Below are positions 1-64,000 of a stretch of DNA of 64,000 bases, piece after piece; position 1 is the first letter of the stretch; each line of letters starts with the position of its first letter. Source of the DNA: Lactobacillus sp. PV012 (GTDB taxonomy: Bacteria; Bacillota; Bacilli; Lactobacillales; Lactobacillaceae). The notes beneath the pieces were generated by a model. The model ran no database searches. It was not told where the DNA came from and saw nothing but the letters and a program-made list of their open reading frames with translations. Made by a program: the position numbers and the translations under genes. The stretch is from contig NZ_CP041983.1 in assembly GCF_014522325.1 (NCBI RefSeq), positions 496,001 through 560,000 of the forward strand, read 5' to 3'.

Positions 1-1625
1 TTGTTGATACTGATAAAGAAGATCAAATTAAGGTTAGTGAGCTCCCTAAGCTTGAAAAATTAATGGCTAAGGCAATTAAAAATGGTGAAAAGATTGAATT
101 CACTAAGATGAAGAAGTCTGAATTACAAGAGATCTTCAAAGATGATGCTTATAAACTTGAATTATTAAAAGATCAACCTGATGAAGTTGAAGTTTATAAA
201 TTAGGAGATTTTGTAGACTTTGGTTTTGAAGCTCTTCTTCCTAATACAGGAAAAATTAAGAACAACTTCAAATTATTATCAGTAGCTGGTGCTTACTGGT
301 TAGGTAAGTCATCTAATCCAATGCTTCAAAGAATTTTTGGGACTGCCTTCTTTAAGAAGAGTGCTTTAGAAGAAGATCTTAAGCGTCGTCAAGAAATCAA
401 AGAAAGAGATCACCGTACTATTGGACGTGATTTAGATTTATTCTTTGTTGATCCGAAGGTTGGTGCTGGGCTTCCTTACTGGATGCCTAATGGTGCCACT
501 ATTCGTCGTACTATTGAACGCTACATCGTTGATAAAGAAGTAGCGGATGGTTACCAACATGTTTACACTCCAGTTTTAATGAATGTGGATGCTTACAAGA
601 CTTCCGGACACTGGGCACACTATCGTGATGATATGTTCCCACCAATGGATATGGGTGATGGCGAAATGCTTGAATTACGTCCAATGAACTGCCCATCACA
701 CATTCAAATTTACAAGCACCACTTACGTTCATACCGTGAATTGCCAATTCGAATTGCTGAATTAGGTATGATGCACAGATATGAAAAATCTGGAGCTTTA
801 TCAGGGCTTCAACGTGTACGTGAAATGACCTTAAATGATGGCCACACATTTGTCTCCTTAGATCAAATACGTGAAGAATTTGCTAAAGTATTGAAGTTAA
901 TTATGGATGTTTACAAGGACTTTGATATCACTGATTACTACTTCAGATTATCTTATAGAGATCCTAAAAATACTGATAAGTATTACGCAAATGATGAAAT
1001 GTGGGAAACTGCACAAAGCATGCTTAAGGCAGCCATGGATGACCTTGGCTTAGATTATGTTGAAGCTGAAGGTGAAGCAGCCTTTTATGGTCCTAAGCTT
1101 GATATTCAAACTAAGACTGCTTTGGGTAATGACGAAACAATGTCAACTATTCAATTAGACTTCATGCTTCCTGAAAAATTTGGCTTGACTTACACTGGTA
1201 AAGATGGAGAAGAACACCGTCCAGTGATGATTCACCGTGGTATTGTTGGTACGATGGAAAGATTCATTGCTTACTTAACTGAAATTTACAAGGGTGCTTT
1301 CCCAACTTGGCTTGCTCCAGTTCAAGTAAAAATTATTCCAGTTAACTTAGATGCTCATGGTGATTACGCAATGAAAGTTAAAGAAGAACTTACAAAGCGT
1401 GGCTTTAGAGTTGACGTAGACATGAGAAATGAAAAGATGGGTTACAAGATTCGTGAATCACAAACTCAAAAAGTTCCTTATACTTTAGTATTGGGTGACG
1501 AAGAAATGAATAACAATGCTGTTAATGTTCGTCGCTACGGAACAGAAGAACAAATTAATAAGAGTATGGATGAATTCATTAATGAAATTGATTCAGATGT
1601 AAAATCTTACTCACGTAAAAACTAG
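1..1625 (+). CDS. thrS: Threonyl-tRNA synthetase, 3' part (5' end outside window)
   Basis: Charges tRNA-Thr with threonine in the cytoplasm. The reading frame is open from base 3, so the gene begins before the window; about 540 of the family's roughly 640 residues are visible. The missing part would hold the TGS domain and most of the editing domain. Class II core motifs are present: the motif 2 region with MMHRYEKSG, and motif 3 with [10 protein letters not shown]. The zinc-binding Cys (MNCPSH) and two His (DGHTF, MIHRG) are intact. The last ~100 residues match the anticodon-binding domain ([10 protein letters not shown]). A terminator follows the stop. Identification is firm; only the start is unseen. 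Confidence 0.97.
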
Positions 1626-1658
1626 AAAAAATGCTCCAAGAAATTGGGGCATTTTTTC
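1626..1658 (+). terminator. Rho-independent terminator after thrS
   Basis: An eight-pair stem (AATGCTCC with GGGGCATT, one G-U pair) is followed by a run of six T, directly after the thrS stop codon. Confidence 0.85.
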
Positions 1659-1890
1659 TATACATTTGTTATTTAATTACTTGAAAAAAATCCTAATTTT
1701 TGTGTTTAAAAATGTAATCTGAAAGTGCCATTTTACTTGAATTTAATGGTAATTGTAAGTAAAATTGGTATATAAATGTAAATTGGGGAAACTAGTTTCT
1801 CAATAAATAATTCGATTAATACTTTAAAAAGTTGTTTTTTTATTTTTTTATAAAAATTATATTATGAGCTAAAGGTAAGGGGTTATAAAG
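1659..1890 (+). promoter_or_regulatory. Upstream region of the glycosyltransferase genes, possible extended -10
   Basis: This AT-rich gap holds no open frame. A TGGTATATA sequence near 1766-1774 could serve as an extended -10 element, leaving a leader of roughly 110 bases before the TTG start at 1891. No convincing -35 is visible. The ribosome binding site is the AAGGTAAGGGG stretch at 1873-1883. Confidence 0.35.
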
Positions 1891-3447
1891 TTGATCTATT
1901 TTATTAATTTTGGAATGCCAAGTCATAAATCTGGGATTGAGCATGCTGAATTAAAACGCTTAAATTTATTTAAGAACCACCATCAACCTGCAAAAATCAT
2001 TGCACGTGATTGGAATCGTGAATTACACAAGACTGCTAATGCATCTGGTGTAGATGACGATAGCTTATTAGGAATGTTTGACTACTTTCAAGATGCAGAA
2101 CATGTACCAGCTAAAAAGGTAACTGTTGAAGATTTAGATTTTGGACTTGAAAATACAGAACGTGTTGATGAACCTGACAAAAATCGCTACTTGGTAACTA
2201 GTGAACAAGGAAAATTAGTCGCACGTGTAAACTATGATCCTAACGAAGATAAACAAGTAGTTTCGACAGAATTGTTTGATGAATACGGTAATTTATATCG
2301 TGTAGATCACTATGATAGTCGTGGCTTTAGATCATTAATTCAATGGTACACACCAGATAATCACGTTGGTAACGAAGAATGGTTAACGCCAGATGGTAAA
2401 ACAATGATTCGTACTTTTAATAAGTTTGATATTCATCATAAGTTAGTGAAAACTGGTTGGTGGCTTCAAGAAAAGAATGGTGAAATTCATACTTTTGATA
2501 CTATTGATGAATTATTTGAACATTTCTTAAATAGAATTAATGAAAAGGGCAATAACATCTTTGTTTTGGACCGTTCACTTTTAGCAGACGGAGCTTTAAC
2601 TCGCTTGAAGAAACCAGCTTATACTGTAATGCACTTGCATAACTCTCAAGCTGGTGATGCTCAAGATCCACTGCACTCAATTGTAAATAACAACTATGAA
2701 TATGCTTTGGCAAACTTAGATGAATATTCAGCTGTTGTTTCTGCCACTCAACGTCAAACAGATGACGTGATTGAACGCTTTAAGCCAAAAGCTAAAATGT
2801 ACACAATCCCTGTAGGTATTGTTGATAATGAAACTTTAAATGCAGATCACATTAGTGAAGATGAAAGAACCTTTGGTAAAGTGATTGCAGTAGCGCGTAT
2901 TGCTTATGAAAAGCGTCTTGATGACTTAGTGCGTGCAATTAAGTTAGTTCATGACGAAATTCCAGAAGTAACTTTAGATTTATATGGTTATGCAGACTCT
3001 TCTAACAATTACGGTGAAAAACGTAAGATTGAAAAATTAATTAAAGAATTAAACTTAGAAGATGTAGTAACTTTCAAAGGTTATACTACTAATATTCCAG
3101 AAATTGAAAATAAAGCACAAGTATTTGGTTTGACTTCACGTATGGAAGGATTTAACTTAGCAATCATGGAAGCCATTTCTCATGGTGTTGTGGGTGTAAC
3201 TTATGATGTAAACTACGGACCAAATGATATCGTCCAAGATCAAAAGAATGGTTATATTGTTGATTTTGGTGATTACAAAGCTTTAGCAGATCGTATGATT
3301 AAGATCTTTAAAGATAAGAAATTAATGCAACAATTAAGTGATGGTGCTTACGAATCTAGTGAACGTTATTCTGATGCTAATGTTTGGAAAGCATGGAAAG
3401 AATTAATTGATGATGCAAAAGAAACTTTGAAAGATGAGGTAAGATAA
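1891..3447 (+). CDS. GT4-family glycosyltransferase, GtfA/SdgB/TarM-like (adhesin glycosylation)
   Basis: Predicted retaining glycosyltransferase of 518 residues, cytoplasmic, no signal peptide. The N-terminal part contains the beta-meander insertion typical of the GtfA/TarM/Sdg group (around residues 75-190). The C-terminal Rossmann domain carries the EX7E motif (E419 and E427, EGFNLAIME) used by GT4 enzymes to bind the nucleotide sugar. It starts with TTG behind a strong AAGGTAAGGGG site. The next glycosyltransferase follows with no gap and the Ser-rich adhesin lies just downstream, so the likely acceptor is serine in that stalk, as SdgA/SdgB act on the neighbouring Sdr proteins in staphylococci. 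Sugar identity cannot be read from sequence. A teichoic-acid glucosyltransferase (TagE-like) is the main alternative. Confidence 0.8.
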   Translation: MIYFINFGMPSHKSGIEHAELKRLNLFKNHHQPAKIIARDWNRELHKTANASGVDDDSLLGMFDYFQDAEHVPAKKVTVEDLDFGLENTERVDEPDKNRYLVTSEQGKLVARVNYDPNEDKQVVSTELFDEYGNLYRVDHYDSRGFRSLIQWYTPDNHVGNEEWLTPDGKTMIRTFNKFDIHHKLVKTGWWLQEKNGEIHTFDTIDELFEHFLNRINEKGNNIFVLDRSLLADGALTRLKKPAYTVMHLHNSQAGDAQDPLHSIVNNNYEYALANLDEYSAVVSATQRQTDDVIERFKPKAKMYTIPVGIVDNETLNADHISEDERTFGKVIAVARIAYEKRLDDLVRAIKLVHDEIPEVTLDLYGYADSSNNYGEKRKIEKLIKELNLEDVVTFKGYTTNIPEIENKAQVFGLTSRMEGFNLAIMEAISHGVVGVTYDVNYGPNDIVQDQKNGYIVDFGDYKALADRMIKIFKDKKLMQQLSDGAYESSERYSDANVWKAWKELIDDAKETLKDEVR

Positions 3448-4938
3448 TTGAAATATCTTGTAGGGGAAAATGTTTTTACTTTTAATTCAGGTACTGAATT
3501 TTCACAATTTCAAAGATTAGAAGCATTTAAAAATAATAATGAAGATGCTGTTTTATTGTTACGTAACTACAATAGAATGCTTAGCAATGAATTAAAAAAA
3601 CATGGCTTAAGACAAAAAGATGTCATTAACATGTATGACTATTTCCAAGGAACAGTTCATACAAGACGTAAGGAACAATCATTACGTTTACTTGATAGTA
3701 TTCCGCTAAAGGATTACCACATTGTTGGTGTAGATAATAACCATTCAAATATTGAATACAAGGGTAAAAAGATTGCTGATATTCGGGTGATGCCAGGAAC
3801 TGTTGGCCTAATTGGTAATATTGAATACTATGATTCACTAGGTCAAGCTGCAGTTAAGGAATACTGGGATTGGCGTGGCTTTAAGTCAATGGTAGAAACT
3901 TATCATCCAGATGGTTCAATTGCCATGCAACAATATCTTAATTTAGATGGTAAGCCAGTTTTAGAAGTAAGTCATATGTATATTGGTAAGCAAGTTTTAC
4001 CAACTATGTGGAAGCTTTTGGATTACAAGGGCCATGATTTCCAATTTAGAACTGAAAATCAATTATTTACTTTCTTCTTAAATGAAATCAATAATGCTAA
4101 CCCTGGTACTTTCATTTCAGATCGTCGTACTTTAGACAGTTCTGTATTAAATGTAGAAAATGCAGAAGGTAAAATTGCATATCTTCACAGTGTGCCATTT
4201 GCTGACTATCGTCGTCCACAACAAGGAATTATGGATGTTTACAATAAAGCAGTAAATGGTGAAGACGGAAAAGAATTTGATGTAGTAGTTTTACCAACTC
4301 AAGATCAAACTGATGAAGTGAAAAAACTTGCTACTTCTAAGAGTAAAATTGCTGCTGCTCCAGATAGTTATGTTAAAAAAGCAGCTCGTCCTAAGAAGTT
4401 AGGTAAGGAAATCAATGTGGTTTACGTTGGACGGTTAGCTGATGATAAGAATACTTTAGATGTGATTCGTGCCTTCAAGCATATTCATGATAAAGTACCA
4501 GCAGCTCGTTTGAAACTTCAAGGTTATTATTCAGGTAGTGACTATCAACAAAAAGTTGAAGATTTAATTAATAAATTAGAAATTAAAGATGTAGTTGAAG
4601 TTTTACCATATGAGCCAAAAGAAAAGATTGTTAAGGATGCAACAATTTTCTTGAATGCTAGTCTTAGCGAAGGCTTTGGAATGAACATGCTGGAAAGTCT
4701 TGGTTATTCAGTTCCAGTTGTTACTTATGCAGCTGCATACACTAAGGATAATTTAGTAGAAGATGGAGTTAATGGTTATGCCGTTACTACAACTACACCT
4801 ACTAAATTAGCTCAAAAAGCAGTAGATGTTTTGCAAGATGAAGATTTGTACAAGCGTTTGTCTCAAGGAGCAAGTGAAACTGCTAAGAAGTATAGTGAAG
4901 AAGCATTTATTAACAGTTGGAAGCAGATTTTAGATTAG
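3448..4938 (+). CDS. Second GT4-family glycosyltransferase, GtfB/SdgA-like
   Basis: A 496-residue relative of the preceding gene; the two start alike (SGIEHAELKR versus SGTEFSQFQR) and share the N-terminal meander domain and C-terminal Rossmann fold. It begins with TTG immediately after the upstream stop, so the pair is translationally linked. Its EX7E motif is intact (E408 and E416, EGFGMNMLE), unlike streptococcal GtfB, which serves mainly as an acceptor-binding partner. Both proteins may therefore be catalytic, for example one priming serine and one extending the sugar, but a GtfA/GtfB-like hetero-oligomer is equally possible. An imperfect hairpin lies between this gene and the adhesin. 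Confidence 0.78.
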   Translation: MKYLVGENVFTFNSGTEFSQFQRLEAFKNNNEDAVLLLRNYNRMLSNELKKHGLRQKDVINMYDYFQGTVHTRRKEQSLRLLDSIPLKDYHIVGVDNNHSNIEYKGKKIADIRVMPGTVGLIGNIEYYDSLGQAAVKEYWDWRGFKSMVETYHPDGSIAMQQYLNLDGKPVLEVSHMYIGKQVLPTMWKLLDYKGHDFQFRTENQLFTFFLNEINNANPGTFISDRRTLDSSVLNVENAEGKIAYLHSVPFADYRRPQQGIMDVYNKAVNGEDGKEFDVVVLPTQDQTDEVKKLATSKSKIAAAPDSYVKKAARPKKLGKEINVVYVGRLADDKNTLDVIRAFKHIHDKVPAARLKLQGYYSGSDYQQKVEDLINKLEIKDVVEVLPYEPKEKIVKDATIFLNASLSEGFGMNMLESLGYSVPVVTYAAAYTKDNLVEDGVNGYAVTTTTPTKLAQKAVDVLQDEDLYKRLSQGASETAKKYSEEAFINSWKQILD

Positions 4939-4945
4939 TTTTGTA

Positions 4946-4985
4946 GCTTATAGGGAGTTGAAAAGAAGTTCCTTATAAGTTATTT
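4946..4985 (+). terminator. Imperfect hairpin between the glycosyltransferases and the adhesin
   Basis: Arms CTTATAGGGA and TTCCTTATAAG can pair with one bulge around an 11-base loop. The T-run that follows is interrupted, so this may be a weak attenuator or a processing site that lets some transcription reach the adhesin rather than a full stop. Confidence 0.4.
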
Positions 4986-5049
4986 TGCTTAATGTATTAG
5001 AATAAGAGTTAAAAGATAAGATAGTAAAAAAATCAAGGGAGATGTTGAG

Positions 5050-8000
5050 ATGTCTAAAAAAGATTTACATAGAAAAGAGGTCTTCTCTTTACGTAAGTTA
5101 ACAGTAGGTCTTGCTAGTGTGATGATCGGTTCATTTTTCTTCGTAGCTCATGATACAGATACTGTACATGCTGATGAAATTAGAGAACCTGAATCAGCAG
5201 CTGTGGCACAATCTACATTAGATAAAGCTAAAGAACTTGCCAGTGATAGTAACAAAGAAGTTGCAAGTTCAAGTAGTGACTCAAGTGCTGCAAGTCAAGC
5301 AAGCAGTGCAGCCGATTCAGTAAGTTCAGCAAGTGATGTTGCAGGTGCAAATGTGAGTTCAGCACCTAGTGAAGTAAAAGCAAGTACTGAAAATAAGGTG
5401 GCTGACTCCCAAGCTAGTCATAGTAGTGGGGATGAATTGGCAGCTAGTGCAAGTTCAATGCCAGCAAGTAGCGAAAATAAGGCTACTTCTGATTCAGCAG
5501 CTGCTCATCATGAAGTAGCTAAAGAAGAAACTACAAATAAGTCAGTTGCTACTAATAAAGTTGCTGAACAAACTACTTTATTTGAAACTAAAACAGCAAG
5601 TTTTCTTGCTACTGGAGTTAACAATTCAGCAGCACTTGCTCAATTAGGCGAATCTAAAGTTACAACTCCCGCTTCAAATGCTACTGCTGTTGCTAATGCT
5701 AGTGAATTTGTTAATGCAATTACTAATACCAGCGCAGCTGTAATTGATGTAACTGACAACATTGATTTGAGTTCACAAAGAACAATCACTGTTTCTTCAG
5801 ATGCAGCTTTACGTGATGTGACAATTAATGGTAATGGTCACACCATTAGCTTTGGTAATGCCTACCTTGATATTAAGAGCAAGGATGATCAAAAGCTTAC
5901 TATTTCTGGTGCAACTATTACTGGTTCTAACACTAATGGTATTGTTTCTATGGATAGTGGTAACAATGCCAGTGTTGAATTTGATGGTGTTACTTTCAAT
6001 GGTACAGGTTTAGTAAATAATACTAATACTAACGTAGTCTTTAGTGGAACCAATAACATTACTACTAATAAGAATGCTTATAGTGTTAATGCCAAGAGTG
6101 TAACTGTACAAGATGGCTCAAATACTACAATTTCTACTAATGCAGGTGCAATTTCTGTTCCAGCTAATACCGATGGTATTAACGTAGCAGGTGATTTAAT
6201 GCTTCACCGCACCGGTTCAACTGCTTTAAGTGGTGGTACTGGATTTGTAGATGCATCTTCACCAATTAACATTACTGGTAACGGTAAGTTAGATGTTGAA
6301 TTTGATGAAGTAGCAGGCCTAACTTCGAAAATGGGTGGTATTTACATTCATAATGGGGCAGATTTAACTATCAAAGATAATGGTAATTTAACGCTAAACA
6401 ATAATGATAGTTCTACTTTAGATACCACTGTAATTAACGTTGCAAACTCTGGTGATACAAATATTAATGTTCTTGATAATGGATCACTTAATATGAAGGG
6501 ATCTGTAAATCAATCAGTTATCTACTTCCAAGGTAATGGTAACTTACGTGTTAACGGAGAAAAAGCAGCCGTTAATATTGATGTAACTGGTAAAGCTGCT
6601 AGTCGGGTATTTGACTTGAAAACCGGTAATGGTATTTATGTCAACAACGGTGGAACTTTCGATATTGCGTATGAAAATAACAGCGGAAACGGTTATAACG
6701 TTATCTATGCTGCGGCAGGTACGGTTTTATCATTTGGTAATAACTCAAATGTTAAGTTAACAAGTAGTGGTAAAAATTCTACTAATTTACTAGGTGGTAA
6801 AGGTGCTGCTACCATTACTATTTACCGTCCAGATTCCGTAGTCTTTGATGTTCAAGGTAGCGGTGCAATTATTTCTGGCTTAGGCGGAGATATTAATGCT
6901 CACTATGTTGAAATGAAAAACTCTGCTAACAGTGACTGGAGTAGTGCCTACAAAGATGCTGATTACAATATTAGTAAAAAATCAGCAACTACACTTGGTG
7001 AAACTAACACTGACACAACTGCTGGTAATAGTCTTTTAGCAAGTTTAAACAATGGTAAGTACTTTGCATTTGGTACTCCTGATATGCACAATGCTATTAC
7101 TTTAGATGATAGCAGTAAGATTACTGATCAAACTAAGACTTTAACTGGTACTACTAACGCCAACGGTTATGTAACTGTTCACTACTACAATGGTAGTGAT
7201 AATAATACTGTAGTTAGTGGTTTAACTTATGGCCTGGCCGCACCAGGTGAAACTAGTTCAGACTTCGTTGTTAAGGCAGATGATAATGGTAAATGGAGTA
7301 TTGATTTAACTAATGCTCCACTTACTGTAGGTAGTGTAATTGTTGTGGAATCAATGTCACAATTCACACCTGCATTTGCGACTGCATATGTTGCTAGTGC
7401 CGATGCTACCTACACTGACTATTCCCAATATGTTGACAATGCTAATTCGATTGCTTCAATTGCCACTAGTCAAGCAAGTCAAGCTGATTTAAGTAGTGCA
7501 ACTGCAGAATTAGCAAGTGCTGCTAGTGTAGCAACTTCAATTTCTGAGTTTGATCAGCAAATTACAAACTCAATTCCTACAATTGGACCAGATTCAAACT
7601 ATACTTTAACTGGATTTCCACCTGCTGCTGTTCAAGATGATATGGGTTCACTAGCAGAACTTGATGGTTATGAAGATGATGATGGCAATTGGATTACTCC
7701 AGTAGCGAATATTAGCGCTTCATTGGCAAGTGCAGCTACGGCAGCAAGTAGTGCAAGTAGTGCTGCTGCAAGTATTGCCAGTGCAGTTGCTAAGTATAAT
7801 AGTGCGGCTAAGCCAGTGATGGATGCTGCCAGTCAAGGTTCAGTTGCCGCAAGTGCAGCCTTAGAAGAATTGAATTATTCTTTAGCAGCCAGTCAAGCCA
7901 GTGCTGCGAATAACTCTACTTTAGCAACCAGTGCCTCAAATACTGCCAACTCATATGCTGCAATTGCAAGCGCAAATGCCAGTGCAGCTGCTAAAGCTGG

Positions 8001-11000
8001 AAGTTTGAGTTCAAATGCTGTTTCTTTGGCTCAAAGTTTGAGTACTAATATTCAAAATGATGTTAACTCAGTTGCGAGTTATGCAAAAGATACTATTAGT
8101 TCTGTTCAAAGTGCGCAAAGTCAGTATCTCTCAGCAGCAAGTACAGCAACTAGTTTAACGGCAAAAATTATTAGTGAAACAGCTACTGCTCTAGATTCTA
8201 TCGCAAGTGTGGCCACCAGCAATGCATCAGTAGCGACTTCAGTAGCTAATGAATTGAGTAGCTATAGTAGTAGCTATCCAAACGGCATTACTGTTTCTGG
8301 ATATCCGATTGGTACCGCCAGTAATGTAAAGCCTGTTGAAACTAAGGTAGATTCTTTGTCTAGTGTAGCTGACAGTGTTGCTAGTTTAGCCGTAGGTCTC
8401 TCAAATGTTGCTAGTTCAGCTCATGAAACAGCTGCACAGTTAAGTTATGCAGCTATTGATGAAAGTGCTATGTATAGTGCTACCAGTGCAGCAGCTCAAA
8501 AGGCTAGTGATTTAACTGCTGCTATTGAAGCTTTAAGCCAGAATAATACTAGTGAGGCGGCTGCAAGTTTGAGTGCCGCTGCAAGCAGTAATACTGATTT
8601 TGCAAATATTGATAATCAAATTAATAATTTGGTACCAATTCTTGATAAAACTAGCACTTCAAGCCCAATTGGGGGAGCCCAAAGTATTGCTAATAAAGCA
8701 AGTGCACTTGCAGGAATTGGTGAAGCTGCAAGCACATTTGCAAAGAAGGAAGGGTTAGCCGCTGCGCAAATCCTGCTCTTTGAAGTTCAAGTGGCAGCTG
8801 CTAAGGAAACAATTACAAGTGCTGCAAGTGCTGCAAGTAGTGCTCAAACGGTTGCTTCTAGTGCTACCGCTTCAGTAGCTACTAAAAGTAATGCAATTAG
8901 TCAATTAGTTGATCAGTATCCAGATCAATTAGCCTCTTATGCTAATGCAGCAAGTAGTGCATATAACATCTCATCTACTGCAACTGGGGATGTTCCCAGT
9001 CAGGGGGCAAAAATAAATGCAGCTTCAAGTAGTGTTGCAAAGGCAACAAGGGTAGTACGTGAAGGTAATAATAAAGCCAATGGTGCTATTACAAACGCTG
9101 CGAATGCTCTTGCTGGGGATGTTAATACGGCGAATGCAATGTATATAATGGCCCCTGATACAGCAGGCGCAATGCAATCGCCCTATTATCAGACTTTATA
9201 TAAATCTATGGCAACTCTGCCTCAACAGTTGGCATCTTATGCTAGTGAGGTAAATGCAGTAACCAGTAGTGCTGCTGCTGCTCAGCTTGCAGCTTCAAGT
9301 GCTGAATCTGATGCGCAAAGAGCTAAGCAAGCAATTGCTGATATTGATTTAGCTTATGCAAGTGCAGCATCTGCTTACATTGATCTTAAGTCGCAAGCAG
9401 CTTCAACTGCTGTTTCAAGTACAACTAGTTCAGCTAATGCGGCAAGTGCAGCAACCGGCAATGCTCAAGCTAACCAAGCTGCAGCAAGTACAGCCGCATC
9501 AAATGCTAAGGATAGTCTATCTAATGCAAATGCTGAAATTGCAAGTGTAGCAACTGATTTAACTAGTTTAACTAATTTATCTAGTGCTAATGCTATTAAT
9601 AAGGTTGTTGCTGATAATTTGAATAACGCTACTAAAGCTAAATCTAATGCTGATAGCTATGCTAAGGTAATTGCAGATAATAGTGACCTTGCAAGCTCAG
9701 CTGCAAGTACTGCTGCTCGAGAGGCAAATAGCGCAGCTGCTGCAAGTACTGCAGCTTCAACCGCTGCTAGTGCTGCTGCAAGTTACGCTGCTATTGTTGA
9801 TAGTGCCAAGGCAACTGGTGATACTTCTCTAGCAAGTAGTGCTGCATCTCAAGCCCAAGCTCAAATTGCAAGGGCTAGTCAAGCAAACAGTGAAGCTCAA
9901 AGTGCAGCTAGTGCAGCAAGTTTAGCTCAATCTACTGCTAATTCAGCATTAGCTACAATTGCAACTGCTCAAACTTCACTTACCAGTGAAGCAAATAAGA
10001 TTGCTTATTACTTAAGTGCAGCTCAAACTAATGTAGAACAAGCTAGTGCAGCAAGTTTAGCTGCTAGTCAAGCAAATTCAGGAGCAATTGCTGATAAGAC
10101 AAACACTACTCAAACTCAAACGGACATTAATAGTGCAGCTAGTGATATTAAGAATGCAAGCAGTGCTGCAAATTCTAGCGCAAGTGAAGCTGGTTCATAT
10201 TCTTCAAGTGCCGCAAGTCAAGCAGCTTCATTAGCTACTGATCTTACTTCTTACTCAGATAATCCAATTGTAGTTAGTGCAGCCAGTGCTGCTAAGAGTT
10301 TAGCTACCGTTTCAAGTACAGCTGCAAGCAATGCTGCTGATCAAGCACAAACTGCTAAAGATTTAGCCTCAACTGCTGATTCATTAACTGCAGCTGCAAG
10401 TACTGCAGCAGCTAATGCAAGTAGTGCAGCCAGTGCTGCAAGTAGCGCAAATGATGCTGCAAGCAGCTATGCTGCTTTAGGTAATATTGCCAAGGCACAA
10501 TCAGCAGCCAGTGCAGCTAGTGCAGCCAGTGAAGCTGCAAGCACTGCCGCAAGTACCGCAGCAAGTTTATTATCAGATGCTAAGAAGACTTCTGAAAGTG
10601 CCTCAAGCGCTGCTAGTGCAGCTGACAAGTTTGCTAGTGAGGCAAAAGTCGCTGCTGTAACTGCTTCTGTTGCAGCAAGTGATGCTGATCGAGCAATTTT
10701 AGCAGAAAGCTATGCAAGTAATGCTGCAAGTCAAGCTAGCCAAGCTCAATCAAGTGCTGTAAGTACCGCAACAACTTCAACTGCTGTTTCATCAAGTGCT
10801 TCTCAAGCAACTGATTCAAGTAGCCAAGCTACCAATACTGCATCAAGTGCTGGCAAGAATTCAGATGACGCTACGAGCACAGCAGGTGAAGTAGCTTCAA
10901 TGGCAAGTGCACATCCGGCTAACTCATTAGTAGCTAGTGCTGCAACCAGAGCAAGTGATGATTCTGAAGTTGCAAGTAGTGCGGCTACTAAGGCAAGCAG

Positions 11001-14000
11001 TGCCGCTGATGTAGCAAGTTCAGCTGCTCAAGATGCTGCAACTCAAAGTACAGCTGCAACTGCAGCCAGTGAAGCCGCAAGTAGCGCAGCCGCCAAAGCC
11101 TCAAGTGCAGCCAGTGAAGCTGCAAGTTTTGCTAAAGAAGGAAATGTCAGTGCCGCAAGTAGTGCTGCTAGCGTGGCTTCAGCAGCTAATTCAGATGCAG
11201 CAAAAGCTTCTAGTGCTGCAATTAGTGCTAGTGAAGCCGCAAGTCTTGCTAACTCAATTGCTTCGAGTGCCGCAAGTGAAGCAGCTTCATACCAAGCTAT
11301 TGCTTCAAGTGCAGCTAGTGATGCAGAAATTGCTAAGAGTGAAGCAAGTGATGCAATTATCGGGGAAAGTGCTGCAAGTCAGGCTAGTGAAGAAGCTAAA
11401 TTAGCCAATACCGCTTCAACTGCAGTTAACTCATACGAAGTAGTTGCAAGTAGCGCTGCTAGTGTTGCAAGAGATTACAACAGTAACGCAAATAGCGCAT
11501 CTAGTTCAGTTGCTCATACTGCTGAAGATACTAAAGCTATTGCTGATTCAGTAGCCTCAATGGCAAGTGAACATGCAAGTAATGAAGTAGTATCTAGTGC
11601 CGCCGCCAAAGCCTCAAGTGCAGCAACTGCTGCAAGTTCAGCTGCAAGTAGTGCTGCTAGTGTAGCAGCTTATGTAAGCTCAATTACTACTGATGCCGCA
11701 ACACAAAGATCAATTGCGGCTGACCAAGATCACGTTGCTAGTGAACAAGCAAAACTTGCAAATAGTGCTGCAAGCGCTGCTGATGCTGCGTATAAGGCAA
11801 GCGATGCTAGTGCAGCAGTAAGTTTAGCCGCTGTAGCTAGTGCCGCTAAGAGTGCTGCGCAAAGTGCTGAAGCAGTTGCTTCAAGTGCCGCAAGTCAAGC
11901 TCTTGTAGATGAAAGTGAAGCAAATAAATCAATTGCAACTCTTAATAGCTATGCTCAAGAGGCTTTGAACTTTGAAAGCCAAGCTAGTGCCGCTAAGAGT
12001 GAAGCAATTGATAATCTCACAAAAGATAGCATAGCGGACTCAATTGCAAGTGGTGCAGCCAGTGCAGCTAACTCTTCTTCAATTAAAACAAGTGATTATG
12101 CAAGTTCAGCTGCTGTTTCATCTAGTGCAGCTCAAACTGAAGCTAACAAAGCTAGTCAGTCTACTAGTTCAGCAACAAATATTGCTAGTGAAGCAAGTAG
12201 TACTTCTAGCGATGTGAGTTCAATGGCTTCAGCTCATCCTACTAACTCATTAGTTGCAAGTGCAGCTGTAGTTGCCAATAGTGCCGCTAAGAAAGCAAGC
12301 AGTGCTGCTAGTGCAGCAAGTGTAGCCAAGAGCAATGCTGATTCAGCAAGTAGTATGGCAAGTTCAGCTTATGAAGATGCAAAATCAGCAGATACTGTTG
12401 CTAAAAGTGCTGCTAGTGCAGCAAATAAAGCTAAGAGTGAAGCAGATGCCGCTTCTGCAGCTGGTAGTGTGTCAGCTGCCAATAGCGCTGCAAGTTTAGC
12501 TAGAAGTGCAGCGAGTGTAGCAAAGAGCGCAGAAAGTGCAGCTCAAGCTGCAGCTAGAAAAGCAAGTAGTGCTGCAAGTATTGCAAGTCAAGCAGCGACT
12601 GCTGCTAGTTCAACAGCTGATATTGCTAGCCAAGCATCTACGGCTGCCAGTGTAGCCAAGAGTGAGGCGATTGAAGCAATCAGAGGTGAAAGTGCTGCTA
12701 GTGCCGCAAGTTCTTCAGCGAGCGATGCTGAGACAGCTCATACTAGTGCAAGTTCAGATGAAAGTGCAGCAAGCAGTGCTGCTAGTGCAGCAGGAAGCTA
12801 CAGTGATATTGCTTCAGAAGGTGCTAGCGCAGCTGCAAGTTCATCAAGTCACGCAAGTGAAACAGCTAGTGAAGTAGCTTCATTAGCAAGTGACCATCCA
12901 ACTAACTCGGTTGTAGCCAGTGCCGCAGAAAAAGCTTCAAGTGCAGCTAGTTCTGCCCAAAGTGCTGCAGATGTTGCAAGTAGTGCTTCAGCAGTAGCTT
13001 CAAATGCTGCAAGTGATGCTGTAATTCAACGCTCAACTGCTAGTGAACAGGAAAAAGCAGCAAGTGAACAAGCAAGCATTGCTAACTCCTTAGCTAGCGC
13101 AGCTGATAGTGCTTATAAAGCAAGTGATGCTGATAAGGCTGAAAGCTTAGCTAGTCAAGCTTCCGAAGCTGCAAGGCTTGCAAGCTCAGCAGCTAGTGCA
13201 GCTTCAAATGCTGCAAGTCAAGCAATTAGCGATGAAGAAACTGCTAAGAGTGCAGCATCTGTTGCTAAGAGTGCTGCTGATGATGCCGCAAAATTTGATG
13301 ATGAATCGACTAAGGCCAAGAGTGAAGCAGAGGACAACCTGAACCAAGGTAGTGATTCTGTTGATAGTGCTAGCGCCTCATCAAGTGCAGCATCTGGCTC
13401 AGCTGATCAAACAAGTTCATATGCAAGCATTGCAAGTAGTGCTGCAAGTTCAGCAGGTTCAGATGAAAGTGCAGCATCAACTTCAACTAGTGAGGCAAGT
13501 TCTTCAGCAAGTCATGCAGGCGATACTGCCAGTGAAGTAGCCTCAATGGCCAGTGAACATTCAGATAATTCACTTGTATCTAGTGCTGCCGAAAAAGCAT
13601 CAAGTGCTGCGAGCCTTGCTTCAAGTGCCGCAGATACAGCATCCAGTGCCACAAGCGATGCGTCAGAAGCTGCAAGTTCAGCAAGCGACGAATACAAGAA
13701 GGCCAGTGAAGCAGATTCAATAGCTAAGAGTGCAGCAAGTGAGGCATCAGTTGCCAAAAGTGAAGCGGAAAGTGCCGCTGCAGCAGGTGACACTAGTGCA
13801 GCAAGTTCTGCTGCAGAAAAGGCCTCAAGTGCCGCTTCTGTTGCCAAGAGTGCCGAAAGTGCTGCAAGTAGTGCAGCTTCAACAGCTCAAAGTGAGGCTA
13901 GTGTAGCAAGTAGTGCAGCCAGTGTAGCTAGCGAAATGGCTAAAAAGGCCAGTGAAGCAGATAGTATTGCAACAGATGCTAAGAGTGAAGCAAGTGATGC

Positions 14001-17000
14001 AATTAATGGTGAAACCTCAGCAAGTCAAGCAAGTGAAGATGCTAAGAGTGCAGATGTTTCCCATACTAATGCAACTTCTTATGAAAGTGCCGCAAGTAGC
14101 GCAGCTAGTGCTGCAGGTAGTTACAGCAATATTGCTTCAGAAAATGCAAGTAATGCTTCTAGTTCAGCAAGCCACGCAAGTGACACTGCTAGTGAAGTAG
14201 CATCGATGGCTAGCGAACATCCAACAAATTCACTAGTATCTAGCGCTGCAGACAAGGCATCAAGTGCCGCAAGTAGTACTAAGAGTGCAGCAGATGTAGC
14301 AAGCAGTGCAGCAGATGTAGCAAGCAGTGCAGCAAGTGATGCGGTAAATCAACACACTAAGGCTAGCCAAGCAGATCAAGTAGCATCAAGTGCTGCATCT
14401 GTAGCAAATAGTGCAGCTGATGAAGCAGATAGTTTTGCTAAAGCTGGAAATACTAGTGCTGCAAGCAGTGCAGCTAGTGTAGCTAGTGCTGCAAGTTCAG
14501 CTGCCAAAAGTGCAGAAGAAGAAGCTTCAAATGCAGCAAGTCAAGCAATCGCAGATGAAAAGAAAGCTTCAGAAGCTGCAAGCATCGCCAAGAGTGCCGC
14601 TGATGATGCAGCTAACTTTGACAGTGAAGCAACGAAGGCTAAGAGTGAAGCAGAAGATAACTTAAACCAAGGCAGTGATGCTGTTGATAGTGCTAGTGCA
14701 TCTTCAAGTGCCGCATCAAGTTCAGCCGATAAAACTAGTTCATATGCAAGCATCGCAAGTAGTGCTGCAAGTTCAGCAGGTTCAGATGAAAGTGCTGCTT
14801 CGACTTCAACTAGTGCCGCAAGTTCTTCAGCAAGTCATGCAGGAGATACTGCTAGTGAAGTAGCCTCAATGGCAAGTGAACATTCAGATAATTCACTTGT
14901 ATCGAGTGCCGCAGACAAGGCTTCAAGTGCCGCAAGTCTTGCTTCAAGCGCTGCCACAACTGCATCCAGTGCAACAAGTGATGCTTCAAGTGCCGCAGAC
15001 AAGGCAAGCGAAGCATACAATAAGGCAAGTGAAGCAGATTCAATTGCCAAGAGCGCAGCTAGTGAAGCATCAGTTGCTAAAAGTGAAGCGGAAAGTGCAG
15101 CTGCAGCAGGTGATACCAGTGCTGCAAGTTCAGCCGCAGAAAAAGCAGCCAGTGCAGCCAGTGCAGCTAAGAGTGCAGAAAGTGCTGCAAGTACAGCAGC
15201 TTCAAGTGCTCAAAGTGCCGCTAGTGTAGCAAGTAGTGCTGCAAGTGTGGCAAGTGAAATGGCCAAGAAGGCTAGCGAAGCAGATGAAGAAGCATCAGAC
15301 GCTAAAGATGAAGCTGAAGATGCTATTAAGGCCTCTGACGCTGCAAGTCATGCCAATGAAGACGCACAAAGTGCGGAAAGTTCCCACACTGACACTAGTT
15401 CATACGCAAGTATTGCAAGTAGTGCTGCGAGTGCAGCAGGAAGCTACAGTAACATTGCTTCAGAAAATGCTAGTGCTGCAAGCAGTTCAGCAAGCCATGC
15501 AAGTGAGACTGCCAGTGAAGTAGCCTCAATGGCCAGTGACTATCCAAATAATTCAGTTGTTGCTAGCGCTGCAGAAAAAGCCTCAAGTGCCGCAAGCAGT
15601 GCCAAGAGTGCAGCAAACGTTGCAAGTAGTGCAGCTAAAACTGCAAGTAGTGCCGCCAGCGATGCAAGCAAGCAACGTGAAAAAGCCGCTAAAGCTGATC
15701 AAGATGCTTCAACTGCCGCAAGTCTTGCTAATGCTGCTGCTAGTGCTGCGTCAAGTTATGCTAAAGAAGGAGATGCTAGCGCAGCTCAAAAGGCCACTGA
15801 TATTGCAAGTAGTGCCAGTGCCGCTGCTAAGCGTGCAGAAGATGTGGCTTCAAGTGCTGCTAGTCAAGCAATTGAAGATGAAAAGAAGGCTTCTCAAGCT
15901 GCAAGTCTAGCCAAAAGTGCCGCTGATGAAGCTGCTAAGTTTGATAGTGAAGCAACTAAGGCTAAGAGTGAAGCAGAAGACAACTTGAACCAAGGTAGTG
16001 ATGCTGTTGATAGTGCCAGTGCTTCATCAAGTGCTGCATCTAGTTCAGCAGATCAAACAAGTTCATATGCAAGTATTGCAAGTAGTGCAGCAAGTTCGGC
16101 AGGTTTAGATCAGAGTGCTGCATCTACTTCAACCAGTGCTGCAAGTAGCTCAGCAAGCCATGCAGGAGATACTGCCAGCGAAGTAGCTTCAATGGCCAGT
16201 GAACATTCAGATAATTCACTAGTTTCAAGTGCAGCCGCTAAGGCTTCAAGCGCAGCTAGTGTAGCCTCAAGTGCTGCGAATACTGCATCAAGCGCAACAA
16301 GTGATGCTTCAAGTGCAGCCAGCAAGGCAAGCGAAGCATACAATAAGGCAAGTGAAGCAGATTCAGTTGCCAAGAGTGCAGCAAGCGAAGCAGCAGTTGC
16401 CAAGAGTATCGCATCAAGTGCCGCTTCAGCAGGAGATACAAGTGCAGCAAGTAGTGCCGCTTCTAAAGCAGCAAGTGCAGCAAGTGCAGCTAAGAGTGCC
16501 GAAAGTGCAGCAAGTACAGCAGCTTCAAGTGCTCAAAGTGCAGCTAGTGTAGCAAGCAGTGCTGCGAGTGTAGCAAGTGAAATGGCTAAGAAAGCCAGCG
16601 AAGCAGATAGTATTGCAACAGAAGCTAAGAGTGAAGCAGAAGAAAGCTTACAGAATACACCTTCTAGTGCCCCTGAACAAAGTAGTTCAGCTTCACAAGC
16701 AAGTAGCGCCGCTTCTAGTGAAGTTTCAAGTTCTGCAAGCTCAGCTACTTCAAGTGCAAGCTCACAGGCTACTGACTACAAGAAGCCAACTACAATTCTT
16801 ACTAATACCACTCAAGGTAGAGTTCCAAGTGCAAATGCAACTGTAAGTAACTTGCCAGAAGGAAGTAAAGTAGTTTGGATTAAGAAACCAGATGTTTCTA
16901 AACCAGGAATTCAAAAGGGTGTAATTCAAATTACTTATCCTGATGGTCGAACTGAAAGAATAACTATTGAAGTAAATGTACGTCCAAAGGCTACTCAAAT

Positions 17001-17307
17001 TAGTGCAAGACCTCATCGTTCACCTAAACGTACAGCTTCAAGAAATCGCTATGGAAACTCTAACGCTCGACGTGCTCAATGGTTAAGAGATCGTGGATAT
17101 GTAGTAATTGTAGGACCAGATGGTGAAATTATTAGCTACTACAAGGCTAAGGATGGTATTGGTAGAATCGTCGAAGATAAGAAAGAATTGCCACAAACTG
17201 GTGCAAGCCAATTAGATAATATGGCTGCAATTCTTGGATTAAGCTTAGCAAGTTTAGGATTTATCTTTGGATTAGCTGATATCAAAAAGAGAAAAAAGGA
17301 AGATTAA
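5050..17307 (+). CDS. Giant Ser/Ala-rich repeat LPxTG surface adhesin (4085 aa)
   Basis: Secreted, sortase-anchored surface protein. Residues 1-41 are a signal peptide with a YSIRK-type motif (FSLRK at 12-16, then a GLASVMIG core) and likely cleavage at VHA-DE. Residues 42-190 are Ser/Ala-rich. Residues ~215-620 are short Asn/Gly/Val repeats typical of a right-handed beta-solenoid (pectate-lyase-like adhesive domain). An Ig-like domain lies near 696-783. The stalk (~790-3910) is almost entirely Ser and Ala with scattered Lys/Glu/Asp, in heptad-like ASxAAxx patterns. A Rib-like domain with a YPDG motif spans ~3911-3981. The LPQTG signal is at 4047-4051, followed by a membrane helix and a KKRKK tail. 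ATG is preceded by AAGGGAG. The two upstream glycosyltransferases probably glycosylate the stalk. The signal is YSIRK-type, not the KxYKxGKxW type used with SecA2, and no SecA2/Asp genes are nearby. The ligand is unknown. Confidence 0.93.
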   Translation: MSKKDLHRKEVFSLRKLTVGLASVMIGSFFFVAHDTDTVHADEIREPESAAVAQSTLDKAKELASDSNKEVASSSSDSSAASQASSAADSVSSASDVAGANVSSAPSEVKASTENKVADSQASHSSGDELAASASSMPASSENKATSDSAAAHHEVAKEETTNKSVATNKVAEQTTLFETKTASFLATGVNNSAALAQLGESKVTTPASNATAVANASEFVNAITNTSAAVIDVTDNIDLSSQRTITVSSDAALRDVTINGNGHTISFGNAYLDIKSKDDQKLTISGATITGSNTNGIVSMDSGNNASVEFDGVTFNGTGLVNNTNTNVVFSGTNNITTNKNAYSVNAKSVTVQDGSNTTISTNAGAISVPANTDGINVAGDLMLHRTGSTALSGGTGFVDASSPINITGNGKLDVEFDEVAGLTSKMGGIYIHNGADLTIKDNGNLTLNNNDSSTLDTTVINVANSGDTNINVLDNGSLNMKGSVNQSVIYFQGNGNLRVNGEKAAVNIDVTGKAASRVFDLKTGNGIYVNNGGTFDIAYENNSGNGYNVIYAAAGTVLSFGNNSNVKLTSSGKNSTNLLGGKGAATITIYRPDSVVFDVQGSGAIISGLGGDINAHYVEMKNSANSDWSSAYKDADYNISKKSATTLGETNTDTTAGNSLLASLNNGKYFAFGTPDMHNAITLDDSSKITDQTKTLTGTTNANGYVTVHYYNGSDNNTVVSGLTYGLAAPGETSSDFVVKADDNGKWSIDLTNAPLTVGSVIVVESMSQFTPAFATAYVASADATYTDYSQYVDNANSIASIATSQASQADLSSATAELASAASVATSISEFDQQITNSIPTIGPDSNYTLTGFPPAAVQDDMGSLAELDGYEDDDGNWITPVANISASLASAATAASSASSAAASIASAVAKYNSAAKPVMDAASQGSVAASAALEELNYSLAASQASAANNSTLATSASNTANSYAAIASANASAAAKAGSLSSNAVSLAQSLSTNIQNDVNSVASYAKDTISSVQSAQSQYLSAASTATSLTAKIISETATALDSIASVATSNASVATSVANELSSYSSSYPNGITVSGYPIGTASNVKPVETKVDSLSSVADSVASLAVGLSNVASSAHETAAQLSYAAIDESAMYSATSAAAQKASDLTAAIEALSQNNTSEAAASLSAAASSNTDFANIDNQINNLVPILDKTSTSSPIGGAQSIANKASALAGIGEAASTFAKKEGLAAAQILLFEVQVAAAKETITSAASAASSAQTVASSATASVATKSNAISQLVDQYPDQLASYANAASSAYNISSTATGDVPSQGAKINAASSSVAKATRVVREGNNKANGAITNAANALAGDVNTANAMYIMAPDTAGAMQSPYYQTLYKSMATLPQQLASYASEVNAVTSSAAAAQLAASSAESDAQRAKQAIADIDLAYASAASAYIDLKSQAASTAVSSTTSSANAASAATGNAQANQAAASTAASNAKDSLSNANAEIASVATDLTSLTNLSSANAINKVVADNLNNATKAKSNADSYAKVIADNSDLASSAASTAAREANSAAAASTAASTAASAAASYAAIVDSAKATGDTSLASSAASQAQAQIARASQANSEAQSAASAASLAQSTANSALATIATAQTSLTSEANKIAYYLSAAQTNVEQASAASLAASQANSGAIADKTNTTQTQTDINSAASDIKNASSAANSSASEAGSYSSSAASQAASLATDLTSYSDNPIVVSAASAAKSLATVSSTAASNAADQAQTAKDLASTADSLTAAASTAAANASSAASAASSANDAASSYAALGNIAKAQSAASAASAASEAASTAASTAASLLSDAKKTSESASSAASAADKFASEAKVAAVTASVAASDADRAILAESYASNAASQASQAQSSAVSTATTSTAVSSSASQATDSSSQATNTASSAGKNSDDATSTAGEVASMASAHPANSLVASAATRASDDSEVASSAATKASSAADVASSAAQDAATQSTAATAASEAASSAAAKASSAASEAASFAKEGNVSAASSAASVASAANSDAAKASSAAISASEAASLANSIASSAASEAASYQAIASSAASDAEIAKSEASDAIIGESAASQASEEAKLANTASTAVNSYEVVASSAASVARDYNSNANSASSSVAHTAEDTKAIADSVASMASEHASNEVVSSAAAKASSAATAASSAASSAASVAAYVSSITTDAATQRSIAADQDHVASEQAKLANSAASAADAAYKASDASAAVSLAAVASAAKSAAQSAEAVASSAASQALVDESEANKSIATLNSYAQEALNFESQASAAKSEAIDNLTKDSIADSIASGAASAANSSSIKTSDYASSAAVSSSAAQTEANKASQSTSSATNIASEASSTSSDVSSMASAHPTNSLVASAAVVANSAAKKASSAASAASVAKSNADSASSMASSAYEDAKSADTVAKSAASAANKAKSEADAASAAGSVSAANSAASLARSAASVAKSAESAAQAAARKASSAASIASQAATAASSTADIASQASTAASVAKSEAIEAIRGESAASAASSSASDAETAHTSASSDESAASSAASAAGSYSDIASEGASAAASSSSHASETASEVASLASDHPTNSVVASAAEKASSAASSAQSAADVASSASAVASNAASDAVIQRSTASEQEKAASEQASIANSLASAADSAYKASDADKAESLASQASEAARLASSAASAASNAASQAISDEETAKSAASVAKSAADDAAKFDDESTKAKSEAEDNLNQGSDSVDSASASSSAASGSADQTSSYASIASSAASSAGSDESAASTSTSEASSSASHAGDTASEVASMASEHSDNSLVSSAAEKASSAASLASSAADTASSATSDASEAASSASDEYKKASEADSIAKSAASEASVAKSEAESAAAAGDTSAASSAAEKASSAASVAKSAESAASSAASTAQSEASVASSAASVASEMAKKASEADSIATDAKSEASDAINGETSASQASEDAKSADVSHTNATSYESAASSAASAAGSYSNIASENASNASSSASHASDTASEVASMASEHPTNSLVSSAADKASSAASSTKSAADVASSAADVASSAASDAVNQHTKASQADQVASSAASVANSAADEADSFAKAGNTSAASSAASVASAASSAAKSAEEEASNAASQAIADEKKASEAASIAKSAADDAANFDSEATKAKSEAEDNLNQGSDAVDSASASSSAASSSADKTSSYASIASSAASSAGSDESAASTSTSAASSSASHAGDTASEVASMASEHSDNSLVSSAADKASSAASLASSAATTASSATSDASSAADKASEAYNKASEADSIAKSAASEASVAKSEAESAAAAGDTSAASSAAEKAASAASAAKSAESAASTAASSAQSAASVASSAASVASEMAKKASEADEEASDAKDEAEDAIKASDAASHANEDAQSAESSHTDTSSYASIASSAASAAGSYSNIASENASAASSSASHASETASEVASMASDYPNNSVVASAAEKASSAASSAKSAANVASSAAKTASSAASDASKQREKAAKADQDASTAASLANAAASAASSYAKEGDASAAQKATDIASSASAAAKRAEDVASSAASQAIEDEKKASQAASLAKSAADEAAKFDSEATKAKSEAEDNLNQGSDAVDSASASSSAASSSADQTSSYASIASSAASSAGLDQSAASTSTSAASSSASHAGDTASEVASMASEHSDNSLVSSAAAKASSAASVASSAANTASSATSDASSAASKASEAYNKASEADSVAKSAASEAAVAKSIASSAASAGDTSAASSAASKAASAASAAKSAESAASTAASSAQSAASVASSAASVASEMAKKASEADSIATEAKSEAEESLQNTPSSAPEQSSSASQASSAASSEVSSSASSATSSASSQATDYKKPTTILTNTTQGRVPSANATVSNLPEGSKVVWIKKPDVSKPGIQKGVIQITYPDGRTERITIEVNVRPKATQISARPHRSPKRTASRNRYGNSNARRAQWLRDRGYVVIVGPDGEIISYYKAKDGIGRIVEDKKELPQTGASQLDNMAAILGLSLASLGFIFGLADIKKRKKED
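10228..16840 (+). repeat. Higher-order tandem repeat in the adhesin stalk (1323 bp = 441 aa)
   Basis: A marker motif resembling SEVASMASEH recurs with its first codon at 10888, 11548, 12211, 12871, 13534, 14194, 14857, 15517 and 16180. Spacings alternate exactly 660 and 663 bases. A degenerate earlier copy lies in register at 10228. A second marker (EDNLNQGSD) occurs once per double unit at 13330, 14653 and 15976, exactly 1323 bases apart. The unit is therefore a 441-residue repeat made of two related halves of 220 and 221 residues. Copies differ at many synonymous sites. The repeat fades upstream of about 10.2 kb into less ordered Ser/Ala sequence. Confidence 0.9.
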
Positions 17308-17319
17308 TAATCTAACCTG

Positions 17320-17351
17320 AAAAAAGTGATACTGAAAAGTATCGCTTTTTT
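17320..17351 (+). terminator. Rho-independent terminator after the adhesin
   Basis: A stem of about 13 pairs, AAAAAGTGATACT with AGTATCGCTTTTT (one G-U pair), ends in a T-run shortly after the adhesin stop codon. Confidence 0.85.
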
Positions 17352-17396
17352 AATACCAATAATTTTTGTTAATTAAAAAGTGTCTAGTAAAACTAC

Positions 17397-17424
17397 TTGA
17401 CTCACTTTCTCAGAATGGTATAAT
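17397..17424 (+). promoter_or_regulatory. Promoter of infC-rpmI-rplT
   Basis: TTGACT at 17397-17402 and TATAAT at 17419-17424 are separated by 16 bases, a near-consensus sigma-A promoter. Transcription would start near 17431, just ahead of the structured leader. Confidence 0.8.
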
Positions 17425-17427
17425 ACA

Positions 17428-17545
17428 GAAGTTGAGAACAAGAAGAAGCACCCGCTTCTCGCCTAAGTTAATTATTACCTCTAGGCTGATCGATAATATC
17501 TGTTGATTAAAGGCGGGGTGTTTATTTACCCGCCTTTTTCTTGTC
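17428..17545 (+). promoter_or_regulatory. L20-type leader with attenuator, upstream of infC
   Basis: The leader before infC contains pairing segments (GAAGAAGCACCCGCTTCTC; GCCTAAG with CTAGGC) followed by a strong terminator hairpin, AAGGCGGGG with CCCGCC plus T-run, at 17510-17540. Such leaders in Firmicutes are bound by ribosomal protein L20, which represses the infC-rpmI-rplT operon. The assignment rests on position and terminator; I did not match it base by base to the L20 leader family. Confidence 0.7.
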
Positions 17546-17573
17546 CTCGAAATTAACATGGAGGTGAATACCC

Positions 17574-18104
17574 ATACCAAAGAATATGATCTTAAACGAA
17601 GATATCCGTGCTCGTGAAGTCCGTTTAATTGGAGACGATGGTCAACAAGTTGGTGTTGTTTCTAAAGCTGATGCATTACGCCAAGCAGCTGATGCGGATT
17701 TAGACTTAGTTCTTATTTCACCTAATGCTAAGCCACCAGTTGCTCGCATTATGAATTACGGAAAATATCGTTTTGAACAACAAAAGAAAGCTAAGGAAAA
17801 CCGTAAGAATCAAAAGGTTCTTGCAGTTAAAGAAATTCGTTTAAGTCCCACAATTGAAGGAAATGACTTTGATACTAAATTAAAGCATGTCCGTAAATTT
17901 TTGACTAAAGGCGCTAAAGTTAGAGTTTCTATTCGCTTTAGAGGCCGTGCAATTACTCACAAAGAATTAGGTAAAGATGTTTTAGAAAAGATGGCAGACC
18001 AAGTTAGTGATTTGGCAAATGTTATTACTAAACCTAAGATGGAAGGCCGTTCTATGTTCTTAATGTTGGCTCCTGTGAGTGATAAAGACAAAAAGAAGAA
18101 GTAG
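17574..18104 (+). CDS. infC: Translation initiation factor IF-3 (probable ATA start)
   Basis: IF-3 binds the 30S subunit and checks start-codon selection. The product has the N-domain ([12 protein letters not shown]), a Lys-rich linker and the C-domain ([13 protein letters not shown]), with normal family length. The ribosome binding site GGAGGTG is at 17560-17566. The first in-frame ATG (17586) is 19 bases away, too far, while ATA at 17574 is seven bases away and would add Pro-Lys-Asn after the initiator. Rare start codons (AUU, AUA, AUC) are a known hallmark of infC and allow IF-3 to restrain its own synthesis. I therefore choose 17574; ATG 17586 is the conservative alternative. First gene of a three-gene operon. 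Confidence 0.9.
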
Positions 18105-18121
18105 TTAATGGAGGAATAGAT

Positions 18122-18322
18122 ATGCCAAAGCAAAAGACACACCGCGCTTCCGCAAAGCGTTTTAAGAGAACAGCTAATGGTGGTTTAAAGCGTCACCACG
18201 CTTACACTGGACACCGTTTCCATGGTAAGACTAAGAAACAACGTCGTCATTTGAGAAAAGCTGCAATGGTTTCAGCAAGTGATATGAAGCGCATCAAACA
18301 GATGCTTTCCCAAATGCGTTAA
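18122..18322 (+). CDS. rpmI: 50S ribosomal protein L35
   Basis: A 66-residue, very basic protein starting [14 protein letters not shown], the conserved L35 opening. It is a structural protein of the large subunit. It follows infC by 17 bases with its own GGAGGA site and precedes rplT, the standard bacterial order, so it falls under the L20-controlled leader upstream of infC. Confidence 0.98.
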
Positions 18323-18356
18323 TTTATCAAGTAGAGTTTTTGAGGAGGAATTTTAG

Positions 18357-18719
18357 ATGCCAAGAACTAAAGGTGGAACCGTAACACGCGCACGTCGTAA
18401 GAAGTTATTGAAGTTAGCTAAGGGTTACCGTGGCTCAAAGCACATTCAATTTAAAGCAGCAAGTACTCAAATCTTTGTATCACGTAAGTACGCTTTCCGT
18501 GATCGTAAGAAGGTTAAGAGCGAATTTAGAAGATTATGGATTTCTCGTATTAATGCTGCTGCAAGACAAAATGGTCTTTCATACAGCAAGTTAATGCACG
18601 GTCTTAAGCTTGCAGGAATTGATATGAACCGTAAGATGTTAGCAGATATTGCTTACACTGACGAAAAGACTTTTGCTGAATTAGCAGAAACTGCAAAGAA
18701 AGCTTTAGCAGCTGCTTAA
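18357..18719 (+). CDS. rplT: 50S ribosomal protein L20
   Basis: A 120-residue basic protein ([16 protein letters not shown], then KGYRGSKH) matching L20, an early assembly protein of the large subunit that also represses its own operon by binding the infC leader. The start is preceded by GAGGAGGAA. A perfect 11-pair terminator follows the stop. Last gene of the operon. Confidence 0.98.
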
Positions 18720-18740
18720 TTAAACTAAATAAGTATTAAA

Positions 18741-18773
18741 AGAACTGAGATGAGTATCTCAGTTCTTTTTTTG
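18741..18773 (+). terminator. Terminator after rplT
   Basis: AGAACTGAGAT and ATCTCAGTTCT form a perfect 11-pair stem around GAGT, followed by seven T. The 3' arm and T-run also form the first part of the 39-bp tandem repeat that follows. Confidence 0.92.
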
Positions 18774-18865
18774 TTGAAAAAATAGTACTCTATATAATCA
18801 GTTCTTTTTTTGTTGAAAAAATAGTACTCTATATAATTTGTTGAAAAAATAGTACTCTATATAAT
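18760..18865 (+). promoter_or_regulatory. Triplicated promoter: three tandem identical -35/-10 units
   Basis: A 39-base segment at 18760-18798 is repeated exactly at 18799-18837, and its last 28 bases recur at 18838-18865. Each copy contains TTGTTG and TATAAT separated by 16 bases: -35/-10 at 18771/18793, 18810/18832 and 18838/18860. All three face the hydrolase gene at 18893. The duplicated piece includes the 3' arm of the rplT terminator, showing how the array probably arose. Confidence 0.85.
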
Positions 18866-18892
18866 AGGAAGAAAAAATAAAGGAGTGTTAAA

Positions 18893-20020
18893 ATGATGAA
18901 TATTTTAGACTATATTAAAGATTATAATGTACTTTTTTCAGTAAAAGATATGAATGAACTCGATAGTATGATTTTTGCTGAATTAACTTATTGTCATTTT
19001 GATAAGACTCCGGGTATTACTTCTTTTAAGGAGTTGGCTCATAACCAAGAAGCGATTGATACTTTAAGCAAGGGTGTATGGGGCGAAGCAAATATGAAAA
19101 AATTGCTTGAATTATTGAGTAAAAGTTCGCGCTTTAAAGAAATTAGTTGGGGAAGTTTAGAAAATAAGCTAGATGTAAATAATGAATTTGAATTTAATGC
19201 GATTACTTTTCAAATTAGGCCTAATCTTCGTTATATTGCCTATCGAGGAACTACTGCGACTAAGGTCGGTTGGAAAGAAGATTTTAATATGTCCTTTAGT
19301 GATAGTGTGCCAGCGCATTTTTTTGCAAGAAAATATTTTAGAGAAAGAATCCAGAATTATAAGGGTAAAGTTTGTCTAGGGGGACATTCAAAAGGTGGAA
19401 ACTTAGCCTTTTATGTTGGCTTAACAGCAACTGAGGAAGAAGCGAAGTTAATTAAACGAATAGATAATTTTGATGGGCCTGGTTTTCATGATCAAAATGT
19501 GCGCTTTGACAAAAAGATAAAGCAATTAAAAGGAAAAATACACAAGTTCATTCCACAAGCCAGTATTGTAGGGATCTTGATGGATGATTTAGTTGAAGAC
19601 AAGGCATACTGTGAATTTGTTAAAAGTACAGGTATTCCGCCAATGCAACATAATTTGTTTAATTGGGAAATTAAGGGGCATCATTTTGTAACAGTAGACC
19701 ATCTTGACACAGGCACACGTTTTTCTTGGAAGACGTTTAGCAGCTTCTTAGAAAATACGAGTGATGAAGAACGAAGAGAGTTCATTGAAATGATCTACGA
19801 TGCAGCTAACGTCGATGAGAAACTTTATTTACGAGAAATGTTTACTCCCAAAGGCACTGGTAAAATTGCCGGTAATCTGCTGGCGACGGGTTTAAAAAAT
19901 CAGGCGAGCTGGAAACCTCTTATTGGTAAGATATGGGCAGCTTCAAGAGAAGTAGGGGCAAATGCATGGGCAAATAAGAAGAAAGAGTTGCTTAATAAGT
20001 TAGAAAAACAAATTAAATAA
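18893..20020 (+). CDS. Mbeg1-like (DUF2974) alpha/beta-hydrolase
   Basis: A 375-residue protein with the lipase-type nucleophile elbow GHSKGGN (Ser166), a following NFDGPGF segment that could bring the acidic residue, and a late His (HHFVTVDH), consistent with the DUF2974/Mbeg1-like hydrolase family. No signal peptide or membrane helix is evident, so it is probably cytoplasmic; the substrate is unknown. ATG at 18893 is chosen because AGGAG sits seven bases upstream; the adjacent ATG at 18896 is the alternative. It is driven by the triplicated promoter and stands before the toxin-like island without sharing an operon with it, since a terminator intervenes. Confidence 0.75.
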   Translation: MMNILDYIKDYNVLFSVKDMNELDSMIFAELTYCHFDKTPGITSFKELAHNQEAIDTLSKGVWGEANMKKLLELLSKSSRFKEISWGSLENKLDVNNEFEFNAITFQIRPNLRYIAYRGTTATKVGWKEDFNMSFSDSVPAHFFARKYFRERIQNYKGKVCLGGHSKGGNLAFYVGLTATEEEAKLIKRIDNFDGPGFHDQNVRFDKKIKQLKGKIHKFIPQASIVGILMDDLVEDKAYCEFVKSTGIPPMQHNLFNWEIKGHHFVTVDHLDTGTRFSWKTFSSFLENTSDEERREFIEMIYDAANVDEKLYLREMFTPKGTGKIAGNLLATGLKNQASWKPLIGKIWAASREVGANAWANKKKELLNKLEKQIK

Positions 20021-20432
20021 TCTTAAAATTAGAATATGAAAATACAGGTATAAATGACTTGAGCTTAATTAATAACTTTAGGAGGAGGTAATTTAATAAT
20101 TGGATAAAAATAATAGCTATTAAAAGTGGACAAGATAAATTTAGTAGCATTTTAGTAAGCGATAACTATATGAAAAGCACTCAATTAAATAAGAGTTAAG
20201 TACACAGAGAAGCAAGATGAAAAGTATTAATAACAGCAGAAATTAGCTAACTATAATAATTATACAAAAAGCAAAAATAACATTATTCATGGAAATAGTG
20301 TTATTTTTTTATTTAAGAAAAAATAACATTTAAGGCGTTTGACTTGACAATTTATTTTCGATAATCTTAGAAAAGTTAAGTTAAAAAGTAAATTGCATAG
20401 GTATAAGCTGACATAGATTGGAAGAAGTGAAA
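20021..20432 (+). other. Intergenic region with orphan Shine-Dalgarno and possible gene relic
   Basis: No intact gene. An excellent AGGAGGAGGT at 20080-20089 is followed by TTG at 20100, but that frame stops after seven codons. In another frame, 20098-20196 encodes 32 sense codons of ordinary composition (WIKIIAIKSGQDK onward) with no start codon. This fits a small gene lost by frameshift, perhaps an early gene of the toxin island, but it is too short to identify. A terminator hairpin lies at 20276-20313. TTGACA at 20344 lacks a properly spaced -10. Confidence 0.4.
20276..20313 (+). terminator. Terminator upstream of the LXG module
   Basis: AATAACATTATT and AATAGTGTTATT pair (one G-U) around a short CATGG loop, followed by a T-run. 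It separates the relic region from the toxin module. Confidence 0.8.
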
Positions 20433-22340
20433 ATGAAGATTAGTTTAGAAGAATTAAATGAATTACTTAAGCAACTAAAAATTAGTCAAAGAGATTTTTC
20501 TGCTTCAGTAGAATCTGCTCAAGACAAAGCCCAAGCAATCAGTGATTCACATGCAATGCGAGGATTGACTAAAGGTGCAATTAATGCAGAGATTGAAAAT
20601 TATAAAATACCCCTTCTTCTCCAATATAACGATATTGATGATGCGCTGATTGCAGATTTTGAAAAAGTAATTAATGATTTTAAAAGTACGACTTCAGAAA
20701 CATCAACTAGTGCAGTTATCTATGAGAGTAGTTTAACAACATTAGAACAGAAGATAGCCCCAATAAAATCAGAATATGATCAATTGGTGGCAAAAATAAA
20801 TCAGACTCAAAGTACAGTTAGTGATTTAGTAAGCTTGACTCCGTTAAGAAGCAGCGGAGTAAGTGAAGGGTTAGATGCTAGTAAACGTATTCTTTCTAAG
20901 TTAAAGCAAGATATGAGAAGTTTTAACTCAAAGAAAGAATATAGCACAACTAAGAGTTTACTTTCAGAGCAAAAGTCAGCGTTAAAGACAGTAGGTAAAG
21001 CCTTAAGTGGTGGATTTGATGATAATAGTTCAATCAAAACTTTCAATGATACAAAGTATCTATATAAGGTATTAGATAAAAGCAAAACGTTTAAAAAAGA
21101 AGTAAAGGAAAAATATAAATATAACCCAATTTTTCAAGCAATTTTGCAATTTTCAAATGTTAAATATACTAATCGAATAGCATATGGACTCATGCAGGGA
21201 CAAAAGGTAGCGGAAAATTTAAAAGAGGGGATAGCTCCATTTAAAACTACACTTGAAAAGTATGAAGACATGATGAGTTATATGGAAAATTTCTATCATA
21301 ACCCATTTAAACGTCGGCGAGATCATTTAGCTTTTAGTAAATTTGAAAAGTTATGGCCAACATTGTTAAAGAATGAGAAATTTGCTGCATTGTATAAATA
21401 CGGTTTTGTTGGTAAATCATTACGTAGAACGGTTGAGAATTGGGGAAGTTTCCCTAAACAATTAAAGCAATCATTAAATAATTATTTTTCAATGACTCCT
21501 AATAAATATGTAAGGAAGTTTCTTGATAAAGTAGGCAAGATAAAGGACACAAAAGTGGGAGGAGGTATTCAGAAGGTATTAACTGTTGCCAAGAAAAATA
21601 AAACCTTACAAAAATTATTTGAAATCAGTGAAAAAAATATTGCAGATCCAAGAAAGCTGAATGAAGTTATGGATAAAGCAATTGATTTAATGGATGTGAT
21701 TGTAGATCCAGTATCGGTAGCCGGTAGACATGGTGCAGATTGGATTAAGAAGTTCAGTGATCCGGGGAAAGCTGACAAAGAAGCACTAGAAATAATAGAA
21801 AAATATGCTGGTAAAAAAGGAATTGTAAGTTCCATTAAGCGCGTGAAAGCAAATTTTGATAGAAAAGTTTTTGGAAAGGCGGAAAAGATAGCCTTAAAGA
21901 AAATGTCAAAAGAAGCAGGCTATAAGGCGTTTAGTAAAGGAATAACAGGAAAAGCTTTAAAGAAAGGGTTAAGCCATGTAGGTGGAGCAGTAGATGCGGT
22001 ACTTGCGGCAGGAGATATTTTTGAAAACTATAATAATACACAAGACAAAGATACATATCACAATGTGGGTAAGTCTACTATTCATGCTGCATTTGATAGT
22101 GTAAGAAATTTAAATGGAGTAAGTGGGGCGCTCTTAGTAACAGGTGCTGTAGCAGGTCTTTCTGTTGAGTTACCTGTAATAGGAGTTCTTGGGCTAGCTT
22201 TATTTGGAGGAGCAATTACCGAAGGCATTGGTAAAGTAGTAACATCTGGAAAAGGAAAAAAGCAGTGGGATAACCTTGAACAAGGTAGTTATAAAAGAAT
22301 GGATATTGGAGAAAAATTTTTAAAAAGATTGAGAAATTAA
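20433..22340 (+). CDS. LXG-type polymorphic toxin-like protein, copy 1
   Basis: About 635 residues. Residues 1-~190 are helical and coiled-coil-like, with a KGAINAEIENYKIPLLLQ segment resembling the LXG domain of Firmicute type VII effectors. A long basic helical middle follows. The last ~85 residues contain a Gly/Ala-rich hydrophobic stretch (near 562-605, with GAVAGLSVE and GLALFGG) like glycine-zipper pore-formers. ATG at 20433 is chosen over an upstream TTG because copy 2 begins with the same MKISLEELNE and a purine-rich site precedes it. Residues up to ~552 are nearly identical to copy 2; the C-terminus differs, as in toxins with exchangeable tips. The following membrane protein is a candidate immunity partner. 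No Esx/EssC genes are nearby. Toxicity is inferred. Confidence 0.65.
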   Translation: MKISLEELNELLKQLKISQRDFSASVESAQDKAQAISDSHAMRGLTKGAINAEIENYKIPLLLQYNDIDDALIADFEKVINDFKSTTSETSTSAVIYESSLTTLEQKIAPIKSEYDQLVAKINQTQSTVSDLVSLTPLRSSGVSEGLDASKRILSKLKQDMRSFNSKKEYSTTKSLLSEQKSALKTVGKALSGGFDDNSSIKTFNDTKYLYKVLDKSKTFKKEVKEKYKYNPIFQAILQFSNVKYTNRIAYGLMQGQKVAENLKEGIAPFKTTLEKYEDMMSYMENFYHNPFKRRRDHLAFSKFEKLWPTLLKNEKFAALYKYGFVGKSLRRTVENWGSFPKQLKQSLNNYFSMTPNKYVRKFLDKVGKIKDTKVGGGIQKVLTVAKKNKTLQKLFEISEKNIADPRKLNEVMDKAIDLMDVIVDPVSVAGRHGADWIKKFSDPGKADKEALEIIEKYAGKKGIVSSIKRVKANFDRKVFGKAEKIALKKMSKEAGYKAFSKGITGKALKKGLSHVGGAVDAVLAAGDIFENYNNTQDKDTYHNVGKSTIHAAFDSVRNLNGVSGALLVTGAVAGLSVELPVIGVLGLALFGGAITEGIGKVVTSGKGKKQWDNLEQGSYKRMDIGEKFLKRLRN

Positions 22341-22361
22341 GAGCTATATGGAATGGATAAT

Positions 22362-23204
22362 ATGAATTTTAAACAAATATTTAATCTTTCTTTTGAGGAT
22401 TCCAAGAAAGTAATTTATAAGTTGAAGTCAATGGTAACGTCAAATCCTACAATTGCTAAAACCTTTCAACAAAATATAATGGTTTATAATCTTCCAACAT
22501 TTATTTTAATATTGATAGGCTTTGAATTTTATATATACGAAACATACTCTACAGAATCTATAAAAAAAATAATAATGATTATAGTAGGTATCCTATGGTT
22601 AAATGGAATATTTTTTTTATGTATTTATCCCTTATTTAAACATAGAAATTTTGCGGCAATGCATAAAAATAAAACCTTGGGAGGAGCTTTTTTATTGTTA
22701 GGAGCAGGAATAGGTACAGGATTTAATTTACTTAAGAATAGTTTCGAGAATGCAGGTGTGGTTAGTTTTTTATTACAAATAATAATTTTAATTATAGCAT
22801 TTAGCTTGCTTGTTAATCTCACTGTAACTCCTTCTATTAATAAAATTGAGGATAAGAAGGAACAACAAAAAAAGAAAAGAATAATTTCAAATGTAGTTAA
22901 AATAGAATTTATAATTTTGTGTATGTCTCTACTATCTGCATTGAGTTATCAGCATTTTAAGGTGGAGTTAGAAGATATAATTATAAAACTTATAAGCTTA
23001 GCAATATTTGGAACGGCCTATTTAATAGGAATACAGGCGATTTTTAAAATATATTTAACATATTATTATCTCGAAAAATACTCCCGCCAATATCGACTTT
23101 ATTATCGCATACCAGATAGCGTTTGGTACTTTAGCAAAGAAGAAGCAGAAAAGCGCAATGATCCAGTATACCCACCAAGAAGAAAAAAGATAAATGAAGA
23201 TTAG
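22362..23204 (+). CDS. Multi-pass membrane protein, candidate immunity partner of LXG copy 1
   Basis: About 280 residues with roughly six hydrophobic helices and a charged cytoplasmic-type tail (YSRQYRLYYRIPDSVWYF onward). No known family recognised. A related but frameshifted gene follows LXG copy 2, so toxin-like gene and membrane gene were duplicated as a pair. The start is taken at ATG 22362 (MNFKQIFNLS), which aligns with the copy 2 start (MKTIFNLS); ATG 22353 is also possible. The 3' end overlaps the start of LXG copy 2 by 11 bases, suggesting translational coupling. A membrane location fits immunity against a membrane-acting toxin; this is inference. Confidence 0.6.
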   Translation: MNFKQIFNLSFEDSKKVIYKLKSMVTSNPTIAKTFQQNIMVYNLPTFILILIGFEFYIYETYSTESIKKIIMIIVGILWLNGIFFLCIYPLFKHRNFAAMHKNKTLGGAFLLLGAGIGTGFNLLKNSFENAGVVSFLLQIIILIIAFSLLVNLTVTPSINKIEDKKEQQKKKRIISNVVKIEFIILCMSLLSALSYQHFKVELEDIIIKLISLAIFGTAYLIGIQAIFKIYLTYYYLEKYSRQYRLYYRIPDSVWYFSKEEAEKRNDPVYPPRRKKINED

Positions 23205-25115
23205 CCTAGAAGAATTAAATGAATTACTAAAGCAACTAAAAATTAGTCAAAGAGATTTTTCTGCTTCAGTAGAATCTGCTCAAGACAAAGCCCAAGCAAT
23301 CAGTGATTCAACTGCAATGCAAGGACAAACCAAGGGTGGAATTAATGCAGAGATTGAAAATTATAAAATACCCCTTCTTCTCCAATATAACGATATTGAT
23401 GATGCACTAATTGCAGATTTTGAAAAAACAATTAATGACTTTAAAAGTATGACCTCCGAATCATCAGCTAGTGCGGTGATTTATGAAAGCAGTCTAACAA
23501 CATTAGAACAGAAGATAGCCCCAATAAAATCAGAATATGATCAATTAGTGACAAAAATTAATAGTACACAAAGTACAGTTAGTGATTTAGTAAGCTTGAC
23601 TCCATTAAGAAGTAGCGGAGTAAGTGAAGGGTTAGATGCTAGTAAACATATTCTTATTAAGTTAAAACAGGATATGAGAAGTTTTAACTCAAAGAAAGAA
23701 TATAGCACAACTAAGAGTTTACTTTCAGAGCAAAAGTGTTAAAGACAGTAGGTAAAGCCTTAAGTGGTGGATTTGATGATAATAGTTCAATCAAAACTTT
23801 CAATGATACAAAGTATTTATACAAGGTATTAGATAAAAGCAAAACGTTTAAAAAAGAAGTAAAGGAAAAATATAAATATAACCCAATTTTTCAAGCAACT
23901 TTACAATTTTCAAATGTTAAATATACTAATCGAATAGCATATGGACTCATGCAGGGACAAAAGGTAGCGGAAAATTTAAAAGAGGGGATAGCTCCATTTA
24001 AAACTACACTTGAAAAGTATGAAGACATGATGAGTTATATGGAAAATTTCTATCATAACCCATTTAAACGTCGGCGAGATCATTTAGCTTTTAGTAAATT
24101 TGAAAAGTTATGGCCAACATTGTTAAAGAATGAGAAATTTGCTGCATTGTATAAATACGGTTTTGTTGGTAAATCATTACGTAGAACGGTTGAGAATTGG
24201 GGAAGTTTCCCTAAACAATTAAAGCAATCATTAAATAATTATTTTTCAATGACTCCTAATAAATATGTAAGGAAATTCCTTGATAAAGTAGGCAAGATAA
24301 AGGACACGAAAGTGGGAGGAGGTATTCAGAAGGTATTAACTGTTGCCAAGAAAAATAAAACCTTACAAAAATTATTTGAAATCAGTGAAAAGAATATTGC
24401 AGATCCAAGAAAGCTGAATGAAGTTATGGATAAAGCAATTGATTTAATAGATGTGATTGTAGATCCAGTATCGGTAGCCGGTAGACATGGTGCAGATTGG
24501 ATTAAGAAGTTCAGTGATCCGGGGAAAGCTGACAAAGAAGCACTAGAAATAATAGAAAAATATGCTGGTAAAAAAGGAATTGTAAGTTCCATTAAGCGCG
24601 TGAAAGCAAATTTTGATAGAAAAGTTTTTGGAAAGGCGGAAAAGATAGCCTTAAAGAAAATGTCAAAAGAAGCAGGCTATAAGGCGTTTAGTAAAGGAAT
24701 AACAGGAAAAGCTTTAAAGAAAGGGTTAAGCCATGTAGGTGGAGCAGTAGATGCGGTACTTGCGGCAGGAGATATTTTTGAAAACTATAATAATACACAA
24801 GACAAAGATACATATCACAATGTGGGTAAGTCTACCATTCATGCAGGCGTAGATTATGTAAGAAATTTTGATGGGATAAATGGTGCTTTATTAGGAGTAA
24901 GTGTCGCAGCTGCTGTGTCACCAGTAGGAATTTCTGTTGAGATGCTTGTTGGAAGCGCAATAATTGGAGGAATGATTATTGGTGCATTTCACCATGAAAT
25001 AAATTCAGGAAGTGGGAAAAAGGGACTGGATAAGATAGAAAAAGGGAGTTACGAAATAGTAGATAATGGAGAAAAAATAATAGGTGATTACATAGGAAAG
25101 AAAATTAGGAGATAA
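23194..25115 (+). pseudogene. LXG-type toxin-like gene, copy 2, split by a 4-bp deletion
   Basis: Near-identical to copy 1 from its start to about 24844, then divergent. At 23737 the four bases CAGC present in copy 1 (caaaagtcagcg) are missing (caaaagtg), shifting the frame: the first part ends after 182 codons at 23742. The remainder is open from a GTG at 23736 to 25115 (459 codons) but has no convincing ribosome binding site. Its hydrophobic Gly/Ala C-terminus (LLGVSVAAAVSPVG) differs from copy 1, so an intact version would carry a different tip. Most likely a decaying gene; expression as two coupled polypeptides or a silent donor role cannot be excluded. Confidence 0.75.
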
Positions 25116-25117
25116 AA

Positions 25118-25956
25118 ATGAAAACAATCTTTAATCTCTCGTTTGAAGAATCAAAAAATGTAATTTATAAATTAAAATCAATTACAACTTCAAATCCGGA
25201 ACTGGCTAAATTGTTACGAAAAAATGTACTGATGTATATTACACCATCTTTATTTACTGTTTTTATTTTATTAGAAATAGGTGTTTATATAACTCATCCC
25301 AAAAATAGTATAGGGAAATGGGTAATGATATTAACAGGAGGGCTCTGGTTAACAGGAATATTTTTTATGACGATTTTCCCTTTATTTAAACATAAAAATT
25401 TTGCCAGTATGTATAAAAATGTAATATTGGGTACCTCTGGTTTATTGTGGGCTGGTGGTTTATCAATGGCCTATCCTCTTACAACTACTACCTTAAAAAA
25501 TGCCGGTGTAATAAGCTTTGGATTACAGGTGGCAAGCTTGATTATATTAATATGTTTCTTTTTTTACTTAGGTGTAACCTCAAAAACCAAAAATATAAAG
25601 AATAGAAAAGAAAAAGAGAAAAATAAAGGAGCTATATTAAAAATTAGTGTGCTTGAAGGAATTGTTTTGATTGGAGCTTTAATTGCTGCGGAGTTCCATA
25701 ACAATTTTATTTTTAATTTTGAATATATATTTGAAAAACTAATAGTATTTGCAGTTTTTGGATAGCTTATTTAGTTGTGGTACGAGGATTTTTTAAAATG
25801 TACTTAACTTTTTACTACCTCGAAAAATACTCCCGTCAATATCGACTTTATTATCGCATCCCAGATAGTGTTTGGTATTTTAGCAAAGAAGAAGCAGAAA
25901 AGCGCAATGATCCCGTGTATCCACCAAGGAGAAAAAAGTTAAGTGAGGAAGGATAG
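25118..25956 (+). pseudogene. Membrane protein partner of LXG copy 2, frameshifted
   Basis: Related to the membrane protein after copy 1 along its length (IFNLSFEESKNVIYKLKS; PLFKHKNFASMYKN). It stops at 25763-25765 after 215 codons, but the missing part (AYLVVVRGFFKMYLTFYYL, then the conserved charged tail) continues in another frame to the TAG at 25954-25956. One lost A in ggaatagct explains the break. Restored, it would be about 278 residues, like its paralogue. The toxin-like gene before it is also broken. The ATG at 25118 is preceded by AGGAGAT. Confidence 0.72.
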
Positions 25957-26828
25957 TGATAAAGAAATTAGTTGTAATTTTTGTAGTCACTTTTAGCTGC
26001 TTAATACTTGATACAACGAGTGTACGTGCAGATAATAAATCTACTAACTATATTCAGATTACTGGAAAACAAAATATAGGTACATATACGAAGATAAAAA
26101 TAGGTAAAAGTAAGTTACTAGAAATATATTCAGATCACAAAGTGACACTAATATTATCTAATAAAGCATTTAATTTAAAGAATTATATCACTCATACAAA
26201 GTTGTATAAGAAAATAAGTACTATTAATTATATAGAAATTTTAATGATTATTTTAATGCTTATAGCTGCAATGATTACAGTTTTAAAAGCATTAGTTTCA
26301 TTGATTTGGTATTTTAAGTATATTGAAATTATTCTCTTAATTATAGGAATAATTATCCTAGCTTCTTTAGATTCATGGGAGAAGAAAAAAATTCGACAAG
26401 TAATTACAGAATATGGGATAACCGCGAAAAAAGAAAGAAATGAAATTTTTAAAATGGCATGTAAGAATCGACTTTCTCATGAAAATGTTCCTCTTATCAT
26501 AAAAGTTAAAAATTATAATAAAAAGATTTCTGGTAAAAAGATTCCACTTTCTGAGGAATTGCTACTTGAAATTGACGAAATGGGGTTTGAAAAATATCAA
26601 ACTTTAGTAAAGCATTACAATGATGCACTTGAAGTAGCTGCTAATGCTAAGCGTCCTAAAAATTTTCCTCGAAATTGCTATCGTCGTTTTGTTACTTCAA
26701 AGATTATTGAAGATGAATTAATAGATTTACTTTCTGATGATTTTGATGCAAAAGCAGTAGGAGAAGAATGGAGAGAACGGGCAAAGGAAGATTTTTACGA
26801 AAAACAAAAGAAAAGAAGGATTAAGTAA
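25956..26828 (+). CDS. Membrane protein, paralogue of the next gene without its TPM domain
   Basis: A 290-residue protein with an N-terminal signal-like segment ending near VRA-DN, a short extracellular stretch, two hydrophobic helices (near residues 92-117 and 122-142) and a charged C-terminal domain of about 145 residues. That domain clearly matches the C-terminal domain of the next protein (GKKIPLSEELL; RPKNFPRN; LLSDDFD). It lacks the TPM domain and Gly-rich tail found there. Start at GTG 25956, overlapping the previous stop by one base, with GAGGAAGG just upstream. Function unknown; possibly a regulatory or partner version of the TPM protein. Confidence 0.65.
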   Translation: MIKKLVVIFVVTFSCLILDTTSVRADNKSTNYIQITGKQNIGTYTKIKIGKSKLLEIYSDHKVTLILSNKAFNLKNYITHTKLYKKISTINYIEILMIILMLIAAMITVLKALVSLIWYFKYIEIILLIIGIIILASLDSWEKKKIRQVITEYGITAKKERNEIFKMACKNRLSHENVPLIIKVKNYNKKISGKKIPLSEELLLEIDEMGFEKYQTLVKHYNDALEVAANAKRPKNFPRNCYRRFVTSKIIEDELIDLLSDDFDAKAVGEEWRERAKEDFYEKQKKRRIK

Positions 26829-26886
26829 ATAGAAAATGCAATTATACATATATGTTTAAAGAGATTAAACGACGGGAAGTGAAATA

Positions 26887-28194
26887 GTGCTAAAGAAATT
26901 ATTAGGAATATTTGTAGTAGGAATAAGTTTCCTTACCCTTTCTACAACAACTGTTTATGCAGATAATAAGGATGTGCAAGATAATGCTCATGTTCTATCT
27001 GCTAAAACGCAAGATTACATCAAAAAGATTAATGATAATGATTTAAGTAAAATCAAGGGCCATCCCCAAATTGCAGTCGTTACTCAAAAAAGTTTAAATG
27101 GAAAAGACTTAGATGAGTTAGGACAACAGATTTTTGATAAATATAAATTTGGTAATCGAGATTATGATAATGGGGTCTTACTTTTACTGATTACTAAAGA
27201 TCATCGTTTCCGGATGCAAACTGGTTATGGGGTAGAACCAGTCTTACCTGATAGTTATGTAAATGAACTAGTGGCTGGAAAGATAAAGTCAGATTTAAAA
27301 AAAGAAGACTACAATTCGGCGGTTTCAGCAATGGTTAATAAAACTGCCCAGCACATAGCTGAAAATGAAGATGAGTTACCTGATAAGGATGAAATTGCTA
27401 ATCATACAAATGAAAGTTCTAAGGAAAGTAATGAAAGCTCCAGTATTATTGATAAAATTGCTGGAGTGATGATAGGAATTTTAAAAATTATCAACTTCAT
27501 TTTCAAGTATGGTGTATTTATCATAATTGGTGTAGGGATTGTGGGAATAGCCCTCTTTTTCTTTATTAGTGCAAGAATGGATAAGAAACTCCACCAAGCA
27601 ATTAAGGCTGCCGGGATTACTTCACCTAAAGAAGAAAAGGCAATCTATAAATTTGCAAGTAATCATCTCATTTCAGCTCGAAACATTCCTGCGTTGCTCA
27701 AAATTCAAGAATATAATAGAAAAATACCAGGCAAAAAAATTCCACTTTCTAATAATTTTTTAGAAAAAGTAGAAAAAATGTCCCTGACTGAATATCAGAC
27801 CTTGATAACACACTATAATGAAGCAATTGAAGTTGCAGAAAAAACAGAGCGTCCCAAAAACTTCCCCCGAAATTATTATCGTCGTTTTGTAAAAGATGGA
27901 GTCATTATTGCTGCATTAACGCAACTACTTTCGGATGATTTTGATCCAGAAGCATTAGGGCAAAAGTGGAGCAAACAGGCAAAGGATAAATTTCATGAGG
28001 AACAAGAAGAGCGTAAAAGAGCTAGAGAAGAAAGGCAAAGAAGAGAACGTGAACGTAGATATGAGTCTGGGAGTAGTTCATTAAGCCACTGGTATAGTTC
28101 AGATAGCAGCTCTTATGATAGTAGTTCATCTAATGATGACTTTGGTGGTGACGGCGGTTCATCAGGTGGCGGTGGTGGCGACAGCTCATGGTAA
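26887..28194 (+). CDS. TPM-domain (YgcG-like) membrane protein
   Basis: A 435-residue protein with a signal peptide (cleavage near VYA-DN), a TPM domain at ~30-165 (VQDNAHVLSA, then DYDNGVLLLLI and TGYGVEPVLPD), a membrane helix near 197-222, a charged cytoplasmic domain shared with the previous gene, and a low-complexity Ser tail ending in a Gly-rich SSGGGGGDSSW. TPM proteins of this layout often sit beside LemA, as here (next gene), and are linked to envelope processes; the biochemical role is unsettled. Start at GTG 26887 behind GGGAAGTG. The family assignment is solid, the function is not. Confidence 0.8.
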   Translation: MLKKLLGIFVVGISFLTLSTTTVYADNKDVQDNAHVLSAKTQDYIKKINDNDLSKIKGHPQIAVVTQKSLNGKDLDELGQQIFDKYKFGNRDYDNGVLLLLITKDHRFRMQTGYGVEPVLPDSYVNELVAGKIKSDLKKEDYNSAVSAMVNKTAQHIAENEDELPDKDEIANHTNESSKESNESSSIIDKIAGVMIGILKIINFIFKYGVFIIIGVGIVGIALFFFISARMDKKLHQAIKAAGITSPKEEKAIYKFASNHLISARNIPALLKIQEYNRKIPGKKIPLSNNFLEKVEKMSLTEYQTLITHYNEAIEVAEKTERPKNFPRNYYRRFVKDGVIIAALTQLLSDDFDPEALGQKWSKQAKDKFHEEQEERKRAREERQRRERERRYESGSSSLSHWYSSDSSSYDSSSSNDDFGGDGGSSGGGGGDSSW

Positions 28195-28235
28195 GCTGTC
28201 GTTTTGAAATTAGAGTAGAAGGAAAAACAATATAA

Positions 28236-28829
28236 ATGAAGAAAAGTAAAAAGCCGTTAATTGCTGGGTTAATTTTTGTAGTGGTGATTTTAGGAATAAT
28301 TATTACTTTTTCAATTCAATACATTAATATGAGTAATAATCTAAATAATACTAAAATTGCAGTTGATACTCAGTGGGCACAAGTTGAAAATGTCATGCAG
28401 CGAAGAGCAGATTTAACCCCAAATTTAACTAGAACTGTTAAGGGTTCAATGAAGCATGAAGAAAAAGTTTTTGGTGATATTGCCAATGCGCGAAAAATGT
28501 TTAATAATGCTAAAACGCCAAATGGTAAGTTAAAAGCAAACGAAGAATTAAACAATAAGACTAATGTGTTGATAAACGCAATCCATGAGAATTATCCTAC
28601 TTTGGCATCTAATCAAAATGTAAAAAATTTGATGACAGAACTTTCAGGTAGTGAAAATAGAATCGCAGTAGAACGTAAACGTTACATCGAAGATGTGAGT
28701 TACTACAATCAGAAAGTGGCTAATTTTCCAACTAGTATGGTTGCGTCGATGAAAGGGATGCATCCAATCACTAATTTTAAAGCAAGTAGTGAAGGAGAAA
28801 AGACTCCAGTTGTAGATTTAGAGGATTAA
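28236..28829 (+). CDS. lemA: LemA family protein
   Basis: A 197-residue protein with one N-terminal membrane helix (residues ~8-28) and a helical extracytoplasmic domain with LemA signatures (AVDTQWAQVENVMQRRADLTPNL split by the family's typical QV..QRR..L.PNL spacing). It follows the TPM-domain gene by about 40 bases, a pairing seen in many bacteria, and precedes a small membrane protein. The role is not established. Confidence 0.88.
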   Translation: MKKSKKPLIAGLIFVVVILGIIITFSIQYINMSNNLNNTKIAVDTQWAQVENVMQRRADLTPNLTRTVKGSMKHEEKVFGDIANARKMFNNAKTPNGKLKANEELNNKTNVLINAIHENYPTLASNQNVKNLMTELSGSENRIAVERKRYIEDVSYYNQKVANFPTSMVASMKGMHPITNFKASSEGEKTPVVDLED

Positions 28830-28834
28830 TTAAA

Positions 28835-29296
28835 ATGAAATTTAGATATATTATTTACATTATAATTGGACTAATTACTTTAAAGATCTATCTTGATGAT
28901 TTGAAGAAGAAAAAAGAATTAAAAGTATTTAATTTTTCAAGTCCAATCTATGAATTAGTTAATATTTTAGAAGATAAACTCAAAGACTTAAAAAATTCTG
29001 AGTTAAAAAGCAAAGTAGATCAAGAAATTGTTACGCTAAAAAAGTCAGTAACGCAACTTCAAAGTCAAATAGATGACGGAATCTTAGATAATTTAGAAGA
29101 AGTACCAGTAGAATCATGGTTTGGAGAAAAATATCAGTTGCCAATTAAGCCCAAGGCGGGGTTAAGTCCTGAGCAGCAAGAACGTACTGAGAAATTCGTT
29201 CAAAAATATAAAACAGTATGGGAGAAAATTAATGATTGTTCAACTGTAGTGGATGAAGAAATTAGTAAAGAAGAAAAACAACAAGTAAGTGAATAA
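28835..29296 (+). CDS. Small single-pass membrane protein of unknown function
   Basis: A 153-residue protein with one N-terminal hydrophobic helix (residues 4-20) and a charged, coiled-coil-like body rich in Lys, Glu and Gln. No family recognised. It starts five bases after lemA stops and ends at a strong terminator, so it is the last gene of the TPM-LemA unit and may work with it at the membrane. Confidence 0.6.
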   Translation: MKFRYIIYIIIGLITLKIYLDDLKKKKELKVFNFSSPIYELVNILEDKLKDLKNSELKSKVDQEIVTLKKSVTQLQSQIDDGILDNLEEVPVESWFGEKYQLPIKPKAGLSPEQQERTEKFVQKYKTVWEKINDCSTVVDEEISKEEKQQVSE

Positions 29297-29298
29297 TT

Positions 29299-29327
29299 TG
29301 AACTGAGGAATTTCCTCAGTTTTTTTG
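29299..29327 (+). terminator. Terminator closing the toxin/TPM-LemA island
   Basis: AACTGAGGAA and TTTCCTCAGTT form a compact hairpin followed by seven T. Confidence 0.9.
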
Positions 29328-29383
29328 TGGGAAAATATTTCTATGAGATAATTAGTTATTAAATTAGAAAAAGGAGGGCTTAA

Positions 29384-30139
29384 ATGCCTTATACATTCTC
29401 AGAATTAGTAGCCTTATTTTTTACTTATTCAGTAATTGGTTGGCTATGGGAAACTATTTATTGTTCTATTAAAGACCACCAATATGAATATCGTGGCTTT
29501 TTGTTTGGCCCATATTGTCCAGTATACGGATTTGCGGTAACAACAATTTTAGTGGCAACTCATCCCTTTCAAAATAATATCTTCCTATTATTTATTGTCG
29601 GAGCTGTAGTAGCTACATTATTTGAATTAATCGCCAGCATCTTTCTACAAAAATTTTTCCACTTAAAGTTATGGGATTATTCCAATTTAAAGTGGAATTT
29701 TCAAGGACGTATTGCCCCAGAGATATCACTTTTCTGGGGAATTGGTGTAGTAGCTTTAGTAAAATTTGTGCAACCTTTTGTTCAAAAAATTATTGATTGG
29801 GAAGAAAGTTATACTCATGGTTATGAAGCAATTATTATTTTGACAGTAATGGGGGTTGACTTTATTGCGACAATTATCAGTGTCAAAAAATTCCATACCA
29901 GTACACAACTATGGAATACAAAGATTAATGACTTTCTTGATAAACATAAGGCTGAACTTGACCATAGTAAATTACATGCCGAGTTGAAAAAGCATCTTCC
30001 AAGCTTGCATCCCCATACTCAACTAAGTTGGAATGCAAGACGTTTAATTCGAAATTTCCCTAAGTTAAAAGTTATTGATGCTAATAAATTTAATGAAATG
30101 AAGGGCGACATTTTAGCTTATTTAAAAAATATGATGTAA
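29384..30139 (+). CDS. CmpB-type (putative ABC transporter type IV) membrane protein
   Basis: A 251-residue protein with about five membrane helices and the conserved opening of this family (YSVIGWLWETIY, then YRGFLFGPYCPVYGFA, later ELIASIFLQ and LWDYSN). The C-terminal ~70 residues are charged and cytoplasmic-like. The family is annotated as a putative ABC-transporter component, but no ATPase neighbours it, so the role is open. It has its own AGGAGG site. Confidence 0.8.
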   Translation: MPYTFSELVALFFTYSVIGWLWETIYCSIKDHQYEYRGFLFGPYCPVYGFAVTTILVATHPFQNNIFLLFIVGAVVATLFELIASIFLQKFFHLKLWDYSNLKWNFQGRIAPEISLFWGIGVVALVKFVQPFVQKIIDWEESYTHGYEAIIILTVMGVDFIATIISVKKFHTSTQLWNTKINDFLDKHKAELDHSKLHAELKKHLPSLHPHTQLSWNARRLIRNFPKLKVIDANKFNEMKGDILAYLKNMM

Positions 30140-30187
30140 GAGAGATTAAAATAGTTTATAGTCAATTCTATATAAAGATATAATATT

Positions 30188-30243
30188 TTGACTAATATTA
30201 GATAATAAATTATAATTATATTTTAATGACTTATAAAGTCATT
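30188..30243 (+). promoter_or_regulatory. Promoter and start-site palindrome upstream of the peptide transporter
   Basis: TTGACT at 30188-30193 and TATAAT at 30211-30216 are 17 bases apart. A perfect palindrome, AATGACTT-ATA-AAGTCATT, covers 30225-30243, where transcription would begin. This layout fits an operator for a repressor; the regulator is unknown. Confidence 0.75.
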
Positions 30244-30273
30244 GCTCATGAAAGGAGATATGATTTTTAATCT

Positions 30274-31767
30274 ATGAATAAGAAAAATATGGATACGGCC
30301 TTCTTTGGACAACCACGTGGTCTATCCACCTTATTCTTCACAGAAATGTGGGAACGATTTAGTTACTACGGGATGAGGGCAATCCTTATCTTTTATATGT
30401 ATTATGCAGTAACTAAAGGTGGATTGGGGATGTCTCAAACCACAGCAGCCTCAGTAATGTCCATTTATGGATCATTAGTTTACTTGGCTAGTGTAGTTGG
30501 TGGGTGGCTTTCTGACCGTGTCTGGGGTCCTAGAAAGACAGTCTTGTTCGGTGGTATTTTAATCATGATCGGACATATTGTACTTTCTGTCCCAGGTAAA
30601 GTGGCAGCTCTTTATTGCTCAATTGCATTTATTGTAGCTGGTACTGGTTTATTGAAACCAAATGTTTCTGACATGGTAGGGGGATTATATTCTGAAAATG
30701 ATCGCCGCCGTGATGCAGGATTCAGTATTTACGTTTTTGGTATTAACTTAGGATCCGCAATTGCGCCTTGGGCTGTTCCATGGGCATCAGAAGGTTTTGG
30801 TTTCCATTTATTTGGTAACCATACAAACTTCCATGCTGGTTTTGCACTAGCAGCAATCGGAATGTTTTTTGGATTACTTCAATATTACTTCGGTGGTAAA
30901 AAGTATCTTTCAGATGATGGTTTAAGACCAAATGATCCAATTGATAAAGATAGTTTAAATAAAGTTATTCGTTGGATTATTATCGGAGTAATCATTGTTG
31001 CTGCAATTTTTGGTATTTTAGCTTTCTTTAAGCAACTAAATATTGAAAATGTAATCACTTTATTAACTATTGTAGCAATTGGCTTACCAATTTATTACTT
31101 TATCTTAATGCTTAATAGTTCAAAGGTAACTAAAGTTGAACGTTCTCGTGTTAAAGCTTATATTCCACTATTTATTGCAGCTGCAATTTTCTGGGGAATT
31201 GAAGAATCTGGTTCAACAGTGTTAGCACTTTTTGCACAAGATAGAACAGTATTACATATTGGAGCTTGGCACTTTGAAGCTGCCAACTTCCAAACTTTAA
31301 ATCCATTATTTATTATGATTTTGACGCCATTCTTTGTATGGCTTTGGGATAACTGGAAAAACCAACCAAGTGCACCAAATAAGTTTGCGGCTGGGTTGAT
31401 TTTTGCCGGACTTTCTTACGCATTTATGGCACTTCCTGGTATTTTATTTGGTACTAGCGGACGTGTAAGCCCATTTTGGTTAGTTGGTTCATGGTTTATT
31501 GTTGAAATTGCTGAAATGCTTATTTCACCAATTGGACTTTCAGTAACTACCCAACTTGCACCAAAGGCTTTCCAATCTCAAATGATGAGTATGTGGTTTT
31601 TAGCAGATGCGGCTGGACAAGCAGTTAACGCTCAAATCGTTAAATACTACTCAACTAAGACAGAGGTTCCATATTTCTTAGCAGTTGGAATTGTAAGTAT
31701 CATTTTCGGATTTATTTTATTTGCAATTTCTAAGAAAATTTTCAAATTAATGGATGGTGTAAAATAA
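30274..31767 (+). CDS. dtpT: Proton-dependent di-/tripeptide transporter (POT family)
   Basis: A 497-residue protein with about 12-14 membrane helices that imports di- and tripeptides with protons. POT signatures are present: the ExxERxxxYG motif (EMWERFSYYG) in helix 1, GGWLSDRVWG, and GTGLLKPNVS. This matches DtpT of lactic acid bacteria, which depend on peptide uptake. It is a single gene with its own promoter/operator and a terminator. Confidence 0.93.
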   Translation: MNKKNMDTAFFGQPRGLSTLFFTEMWERFSYYGMRAILIFYMYYAVTKGGLGMSQTTAASVMSIYGSLVYLASVVGGWLSDRVWGPRKTVLFGGILIMIGHIVLSVPGKVAALYCSIAFIVAGTGLLKPNVSDMVGGLYSENDRRRDAGFSIYVFGINLGSAIAPWAVPWASEGFGFHLFGNHTNFHAGFALAAIGMFFGLLQYYFGGKKYLSDDGLRPNDPIDKDSLNKVIRWIIIGVIIVAAIFGILAFFKQLNIENVITLLTIVAIGLPIYYFILMLNSSKVTKVERSRVKAYIPLFIAAAIFWGIEESGSTVLALFAQDRTVLHIGAWHFEAANFQTLNPLFIMILTPFFVWLWDNWKNQPSAPNKFAAGLIFAGLSYAFMALPGILFGTSGRVSPFWLVGSWFIVEIAEMLISPIGLSVTTQLAPKAFQSQMMSMWFLADAAGQAVNAQIVKYYSTKTEVPYFLAVGIVSIIFGFILFAISKKIFKLMDGVK

Positions 31768-31771
31768 TCCT

Positions 31772-31802
31772 TAAACTTCGCCCACAAGGCGGAGTTTTTT
31801 TG
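31772..31802 (+). terminator. Terminator after dtpT
   Basis: AAACTTCGCC and GGCGGAGTTT pair (one G-U) around CACAA, followed by a T-run. Confidence 0.88.
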
Positions 31803-31867
31803 TTAAAATTTTTAATGTTTAACAAAATCTGATAAAATATATATGAAAAAAACGGAGAATTAATTTA

Positions 31868-32392
31868 ATGTTATTTAGACCCCAATACACGATTAATACA
31901 ATATATAACTTAGATCCAAAGCAGCTGAAAGAAATAGGAATTAAGGCAGTTTTTTCAGATTTAGATAACACCTTAATTGCTTGGAATAATCCTAATTCAG
32001 CCAAGGAAATGGATGACTTAAATCAAAAGCTAAAAGCTAACGGCATTAAATTAGTAGTTATTTCTAATAATAATGCTGAGCGAATTAGTAAAGTTTTAAA
32101 CCCATATGGGATAGAATTTATAGCGAAGGCCCGTAAGCCACTGCCAACTGGAATCAATGAAGAACTTAAGAAGTTAAATTTAAATAAAGATGAAGTGATG
32201 ATGGTTGGAGATCAATTAATGACGGATATTCCTGCAGCTAATCGAGCAGGAGTGAAAAGTGTGTTAGTTGAGCCTTTAGTAAAAACTGATAAATGGAATA
32301 CACGGATTAATCGCTTTTTTGAAAAGTTTATTTTTGCCTTTTTAAAGATGCGTAAACCCGTAACTTTTAAGGAGACCTTACAAAATGGATGA
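31868..32392 (+). CDS. yqeG: YqeG-family HAD phosphatase
   Basis: A 174-residue HAD-superfamily (IIIA) protein with motif I SDLDNTLI, motif II VISNN, a conserved Lys (KARKPLP) and motif III GDQLMTDI. The substrate in Firmicutes is not settled. It opens a conserved cluster (yqeG, yqeH, nadD, yqeK, rsfS, tmcAL) that links ribosome assembly and NAD synthesis. It overlaps yqeH by eight bases. Confidence 0.9.
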   Translation: MLFRPQYTINTIYNLDPKQLKEIGIKAVFSDLDNTLIAWNNPNSAKEMDDLNQKLKANGIKLVVISNNNAERISKVLNPYGIEFIAKARKPLPTGINEELKKLNLNKDEVMMVGDQLMTDIPAANRAGVKSVLVEPLVKTDKWNTRINRFFEKFIFAFLKMRKPVTFKETLQNG

Positions 32393-33497
32393 AGAAATTA
32401 AATGTATTGGATGTGGTAGCACACTTCAAAGTGAAGATCCAGAAAAGTCAGGTTACTTACCTGCTAGTGCTTTAAAAAAGGCACGTGAAAATGAAGATAG
32501 TGAGGTTTATTGCCAACGTTGTTTCCGTTTACGCCACTACAATGAAATTATGCCTGTTAAAGAAAATAATGATGATTTTTTAGCTTTGCTTAATTCCATT
32601 GGTGAAAAAGATAACGCCTTGGTGGTTAATGTCGTTGATTTATTCGACTTTAGCAATTCCTTAATTCCTTCATTAAAGAGATTTATTGGAAAAAATGAAT
32701 TTGTAATTGTTGGGAACAAGATTGATCTTTTTCCTAAAAATACTAAGGAAAGTAAAGTTAAGGATTGGATGCGTCAAGAAGCTAATCGAAATGGTCTTGA
32801 TCCCAAGAAGATCTTCTTAGTAAGTGCTGCTAAAAAACGCAATTTAGATAGTTTGATTGATTTTTTGGCAAAAGAAGGAAAGAATAAAGATATTTACTTT
32901 GTCGGCACAACTAATGTTGGAAAATCAACCTTAATTAATGCGATTTTAAGTGCTCGCAGTGATTTAAAGGATTTAATTACAACATCGAAATTCCCAGGAA
33001 CAACTTTAGATGCCATTAAGATTCCACTTTCTGATGGTCACTACTTAATTGATACTCCCGGAATTTTAAGTAAAAATCAATTAGCAAGTCATTTAAGTGG
33101 TAAAGAGTTAGAAATGGTAGAACCTAAAAAGCCATTAAAACCTGCTACTTATCAATTAAAACCAGGGCAAACCTTATTTTTAGCTGGTCTTGGACGTTTT
33201 GACTTTTTGGAAGGTGAACCAGCAGGATTTACTGTTTATGCAGCCCGAGACTTGTACATTCACCGGACAAAATTGAGCAATGCGGATGAATTTTATCAAA
33301 AGCATAAAGATGATTTGTTACTACCACCAAGTCCAGAAGATGATCTTGGTGAAATGAAAGGGCAAATGTTTTCACCCAAAGAAAAAAGTGATATTTTATT
33401 TGGCGGTGTTGGCTTTATCACTGTACCAAAAGATGTAGTAGTGAAGGCTTATACTCCAGATGGAATTGGATTAGGAATTAGAAGAGCGTTGATTTAA
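32385..33497 (+). CDS. yqeH: Ribosome-biogenesis GTPase YqeH
   Basis: A 370-residue circularly permuted GTPase needed for 30S subunit assembly in B. subtilis. It has an N-terminal zinc finger (CIGCGSTLQ and CQRCFRLRHYN), then G4 (GNKIDL) and G5 (SAAKK) before G1 (GTTNVGKST) and G3 (DTPG), the order diagnostic of this family, followed by the C-terminal domain. ATG 32385 follows a GGAGA site inside yqeG. Confidence 0.95.
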   Translation: MDEEIKCIGCGSTLQSEDPEKSGYLPASALKKARENEDSEVYCQRCFRLRHYNEIMPVKENNDDFLALLNSIGEKDNALVVNVVDLFDFSNSLIPSLKRFIGKNEFVIVGNKIDLFPKNTKESKVKDWMRQEANRNGLDPKKIFLVSAAKKRNLDSLIDFLAKEGKNKDIYFVGTTNVGKSTLINAILSARSDLKDLITTSKFPGTTLDAIKIPLSDGHYLIDTPGILSKNQLASHLSGKELEMVEPKKPLKPATYQLKPGQTLFLAGLGRFDFLEGEPAGFTVYAARDLYIHRTKLSNADEFYQKHKDDLLLPPSPEDDLGEMKGQMFSPKEKSDILFGGVGFITVPKDVVVKAYTPDGIGLGIRRALI

Positions 33498-33498
33498 A

Positions 33499-34137
33499 AT
33501 GAAATCTATTCTTGAGCCCCAAACTCATGTTGAATTTCAACCTGTTTCTGCTTCAAAAATGCGAATTGGAATTATGGGGGGAACTTTTAATCCAATTCAC
33601 TTGGGACATTTAAATATGGCAGAACAAGTTAGGAAAAAGCTAGATCTTGACGAAATTTGGTTTATTCCTAATAATATTCCTCCTCACAAGAAGATGAATA
33701 GTCAAGTAACAACAAAAGATCGATTGGCAATGCTTAGTCTGGCAACTCGATCAAACCCACATTTTCGCATTATGCTGTTAGAAATTTTACGTGGCGGTGT
33801 TTCCTATACAGTTGATACACTACGCTATTTAAAAAAGCGTGCTCCGCGAAATCAGTACTATTTAATTATGGGTAGTGATGAAGTGGAATCTTTTCCAACA
33901 TGGAAAGATCCAGAGATCATTGCGCGTCTAGCAACGTTAGTGGGAGTTAAAAGACCAAATTTTCAAGTTGAAAGTAAATATCCAATGATTTGGGTTGATG
34001 CCCCAAGTTTAGAAATTAGTTCAAGTTACATTCGTCAAAATGTAGCCATGGGGCAATCAATTCGTTACCTAGTGCCAGAAAAAGTATGGCAGTATATTCA
34101 AGAAAGAGGCCTTTATCTTGGAGAAGATTTCTTTTAA
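33499..34137 (+). CDS. nadD: Nicotinate-nucleotide adenylyltransferase
   Basis: Transfers AMP to nicotinate mononucleotide in NAD synthesis. A 212-residue protein with the nucleotidyltransferase motif GGTFNPIHLGH, a PPHK segment and the C-terminal SSSYIRQ, matching the family's SSTxIR. About 20 residues precede the usual start of the fold; I keep ATG 33499 because ATG 33559 has no ribosome binding site. aroE and yhbY, found between yqeH and nadD in B. subtilis, are absent. It overlaps yqeK by 20 bases. Confidence 0.94.
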   Translation: MKSILEPQTHVEFQPVSASKMRIGIMGGTFNPIHLGHLNMAEQVRKKLDLDEIWFIPNNIPPHKKMNSQVTTKDRLAMLSLATRSNPHFRIMLLEILRGGVSYTVDTLRYLKKRAPRNQYYLIMGSDEVESFPTWKDPEIIARLATLVGVKRPNFQVESKYPMIWVDAPSLEISSSYIRQNVAMGQSIRYLVPEKVWQYIQERGLYLGEDFF

Positions 34138-34717
34138 AAAGACATATTCACCCTTAAATTCAGAAGAAATTATTGCAAAGCAAAAGGCAATAATGGATCA
34201 AAAGCGCTTTGAACATTGCATTGGGGTTAGTGAAACTAGTAAAAAATTAGCTCGTTTAAATAATTATGATGAAGATAAGGCAGCCTTAGCAGGATTTATT
34301 CATGATTATGCCAAGCAAATTCCTAATGAAGAATTTATCAAAGTAATCAAGGAAGAGAATTTTGATCCAGATTTATTGAATTATAATCGTGCAATTTGGC
34401 ATGGAATTGTAGGAACTTACTTTATTAAAAGAGATCTAAAAATTGAAGACGAGGAAATTTTAACAGCAATCTATCGTCATACAACTGCGGATAGTGAAAT
34501 GACAACTTTAGATAAGATTGTTTTTGTAGCAGATTTTATAGAGCCTCAGCGCTCATTTCCTGGTGTAGAAGAAGCAAGAAAAGTTGCTTTTAATAATTTA
34601 GATGAGGGTGTAGGCTTTGAATTAGCTCATACCTTAGATTTTTTAGTAAAAAATAGACAAAAAATATATCCAAAAACTTTGAAAGCTTACAATAAGTGGG
34701 CTATCAAAAATAATTAA
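34118..34717 (+). CDS. yqeK: YqeK-family HD-domain hydrolase (Ap4A hydrolase-like)
   Basis: A 199-residue HD-domain metal-dependent phosphohydrolase: His in RFEHCIGV, HD in FIHDYAK, and further metal-site residues in WHGIVG, YRHTTAD and DFIEPQR. Family members cleave diadenosine tetraphosphate symmetrically. The start is a TTG inside nadD, preceded by AGAAAGAGG at a proper distance; a later start would cut into the fold. Part of the yqeG-yceD block. Confidence 0.88.
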   Translation: MEKISFKKTYSPLNSEEIIAKQKAIMDQKRFEHCIGVSETSKKLARLNNYDEDKAALAGFIHDYAKQIPNEEFIKVIKEENFDPDLLNYNRAIWHGIVGTYFIKRDLKIEDEEILTAIYRHTTADSEMTTLDKIVFVADFIEPQRSFPGVEEARKVAFNNLDEGVGFELAHTLDFLVKNRQKIYPKTLKAYNKWAIKNN

Positions 34718-34733
34718 AGAAGGGAAGATTAAT

Positions 34734-35087
34734 TTGGAAAGTAAAGAATTATTAGACTTAACTGTTGAAGCAATTGATGAACGTCATGGTGAAGATACAG
34801 AAGCTTATAATATGGAAGGTGTAAGCATCTTGTCAGATTACTATGTAGTAACTACTGCAGGTTCAAATCGTCAATTGCATGCGATTGTAAATAGCATCAT
34901 TGATAAAATCCATGAACATGGTAAATCAGATTACCGTATTGAAGGTGGACGTGACTCTAACTGGCTCTTAGTTGATATGGGGGATGTTGTAGTTAACGTC
35001 TTTACGCAAGAAGCACGTGAATTTTATGGCTTAGAGAAACTCTGGAGCAATGGTAAAAAAGTAGAATTGAATTTAGATGAAGATTAG
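34734..35087 (+). CDS. rsfS: Ribosomal silencing factor RsfS
   Basis: A 117-residue protein of the RsfS/Iojap family, which binds ribosomal protein L14 and blocks subunit joining when nutrients are low. Conserved stretches include SDYYVVTTAGSNRQ, IEGGRDSNWLLVDMGDV split around WLLVD, and FYGLEKLW. It starts with TTG behind GAAGGGA. It is in its conserved place after yqeK. In B. subtilis a methyltransferase gene follows; here tmcAL does. Confidence 0.95.
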   Translation: MESKELLDLTVEAIDERHGEDTEAYNMEGVSILSDYYVVTTAGSNRQLHAIVNSIIDKIHEHGKSDYRIEGGRDSNWLLVDMGDVVVNVFTQEAREFYGLEKLWSNGKKVELNLDED

Positions 35088-35096
35088 GAGATAAAG

Positions 35097-36257
35097 ATGG
35101 CAGTTGTTGGGATTGTAGCGGAATATAATCCTTTTCATAGTGGACACGAATTTTTGCTAAATCAGGCTCGCTTGGTTGCTAAAGATGATCCAATTATCGT
35201 TATTATGTCTGGTAACTACGTGCAAAGAGGACAGATGGCGATTATGAGTAAATGGGATCGGGCACAAGCTGCTTTACAGTCAGGTGCAGATTTAGTATTG
35301 GAATTGCCATTTTCATATGCAGTTCAACCAGCTGATATTTTTGCAGGTGGGAGTGTAAAGTTACTCCATGATTTAGGAGCAGAAAGTTTAGTATTTGGGG
35401 TAGAAGATGCAAATTTAAACTTTTCTTTTTTAGCGCAAAAAATTTCTCAGATTCCCCATAATCGCTTTACTTTCAGTGATTATACTCAAACTTATGCCAC
35501 CCAATATAATCAAATGGTTGCTCAAGAAGTGGGGCATGAAATTAATCAGCCAAATATGATGTTAGCAATTGCATACGCTGTAGCTAATCTGTCTTTAAGA
35601 CGACCGCTGTCTTTACATCCAATTATGCGAATTGGTAGTGGCCATGATGATTTATTGATGCGAGAAAATATCGTCTCGTCTGCTACTTCAATTCGTAATT
35701 TTTGCTTGCATCACCAAGGTGAGGATCTAAGCAGTCTAAAAAATTTGGTTCCCAAGGCAGAACTAGCAACCTTACAAAATCAAACTATCTATCCAAATTG
35801 GAATATTCTTTTTAAGTTTTTAAAATATCGTCTTGAAAGCACATCAGTAACGGATTTAGGAAGAATCTATCAAATGAGTGAAGGCCTTGAATACAAGATG
35901 AAAGAAGAGATTCATTTAGCGCAGGACTTTACAGAATTTTTACGCAGAATCAAATCCAAGCGTTATACTTATGCACGCTTAAGACGTTTAAGTTTATATA
36001 CACTTTTAAATATAACTAGTGATGAAATGTTTGCTTCTTTTGATAATATTTCAACTTTATTGTTAGGATATAGCAAACGTGGAAGAAATTACTTAAAAAA
36101 GATGCGAAAAGATTTTGACGTTCCCATTATTTCAAAAGTTGATCGTAAGGGTGCTAGTGAGGGCACTTTAGGTTTGCAAGTTAAAACAGATCGTTTATTT
36201 GAACAAATTATAGGCCAAGATCAAAACTTTGGCCGTTATCCAATCGAGGTAAAATAA
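35097..36257 (+). CDS. tmcAL: tRNA(Met) cytidine acetate ligase (YlbM family)
   Basis: A 386-residue protein that, in B. subtilis, makes N4-acetylcytidine at the wobble base of elongator tRNA-Met using acetate and ATP. The N-terminal nucleotidyltransferase motif [13 protein letters not shown], a MSGNYVQRG segment and a late SKRGRN region match the family. ATG 35097 follows AGGAGAT. The stop codon overlaps the start of yceD. Confidence 0.92.
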
Positions 36258-36805
36258 TGCTTACTTATTCATATTCACAAATTAAAAATAGTCGTGCGCC
36301 ATTGACGCACATTGATACCGATGTTGAATTAAGTCCTGAATTTTTTGAAAGAAGTAAGAACTTAATTGTCGACGCAAAGAATGTTCATGTTACAGGTGAT
36401 TTCTTTTATCAAGAACCTTTTGTAACTGGAAACTTTACAGTTAATGCAGATGTTGTTGCTCCTTCAACTAGAAGTTTGGAACCAGTAAAGTTTCATGAAG
36501 AATTTAGTTTTACTGAAAATTATTCTGAAACTGAGCCAACTCAAGAACAGCTTGAAGAAGAAGAGACAATTGTTGTTGTTAAAGATGACAAAATTGATTT
36601 ACAAACAGCAATTGAAGACCACCTTTTGTTAAATTTGCCTTCAGTAATTTTAACTGAGGAAGAAGAAAAAGATGATATTTTTCCAGAGGGACAAGACTGG
36701 AAAGTTATTTCTGAAGAAGATTATCAAAAAGAACAATCAAATCGTGAAAATCCTGCATTTGCTAAACTAAAAGATTTATTTAAGGATAATTCAGATAAAG
36801 ATTAA
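36257..36805 (+). CDS. yceD: YceD-family (DUF177) protein
   Basis: A 182-residue acidic protein with the family's conserved centre (VHVTGDFFYQEPFVTGN split around VTGDF) and the C-terminal DLQTAIEDHLLLNLP segment. Members are linked to 23S rRNA or ribosome metabolism and are usually followed by rpmF; no rpmF follows here before the regulator genes. The Cys residues found in many homologues are absent. Overlaps the tmcAL stop. Confidence 0.87.
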   Translation: MLTYSYSQIKNSRAPLTHIDTDVELSPEFFERSKNLIVDAKNVHVTGDFFYQEPFVTGNFTVNADVVAPSTRSLEPVKFHEEFSFTENYSETEPTQEQLEEEETIVVVKDDKIDLQTAIEDHLLLNLPSVILTEEEEKDDIFPEGQDWKVISEEDYQKEQSNRENPAFAKLKDLFKDNSDKD

Positions 36806-36913
36806 AGTAGCGCTTGATTTAATTCCATTAAAAAATTAGAATTAAATTATTAATAAATTTTATTTTTTCTCTAATAAAAATCAATCATAATTAGAAAGTA
36901 GTGTTAAAACAGA

Positions 36914-37642
36914 ATGAGTAAGATCCTAATTGTTGAAGATGAAAAAAGTTTAGCACGTTTTGTAGAACTTGAGTTACAACATGAACAATATGATACTGTA
37001 GTAGAAAGTGATGGGCGTAAGGCATTAGATTTAGCTTTAAAAGAAGATTTTGATGCGATTTTGCTAGATTTAATGTTGCCTAACTTAAATGGATTGGAGA
37101 TTGCCCGCCGTTTACGTCAAACTAAGACAACTCCAATTATCATGATGACAGCTCGTGATTCTGTCATTGATCGTGTATCTGGGCTTGATCATGGGGCAGA
37201 TGATTATATTGTTAAACCTTTTGCAATTGAAGAATTACTTGCACGTTTGCGTGCTGTTTTAAGACGCGTTCAAATTGAAAAAAGAGTAGTCAGCAGTACC
37301 TTAGGAGTTCAAAAGGTTATTCAATTTAATGATTTAACCATTGAAACTGCTAATCGTATTGTTCACCGTGGAGAAAAACAAGTTGATTTAACCAAGCGTG
37401 AATATAACTTATTGATGACTTTAATTGAAAATAAGAATAATGTGGTTACACGTGAAGAGCTTCTTAACAAGATTTGGGGACCAGAATCTAAGATTGAAAC
37501 TAACGTAGTTGAAGTTTATGTACGTTATTTACGTAATAAGATTGATGTTCCTGGGCGTCCATCTTATATTAAGACTGTTCGCGGAACTGGCTATATGGTA
37601 AGAACTGATGAAAATGATGACCAACGCCAAGAAGACGAATAA
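36914..37642 (+). CDS. OmpR-family response regulator (ArlR/CovR-like)
   Basis: A 242-residue DNA-binding regulator. The receiver domain has the acidic pocket (VEDE), the phosphoacceptor Asp52 (LLDLMLP) and a conserved Lys (IVKPF). The C-terminal winged helix (VDLTKREYNLL, then VEVYVRYLRNKID and VRGTGYMV) is of the OmpR type. It overlaps the kinase gene by 35 bases, so the pair is co-expressed. Sequence style is closest to ArlR/CovR, envelope- or virulence-type regulators of Firmicutes; the exact orthologue is unproven. Confidence 0.92.
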   Translation: MSKILIVEDEKSLARFVELELQHEQYDTVVESDGRKALDLALKEDFDAILLDLMLPNLNGLEIARRLRQTKTTPIIMMTARDSVIDRVSGLDHGADDYIVKPFAIEELLARLRAVLRRVQIEKRVVSSTLGVQKVIQFNDLTIETANRIVHRGEKQVDLTKREYNLLMTLIENKNNVVTREELLNKIWGPESKIETNVVEVYVRYLRNKIDVPGRPSYIKTVRGTGYMVRTDENDDQRQEDE

Positions 37643-39155
37643 GCAAAAAGAAGAGACTAAAAAACGCTCCTCAATCACTGCTAAGTGGGTAAGTGTAATG
37701 GCGGCGACAATTACAGTCTCTTTTGTGATTTTTTCAGTTGGAATTTATTTATTGCTACGCCAGCAACTGATAGCTCAAAATGAACAAATGAGTAATGAGA
37801 TTGTCTCCACTTTTCAAAAGCGTTTGGAAGAAATCCCAACTAATTTCCGCACTTCAAATGTTGTGCCTAAGCTTTCTCCTAACACTAGAAAGATTTTAGC
37901 TGGTGAGGGGCCTTTAAATACTAACGATGAGGTTAATATTTTTAATGATAGTATTTTAGCTACTCTTTCTAATAAAGAAACGACAGTTACTCTCTATAAT
38001 CCTCAAAAAGAAGTGGTATTTACTAATTCAAAAACTACAGTTCCTAAGTTAAAAACTCTTAAGAGCGCCCACGTTCAGAACTTGGTTCATACAGGACATG
38101 GACTAGAGCTAGATGTTTACCAAAAGGTTTATTCACGTGATAATAAACGTTTAGTTGGCTACATTGCAGTTAAAAATACAATGGCGCAAACTAATCATGT
38201 GCTAAAAACGATTAGAGTCTCAATGATTATTTTTTCATTAATCGTTATTGTTATTTTTATGGGATTAACTTTTGTGGTAATTAGTAGCTGGGCAAAACCA
38301 GTAAAAAGAATTTCAGAACTTGCTCGTAAAATTGATAAAGATCCTAATAGTGAAGAACGTTTGCCCAAGCTTAAACGTACTGATGAATTGGGAGAGCTAA
38401 CAGATAGTTTCAACGAAATGCTTGATCGAATGCAAGCTTATATTCGACAGCAGAAGCAATTTGTGGGGGATGTTTCTCATGAATTACGGACCCCAGTTGC
38501 AGTTATTCAAGGTCATATGAATATGCTTAATCGTTGGGGAAAAGATGATCCAAAGATTTTACAAGAATCAATTGATGCCTCGCTTCAAGAAGCCAATCGT
38601 ATGAATCATTTAATTCAGGAAATGTTAGATTTGACCCGTGCTGAACAAATTGATGTTCAATTCCCAAATGAAGTCTCAGATGTAAATTCAGTTTTGGAAC
38701 GTACAGTCAATAACTTGCAGATGATTCACCCAGATTTCAAGATTATTTATGATGATGCAGATTTAAAATCGAATACAAAGATAAAAATGTATCAGAATCA
38801 TTTAGAGCAAGTTTTAATTATTTTGATGGATAATGCGATTAAGTATTCACAAGATCGTAAGGAAATTATTGTAGATGCTTCTACTGAACGAGAAACTGTA
38901 GAGATCTCAGTTCAAGATTTTGGTGAAGGAATTGCACTTGAAGAACAGCAAATGATCTTTAATCGTTTCTATCGAGTAGATAAGGCCCGAACTCGGGAAA
39001 AAGGTGGAAATGGTTTAGGTTTATCAATTGCCCAGAAGTTAGTAGAAGGTTACCATGGGAAGATCAGTGTAACTTCTCAATTAGGTTCTGGTAGTATCTT
39101 TAAGATTGAATTTCCACTTTTGAAATCTGATTCTGAAGATGAAAAATCAGAATAA
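37608..39155 (+). CDS. Sensor histidine kinase (ArlS-like)
   Basis: A 515-residue membrane kinase with helix 1 near residues 25-47, an extracellular sensor of about 155 residues, helix 2 near 205-228, a HAMP linker, the phosphorylated His291 (DVSHELRTP), and ATP-binding N, G1 and G2 boxes (DNAIKYS, DFGEGI, GNGLGLS). Three nearby ATG codons (37608, 37614, 37617) lie inside the regulator gene and none has a clear ribosome binding site, so translation is probably coupled. It partners with the preceding regulator. A terminator follows. Confidence 0.92.
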   Translation: MKMMTNAKKTNKQKEETKKRSSITAKWVSVMAATITVSFVIFSVGIYLLLRQQLIAQNEQMSNEIVSTFQKRLEEIPTNFRTSNVVPKLSPNTRKILAGEGPLNTNDEVNIFNDSILATLSNKETTVTLYNPQKEVVFTNSKTTVPKLKTLKSAHVQNLVHTGHGLELDVYQKVYSRDNKRLVGYIAVKNTMAQTNHVLKTIRVSMIIFSLIVIVIFMGLTFVVISSWAKPVKRISELARKIDKDPNSEERLPKLKRTDELGELTDSFNEMLDRMQAYIRQQKQFVGDVSHELRTPVAVIQGHMNMLNRWGKDDPKILQESIDASLQEANRMNHLIQEMLDLTRAEQIDVQFPNEVSDVNSVLERTVNNLQMIHPDFKIIYDDADLKSNTKIKMYQNHLEQVLIILMDNAIKYSQDRKEIIVDASTERETVEISVQDFGEGIALEEQQMIFNRFYRVDKARTREKGGNGLGLSIAQKLVEGYHGKISVTSQLGSGSIFKIEFPLLKSDSEDEKSE

Positions 39156-39166
39156 CATTAAGTTGC

Positions 39167-39187
39167 CAGTTATTGGCAGCTTTTTTA
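39167..39187 (+). terminator. Terminator after the histidine kinase
   Basis: AGTTGCCA and TGGCAGCT pair (one G-U) around GTTAT, followed by a T-run. A TATAAT at 39204-39209 downstream may start transcription of hsdS. Confidence 0.75.
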
Positions 39188-39233
39188 TTGGGGTGAAAAA
39201 TAGTATAATTAGATGAAATGATTAGGAAAGATT

Positions 39234-40686
39234 ATGGGAGAAGATATGAGTAGTTTGAATATTGATGTACAGGGGATGCGGAAGAAAATTCTTGATTTAG
39301 CAATGCGAGGAAAGCTAGTTAAACAAGATACCAGTGATGAACCTGCGAGTGTTTTGCTTGAGAAGATTAGAATAAAAAAAGAACAATTAATCAAAGAAAA
39401 GAAAATCAAGAAAACCAAACCACTTCCTGAAATTACAGACAAAGAGAAGCCTTTTGACATTCCTGAAAGTTGGGAATGGGTGAGATTAGGGGAAATATTA
39501 TTAATTTAATATCTGGTAGAGACATCCCCAAAAACGATCATTTAGATAAACCTACAAAAAATAGTATTCCTTATATTACAGGTGCTAGTAATTTATTGAA
39601 GGATAGAATAAATATTAATGAATGGATTGAAGAACCTAAAACTATTGTAGAAAAAGGAACTATTTTAATTTCTGTTAAAGGAACAATAGGTAAAATTGCA
39701 ATCTTAACTGCGAAAAAAGCCCATATTGCACGCCAAATTATGGGAATAGAGAATATATTTCTCTTAAGTCAAAACTTTCAAAAATATTTTCTAGAGAGTT
39801 ATGTAGAACAACTTAAAAACAAATCTAAGAGTATGATTCCAGGTATTTCTAGAGAAGATGTATTATTAGCTTCTTTTCCTCTCCCACCACTTGAAGAGCA
39901 AAGTCGAATTGCGGCCAAAATTGAAGAACTTTTTGAATTACTTGATACTATTGCACAAGCTCAAAAGAAATATGAGGGCTTACAAGGAGAATTAAAAGAA
40001 AAGATTCTTAGTTTGGGGATGCAAGGGAAGCTTGTTGATCAAGATAAAAACGATGAATCCGCAAGTATTTTACTTGAGAAGATTAATGCTAAAAAAGCAC
40101 AACTAATCAAAGAAAAGAAAATCAAGAAAACTAAACCACTTCCTGAAATTAGTGATGAAGAGAAGCCTTTTGATATTCCCGAAAGTTGGGAATGGGTGAG
40201 ATTGGGGAAATAGGAGAGTTACAAACCGGGAATACCCCTACAAAAAAAGATAGAAGTTTATACAATGGTGAGATTCCTTTTATTAAACCAGCAGATATTA
40301 CGAACCAGGGTATTAATTATGCAACAGAGGATACTTTAAGTTGTAAAGGAATAGAAAAAGGTAGAATTGCTAATAAAGGTGATATTTTAATTACTTGTAT
40401 TGGTAATTTGGGACGAAATTTTCATGTAAATCGTAAAGTGGCTTTTAATCAACAAATAAATTCTATTTCTCCTATTTTAGGAAATCATGTACTACTTCAC
40501 TATTTTTTAGAAACTAATTTTTTTGTAAAAACAATGTATAAAAATGCTTCTGCAACGACATTATCCATATTAAATAAAACCAAATTGAGCAATTTAATTC
40601 TTCCACTCCCACCACTTAACGAACAAAAAAGAATTGCTGCTAAAATTGAAGAATTATTTACTGTGATTGATTCAACGGCATCATAA
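39234..40686 (+). pseudogene. hsdS: Type I restriction-modification specificity subunit, two frameshifts
   Basis: Intact, this would be a two-TRD HsdS that directs DNA recognition for a type I restriction-modification enzyme. The N-terminal conserved segment and first WEWVRLG motif lie in 39234-39509. The first TRD with central conserved helix (EEQSRIAAKIEELFELL) is in another frame to 40213, and the second TRD with the C-terminal helix is in a third piece to 40686. Both breaks fall at the same place, directly after the WEWVRLG codons, in a run of four G (near 39489 and 40204) where five would restore the frame. The repeated segments around the breaks are about 90% identical. No hsdM or hsdR is in the window. 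Confidence 0.85.
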
Positions 40687-40716
40687 AAAGCATCCCTGTC
40701 CTGGGGATGCTTTTTA
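40684..40716. terminator. Bidirectional terminator between hsdS and yidC2
   Basis: AAAAAGCATCCC and GGGGATGCTTTTT form a strong stem with A-run and T-run on either side, serving the convergent hsdS and yidC2 transcripts. Confidence 0.9.
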
Positions 40717-40725
40717 ATCTATTAT

Positions 40726-41715
40726 CTATTTATCTTTATTTTGTCGTTTTTGTTTACCAGCATTACGTTCACGTAAACTTTGGTGTAACTGATTAGTTTC
40801 TTGTTTTTTAGCTTTCGCTTGAGAAGTCTTACCTAAGATATTATCAATTACTTGTGGAGTAACGACTTGTTTTAAAGGTGTGTCTTTAAGTTCTGCAGCA
40901 ACATCACGTTTAACTTTTGGCATAATAACAAAGGTTGCAATTAATTGTTGAATAACAATTACAATACCACCAGCTGTAAAGTAAAGAGCTAAGGCACCAG
41001 AAGCTGAAATTGAAATAAAGAAGGTCATTGCTGGACTTAAGAACATTGTCATCTTCATGGTTCTCTTTTGTTCTTCAGATAAGCCAATGGTTGAAAGATA
41101 ACCTTGTAGTAAGTAAAGAGCGGTCGCAATTAAAGTAAGTACCAGTGACTTTTGGCTCAAAGAAATTCCAAAGAAAGTAGAATGGGCAAGTTTTTCAGAA
41201 TAGGCTACCGCTTGATAAATTCCGGCCATAATTGGTAATTGAATTAAAAGTGGTAAACATCCCATTCCACCAGTCATCGAAAGATTATTTTCTCGATAAA
41301 TCTTCATTTGGAGTTGACTAATTTCCATTTGTTGTGGTTGAGTTATGCCTGGAGTTTTAAGTGCCTTTTGAACTAACTTCATTTGAGGTTGAAGACGTTG
41401 CATTTTTTCTTGTTGCGTCGTCATCTTGTGCTGTGAAATTAAACGAAGTGGCAATACAATTAATTGAACAACAATCGTAATAATTCCAATTGCCCAGCCT
41501 GCCCCATTTTGGCCACCAATTTTTTGCTCAACGTAAAGCATGATATTTTGTAATGGTTTACCAAAAAGACTGTATACCCAAGCATAAGGACCGCTAGTTG
41601 GTGGATTAGGAATATTAGAACCAGTATGGGTAGTGGTTCCACAAGCAGTTAAAAAAATTGCCATGAGCGCTAAAAGCCCAAATAATTTAAAGTATTTTGA
41701 TTTTTTCAATGTCAC
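40726..41715 (-). CDS. yidC2: Membrane protein insertase YidC2 (lipoprotein)
   Basis: A 329-residue insertase that helps place proteins in the cytoplasmic membrane. It has a lipoprotein signal with lipobox LTAC (Cys25), then the five-helix Oxa1/YidC core (GWAIGIITIVVQLIVLP split around AIGIIT, with the conserved Arg in LPLRLIS) and a basic C-terminal tail. It stands alone, away from rnpA-rpmH, so I call it the YidC2 paralogue rather than SpoIIIJ/YidC1. Confidence 0.9.
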   Translation of the reverse strand: MTLKKSKYFKLFGLLALMAIFLTACGTTTHTGSNIPNPPTSGPYAWVYSLFGKPLQNIMLYVEQKIGGQNGAGWAIGIITIVVQLIVLPLRLISQHKMTTQQEKMQRLQPQMKLVQKALKTPGITQPQQMEISQLQMKIYRENNLSMTGGMGCLPLLIQLPIMAGIYQAVAYSEKLAHSTFFGISLSQKSLVLTLIATALYLLQGYLSTIGLSEEQKRTMKMTMFLSPAMTFFISISASGALALYFTAGGIVIVIQQLIATFVIMPKVKRDVAAELKDTPLKQVVTPQVIDNILGKTSQAKAKKQETNQLHQSLRERNAGKQKRQNKDK

Positions 41716-41777
41716 AAACCTTTCTAACAGTATGATTTCAGTTTACTAAGAATATTTAATTTGAGCAATAGCTAGTA

Positions 41778-42050
41778 TTAATAAATGATTTGAAAAGAAC
41801 GAAATGGTCTTTCTTCAATTTCTTCAACCTCAATTTTATCCACTCTACCTGAAGGAGAGGGAGAGGCTTTAACTTTAGAAATAAATTCTGCTAATACTAA
41901 AGGTTCGCCTTGGGCAACAGCTGTTACAGTGCCGTCAGCATTATTTTTAACAGTGCCTTTAATGCCTAATTCTTTTGCGACATTTTGAGTACACCAACGA
42001 AAGCCAACACCTTGGACATGACCGTGGACAGTAATTTTTTTAGTTTGCAT
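41778..42050 (-). CDS. acyP: Acylphosphatase
   Basis: A 90-residue cytoplasmic enzyme that hydrolyses carboxyl-phosphate bonds. The catalytic Arg lies in GHVQGVGFRW and the catalytic Asn in GTVKNNADGTV, both intact, at the standard family length. It is divergent from the rRNA methyltransferase gene and upstream of yidC2 on the same strand. Confidence 0.95.
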   Translation of the reverse strand: MQTKKITVHGHVQGVGFRWCTQNVAKELGIKGTVKNNADGTVTAVAQGEPLVLAEFISKVKASPSPSGRVDKIEVEEIEERPFRSFQIIY

Positions 42051-42148
42051 GATAAAATCCCCTTTAAAGACTTAAATTAATTTGTAATTATTTCAATTAT
42101 AACGCTAATTCGATAAAATAAAGGAAGAACCTAGAAAGAAGAATTTAA

Positions 42149-42916
42149 ATGATTGAAATAAATTCAGTAAATAACAAACTCATTAAGGATATTCGTAAGT
42201 TAGAAAAAAAGAAATACCGTAAAGAAGAAGGGCTTTATTTAATTGAAGGCTTTCATCTAGTTAAGGAAGCTTTAAAAAGCCATTTGAATTATCGCTATCT
42301 TTTAGCAACTCAAGATTCTTTGACTCGTTTAGAAGCTGAAACAATGGAAGATTTTTCCGACGATAAAACTATTTTGATTAATGAAGCAATTAGTGATCAT
42401 TTGAGTGCAACAAAAAATAGTCAAAATATTTTTATGGTCTTGCCAATTAATCAACCACGTTATTTTAGTTTTGAGTATGGTAAGTGGGTTGTTTTAGATA
42501 ATTTAACTGATCCTGGCAATGTAGGAACAATCATTAGAACAGCAGATTCTGCTGGTTTTGATGGGGTGGTTTTATCGCAAGAGTCAGTTGATCTTTATAA
42601 CCCTAAAGTTCAACGTAGTATGCAAGGAAGTCAATTCCACATTCAAATTATTCAAATGCCAATTATGGATGCAATTTCTAGTTTTGAAAATGGTGGGATT
42701 CCAGTTTATGTGAGCGTACTAGATCCAGATGCTAAGAAGATTGAAAATGTAGTTCCTGTACCACAGCTAGCTTTGGTGATTGGAAATGAAGCTCATGGAG
42801 CAAGTGAGCCGGTCATTGAAGCAGCTGATAAAAAAATCTATATTCCAATTAAAGGACAAGCAGAATCTTTAAATGCAGCAGTTGCAGCTGGCATTATGAT
42901 CTACCATTTTGTCTAA
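42149..42916 (+). CDS. SpoU/TrmH-family RNA 2'-O-methyltransferase
   Basis: A 255-residue SPOUT methyltransferase that probably methylates a ribose in 23S rRNA or tRNA. The N-terminal substrate-binding domain (YLIEGFHLVKEAL) is followed by the knotted domain with motifs LTDPGNVGTIIRTADS, VIGNEAHG and IPIKGQAESLN. The target nucleotide cannot be assigned from sequence. AGAAAGAAG precedes the ATG. Confidence 0.9.
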   Translation: MIEINSVNNKLIKDIRKLEKKKYRKEEGLYLIEGFHLVKEALKSHLNYRYLLATQDSLTRLEAETMEDFSDDKTILINEAISDHLSATKNSQNIFMVLPINQPRYFSFEYGKWVVLDNLTDPGNVGTIIRTADSAGFDGVVLSQESVDLYNPKVQRSMQGSQFHIQIIQMPIMDAISSFENGGIPVYVSVLDPDAKKIENVVPVPQLALVIGNEAHGASEPVIEAADKKIYIPIKGQAESLNAAVAAGIMIYHFV

Positions 42917-42995
42917 GATTAATACTTGTATTTAGTAAGTGAGCATTTTATAATAAATGATATAACAGATTTAGAGATTTTAGGAGGAATAACTT

Positions 42996-43349
42996 ATGTC
43001 AGACACTATCCAAACAAAATCCCAAGAAGGTTGTAGTCAAGTAGAAGACTATAGTCTCTGTGATCATTTTATTAATGCTTTTAGCATTATTGGTAAGAAG
43101 TGGAATGGATTAATTATTAGTTCTTTATGTGATACTCAAGAAATGCGCTTTAAAGATTTGGCACGTTGCATCAGTAAATGCAGTGACCGAGTTTTGGTAG
43201 AACGACTTAAAGAACTTGAAAATTTAGATATTGTAAAAAGAACTGTTAATGATGAAACTGGAATTATTTCTTATACTTTAACTTCAAAAGGTAGTGAATT
43301 AAAGCCCGTTTTTGATAGCGTACATAATTGGGCAGATAAGTGGGAATAA
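42996..43349 (+). CDS. HxlR-family transcriptional regulator
   Basis: A 117-residue winged-helix protein with the HxlR core: FSIIGKKWNGLIISSL, RFKDLARCI, then VERLKELENLDIV and the wing SYTLTSKG. It has five Cys (including the N-terminal CSQVEDYSLC), so thiol or redox sensing is possible, as in several HxlR members. It is a single gene with an AGGAGGA site; the target is unknown. Confidence 0.88.
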   Translation: MSDTIQTKSQEGCSQVEDYSLCDHFINAFSIIGKKWNGLIISSLCDTQEMRFKDLARCISKCSDRVLVERLKELENLDIVKRTVNDETGIISYTLTSKGSELKPVFDSVHNWADKWE

Positions 43350-43399
43350 ACTATCTTGCAAGAATTTAAGTTTTGTTTTAACATAATAAATATAATTAA

Positions 43400-43635
43400 A
43401 AATTAAATGCGTTGATCAAGATTAGTAGTGAGGATTTCTATTTCAGAGAGGGCTTAAGTTGGTGAAAGAGCCTATAGAATAAACATGAATTTCATCTTAG
43501 GAGCAGAATCTAATCAATTCCGGTATTTCACCGTTAACGTAAAAGAGTGTGAACACGCACTTTTGTGCTAGTTTAAACTAGGGTGGTACCGCGAAGCTTC
43601 GTCCCTTTTTAGGGGATGAGGCTTTTTTTATCGGA
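43400..43635 (+). promoter_or_regulatory. T-box leader (tRNA-Phe) controlling pheST
   Basis: The conserved T-box AGGGTGGTACCGCG is at 43580-43593, with an AGAGAGGG and GGTGAAAGAG stem I signature near 43445-43470. The likely specifier is TTC (Phe) at 43491-43493, in GAATTTCATC. The T-box bulge TGGT pairs with an ACCA tRNA end, as expected for tRNA-Phe. The terminator half, AAGCTTCGTCCC with GGGGATGAGGCTT and T-run, lies at 43594-43630. Uncharged tRNA-Phe would favour antitermination into pheST. TATAAT at 43391-43396 is a plausible -10. Confidence 0.93.
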
Positions 43636-43647
43636 AAGGAAAAAATA

Positions 43648-44700
43648 ATGGACTTATTCGAGAAATTAAATAAGTTAAAAGAAGAAGGAACCGAAAAGAT
43701 TAAGCAAGCTGATACTCAAAAAAAGCTTGATGAAATTAGGGTCAACTTAGTTGGCCGTAAAGGACAATTGACAGAAATTTTACACTCAATGAAAGAAGTA
43801 GAAGCAAGTCAACGTCCTAAAGTTGGACAAAAAGTAAATCAATTGCGTGACTACTTCCAAGAGACTTTTGATAAAGCTAAAGAAAAGATGACCGAAGCAG
43901 TAATTGCACGTCGCCTAGAAGAAGAAAAAATTGACGTAACTCTTCCTGGACGTAAAGGGCATGTTGGTTCAATGCACCCAATTAACATTATTTTAGATGA
44001 TTTAGAGAGTTTCTTTATTGGGATGGGTTACAAGGTAGTTCAGGGACCTGAAATTGAAACAGATCACTACTGTTTTGAAATGATGAACTTACCAAAGGAT
44101 CACCCAGCTCGTGATATGCAAGCTACTTTTTATATCGACGAAGAAAACTTGCTGAGAACGCAAACTTCTGGTGACCAAGCACGTGTTTTAGAAAAGCATG
44201 ATTTTTCAAAAGGTCCTTTAAAGATGGTAGGACCTGGTAAGGTATATCGTCGCGATGATGATGATGCGACTCACTCACACCAATTCCAACAAATGGAAGG
44301 CCTAGTGATTGATAAAAATGTAACTATGTCTGATTTAAAGGGTACCTTGGAAATGATTACTAAGCATATGTTTGGCCAAGATAGAAAGACTCGCTTGCGT
44401 CCATCATATTTCCCATTTACTGAACCATCTGTAGAAATGGATGTATCTTGTTTTAATTGTGATGGTAAAGGCTGCCCAATTTGTAAATTCACTGGTTGGA
44501 TTGAAGTTTTAGGAGCTGGAATGGTTCACCCAAACGTTTTGCGTAATGCAGGTGTGGATCCAGAAGTTTATGGTGGTTTTGCCTTTGGGGTAGGACTTGA
44601 TCGTTTTGCAATTTTGAAGTATGGAATTAATGATATTCGTGATTTCTATACTAATGATGTTCGTTTCTTAGCACAATTCCGTAAGGAGGAAGAAGACTAA
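43648..44700 (+). CDS. pheS: Phenylalanyl-tRNA synthetase alpha subunit
   Basis: A 350-residue catalytic subunit of the PheRS tetramer. It has an N-terminal coiled coil (residues 1-85), class II motif 2 around VYRRDDDDATHSHQF, motif 3 with FGVGLDRFAILKYG, and a GPEIETDHYCF segment near the Phe pocket. The stop overlaps the pheT start by one base. Expression is controlled by the T-box leader. Confidence 0.97.
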   Translation: MDLFEKLNKLKEEGTEKIKQADTQKKLDEIRVNLVGRKGQLTEILHSMKEVEASQRPKVGQKVNQLRDYFQETFDKAKEKMTEAVIARRLEEEKIDVTLPGRKGHVGSMHPINIILDDLESFFIGMGYKVVQGPEIETDHYCFEMMNLPKDHPARDMQATFYIDEENLLRTQTSGDQARVLEKHDFSKGPLKMVGPGKVYRRDDDDATHSHQFQQMEGLVIDKNVTMSDLKGTLEMITKHMFGQDRKTRLRPSYFPFTEPSVEMDVSCFNCDGKGCPICKFTGWIEVLGAGMVHPNVLRNAGVDPEVYGGFAFGVGLDRFAILKYGINDIRDFYTNDVRFLAQFRKEEED

Positions 44701-47114
44701 TGCTTGTTTCATATAATTGGCTTCAAGATTTTTTAAATTTAGATATTGACCCAAAAGACTTAGCAGAAAAAATTACACGTACTGGTGTAGAAATTGAATC
44801 AGTTAACCATCCTGAAGATGGATTAAAAAAATTAGTTGTAGGACATATTTTAGAATGTGAAGACATCGAAGGAACTCACTTGCACAAATGTTTAGTAGAT
44901 GTAGGTGAAGATGAGCCGATTAAAATCGTTTGTGGTGCTCCTAATGTAGCAGCTGGTCAAAATGTAATTGTAGCGCTTCATGGAGCAAGAATTGCAGGTA
45001 ACCATAAGATTAAACGTGGTAAGATTCGTGGTATTGAATCAAACGGGATGATTTGTGGTTTGCAAGAAATTGGCTTTGCTGATAAGATTGTTCCTCCAAA
45101 GTATGCAGATGGAATTTTTGTTTTTCCTAAAGATGCTGATGTAAAACCAGGTGAAGATGTTTACCAGGCCTTAGGAATGGACGACTATATCTTAGATTTT
45201 GACATTACTCCTAACCGTGCAGATACTCTATCAATGGAAGGGGCTGCTTATGAAGTTGGTGCAATTGTTGACCAAAAGCCTAAGATTGAACCAGTTGTTT
45301 TAAAAGAAGATGGTGCAGATTGGACTGGTGAGTTAGAGACTGAAGTTGATGAAAAACTTGCTCCTAAAATGTCTTTGCGTAAAATTACTGGTGTTAAGGT
45401 TGGCGAAAGTCCATTATGGATGCAGAGAAGACTTTGGAATGCAGGAATTCGCCCAATCAATAATGTAGTTGATGTTACAAATTATGTCATGCTATTAACT
45501 GGACAACCAATGCATGCTTACGACGCTCGCACCTTTGAAAATGGTAAGTTTGAAGTTAGAAATGCCAAGCAAGGTGAAAAGCTTACTTTATTGAATGATA
45601 AAGAAGTTGAATTAGATCCACGTGATATTGTAATTACTGATGGAAAAGAACCTGTAATGATGGCAGGAGTAATGGGTGGTAAAAATTCTGAAGTTGAAGA
45701 TGATACCACTGATATTATCTTAGAGTCAGCAATTTTTGATGGAACTAGTGTAAGAAAGTCTGCGGTTCGCCACGCTAACAGAACCGAAGCTTCTAGTCGC
45801 TTTGAAAAAGGTGTTAACTGGGATAATACTGAAAAGGCACTTGATATGGCTGCTTTGCTTTTGCGTAATGAAGCTGAAGGAAAGATTGCTACTGGTGTGA
45901 TTCGTCCTACTAAGCAAGAAAGAAAGCCAGCTGTAGTTAAGACAACTATTTCGCACATTAACAAAGTGTTGGGAACTGAATTGACTAGCGCAGAAATTGA
46001 GAAGATTTTTGATCGGTTAAATTTTGAAACTCAAATTAATGGAGATGAATTAGTAGTTACGGTGCCAAATAGAAGATGGGATATTTCAATTCCAGCCGAT
46101 TTGGTAGAAGAAGTTGGTCGAATTTATGGCTATGACAATCTTAAGTCAACTCAACCTCTTTTAGCTGAAACCCATGGTGGCTACAGTGAAAAAGAAATTG
46201 CGATGAGAAGAATTAAGGCAATCATTCAAGGCCAAGGAATGATGGAAGCTATTTCTTATTCTTTGACTTCACCAGAAAAGGCCGTTCGTTACACTAAGGA
46301 TCCTCAACCTTTAGTAGAAGTAGAAATGCCTCTTAACTCAAGCCGTTCTGCAATGAGAGAAAACTTGATGACTGGGTTAATGGATGCTGCTAGATACAAC
46401 ATGGCTCGTAAAGAAAAAGAATTAGCACTTTTTGAACAAGGTCGTGTTTATGATCATGCAAATAACGAGTTCAATGAACATGAACATGTTGCTACTTTAT
46501 ACTCAGGGCATACTTTTGATCAAAACTGGCAACATGAAAATCAAAAGGTTGATTTCTACTTTGTTAAGGGTCAGTTAACTGAACTCTTTATTGCAATTGG
46601 CATTAAAGAAGATGAGGTTGAATACAAAGCAGAAGTAATTAATGGCATGCATCCAACTAGAACTGCTGGTATTTACATTAAGGGTGAATATGTAGGAATG
46701 ATTGGAATGATTAGCCATGAAATTATGGTCCAAGATAAATCTTTACGTGGTAGTGAAATTTATGGTTATGAATTAGATCTTGATAAAATTATTCCACTTC
46801 TTCATAAAGGGATGAAAGCTCAACCAGCTCCAAAATTCCCAGCTATTAAGCGTGATTTATCAGTTCTAGTAGCTGATGACATTACAAATGCTCAAATTGT
46901 AAGTCAAATTAAACAAAGTGCTGGTAAGTACCTTACTAAGGTTGAAGTAATCGATGTGTATGCTGGAGCACAAATTGAAAACGGCAAGAAGTCAATCTCT
47001 TATTCATTAACTTTCTTAAATAAGAAAGAAACTTTGACTGATGAAGTAGTTACTAAGGCGATGGATAAAGTAGAAGAAGATTTGAAGGAAAAATTAAATA
47101 TTGTAATTCGTTAA
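44700..47114 (+). CDS. pheT: Phenylalanyl-tRNA synthetase beta subunit
   Basis: An 804-residue subunit with an N-terminal tRNA-binding (EMAP-like) domain at ~40-150 (KIVCGAPNV), B3/B4 editing domain at ~210-380, B5 domain at ~405-475, a synthetase-like core and a C-terminal FDX-ACB anticodon-binding domain (FPAIKRDLSVLV onward). Length and domain order are standard. Translationally coupled to pheS. Confidence 0.97.
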   Translation: MLVSYNWLQDFLNLDIDPKDLAEKITRTGVEIESVNHPEDGLKKLVVGHILECEDIEGTHLHKCLVDVGEDEPIKIVCGAPNVAAGQNVIVALHGARIAGNHKIKRGKIRGIESNGMICGLQEIGFADKIVPPKYADGIFVFPKDADVKPGEDVYQALGMDDYILDFDITPNRADTLSMEGAAYEVGAIVDQKPKIEPVVLKEDGADWTGELETEVDEKLAPKMSLRKITGVKVGESPLWMQRRLWNAGIRPINNVVDVTNYVMLLTGQPMHAYDARTFENGKFEVRNAKQGEKLTLLNDKEVELDPRDIVITDGKEPVMMAGVMGGKNSEVEDDTTDIILESAIFDGTSVRKSAVRHANRTEASSRFEKGVNWDNTEKALDMAALLLRNEAEGKIATGVIRPTKQERKPAVVKTTISHINKVLGTELTSAEIEKIFDRLNFETQINGDELVVTVPNRRWDISIPADLVEEVGRIYGYDNLKSTQPLLAETHGGYSEKEIAMRRIKAIIQGQGMMEAISYSLTSPEKAVRYTKDPQPLVEVEMPLNSSRSAMRENLMTGLMDAARYNMARKEKELALFEQGRVYDHANNEFNEHEHVATLYSGHTFDQNWQHENQKVDFYFVKGQLTELFIAIGIKEDEVEYKAEVINGMHPTRTAGIYIKGEYVGMIGMISHEIMVQDKSLRGSEIYGYELDLDKIIPLLHKGMKAQPAPKFPAIKRDLSVLVADDITNAQIVSQIKQSAGKYLTKVEVIDVYAGAQIENGKKSISYSLTFLNKKETLTDEVVTKAMDKVEEDLKEKLNIVIR

Positions 47115-47130
47115 TTTTTAGAGAAACTTT

Positions 47131-47139
47131 TGGTATAAT
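47131..47139 (+). promoter_or_regulatory. Extended -10 promoter element before mltG
   Basis: TGGTATAAT at 47131-47139 is an extended -10 element between pheT and mltG. No strong -35 is needed with this type and none is obvious. Confidence 0.6.
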
Positions 47140-47171
47140 TGCCTTAGCTTTGTAAAGGCGGAGGATTGCAA

Positions 47172-48269
47172 TTGCTAGATAAAAAGAGAGAAAAGCAGCG
47201 TCAATTAGAACAAAGAGCTTCTAATAAATTAACAAAATGGATTTTGGGGATAATTGGTGCAATAGTTGTTGTAGCAGTGATATTTACTGGTGGGTATACT
47301 ATTTATGCAATGCAACCTGTAAATAGACATAATGATGCAGCAATTAGTGTTAATATTCCTGAAGGAGCAACTAATTCTCAAGTTGCAGATATTTTACGTA
47401 AGAATCATTTGATTCGTAATACAAAGATTTTTAATATTTGGTTAAAACTTCATAGTGAAAGTGGTTTTCAAGCAGGAGATTTTTACTTATCACAATCAAT
47501 GTCTAATAAAGAATTGGTCAATATTTTACTAGGCGGTCAGCGTCCTATTGATGGGCATGTCCTAGTAAAAGAAGGTCAAACAATAGATGCGATTGCGACA
47601 ACAGTAAGTAAATCAACTAAGTATAGTAGAGCTGACTTTTTGAAATTGATGAAGAACAAAAAGTTTTTGAAACAACTAGAAAAGAAATATCCTAAACTTT
47701 TATCTAGTTCAATGGCCAAAGACAATGTTCGTTATCATTTGGAAGGTTATCTCTTTCCAGCTAGATATGATGTTTATAAAGGTTCTTCTTTAGAAGAATT
47801 AGTTACGCAGATGGTACAAAAGACCAATGAGGTCTTAACTCCATATTATACAACTATTAAAAAGAAAGACCTTACTGTTCAAGAAGTGCTTACCTTAGCA
47901 TCGTTAGTAGAACGAGAAGGGGTAAAGACTTCAGATCGTCGTAAGATTGCTGGTGTATTCTTTAATCGTTTAGAGGCAGGGATGCCAATTCAGTCAGATA
48001 TTTCTGTAATGTATGCTTTGAACAAGCACAAGAACTCCTTAACCATTAAAGATACAAAAGTTAAGTCACCATATAACTTATATGTTCACAAAGGATTTGG
48101 ACCAGGACCATTTAATAATCCTAGTTTAGATTCAATTCAAGCGGTCTTAAATCCAGCTGATCGTGATGAAGGTTACCTTTACTTTGTCGCTAACTTGAAG
48201 ACAGGAAAGGTTTACTTCTCTAAGAGTTATGACCAACATTTACAAACAAATAGCAAATTAGGTCAATAA
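47172..48269 (+). CDS. mltG: Endolytic peptidoglycan transglycosylase MltG
   Basis: A cell-wall enzyme of about 365 residues that cuts nascent glycan strands. It has an N-terminal cytoplasmic stretch, one membrane helix (near residues 22-46), a LysM-like region, and the catalytic YceG domain with the active Glu in LASLVEREG and conserved FNRLEAGMPIQSD. TTG 47172 is chosen because GGAGG ends seven bases before it; the TTG at 47166 lies only one base from that site. Confidence 0.92.
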   Translation: MLDKKREKQRQLEQRASNKLTKWILGIIGAIVVVAVIFTGGYTIYAMQPVNRHNDAAISVNIPEGATNSQVADILRKNHLIRNTKIFNIWLKLHSESGFQAGDFYLSQSMSNKELVNILLGGQRPIDGHVLVKEGQTIDAIATTVSKSTKYSRADFLKLMKNKKFLKQLEKKYPKLLSSSMAKDNVRYHLEGYLFPARYDVYKGSSLEELVTQMVQKTNEVLTPYYTTIKKKDLTVQEVLTLASLVEREGVKTSDRRKIAGVFFNRLEAGMPIQSDISVMYALNKHKNSLTIKDTKVKSPYNLYVHKGFGPGPFNNPSLDSIQAVLNPADRDEGYLYFVANLKTGKVYFSKSYDQHLQTNSKLGQ

Positions 48270-48347
48270 AAGCATTTGACTTTTTAGCCAATAAACAATA
48301 AGCTATTTTTGCAAGATTAAGAAATTCATAGTGAGGAGCAAAAAAGT

Positions 48348-48827
48348 ATGGCAGAAAAGGTTTATCCAATGACTGCTGAAGGTAAAGAAAAACTTCAGAA
48401 AGAATTAAAAGATTTGAAATTGGTTAAGCGTCCAGAAGTTATTGAACGTATCAAAGTAGCTCGTTCATTTGGAGATTTATCAGAAAACTCTGAATATGAT
48501 GCAGCTAAAGATGAACAAAGTGCTGTAGAACAACGCATTTTGCAAATTGAACAAATGTTAAAATATGCTCAAGTTGTAGACGGAGAATCAGTTGATCCAA
48601 ATGAAGTAGCAATTGGTAAGACTGTTACTTATACTGAAGTGGGTACTGATGATCCAGAGACTTACACAATTGTAGGTACTGACGAATCTGATCCATTAAA
48701 CGGAAAGATTTCCAATGACTCTCCAATTGCTCAAGCTTTGCTTGGCAAAAAGAAGGGTGAAGTTGTTACTATCAATACTCCAGGTGGAAGTTTTGAAGCA
48801 AAAATTGATGATGTAACTACTAAATAA
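48348..48827 (+). CDS. greA: Transcription elongation factor GreA
   Basis: A 159-residue factor that rescues backtracked RNA polymerase by stimulating transcript cleavage. The N-terminal coiled coil carries the acidic tip ([19 protein letters not shown] split around [11 protein letters not shown]) and the C-terminal FKBP-like domain is present ([10 protein letters not shown]). GTGAGGAG precedes ATG. It often follows mltG in Firmicutes, as here. Confidence 0.97.
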
Positions 48828-48837
48828 AAACTTAGTC

Positions 48838-48877
48838 AAAAAAGAGACGACCCTTACTGGGATCGTCTCTTTTTTGC
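48838..48877. terminator. Bidirectional terminator overlapping the end of the yfhO-family gene
   Basis: AAAAGAGACGACCC and GGGATCGTCTCTTTT form a strong stem (with one mismatch) between convergent greA and the minus-strand gene. The stop codon of the minus-strand gene (48854-48856) lies in the loop, so one arm also encodes its last residues (KRRSQ). Confidence 0.88.
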
Positions 48878-51430
48878 ATGTTTTCGGAAAACTAGGATAG
48901 AAATTAAAGTCATTAATGAAATTAAGGACCCAATTAAGAAAGGATAAGGGATATAAATCAAAGTAATTTGATGTTTTCCTTTAGCAAGATTAAAGGACAA
49001 AAATGTATTATGCCAAAGTTTAGCAGGGACTCTTTGCCCGTTATCAAAAATCAACCAATTTTTTGAATAAGGTAAAGTTGAAGCAAAAGTAGTATTTTTG
49101 ACGGAATAATAGTTAAATTTGAGTGATAAAGCTGAGGTTTGATATATTGTTGGTTGCTTTTGCAAGTATTGTTTCATTACTTGTAAGTAATGCTGAGTAT
49201 CAAATGTCCACAAACGTGCAGTTGAAAGATCTAAAGTGTGGTCTTTTAAATTAAAGGTGATATGAATTGGATGATTTTTGTGGCGAGAAGTGAGATTAAT
49301 TAATTTAAATCCACTTCCTAAGTCACTGGTATCAATTTCTTTGCCGTTAATTATTAAGCTTGCACTATCCTTATCAACATAGCTGGGCAGCTCTAAGTAG
49401 TAAGGATCGTTAGTGCTAGGAATTAAGGTAAAACTAACACTACTTTCGAATTTTTTATTAACTGTGCTGTAAACATGCCAGCTATTTTTCCAAGCTTTAC
49501 TATTACGTAAAATAGGTTTAGGGAAGGCAAGAGCACTGTAGAAATATGTTTGCCTGCCGAGAATTTGGTAGAGTAAGTTGGTTTGATTATAAATGGGATC
49601 GCCGTCTTTCAAGGAAAATTTTTTATTTGAGTTAATTGTAAAAAATAATGGAAGAGCAGCAGGATTTTTTCTAATTTGAATTTGGTCAATATTTTTAAGA
49701 AATGGATCTTGGTTGAAGTCAAGACGTTCGTATGTTTCCGTTAAATTAAGTTGCTTTTGGACGGGAAGACGCCAGTGAAGAGAATTGGGTAGTAAATAAT
49801 ATTTAATTCCTAAGATACTATCAGTTACTAAGGTAGAATAGTTATTTGAAAAAGAATTATCATTACTTTTAAGTCCAAGAGCACGGACAAAAGAGATGGT
49901 TTTACTATCAGAAATTGAATTAAAATGCCCAATACCATAATAATTGTTGCTTAGTGAATCATTTTCTGACCGATCAAAATTTTTTTCAATTCTAAATAAG
50001 CTGGTATCTTTTTGGTTAAGATAATTAACGGCTCGGGTGAGATTGTTCGTCGTATTGCTATAGGCAAAGTTATTTTGGTAAGAAATTTCATTGAGTGAGA
50101 AGATGAGATTAATGGTCACTTCAATCCCCACTAGACCAAAGATAAATAACTTAGCCCATTGATAATTGTAAAAAGTAATTAAAAGTCCCACACAAATGAG
50201 GAAAAGAACTGAAAGTTCGAATTTAAAATTACTCATAAATTCAAATTGATTTTTGCTAATAGACCAGAAAACCATTAAAGCTATTAAAAGAATATCAGTT
50301 AGAATTTTTTGCCATACTTTAAAGTAATGTTGACGTTGGAGAAGTTGAATTCCTAAATCAAGAAGGTAAAAAATTAATACAAAACTAAAACGTCCTGGAT
50401 ACCATACGGGAAATTGTCCCATGTGCCAGAGGAGAATGAGGGGATTGAAGCTTAATGATAAGAGAAGGAAGAGTAGTAGACCAGCTTGGAAGAATTTTTG
50501 ACGCTTGGAAAATGATTGACTGGTAAAATAAAGAATAGCCAAAATTAAAAAAGTAGAAGTTAAGAAAATGTTTGGAAAACCTTTTTCCATTTCTGTAAAA
50601 CTGTAGCTACCAATTTCAAATTTAGTAAAAATGTTCCAAGGCATAAATTGAAAATTCCAATTAAATTGAGAATCAACATTTGTTTTTCCTTGTAATAATT
50701 CAACAACAGTGGGGACTAGAGTAAAACTAGCAAGTAATGTAGCTAAGATACTCTTTTTGAAATAGATAAGAATTTTTTGGAAGGGAGAGCTAATTTTTTG
50801 ACCAAAGAGGTTGGAAATAAAATATAAAAAACCAAATAGCAAAGCCATATAACCAGTGTAAAAATTAGTAAACCAAAGTAAAAAAGTAATTAAAAGTAAG
50901 TGGTTATTTTTTTGATTTTTTAGAATTTTTTGTAAACTATAAATTAATAATGGGAGTAAAATAACACTATCAAGCCACATTAAATTTAAGTTATTAGCAA
51001 GCATGTAGCCACTTAAGGCATAGGCAAGACTAGCTGCTAAAGCAAAAAATTTTCCTGTTGTTTGAAACTTTCTTTGCCAAAGAAAGTAACTTGTTAAACC
51101 AGCTAGACCAATTTTTAGAGAGATAAGTAGCAAAGTGGCTTGAGGAAGGAAACCAGTGGGAAAGAGTAATAAAATTAAGTTTAAAGGACTATTTAAGTAG
51201 TAAGCATCTGTCCCAATCATTGACCCCCCTAAGCCTTTAGAGAGACTGTAAATCAGTTTTAGGGGTGAGTGAAAGAAGTTGGTTTTAAAATAGGCAAGAA
51301 AATCGATGTATTGTTGCCCTAAATCTACAGTTAAAATGTCCATTTTTCGAAAATAGAAATAGGTGAAAAAAATAAAACTAGGTAAGATGAACGATAAAAG
51401 ATAGATAAAAAATCGACGAGTTTTTGTCAT
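48854..51430 (-). CDS. YfhO-family multi-pass membrane protein
   Basis: An 858-residue protein with about 12-14 membrane helices, several large extracytoplasmic segments (residues ~480-830) and a final helix with a basic tail. The opening resembles YfhO (DLGQQYIDFLAYF, then LSKGLGGSMIGTDAYYLNSP split around GGSMIGTDAYY). YfhO in B. subtilis acts in glycosylation of teichoic-type polymers using lipid-linked sugars, so a role in envelope sugar decoration is likely; the acceptor is unknown. It is divergent from the class B PBP gene. Confidence 0.82.
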   Translation of the reverse strand: MTKTRRFFIYLLSFILPSFIFFTYFYFRKMDILTVDLGQQYIDFLAYFKTNFFHSPLKLIYSLSKGLGGSMIGTDAYYLNSPLNLILLLFPTGFLPQATLLLISLKIGLAGLTSYFLWQRKFQTTGKFFALAASLAYALSGYMLANNLNLMWLDSVILLPLLIYSLQKILKNQKNNHLLLITFLLWFTNFYTGYMALLFGFLYFISNLFGQKISSPFQKILIYFKKSILATLLASFTLVPTVVELLQGKTNVDSQFNWNFQFMPWNIFTKFEIGSYSFTEMEKGFPNIFLTSTFLILAILYFTSQSFSKRQKFFQAGLLLFLLLSLSFNPLILLWHMGQFPVWYPGRFSFVLIFYLLDLGIQLLQRQHYFKVWQKILTDILLIALMVFWSISKNQFEFMSNFKFELSVLFLICVGLLITFYNYQWAKLFIFGLVGIEVTINLIFSLNEISYQNNFAYSNTTNNLTRAVNYLNQKDTSLFRIEKNFDRSENDSLSNNYYGIGHFNSISDSKTISFVRALGLKSNDNSFSNNYSTLVTDSILGIKYYLLPNSLHWRLPVQKQLNLTETYERLDFNQDPFLKNIDQIQIRKNPAALPLFFTINSNKKFSLKDGDPIYNQTNLLYQILGRQTYFYSALAFPKPILRNSKAWKNSWHVYSTVNKKFESSVSFTLIPSTNDPYYLELPSYVDKDSASLIINGKEIDTSDLGSGFKLINLTSRHKNHPIHITFNLKDHTLDLSTARLWTFDTQHYLQVMKQYLQKQPTIYQTSALSLKFNYYSVKNTTFASTLPYSKNWLIFDNGQRVPAKLWHNTFLSFNLAKGKHQITLIYIPYPFLIGSLISLMTLISILVFRKHAKKRRSQ

Positions 51431-51542
51431 AAAGATCCTTTTCTTTTGTAATATTTAAGATTAGCTTCAATTCATGAATAATGATAGAAGTCAGAGGCTT
51501 TTTTTGCTAAAATTTATCTTGGTTTTAAGAGAGGTTAAAAAT

Positions 51543-53630
51543 TTGAACTATCAAAATAATAATTCAAAAAGAAAGGCTGCCTCTACACCTTTAAGAATGA
51601 AAATAATTCTAGGTGTAATTTTAGCACTTTTTCTTTTATTAATTGGACAATTAGTTTATTTACAATTAGTTTATGGTGGTCGGTTTCAAGCTGAAGTAAA
51701 AAAGACTGACCAACAGGTAATTACTAATAATGTTCCGCGAGGAGTAATGTATGACTCAACAGGGAAATTATTAGTAGGAAATACTGCTAATAATGCAATT
51801 ACCTATACTAAAGGTTCTAATGTAACAACTAAAGATATTTATAATATTTCCAATCGCCTAAGTAACTATATCACACTTGATGAAGAGCCAACTAAACGTC
51901 AGTTATATGATTACTATTTGGGAAATTCTAAAGTAGCGGCTCAAGAAGAAGCAAAATTACCTAAATCTGAACGAGCAGAGGGAATGACTACTTCTGAAAT
52001 TACCGAAAATATCATTAAACATTTAGAAAAAGAAAATCTGAAGTTTACTGCAAAACAAAAAACAGCTGCTTTAATTTTTAATAAAATTTCAGGTGCTTAC
52101 CAACTTTCAACTATTTACATCAAAAATAAAAATCTTACTACTAAAGAAATGGCAGTAGTTGGTGAGCATTTATCAGAATTACCAGGAGTAAGCATTGGAA
52201 CTGACTGGTCAAGAAGTTATCCAAATGGTAAATCTATTCAAAGTATCATTGGTTCAGTATCTTCTGAAAAGTCAGGGCTTCCAAGTGATAATCTTCAATA
52301 CTATTTAGCACAAGGTTATTCTCGTAATGATCGTGTAGGAACAAGTTATCTTGAACAAAAATATGAACCACTTTTAAAAGGAACCAAGTCCCAAGCAGAA
52401 GTTGTTTCAAAGAGCAATGCTTCTGCAGATGGAATTGGTGATACTAAGACTGTTTATGATGGTCAAAGTGGTGCTAGTTTAATCTTAACTTTGAATTCTA
52501 AGTATCAACAAGAAGTAACTAAATCACTGCGTAAGGTTTATGCTTCCGCGCAAGCAGCAGGGGCTACTCAATATTCAAGCGGTGCTTATGCAGTAGCAAT
52601 GAATCCCAAAACTGGGGCACTTTTGGCGATTGCTGGGTTAAATCATAATGTAAAAACCAATAAAGTAACTGATGATGCGTTAGGAATTATTAATCGATCC
52701 TTTGTTATGGGATCAGTAGTAAAGGGTGCGATGGTTTCAGGAGGGTTAATTAATAAAGTAATTACCCCAACCAATAATACCTTACCTGATACAGCGATTT
52801 ACTTACCTGGTTCACCGGTTAAAAAATCAGTTTATCCAGTTGGAACATTTGGTTCATTAGATGCACCAAGTGCATTGGAGGTTTCAAGTAACATTTACAT
52901 GATGCACTTAGCAATGAACTGGTTGAAAGCAAAATATGTACCAAAGTCTTATATTTCAATGCCTTCTGATTCCTTCCAAGTTTTAAGAAGAAACTTTGCT
53001 ATGTTTGGTTTAGGCCAGAAGACAGGAGTAGATTTGCCAGGGGAAGTTTCTGGAATTCAAGGTGCAACTACAGACTCACAAAATCGTTTGTTAAGTGGAT
53101 CTGTACTTGACTTGTCTTATGGTAACTATGATGCTTATACTCCAATTCAATTAGTGCAGTATATTTCAACAATTGCTAATGGTGGTTATCGAATGAAACC
53201 ATATCTTGTTCAGTCTGTTGGAGAAACTAATAAGCAAGGTAATAAAGTATCAATTTTGTATAATACTAAGCCGACTGTGCAACAACAAATTCCTTGGACG
53301 CAAGCAGAATTAAATGTGGTTAAGCAAGGTCTTCACCAAGTTGTTCACGGTTCTAATAGTTGGGGAACAGCTCACCAATTAAAGGATGTAACTCCATCAA
53401 TTGCAGGTAAGACTGGTACTGCGGAAACTTTTTATTATGATGAGGATAATCCTGGTAATAAAAATGCTCCTGAGTTAATTAACGCCACTTTTGTAGGTTA
53501 CGCTCCAGAAAAAGATCCAAAGCTTGCAATTGCAATTGTCTTTCCTGGCTTAGATCCAGATAAAGAAGGTACCTATACCTTACAGATGGCTAAAGAAATG
53601 GTACAAGATTACTTTGCTTTGAATAAGTAA
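51543..53630 (+). CDS. Class B penicillin-binding protein (PBP2B/FtsI-like transpeptidase)
   Basis: A membrane-anchored transpeptidase of about 695 residues for peptidoglycan crosslinking. It has a short cytoplasmic part, one helix (LGVILALFLLLIGQLVYL region), a dimerisation domain (VPRGVMYDSTGK), and the catalytic motifs SVVK (SxxK), SSN (SxN) and KTGT. I place the start at TTG 51543, behind AGAGAGG; the upstream ATG at 51474 has no ribosome binding site and would add 23 unlikely residues. The overall form matches PBP2B, the septal enzyme. Confidence 0.9.
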   Translation: MNYQNNNSKRKAASTPLRMKIILGVILALFLLLIGQLVYLQLVYGGRFQAEVKKTDQQVITNNVPRGVMYDSTGKLLVGNTANNAITYTKGSNVTTKDIYNISNRLSNYITLDEEPTKRQLYDYYLGNSKVAAQEEAKLPKSERAEGMTTSEITENIIKHLEKENLKFTAKQKTAALIFNKISGAYQLSTIYIKNKNLTTKEMAVVGEHLSELPGVSIGTDWSRSYPNGKSIQSIIGSVSSEKSGLPSDNLQYYLAQGYSRNDRVGTSYLEQKYEPLLKGTKSQAEVVSKSNASADGIGDTKTVYDGQSGASLILTLNSKYQQEVTKSLRKVYASAQAAGATQYSSGAYAVAMNPKTGALLAIAGLNHNVKTNKVTDDALGIINRSFVMGSVVKGAMVSGGLINKVITPTNNTLPDTAIYLPGSPVKKSVYPVGTFGSLDAPSALEVSSNIYMMHLAMNWLKAKYVPKSYISMPSDSFQVLRRNFAMFGLGQKTGVDLPGEVSGIQGATTDSQNRLLSGSVLDLSYGNYDAYTPIQLVQYISTIANGGYRMKPYLVQSVGETNKQGNKVSILYNTKPTVQQQIPWTQAELNVVKQGLHQVVHGSNSWGTAHQLKDVTPSIAGKTGTAETFYYDEDNPGNKNAPELINATFVGYAPEKDPKLAIAIVFPGLDPDKEGTYTLQMAKEMVQDYFALNK

Positions 53631-53686
53631 TTAACTAGTGTGAAACGTATTTCGTTAAAACACTGGAAAATTAGAGAAAAAAGTTA

Positions 53687-53692
53687 TATAAT
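53687..53692 (+). promoter_or_regulatory. -10 element of rpmG
   Basis: TATAAT at 53687-53692, about 40 bases before the rpmG start. The -35 region is not clear. Confidence 0.5.
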
Positions 53693-53732
53693 TTAACAAG
53701 TCGATATAAAAAGCAAATAGGTGGTGGAAAAA

Positions 53733-53882
53733 ATGGCAGAACACATTATTCTTGAATGTACTGAATGTGGTGACAGAAGTTACTTATCTGAAAAGAATAA
53801 GCGTAAACACCCAGAACGTTTAACTTTAAAGAAGTATTGCCCAGTTGAAAGAAAGGCAACCCTTCACCGCGAAACTAAGTAA
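53733..53882 (+). CDS. rpmG: 50S ribosomal protein L33 (49 aa, three Cys)
   Basis: A short gene of 49 codons: [13 protein letters not shown], then [14 protein letters not shown] and [17 protein letters not shown]. It is a small protein of the large subunit. The first zinc pair CxxC is intact, but the second pair keeps only one Cys (YCPVE rather than a CxxC), so four-Cys zinc binding is lost. GGTGG precedes ATG and a terminator follows, so it is a single-gene unit. Lactobacilli usually carry more than one L33; this is the partial-Cys type. Confidence 0.95.
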
Positions 53883-53887
53883 TTTAG

Positions 53888-53917
53888 AGACAACAGGTTA
53901 TGCCTGTTGTTTTTTTG
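53888..53917 (+). terminator. Terminator after rpmG
   Basis: ACAACAGG and CCTGTTGT pair around TTATG, followed by seven T. Confidence 0.9.
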
Positions 53918-53933
53918 TATATAGGGATTTTTA

Positions 53934-54479
53934 ATGGATAAAAAAGAAGTTAGACAACATCAAATAAAACTCCTCAAAGAGTTTAGTAAGACGTCACAAA
54001 AGTTAGAAGAAGATAAGATTTTAATGCAGCAACTTTTGGCAAGTGCTGAAGTGAAAAAAGCTCACTCAATTGGGATTAGTTTTTCAATGGACTTTGAAGT
54101 TAATACCCAAGAAATTATTGAAAAGCTATGGCAAGCAGGTAAAGAAGTTTATATTCCACGTTGCTTGCCAAAAAGACAAATGGAATTTACCAAATTTACT
54201 ACAGATACTGTGTTAACAACTACATCTTTTGGGGTTAAAGAAAATCACGAAAAAAATGCGCAAGTCAAAAATGATTTGGATTTACTAGTAGTTCCTTTGT
54301 TAGCTTTTTCTTCAGAAAATCATGCTCGTTTAGGATTTGGTGGCGGGTACTATGATCGCTTTTTGGCTAAGTATTCATCAAATGCAATTTCTTTGGTAAA
54401 CTCTAAACAGTTATATCAAAAAAATATCTGGGAAATTGAGAAGACAGATGTTCCAATTAGAAAATATCTTACAATTTAA
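53934..54479 (+). CDS. 5-formyltetrahydrofolate cyclo-ligase
   Basis: A 181-residue enzyme that converts 5-formyl-THF to 5,10-methenyl-THF with ATP. The C-terminal family signature LGFGGGYYDRFL is intact, as are the basic N-terminal residues (MDKKEVRQHQIK) and the substrate segment VPLLAFS. It lies directly before the rhomboid gene, the same order as yqgN-yqgP-yqgQ in B. subtilis. Confidence 0.92.
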   Translation: MDKKEVRQHQIKLLKEFSKTSQKLEEDKILMQQLLASAEVKKAHSIGISFSMDFEVNTQEIIEKLWQAGKEVYIPRCLPKRQMEFTKFTTDTVLTTTSFGVKENHEKNAQVKNDLDLLVVPLLAFSSENHARLGFGGGYYDRFLAKYSSNAISLVNSKQLYQKNIWEIEKTDVPIRKYLTI

Positions 54480-54490
54480 GGAGGGATTTG

Positions 54491-55165
54491 GTGAAAAAAT
54501 TTCGTTCAAGTACTTATGTCACAAATACAATTTTGATTATCTTATTTTTAATATTTATTGGTGAAACTCTTTTAGGAGGTTCAACAAATATTAATACTTT
54601 GATTAGGATGGGTGGAGAAAATAACCAGTTAATTGCACTTAAGGGGCAATGGTGGCGTCTTTTTACAGCGCAGTTTTTACATATTGGTTGGCTTCACTTA
54701 GCCTCAAATGCGGTCATGATTTATTATCTTGGTCAATATATGGAACCAATGCTAGGTCATTTACGTTTTTTAATTGTGTATTTGCTTAGTGGTGTTGGAG
54801 GTAACTTATTAAGCTTTGGCTTAGGTAGTGATGCAACAGTTACTGCTGGAGCTTCAACAGCTTTGTTTGGACTTTTTGGGGCCTTAATTGCAATTTATGT
54901 AGCTAATCGAAAAATAGGTCCAGTAGCAGAATTAGGTAAACAAGCAATTGCGTTAGCAGTCATCAATATTGGCTTAGACTTTTTTGCACCAGGAATTAAT
55001 GTTTTAGGTCATATTGGTGGTCTATTTGCTGGATTTTTCTTAGAAATTATTTTTGGCTCCCGTAATTTGCGTAATTATCACAATAAGCTCAAGGTATTAG
55101 CTGGCGTAGTCTTAATTATTTTTGTAGTCTTTTGTGTCAGTCGAGGAATGAGGATTGCAAATTGA
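54491..55165 (+). CDS. Rhomboid-family intramembrane serine protease
   Basis: A 224-residue protein with about six membrane helices that cleaves substrates within the membrane. Catalytic Ser is in GASTALFG and His in HIGGLFAGF; the oxyanion-side His and Asn are in HLASNAVM. GTG 54491 is chosen because GGAGGG lies five bases upstream; the TTG at 54488 is too close. Unlike B. subtilis GluP it has no TPR region. It is coupled to the next gene. Confidence 0.92.
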   Translation: MKKFRSSTYVTNTILIILFLIFIGETLLGGSTNINTLIRMGGENNQLIALKGQWWRLFTAQFLHIGWLHLASNAVMIYYLGQYMEPMLGHLRFLIVYLLSGVGGNLLSFGLGSDATVTAGASTALFGLFGALIAIYVANRKIGPVAELGKQAIALAVINIGLDFFAPGINVLGHIGGLFAGFFLEIIFGSRNLRNYHNKLKVLAGVVLIIFVVFCVSRGMRIAN

Positions 55166-55380
55166 GAAATTTATATGATGTGCAGCAACTCCTTAAAAAA
55201 TTTAATATCTTGGTTCATGTTGGAAAAAGAAAATGGGATATTGAATTAATGGGATTAGAATTAGATAATTTAAACAGGGCAGATGTAATTTCTAAAAAAG
55301 AATACATGAGTGCAAAAATGATTTTGCGCCATGAACATGAAATTGAAGTCCAAAAAGAAAAGAAAAACTTACAAGACTAG
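55162..55380 (+). CDS. yqgQ: YqgQ-family (DUF910) small protein
   Basis: A 72-residue cytoplasmic protein with the YqgQ pattern (LYDVQQLLKKFN, GKRKWDIELM, then AKMILRHEHE). Start set at TTG 55162 with GAGG eight bases upstream, overlapping the rhomboid stop by four bases; an in-frame ATG at 55132 lacks a binding site. Biochemical role unknown. The rhomboid-yqgQ order is conserved in Firmicutes. Confidence 0.85.
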   Translation: MRNLYDVQQLLKKFNILVHVGKRKWDIELMGLELDNLNRADVISKKEYMSAKMILRHEHEIEVQKEKKNLQD

Positions 55381-55398
55381 ATAATAAAGGGGATAGGT

Positions 55399-55797
55399 AT
55401 GAATATATTTTCAATTATTAGTATTATTATAATTATTATTTTAGTGCTAATTGGGGTTAATTGGCTCTGGTTAAAATTAGAAGAAAAGCGTGTTGGAGGA
55501 GCAATTAATAACGAAGAATTTTCTCAAGGAAAACATAAGGCACAAATTATTGATGTTCGAGAAAAGGGACCTTTTAAGAAAAAGCATATCTTAGGTGCAC
55601 GCAACATTCCAATAACGATGTTTAAATACCAATATAATACTATTCGTCCAGATTTGACTGTTTACATTTATTCAGATTCACCAACTGTTTCCATGCGCGC
55701 AGTAAAAATTTTAAAGAAAAATGGCTATCACAAAGTTTACTGGTTAAAAGATGGTTTTGAAGGCTGGGATGGACCAACTAAATCGGCAAAGAATTAA
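55399..55797 (+). CDS. Rhodanese-like domain protein lacking the catalytic Cys
   Basis: A 132-residue protein with an N-terminal membrane helix (residues 4-26) and a cytoplasmic rhodanese fold: IDVREKGPFKKKHILGARNIP split around IDVRE and HILGARNIP, then VYWLKDGFEGW. The active-site loop reads YIYSDSPTVSMRA, so the sulfur-carrying Cys is replaced by Ser and the CxxGxR pattern is gone. It is probably not a sulfurtransferase; a binding or scaffold role is more likely. It ends the 5-FTHF ligase-rhomboid-yqgQ unit. Confidence 0.85.
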   Translation: MNIFSIISIIIIIILVLIGVNWLWLKLEEKRVGGAINNEEFSQGKHKAQIIDVREKGPFKKKHILGARNIPITMFKYQYNTIRPDLTVYIYSDSPTVSMRAVKILKKNGYHKVYWLKDGFEGWDGPTKSAKN

Positions 55798-55806
55798 ATA
55801 AGTTTA

Positions 55807-55847
55807 GAAGCAAAGAGTAAAAATAAGTTACTCTTTGCTTTTTTTAT
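55807..55847 (+). terminator. Terminator before the fab operon
   Basis: AAGCAAAGAGTAA and TTACTCTTTGCTT form a perfect 13-pair stem around AAATAAG, followed by a T-run. Confidence 0.93.
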
Positions 55848-55925
55848 AAAAAAATATTTTTTGGTGAAAGTCATAAAGAATAAGGTTTAATAACACTTAA
55901 AAGAAAAAGAAAGAAGAAAAATAGT

Positions 55926-55953
55926 TTGACATACGAAGTATTAGTGATATGAT
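55926..55953 (+). promoter_or_regulatory. Promoter of the fatty-acid synthesis operon
   Basis: TTGACA at 55926-55931 and TATGAT at 55948-55953 are separated by 16 bases. The predicted start falls near 55960, inside the first of three palindromes. Confidence 0.8.
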
Positions 55954-55997
55954 TTGTTTAACAAATAATTTGAATATCAAACTATTTGTAATACAAA
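55952..55997 (+). promoter_or_regulatory. Three phased FabT-type operators
   Basis: Three palindromes lie side by side: ATTTGTTTAACAAAT (55952-55966), TTTGAATATCAAA (55969-55981) and TTTGTAATACAAA (55985-55997). Their centres (55959, 55975, 55991) are exactly 16 bases apart. The middle one matches the FabT box known from streptococci (TTTGA-N3-TCAAA); the other two share the TTTG/CAAA ends. They cover the predicted start site, fitting repression by FabT, encoded two genes on. Confidence 0.82.
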
Positions 55998-56015
55998 ATA
56001 TAAGGAGTGAATAAG

Positions 56016-56417
56016 GTGAAATTAAACGCCGTTGAAATTCAACAAATTATTGGTTATCACCCTCCACTTTGCTTATTAGATCGAGTAATCAGTCTTGAAT
56101 TAGATGATTTCCTGATAGCCACTGCAAGCATTAGTATCAATGAACCTTTTTTCAAAGGACACTTTCCTGATAATCCAGTAATGCCAGGCGTTTTAATAGT
56201 TGAAAGTATGGTGCAAGGAGCACAAATTTTATTTAAAAATAAATTTCCTAAATTACAGTTAAAGAAAATAAAAAAAGCCAGGTTTAAAAAGATGGTAAAA
56301 CCTGGTGATGAATTAGTTATGAAGCTGAAAGTTTTAGATTTAGACAATAAAATTTGTGATGCCAAAGTGTATGTAAATGATGAAGTAGCATGTAGTAGTG
56401 AACTTGTTTTCTCTTAA
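56016..56417 (+). CDS. fabZ1: 3-hydroxyacyl-ACP dehydratase FabZ1
   Basis: A 133-residue hot-dog-fold dehydratase for 3-hydroxyacyl-ACP in fatty-acid elongation. The catalytic His49 (GHFPDNPVMPG) and Glu63 (IVESM) are both present. The usual PHRYP segment reads GYHPP. GTG 56016 is chosen since AAGGAG lies eight bases before it; GTG 56007 overlaps that site. It is the first gene of the operon, ahead of fabT. In some lactic acid bacteria one of two FabZ-type enzymes (FabN) also isomerises to make unsaturated chains; which does so here is not evident. Confidence 0.9.
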   Translation: MKLNAVEIQQIIGYHPPLCLLDRVISLELDDFLIATASISINEPFFKGHFPDNPVMPGVLIVESMVQGAQILFKNKFPKLQLKKIKKARFKKMVKPGDELVMKLKVLDLDNKICDAKVYVNDEVACSSELVFS

Positions 56418-56439
56418 AGAAAAGGGTTTCAATTTATTA

Positions 56440-56461
56440 TATAATTAGTTTAAATATTAAA
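56440..56461 (+). promoter_or_regulatory. Internal promoter and FabT-like box upstream of fabT
   Basis: TATAAT at 56440-56445 is followed by the palindrome TTTAAATATTAAA (56449-56461), the FabT box with G and C changed to A and T. This suggests autoregulation of fabT at a second start. A 9-base inverted repeat (GTTTCAATT at 56426, AATTGAAAC at 56475) brackets the region. Confidence 0.55.
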
Positions 56462-56486
56462 ACTTAAGCTAAAGGAATTGAAACTA

Positions 56487-56924
56487 ATGAATGAATTGTA
56501 TAAGGAAATCAACGACGCACTTTATAATACATACTACGGAATTAATCGAATTGAAGAAGAAGAATTAAAAAAAAGTCGTTTTAAAGATTTAACTGTTAAA
56601 GAAATGCATGCCATTGATGCAATTACTTTACATGGGGAACTAACTGTCTCACAAGTTGCAAGTAAACTACATGTCTCGCGGGCTACGATTACTGCGACAG
56701 TAGATAGATTAGTTCGTAAAGGTTATGTAAAACGAGTACGTGATGAAAAGGATCGCCGAGTAATTCATCTAAAATTAACTAAAAAGGGTCGGGTTTTATG
56801 TAGAGCGTATCATGCTTATCACAACATGATGGTAAAGAGCTTTTTACAAAACTTAGATGAAGATGAATTAAAGACAATTTATCATGCCTTTACTAATCTT
56901 GAAAAATTTGTAAATTCACACTAG
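56487..56924 (+). CDS. fabT: MarR-family regulator of fatty-acid synthesis
   Basis: A 145-residue winged-helix protein (LTVSQVASKLHVSRATITATVDRLVRKGYV spread over ~50-80, with wing RDEKDRRV). Its place between fabZ1 and fabH matches FabT, which represses fab genes when bound to long acyl-ACP. ATG 56487 is chosen since AAAGGA lies nine bases upstream; the TTG at 56478 abuts it. Likely sites are the three palindromes before fabZ1 and one before its own gene. Confidence 0.92.
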   Translation: MNELYKEINDALYNTYYGINRIEEEELKKSRFKDLTVKEMHAIDAITLHGELTVSQVASKLHVSRATITATVDRLVRKGYVKRVRDEKDRRVIHLKLTKKGRVLCRAYHAYHNMMVKSFLQNLDEDELKTIYHAFTNLEKFVNSH

Positions 56925-56938
56925 ATAGGATGACATAG

Positions 56939-57907
56939 GTGAAAGATATTGAAATTGTTGCTAGTGCCAAAAGTATACCCTCAAAAGTAGTCACTAATGA
57001 AGAATTGAGTAATTTGATGGACACATCAGATGAATGGATTCAGAAAAGAACAGGGATTAAAAAAAGACATATTAGTACAATTAAAAATACTTCAGATCTT
57101 GCCAGTGATGTAGCCATGCAGTTGTTAAACAAGACAGCTACTCAAGCCAGTGAAATTGATTTAATTATTGTAGCAACTATGTCACCAGATAATATGACAC
57201 CGGCTACAGCAGCGATGGTTCAAGGTGCAATTGGGGCCAGACGGGCTATTGCTTTTGATATTTCAGCTGCGTGTTCAGGATTTTCGTATGCAATTGCAAT
57301 TGCACATGATCTGATGGTGAGCAATAATTTTAAAAAAGCAATTGTGATTGGTAGTGAAGTTTTGTCTAAAATGCTTAATTGGCATGATCGCACTACAGCA
57401 GTTTTATTTGGTGATGGGGCTGGTGGAGTATTATTAAATGCTAGTGCGCATCAGCATTTATTAGCTCATGAATTACAAACATTTGGTGAACTAGGAAATA
57501 AGCTAATTGCTGGTCATACCAAAGTAGAAAAAGATTTTACAGCAAATGACCATGTATTTAGTACCTTTGAAATGGATGGGAGAGAAGTATATCGGTTTGC
57601 GACGCATAAAGTTCCCGAATCCATTAAGTTGGCAATTGCAAAAGCTAAGTTAAATCTTAATCAAATTGAGTACTATCTTCTTCATCAAGCTAACGTGCGG
57701 ATTATTAAAAGTGTAGCGCGTAATCTGAAACAGCCACTTACGAAATTTCCAGTTAACATTGATGAATATGGAAATACTGCAGCGGCAAGTGAAGCAATCT
57801 TGTTAGCAGAGTGTATGGAAAAAAATCTTTTTAAAAAAGGAGATATTATTTCCCTGAGTGGTTTCGGAGGCGGCCTAACTGCTGCAACGATAATTTATAA
57901 ATTTTAA
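56939..57907 (+). CDS. fabH: 3-oxoacyl-ACP synthase III
   Basis: A 322-residue condensing enzyme that joins an acyl-CoA primer to malonyl-ACP and starts fatty-acid chains. The Cys-His-Asn triad is intact: Cys in ISAACSGFS, His in LLHQANVRI, Asn in GNTAAAS. It starts with GTG behind a weak GGATGA site, 14 bases after fabT. Confidence 0.95.
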   Translation: MKDIEIVASAKSIPSKVVTNEELSNLMDTSDEWIQKRTGIKKRHISTIKNTSDLASDVAMQLLNKTATQASEIDLIIVATMSPDNMTPATAAMVQGAIGARRAIAFDISAACSGFSYAIAIAHDLMVSNNFKKAIVIGSEVLSKMLNWHDRTTAVLFGDGAGGVLLNASAHQHLLAHELQTFGELGNKLIAGHTKVEKDFTANDHVFSTFEMDGREVYRFATHKVPESIKLAIAKAKLNLNQIEYYLLHQANVRIIKSVARNLKQPLTKFPVNIDEYGNTAAASEAILLAECMEKNLFKKGDIISLSGFGGGLTAATIIYKF

Positions 57908-57929
57908 ATTTAATAATGAGGTAAAGAAA

Positions 57930-58175
57930 ATGACAAAAGAAGAAATTTTTAACGATATCAAAGCTATTGCTCAAGAAGAACTAGAAGTTGAACCAGATCA
58001 AATTACCCTTGAAACTAATATTAAGGAAGACTTGGATGCAGATAGTTTAGATTTATTTGAAATCTTAAATGAAATTGAAGACAAGTATGATATCGAATTA
58101 GAAACTGATGACAAAATTGAAACCATGAATCAATTAGTAGATTTTGTTAAAGAACAATTAGATAGTCAAAAATAA
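57930..58175 (+). CDS. acpP: Acyl carrier protein
   Basis: An 81-residue acidic helical protein that carries growing acyl chains on 4'-phosphopantetheine, attached at Ser in DADSLDLFE. The size and the charge fit the housekeeping ACP. The stop codon overlaps the fabD start by one base. Confidence 0.96.
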   Translation: MTKEEIFNDIKAIAQEELEVEPDQITLETNIKEDLDADSLDLFEILNEIEDKYDIELETDDKIETMNQLVDFVKEQLDSQK

Positions 58176-59119
58176 TGAAAACAGTACTTTTATTTAGTGG
58201 ACAAGGAGCCCAACGACCAGGAATGGGTCTTGATTTCATGGCAGATCCGCTTTTTAAAGAAATAATTGAACAAGCAAGTTTGGCTAGTAAAAAAGATATT
58301 CTTACCATTTTTAAAAGTGAGAATGAAGAACTTAACAAAACAGTTAATGTTCAACCAGCTCTGGTAGCATTTGAAGCAGGAATCTACCAGATGTTACAAA
58401 GAGACTGGCCAGATTTGCAAATTCAGGGAATGATTGGACTTTCTTTAGGTGAATATAGTGCCATGTTTGCTAGTGGGGCACTAGATTTAGAAAATACGAT
58501 TAGTCTGGTCAGTGACCGGGCACGCTATATGCAAGAAGATGCGAATCAAGTAACGAGTGCGATGGTAGCTGTGCTTAAACCTCAAACTTCTAAAATTGAA
58601 ACTCTTTTGACCGAGTTACAACAAGAGGGTGAAAAGGTTTTTATTGCAAACTATAATTCACCTTCCCAAATTGTAATTAGCGGAGAAAAAGAAGCAGTAA
58701 AACAGGCTAGTACTCTGATTACAGAAGAAAAATTGGCTACAAGGTTAATAGAGCTAGAGGTAAATGGTGCTTTTCACACGCCCTTATTTACCAAAGCTAG
58801 TCAAAAGATGCATGAGCGACTTAATAAAGTGAGTTTTAGTAAAAATCAGATTCCCGTTATTTCTAATACAACAGCAGTAGCCTTTAAAGATAACTGGGGC
58901 TTGATAATGGAAAAGCAGCTAATGAAACCTACTCATTTCGGAGCTTGCTTGCAATATTTACTTGAGCAAGAGGATATTGATACTGCAATAGAGATTGGAC
59001 CTGGGAAAACATTATCTTTGTTTGCTAAACAAGTAAATCATAAATTAAAACGTTACCAATTAGGAAAATATAAAGATTATCAAAAATTTATTGAGGAAAA
59101 AGATGGAATTAAAGGATAA
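58175..59119 (+). CDS. fabD: Malonyl-CoA:ACP transacylase
   Basis: A 314-residue enzyme that loads malonyl groups onto ACP. It has the N-terminal FSGQGAQRPGMG, the nucleophile elbow GLSLGEYSA with active Ser, and a catalytic His in GAFHTPLF. The coding region runs 17 bases into fabG, so the two are coupled. Confidence 0.95.
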   Translation: MKTVLLFSGQGAQRPGMGLDFMADPLFKEIIEQASLASKKDILTIFKSENEELNKTVNVQPALVAFEAGIYQMLQRDWPDLQIQGMIGLSLGEYSAMFASGALDLENTISLVSDRARYMQEDANQVTSAMVAVLKPQTSKIETLLTELQQEGEKVFIANYNSPSQIVISGEKEAVKQASTLITEEKLATRLIELEVNGAFHTPLFTKASQKMHERLNKVSFSKNQIPVISNTTAVAFKDNWGLIMEKQLMKPTHFGACLQYLLEQEDIDTAIEIGPGKTLSLFAKQVNHKLKRYQLGKYKDYQKFIEEKDGIKG

Positions 59120-59834
59120 AGTAGTTCTTATAACCGGATCTACACGAGGCTTAGGAGCAAGCTTAGCAGTAGCTTTTGCTAAAAAAGGAGCTAAGTTGCT
59201 ATTAAATGGACGTCATGAAAAAATTCCAGTTGAATTAGAAGAAACTCTAAAGCAATTGGGAGGAGAATATAAATATTTACAAGCTGATTTAACTAAAGTG
59301 AACCTTAAAGATTACTTTAATCAAGCTTGGGAAGAGTTTGGAAAAGTAGATATTTTAATCAATAATGCCGGCATTACTCGTGACAAGATGTTCATTGGAA
59401 TGAGGGATGCAGATTTTGATGAGGTTATGAACTTAGATCTCCGGATTCCATTTTTCCTAAGTAAAGTTGCCCTCAAAAAGATGAATCGTGAACGTTCAGG
59501 GGTTATCTTAAATATGAGTAGTATTGTAGGGATGCATGGAAATGTTGGTCAAGCTAATTATGCAACGGCAAAGGCAGGGCTAATTGGATTGACGAAGTCA
59601 CTTGCTAAAGAAGCTGCAATGCGTAATATTCGGGTAAATGCAATTGCGCCGGGGATGATCGATACAGAGATGACGCAAGTACTTTCTGAACGTGTAAAAA
59701 ATAATATATTAAAGCAGATTCCATTGACGCGCTTTGGTAAAACAAGTGAAGTAGCGCAGGCTGCTATTTTTTTGACCCAAAATGACTATATTACAGGTCA
59801 AACAATTGTTGTTGATGGTGGTATGACGATCTAG
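59103..59834 (+). CDS. fabG: 3-oxoacyl-ACP reductase
   Basis: A 243-residue short-chain dehydrogenase reducing 3-oxoacyl-ACP with NADPH. It has TGSTRGLGAS for cofactor binding, NNAG, and the catalytic Ser/Tyr/Lys set (NMSSIVG, YATAK). ATG 59103 is chosen because GAGG lies six bases upstream inside fabD; the TTG at 59091 precedes that site. Confidence 0.95.
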   Translation: MELKDKVVLITGSTRGLGASLAVAFAKKGAKLLLNGRHEKIPVELEETLKQLGGEYKYLQADLTKVNLKDYFNQAWEEFGKVDILINNAGITRDKMFIGMRDADFDEVMNLDLRIPFFLSKVALKKMNRERSGVILNMSSIVGMHGNVGQANYATAKAGLIGLTKSLAKEAAMRNIRVNAIAPGMIDTEMTQVLSERVKNNILKQIPLTRFGKTSEVAQAAIFLTQNDYITGQTIVVDGGMTI

Positions 59835-59842
59835 GAGATAAT

Positions 59843-61078
59843 ATGCAAAGAGTTGTTATTACTGGGATGGGAGCGATTGCTCCTAATGGAAATGGATTTA
59901 ACGAATTTGTAGAAAATAGTTTGTTAGGAAAAAATGGTATAAAGTCAATTTCAAAATTTGATGCAAGTGAAACAGGCATTTCTGTAGCAGGTGAAATTGA
60001 TGATTTTACTTCAGAAGATTTTGTGGGCAAAAAGGCTGCAAAAAGAATGGATTTATATTCACAATATGCAATTCAAGTAGCTACAGAAGCAATGGAAATG
60101 GCCCAAATTACCGAAGAAAATACTAAGTCTGAAGACTTGGGAGTAATTTTCGGTTCTGGAATTGGTGGTTTGACTACTTTAGAGGAACAAATAATTCGCA
60201 TGCATGATAAAGGTCCCAGAAGAATGTCACCATTTTTTATTCCAATGGCAATAGGAAATATGGCAGCTGGTAATATTTCAATTCGTTTTAAAGCAAAAAA
60301 TATTTCAACATCAATCGTAACTGCATGTGCTTCAGGAAATAATTCGATTGGAGAAGCTTTTCGCCAAATTAAAGAGGGAAGAGCACAAGTAATGATTGCA
60401 GGTAGTAGTGAAGCAACAATTAATGAATCTGCAATTGGTGGTTTTGCGGCCTTAACAGCTCTTTCTAAAAGTTCTGATCCTGATCATGCTAGTCTTCCTT
60501 TTGATAAAGATCGTTCAGGATTTGTTTTAGGAGAAGGAGCTGGGGCAGTAGTTCTAGAAAGCTTAGAGCATGCTAGAAAACGTAATGCCAAAATATTAGG
60601 AGAAATTGTTGGTTATGGAGCAACTAGTGATGCCTATCATATTACTTCGCCGGATCCTGAAGGAGAAGGTGCGGCTAGAGCGATGAAGCTAGCTATCTCT
60701 GAGGCAAACATTACGCCTGCTGAAGTTGGGTATATAAATGCTCATGGTACTGCAACTAATATAAATGATAGCGGTGAAAGTCGGGCGATAATTAAAGTCT
60801 TTGGTAAAGAAAGTTCAGTCTTAGTTTCTTCAACTAAGGGGATGACAGGACACTTACTAGGAGCAGCAGGTGCAATAGAAGCTGTTTTAACGATAGCAAG
60901 CTTACAAAAAGGGAAGTTTCCAATGAATGTTGGTTGTTTTAATCAAGATGATGCATGTGAAGTTAATTTAGTGACTTCTGCTAGTCAAAACATTGAAACT
61001 AATTATGCCATTTCGAATTCATTTGGTTTTGGAGGACATAATGCAGTTTTAGCTTTTAAGAAATGGAGTGAGAAGTAA
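59843..61078 (+). CDS. fabF: 3-oxoacyl-ACP synthase II
   Basis: A 411-residue condensing enzyme for chain elongation. The catalytic Cys lies in TACASGNNSIG, with His in NAHGTATN and TGHLLGAAG. AGGAGAT precedes the ATG, and the stop overlaps accB by one base. No enoyl-ACP reductase gene is seen up to the window end; it may follow accD/accA. Confidence 0.96.
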   Translation: MQRVVITGMGAIAPNGNGFNEFVENSLLGKNGIKSISKFDASETGISVAGEIDDFTSEDFVGKKAAKRMDLYSQYAIQVATEAMEMAQITEENTKSEDLGVIFGSGIGGLTTLEEQIIRMHDKGPRRMSPFFIPMAIGNMAAGNISIRFKAKNISTSIVTACASGNNSIGEAFRQIKEGRAQVMIAGSSEATINESAIGGFAALTALSKSSDPDHASLPFDKDRSGFVLGEGAGAVVLESLEHARKRNAKILGEIVGYGATSDAYHITSPDPEGEGAARAMKLAISEANITPAEVGYINAHGTATNINDSGESRAIIKVFGKESSVLVSSTKGMTGHLLGAAGAIEAVLTIASLQKGKFPMNVGCFNQDDACEVNLVTSASQNIETNYAISNSFGFGGHNAVLAFKKWSEK

Positions 61079-61533
61079 TGAATGGAAATATTGATGAAAT
61101 TCAAATCTTAATGAAGCAGTTTGAGGATTCTGAAATACGAGAATTAAAAATAGATAGTAAAGATTTTCACTTGTACTTGAGCAAAAATAAAGTCAAATCA
61201 GTAGAAGCCACTAAACCTGCTTTACCTAAAGTTGCAGTGAAAAAAGAAGAAGATTCTCCTCAACCTAAAAAGCAAGAAAAACTTGAAGATGCAGGGGTAC
61301 CAGTGAAGGCACCAATTGTGGGGATTGTCTATTTACAAGCTAAGCCTGGACAACCTGCCTTTGTAAAGGTTGGCCAACATCTTAAAAAAGGAGATACAAT
61401 CTGCATTATTGAAGCTATGAAGATGATGACAGAAGTAAAAAGTACAGTTACTGGTACTGTTAAAGCAATTAAAGTTGAAAATGAAGACTTAGTTGAAGTA
61501 GATCAGCCTTTAATTATGGTTGAGGAAGATTAA
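61078..61533 (+). CDS. accB: Biotin carboxyl carrier protein of acetyl-CoA carboxylase
   Basis: A 151-residue protein with a helical N-terminus, a charged Pro/Lys linker (~45-75) and the biotinyl domain with the biotin-accepting Lys in EAMKMMTEV. It carries the carboxyl group from biotin carboxylase to the transferase. Translationally coupled to fabF. Confidence 0.95.
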   Translation: MNGNIDEIQILMKQFEDSEIRELKIDSKDFHLYLSKNKVKSVEATKPALPKVAVKKEEDSPQPKKQEKLEDAGVPVKAPIVGIVYLQAKPGQPAFVKVGQHLKKGDTICIIEAMKMMTEVKSTVTGTVKAIKVENEDLVEVDQPLIMVEED

Positions 61534-61536
61534 AGT

Positions 61537-61965
61537 ATGAAAGATCTAGGAATTAAAGAAATCAAAAAAATTATTCCTCATCGCTACCCGATGCTTTTGT
61601 TAGATCGAGTAGTAGAGGTTATACCTGGCAAAAGTGCAACTGGAATTCATAATGTAAGCTTTAATGAAGAAGTTGTCCAAGCTAGTTCAAAAACCAATCC
61701 AGTTTTGCCAGCACCATTAATTGTAGAAGCATTAGCACAAACTGGCGCAGTTGCGCTTTTAAGTGAGGAAAAATTCAGTGGGAAAACAGCATATTTTGGT
61801 GGTATTCAACAAGCTGATTTTTTCGACGAAGCTCAACCAGGTGATCAATTAATATTAAAAACCGAATTAACAAAGATTAGAAAAAATATAGGTGTTGGGA
61901 TTGGAAAAGCATATGTTAAAGAGAAACTTATTGTAAGTGCGGAATTAACATTTGTAATTAATTAG
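61537..61965 (+). CDS. fabZ2: FabZ-type dehydratase paralogue lacking the catalytic His
   Basis: A 142-residue hot-dog-fold protein with FabZ features at both ends (IPHRYPMLLLDRV; ALAQTG). In ordinary FabZ the active site is formed by the His of GHFP and a Glu 14 residues later. Here the gap-free alignment gives A49-S50-S51-K52 in place of GHFP, so the His is Ser50, while Glu64 (IVEALAQ) remains. FabZ1 in the same operon keeps both residues. The frame is intact and the gene sits among essential genes, so this is not simple decay. It may be a partner subunit, an isomerase-like variant or a binding protein. Confidence 0.85.
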   Translation: MKDLGIKEIKKIIPHRYPMLLLDRVVEVIPGKSATGIHNVSFNEEVVQASSKTNPVLPAPLIVEALAQTGAVALLSEEKFSGKTAYFGGIQQADFFDEAQPGDQLILKTELTKIRKNIGVGIGKAYVKEKLIVSAELTFVIN

Positions 61966-61974
61966 GTGATAAAA

Positions 61975-63360
61975 ATGTTTAAGAAAGTGTTAGTAGCAAA
62001 TAGAGGAGAAATTGCAGTTCGTGTTATTCGTTCCTTAAAAGAAATGGGAATCAAAACCGTGGCAATTTATTCAACAGCGGATCGAGATAGTCTTCATGTT
62101 CAATTAGCTGATGAAGCAGTTTGTGTAGGTGGACCACAACCAACTGCTTCGTATTTAAATCTTAAAAACATCTTAGCTGCCGCTGTAGGAACAGGAGCAC
62201 AAGCCATTCACCCCGGTTATGGCTTTTTATCCGAAAGTGCGGAATTTGCTCAGATGTGTACGAAATGTGGTCTTACTTTTATTGGTCCTAATGCAGAAAC
62301 GATTGATCAAATGGGTAATAAGGAACATGCTAGACAATTAATGATCAAAAATCATGTTCCAGTTACTCCTGGCAGTCAGGGTTTTATTACTTCAGTAACG
62401 CAAGCAGAAAAAATTGCAGCAAAAGTAGGCTATCCTGTACTTTTAAAGGCTGCTGCAGGTGGTGGGGGAAAAGGAATTCGCCAAGTAAGTAAGCCAGAAG
62501 AAATGGCCAATGCTTTGGCTTCTGCGCAAGCAGAAGCTAAAACGGATTTTGGTGATGATCGCATGTACTTAGAAAAAGTAATGCAGAATGTTAAACATAT
62601 TGAGGTACAAGTATTTCGCGACAAATTTGGCCAGACAGTTTATTTTCCCGAACGTGATTGTTCTCTTCAAAGAAATAAACAAAAGGTTTTAGAAGAAAGT
62701 CCATGTAATGTAATTACTGAACGAGAACGGGCAAAATTAGGTAAAATTGCTGTTCAAGCTGCAGAAGCAGCAGGGTATTTTAATACAGGGACTATTGAAT
62801 TCTTGATGGATCAGGATCATAACTTTTATTTTATGGAAATGAATACCAGAATTCAGGTTGAACACACAGTAACTGAAATGGTAACTGGGGTAGATTTAGT
62901 GAAGGCCCAGATTAAAGTAGCTGCTGGTGAAAAGCTTCCTTTTACTCAAGAAGATTTAAAAATTAAAGGTCATGCAATTGAATGCAGAATTAATGCAGAA
63001 GATCCAGCTAATAATTTTATGCCTTCAGTTGGTGACATAGACTTTCTTTATTTACCAATTGGAAATCCAGGGATGCGGATTGATACTGCTCTATATCAAG
63101 GTGAGAAGATTTCGCCATTTTATGATTCAATGATTGCTAAAATAGTTGCTTTTGGTCAAAATCGAACAGAGGCCATCGAAAAAATGAAGCGATTACTAAA
63201 TGAGATGGTAATTAGAGGGATTAATACTAATCAAGATTTCCATAGTGCTATTTTAAGTGATCCTGATTTTGTTAAGGGTTTATTTACAAATACTTATCTT
63301 GAAAAAGAATTTTTACCAAAGTGGAGGAGTCGTTCTAATGGTGAAACTATTTCCGCATAA
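61975..63360 (+). CDS. accC: Biotin carboxylase subunit of acetyl-CoA carboxylase
   Basis: A 461-residue ATP-grasp enzyme that carboxylates biotin on AccB. It has the N-terminal ANRGEIAVRVIR, the Gly-rich ATP loop (AAGGGGKGIR), EVQVFRD, and catalytic EMNTRIQVEH. ATG 61975 is chosen since AGGTGA lies just before it; the GTG at 61966 overlaps that site. Its last codons overlap accD. Confidence 0.96.
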   Translation: MFKKVLVANRGEIAVRVIRSLKEMGIKTVAIYSTADRDSLHVQLADEAVCVGGPQPTASYLNLKNILAAAVGTGAQAIHPGYGFLSESAEFAQMCTKCGLTFIGPNAETIDQMGNKEHARQLMIKNHVPVTPGSQGFITSVTQAEKIAAKVGYPVLLKAAAGGGGKGIRQVSKPEEMANALASAQAEAKTDFGDDRMYLEKVMQNVKHIEVQVFRDKFGQTVYFPERDCSLQRNKQKVLEESPCNVITERERAKLGKIAVQAAEAAGYFNTGTIEFLMDQDHNFYFMEMNTRIQVEHTVTEMVTGVDLVKAQIKVAAGEKLPFTQEDLKIKGHAIECRINAEDPANNFMPSVGDIDFLYLPIGNPGMRIDTALYQGEKISPFYDSMIAKIVAFGQNRTEAIEKMKRLLNEMVIRGINTNQDFHSAILSDPDFVKGLFTNTYLEKEFLPKWRSRSNGETISA

Positions 63361-64000
63361 AAATACTCTATCAGAAGTCAGAGTGAAGGCAGATATTAAT
63401 GCAGATGATCGTGTACCAAATAATTTGATAAAAAAATGTCCAAAGTGTGGTGAAGAGGTATTTGCAGATAGATTAACTCAATATCAAACCTGCTTAAATT
63501 GCGGCTATGGCTTTAGAATTACAGCTAAATCAAGGCTACAGTGGTTAGTTGATGAAGCTAAAGAATGGAACTCGGAACTCCAAGCTACAGATCCATTAAA
63601 CTTTCCTAGTTACCAACAAAAAATAGCTAAAGCTGAACAAACTAGCAAATTAAAAGAAGCAGTTTGGACAGGGCAAGGAAAAATTAAAGATGAAATCTTT
63701 GCCTTAGGCATTATGGATCCGAGTTTTATTATGGGCTCATTAGGACAAATGACCGGAGAAAAGTTAGCGCAACTTTTTGAAAAAGCTACGGATAAAAAAT
63801 TGCCAGTTGTTTTATTTACAGCTTCTGGTGGTGCTCGTATGCAAGAAGGAATATTTTCACTAATGCAAATGGCGAAGGTATCTAATGCAGTCGCAAAGCA
63901 TTCAGAAGCAGGATTACTTTATATTGTGGTTTTGACTGATCCAACTACTGGTGGGGTAACAGCAAGCTTTGCCAGTCAAGGCGACATTATTTTAGCGGAA
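63338..64000 (+). CDS. accD: Acetyl-CoA carboxylase carboxyltransferase beta subunit, 5' part
   Basis: About 221 codons are visible and the frame is open at the window end; the full family length is near 280. A four-Cys zinc finger (CPKCGEEVF, then CLNCGYGFR) is followed by the carboxyltransferase domain with GGARMQEG and PTTGGVTASFA. It starts with ATG behind GGAGGA, overlapping accC by 23 bases. It transfers the carboxyl group from biotin to acetyl-CoA with AccA, whose gene would be expected next. Confidence 0.95.
   Translation, partial: MVKLFPHKNTLSEVRVKADINADDRVPNNLIKKCPKCGEEVFADRLTQYQTCLNCGYGFRITAKSRLQWLVDEAKEWNSELQATDPLNFPSYQQKIAKAEQTSKLKEAVWTGQGKIKDEIFALGIMDPSFIMGSLGQMTGEKLAQLFEKATDKKLPVVLFTASGGARMQEGIFSLMQMAKVSNAVAKHSEAGLLYIVVLTDPTTGGVTASFASQGDIILAE

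What the first reader, a model, noticed from the sequence alone, without database searches (positions are those of the whole stretch)
10228..16840. Exact 441-residue super-repeat in the adhesin stalk, alternating 660/663 bp
Nine marker codons (10888 to 16180) are spaced 660, 663, 660, 663, 660, 663, 660, 663 bases with no exception, and a once-per-cycle marker recurs at exactly 1323 bases (13330, 14653, 15976). In a region that looks like random Ser/Ala, this is strict two-level order over 6 kb. 441 is 63 heptads; the half-units are 31 heptads plus 3 and plus 4 residues, the a-to-d and d-to-a steps of a coiled coil. That suggests a structural ruler, not simple low complexity.
Basis: partly seen in the sequence, partly recalled or inferred. 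Interest (0 to 1): 0.72.

Follow-up and report, generated by a model that had tools for sequence, protein, structure and literature searches.

The report
Fixed-length helical rod in bacterial adhesin
A lactobacillus surface protein carries its binding head on a long rod made of repeated three-helix units, and the length of one helix in the unit is the same in many related bacteria, which points to a built-in structural measure and not to meaningless serine-alanine filler.

Summary
In detail: identity at lag 441 residues is 0.63 against 0.20 (sd 0.01) for shuffles. Corrections: the spacing before the first marker is also 660, so strict alternation starts at 10888, and the array ends near 16650. 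The 660/663 difference is one extra residue near unit position 159 in every second unit, not an a-to-d/d-to-a step. Each unit has three Ala-core heptad runs (10, 10 and 9 heptads; inferred). AlphaFold2 (mean pLDDT 96.8) predicts elongated three-helix bundles joined by an unbroken 143-residue helix, a spectrin-like layout; the extra residue lies in that linker. The later same-type units are not fresh copies (dS 0.65-1.01, dN/dS 0.12-0.15). In homologous arrays, the turn-to-turn distance across the short helix is exactly 75 residues for 140 of 238 anchors, in 25 of 32 reading frames (shift null: mean maximum 16, largest 46), while linker length varies. The Pfam scan found no model for the repeat; NCBIfam's Ser-Ala-175 covers it only partly. 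New variant of a known kind.

The parts
5050..17307 (+). 4085-aa sortase-anchored adhesin: YSIRK signal, PF20585 head, Ser/Ala helical stalk, Rib domain, LPQTG anchor
5071..5145 (+). YSIRK signal (aa 8-32)
   Evidence: PF04650
5683..6012 (+). PF20585 pectate-lyase-like adhesive domain (aa 212-321) in the head
   Evidence: E 6.6e-13; head aa 214-782 is 29% identical to P0003 and L095
8023..16647 (+). conserved helical stalk, aa ~992-3866, about 13 module lengths
10228..10887 (+). unit 1 (220 aa)
10888..11547 (+). unit 2, type A (220 aa)
11548..12210 (+). unit 3, type B (221 aa)
12211..12870 (+). unit 4, type A (220 aa)
12871..13533 (+). unit 5, type B (221 aa)
13534..14193 (+). unit 6, type A (220 aa)
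14194..14856 (+). unit 7, type B (221 aa)
14857..15516 (+). unit 8, type A (220 aa)
15517..16179 (+). unit 9, type B (221 aa)
16180..16647 (+). unit 10, truncated after ~156 residues
13996..15351 (+). two complete predicted three-helix bundles joined by a B-type linker helix
   Evidence: AlphaFold2 model
12022..12024 (+). extra codon of unit 3 in the linker (alignment column 159; placement uncertain by a few residues)
13345..13347 (+). extra codon of unit 5 in the linker
14668..14670 (+). extra codon of unit 7 in the linker
15991..15993 (+). extra codon of unit 9 in the linker
16783..16983 (+). Rib domain (aa 3912-3978)
   Evidence: PF08428
17179..17304 (+). cell-wall anchor (LPQTG; Gram_pos_anchor 17.9 bits, below its cut-off of 20; 23.2 bits in the genome search)
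1891..3447 (+). glycosyltransferase GT1, SdgA/SdgB/GtfA-like (below those models' cut-offs)
3448..4938 (+). glycosyltransferase GT2, SdgA/SdgB-like (below those models' cut-offs)

Best explanation
The region is a tandem array of ~220-residue helical modules that forms a stiff monomeric stalk. Each module gives one short helix (~72 residues) and one long helix (~143 residues). The long helix runs through from one three-helix bundle into the next, as in spectrin, so each bundle is made of the second half of one long helix, a short helix, and the first half of the next long helix. Ala fills most core positions; Ser lies mostly on the exposed positions b, c and f, where the neighbouring glycosyltransferase pair could add sugars (inferred). 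Because three helices of about ten heptads must match end to end, the short helix is held at a fixed length, while the linker can gain or lose residues. The 660/663 alternation is a one-residue difference in the linker, passed on when an A-B dimer of modules was duplicated long ago. At ~10.8 nm per module the stalk would reach ~140 nm and hold the PF20585 head away from the cell wall (length inferred, assuming a straight rod). Shown: repeat order, indel pattern, conserved distances, selection, gene neighbourhood. Predicted: fold. Inferred: glycosylation, length, function.
Confidence: 0.75

Rival explanations
1. The exact spacing only reflects recent tandem duplication of a 1323-bp block; it has no structural meaning.
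For: Same-type units are more alike than neighbours (mean 0.55 against 0.47), and all 221-type units form one clade, so the dimer is a duplication unit. Extra dimers are found in the window and G044 lineage only.
Against: Synonymous divergence of the youngest pairs is already 0.65-1.01 with dN/dS 0.12-0.15; positional orthologs in another genus keep the unit lengths; units with ~20% mutual identity in P0003 keep lag 220; the 75-residue distance holds across eight genus labels.
Confidence: 0.1
2. The heptads form an intermolecular parallel coiled coil (two or three chains), as in M proteins or trimeric autotransporters, not an intrachain bundle.
For: Clear 7-residue periodicity and Ala at a and d.
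Against: Two conserved turn motifs (H-P-x-N and G-D/N) at fixed spacing, three runs of matched length, and confident antiparallel hairpins in both AlphaFold2 models. Oligomers were not modelled.
Confidence: 0.1
3. A disordered or polyproline-like, heavily glycosylated Ser-rich stalk, as in serine-rich repeat proteins; helices in the model are an artefact of Ala content.
For: Ser is 27% of the array; a glycosyltransferase pair is next door; a related Ala-Ser-rich protein (SpcB of L. rhamnosus) was predicted both disordered and helical (passages of PMC3584209).
Against: Position-specific Ala and Ser, rare and fixed Pro and Gly, and the absence of indels are not expected of a disordered stalk; no accessory SecY2 or SecA2 reaches its cut-off in this genome.
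Confidence: 0.05

Closest known systems
TIGR04319 SerAla_Lrha_rpt (NCBIfam 'Ser-Ala-175 repeat protein')
   Same: Ser/Ala repeat of surface proteins; matches the array (32.5 bits) and related arrays more strongly (L049 116, L088 111, L086 108 bits).
   Different: All five proteins with a match are below the curated cut-off of 120 bits, and the L085 array has no match; the model is 175 positions, the unit here 220/221. It looks like a description of the shorter branch of the same superfamily.
Giant1-3 proteins of Apilactobacillus kunkeei (PMC12863079; abstract, passages and one results section read)
   Same: Beta-solenoid-type head on a long predicted alpha-helical rod in Lactobacillaceae.
   Different: Published repeat lengths are 62, 103 and 366 residues and the C-terminal domains are DUF5776; here 220/221, Rib domain and LPQTG. 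Homology between the two rods was not tested.
SpcB of L. rhamnosus and the Ser/Ala-rich LPxTG protein of L. paracasei (passages of PMC3584209 and PMC3716772)
   Same: Very large Ala-Ser-rich surface proteins; in L. paracasei encoded beside glycosyltransferases.
   Different: Described as imperfect ~100-residue or 111-residue repeats without a defined fold; no 220-residue module is reported in the passages seen.
Spectrin repeats
   Same: Tandem three-helix bundles joined by a continuous helix (topology recalled; ours).
   Different: Unit is about twice as long as the ~106 residues recalled for spectrin, Ala core, no spectrin match in Pfam at E up to 1.
Periscope proteins (passages of PMC8201768 and PMC9704523)
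   Same: Wall-anchored rod of tandem domains, repeat number differing between relatives.
   Different: Periscope proteins vary at population level with high DNA identity of repeats; here same-type units 5-10 differ by 16-30% at the DNA level in the pairs printed, and only species-level genomes were seen.

Membership tests
TIGR04319 Ser-Ala-175 repeat | score at or above the curated cut-off of 120 bits | tested here: not met
   32.5 bits for the window protein; L049 116.3, L088 111.1, L086 107.9, L010 piece 20.5, no match for L085
TIGR04319 Ser-Ala-175 repeat | repeat length near 175 | tested here: not met
   220/221; the shorter branch L049/L050 has 161-175
Serine-rich repeat protein (SRRP) | dedicated accessory SecA2/SecY2 system in the genome | tested here: not met
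   one SecY-like match 196.4 bits (cut-off 249.6); one SecA-like match 905.4 bits (cut-off 930); genome 96% complete
Serine-rich repeat protein (SRRP) | linked GtfA/GtfB-type glycosyltransferases | tested here: inconclusive
   two adjacent SdgA/SdgB/GtfA-like genes, all below the model cut-offs
Serine-rich repeat protein (SRRP) | Ser residues are O-glycosylated | not testable with these tools
   needs mass spectrometry or lectin blots
Spectrin repeat (PF00435, accession recalled) | sequence match to the family | tested here: not met
   Pfam scan at E up to 1 lists four other families only
Spectrin-like topology | three-helix bundles joined by a continuous helix | tested here: met
   in prediction only: helix 87-228 through an A linker, 153-295 through a B linker
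Periscope protein | anchored surface protein with tandem folded repeats | tested here: met
   (fold predicted)
Periscope protein | repeat-number variation within a population | not testable with these tools
   only one genome per species was searchable; between species 10, 10, 7, 7 and 5 units
Giant1-3 of A. kunkeei | alpha-helical rod of 62-, 103- or 366-residue repeats with DUF5776 C-terminus | tested here: not met
   220/221-residue repeats, Rib domain and LPQTG
Trypanosome haptoglobin-haemoglobin receptor type bundle | elongated three-helix bundle fold | tested here: inconclusive

The most novel reading that the evidence does not exclude
The alternating 13- and 14-residue steps across the linker helix (A units one residue short of heptad register, B units in register) set two different rotations between successive bundles, so that the A-B dimer, ~21 nm long, is the true structural repeat of the stalk; across the family the short helix is the fixed ruler and the linker helix is the tuning point that sets twist and stiffness.
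Probability: 0.25. Interest if true: 0.7.

Novelty: new variant of a known kind. Interest (0 to 1): 0.5.

Why it matters
Very large Ser/Ala-rich surface proteins of lactobacilli are usually described as low-complexity or 'Ser-rich' stalks whose fold is open (for SpcB both disorder and helix were predicted; passages of PMC3584209). Here a module with defined ends, a testable fold and a conserved length can be named, expressed and solved. It gives a domain boundary (start at the linker, not at the Pro turn), a simple sequence ruler (Pro turn to Gly turn, 75 residues) for annotating such proteins, and a way to estimate their reach, up to reading frames of 13,630-14,133 residues in another genus.

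Tried and rejected
Heptad remainder (31 heptads plus 3/4) as a coiled-coil step: rejected, because the remainder is the sum of two turns and one linker (reading) and the extra residue is in the linker.

Recent duplication as the whole explanation: rejected on synonymous divergence.

I first took P0003/P0004/P0006/P0007 for streptococcal proteins because of the KxYKxGKxW signal; P0003 is 94.7% identical to the L095 reading frame of a genome of the same family, so that label, which stands in notebook entries and script labels, is wrong.

The indel control for the first 820 residues against G004, L. rodentium and L. fastidiosus is invalid, because those proteins lack the window's head; only the G044 comparison is sound (90 substitutions and 6 indels in the N-terminal 820 residues, 82 substitutions and 1 indel in the units), and it is too small to prove a difference. 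The homologous signal/Ser-rich stretch (W 1-206, G004 7-190) needs gaps (218 columns for 206 and 184 residues), while stalk 992-1701 aligns 710 to 710 residues without gaps with G004, L. rodentium and the MAG, and with small gaps with L. fastidiosus (711 columns).

Heptad tracing by a home-made Viterbi script gave a clear result for L087 only (18 heptads unbroken through the linker of a 221 array); for L079, L081, L083, L084, L085 and others it was noisy or empty and is not used.

Dropped before counts: 2 of 40 extracted units (G004 and L. rodentium terminal units, which run into Ser-rich linker) were left out of the 38-unit tree and column statistics. L009 (undetermined bases) was left out of the AlphaFold2 rows and of the anchor counts. 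P0007 was in the 33 frames but not in the 32. Reading frames under 600 aa or under 28% Ala+Ser were left out.

Not seen in the fold searches: no spectrin chain appears in the listed rows; that is no evidence against the topology. Paper searches that did not find a description of a 220-residue Ser/Ala module: (open-licence PMC papers only); one search found no paper that holds TIGR04319 or Ser-Ala-175. and one search scored only the candidates sharing most words, so further homologs are likely. One search scored at most 7 candidates per genome and drew 397 genomes from a larger group.
Full report
WHAT IS THERE. The reading frame 5050-17307 encodes 4085 residues: a YSIRK signal, a PF20585 adhesive domain at residues 212-321, a long Ser/Ala region, a Rib domain at 3912-3978 and an LPQTG anchor. 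Upstream stand thrS and two adjacent glycosyltransferase genes of the SdgA/SdgB/GtfA kind, both below those models' cut-offs; downstream are infC and rplT.

CHECK OF THE OBSERVATION. The marker positions are as written. Identity at lag 441 is 0.632 against 0.204 (sd 0.009, maximum of 500 shuffles 0.236). The unit before the first marker is also 660, so the series is 660, 660, then 663/660 alternating; the last unit breaks off near 16650. Alignment of ten units shows one internal length difference, one residue near column 159-160, present in the four 221 units. With that residue removed the nine complete units stack without a gap at 31-84% identity, mean 0.51, against 0.21 for a composition shuffle.

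ANATOMY OF A UNIT. Over 38 units from six genomes, Ala is invariant or nearly so every seven residues in three runs: 15 to 78, 90 to 153, and 166 to 222. The steps between runs are 12, 13 (14 in 221 units) and 13. So 220 = 63+12+63+13+56+13. In the window's units Ala is 84% at position a and 56-58% at d and e, while Ser is 51-54% at b, c and f (positions assigned by me from the invariant Ala).

COPIES OR CONSTRAINT. Neighbouring units of the same type look like recent copies at the protein level, but units 6, 8 and 10 and units 7 and 9 differ at synonymous sites with dS 0.65-1.01 and dN/dS 0.12-0.15 (Nei-Gojobori). A tree of 38 units puts all 15 221-type units in one clade (support 100/99) and shows units 1 to 4 or 5 to be orthologous by position between the window, G044, G004, L. 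rodentium, a MAG and Limosilactobacillus fastidiosus. Unit numbers are 10, 10, 7, 7 (one split by a frame break) and 5; the MAG array is cut by a contig end. So the A-B dimer is old, and alternation is inherited. In the 38 units there are two interior indel events: the ancestral extra residue and a 4-residue loss in one G044 unit. Upstream of the units, stalk residues 992-1701 align 710 to 710 without gaps with three of four other species at 82-88% identity. My first indel control was invalid for three of four species, because their proteins lack the head; only the G044 comparison stands and it is small (6 indels per 90 substitutions outside, 1 per 82 inside).

THE RULER. In the genus, 5 of 75 genomes have the unit; in a sample of the family, 31 of 397 genomes in 10 of 40 genera (E at most 1e-8). 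I fetched 20 further stretches from 14 genomes and took from these and the earlier loci every reading frame of at least 600 aa with at least 28% Ala+Ser, plus the window protein and P0003: 32 frames. Anchors were P-x-N/D and G-D/N/S/T in Ala/Ser-rich surroundings. Of 238 P anchors, 140 have a G exactly 75 residues on; 25 of 32 frames have at least one; the next distances are 40 (29 pairs), 80 (19) and 54 (12). Shifting the G anchors 2000 times gave a largest single-distance count of 15.9 on average and 46 at most. The 25 frames carry eight genus labels (my tally), but several come from one genome, so they are not independent. The seven frames without it include the shorter branch (54 residues, that is 75 minus 21; periods 161-175; L049 and L050). 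From the G to the next P, 88 modules give 146 (36), 145 (24), 147 (9), 150 (6), 138 (4), 148 (3) and six others. So the short helix is the fixed part and the linker helix the variable part. Unit spacings by profile: L079 24 times 221 in a row, L085 6 times 220, L087 8 times 221, L088 4 times 223, L086 3 times 213, L095 219-220 (ten of its twelve spacings); irregular stretches in L081, L082, L083 (a 215 and a 139), L084, L091 and L092. P0003 and its near-identical L095 frame keep lag 220 with unit identities of ~20-34%, the best evidence that length is kept without recent copying.

NEIGHBOURS. Both glycosyltransferases (GT1 82-86%, GT2 69-72% identity) lie directly upstream in all five orthologous loci examined (L008, L009, L010, L045, L046). 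In the 20 further stretches, both types are found in 4 (L085, L087, L090, L095), a GT2-like gene alone in 4 (L089, L093, L094, L096), and none in 12, many of which do not include the upstream flank. In L. fastidiosus the cassette lies in other surroundings, which suggests transfer (reading of the frames by eye). A link between such enzymes and a large Ser/Ala-rich LPxTG protein was proposed before in L. paracasei (passage of PMC3716772). No accessory SecY2 or SecA2 reaches its cut-off.

HOW IT WORKS (mechanism). Export by the signal peptide, sugar transfer to exposed Ser by the paired enzymes (inferred), sortase anchoring, and a rod of about 13 modules of ~10.8 nm (72 residues at 0.15 nm) that would hold the head ~140 nm from the wall if straight (inferred). 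Four of six orthologs have the stalk without the PF20585 head: two shown by Pfam (L010, L046) and two by alignment (L. rodentium, MAG). The stalk may therefore have a use of its own, or carry other heads.

COMPARED WITH WHAT IS KNOWN. The Pfam scan at E up to 1 gave no model for the repeat; NCBIfam's Ser-Ala-175 repeat matches below its cut-off. Giant1-3 of A. kunkeei combine a beta-solenoid head with a predicted helical rod of other repeat lengths (section read). SpcB of L. rhamnosus was described as an Ala-Ser-rich region predicted both disordered and helical (passages). Periscope proteins are the functional analogy (passages). I did not find the 220-residue module or the 75-residue ruler described (open-licence papers only). 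I rate it a new variant of a known kind.

Noticed in passing
L079-L084 (G106 and G140, genus label g33): Reading frames of 13,630, 13,654 and 14,133 residues built of ~221-residue modules; if straight, a stalk of about 0.6 micrometre (inferred from ~60 modules).
   Followed up: partly
L010, L046, L008, L009 against window 5683-7400: Four of six orthologs lack the PF20585 head; the stalk follows the signal and Ser-rich stretch directly.
   Followed up: partly
window 11548-15516 against L045: Units 3-5 are nearly identical in DNA between the window and G044 (dS 0-0.01) while units 7-8 differ with dS 0.60-0.65, which suggests a mosaic by recombination.
   Followed up: no
L008 4925-13059: The L. 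rodentium array is split between two overlapping reading frames (2272 and 470 aa), a frame break or assembly error.
   Followed up: no
G122:C1:2325195-2329655 (L085): One array carries an in-frame TAG between its modules, perhaps a decayed gene.
   Followed up: no
L010 1-21593: The GT-GT-adhesin cassette lies in other surroundings in Limosilactobacillus fastidiosus, which suggests horizontal transfer.
   Followed up: no
L049 2501-12295 (G000:C1:163500-173295): Second giant adhesin of 3265 aa in the same genome with the shorter 161-175-residue Ser/Ala repeats and Rib, long Rib and FIVAR domains.
   Followed up: partly
G000, L001-L007: Seven LPXTG-type anchors in the 1.54-Mb genome, six of them besides this one, in open frames of 853 to 3265 aa.
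   Followed up: no
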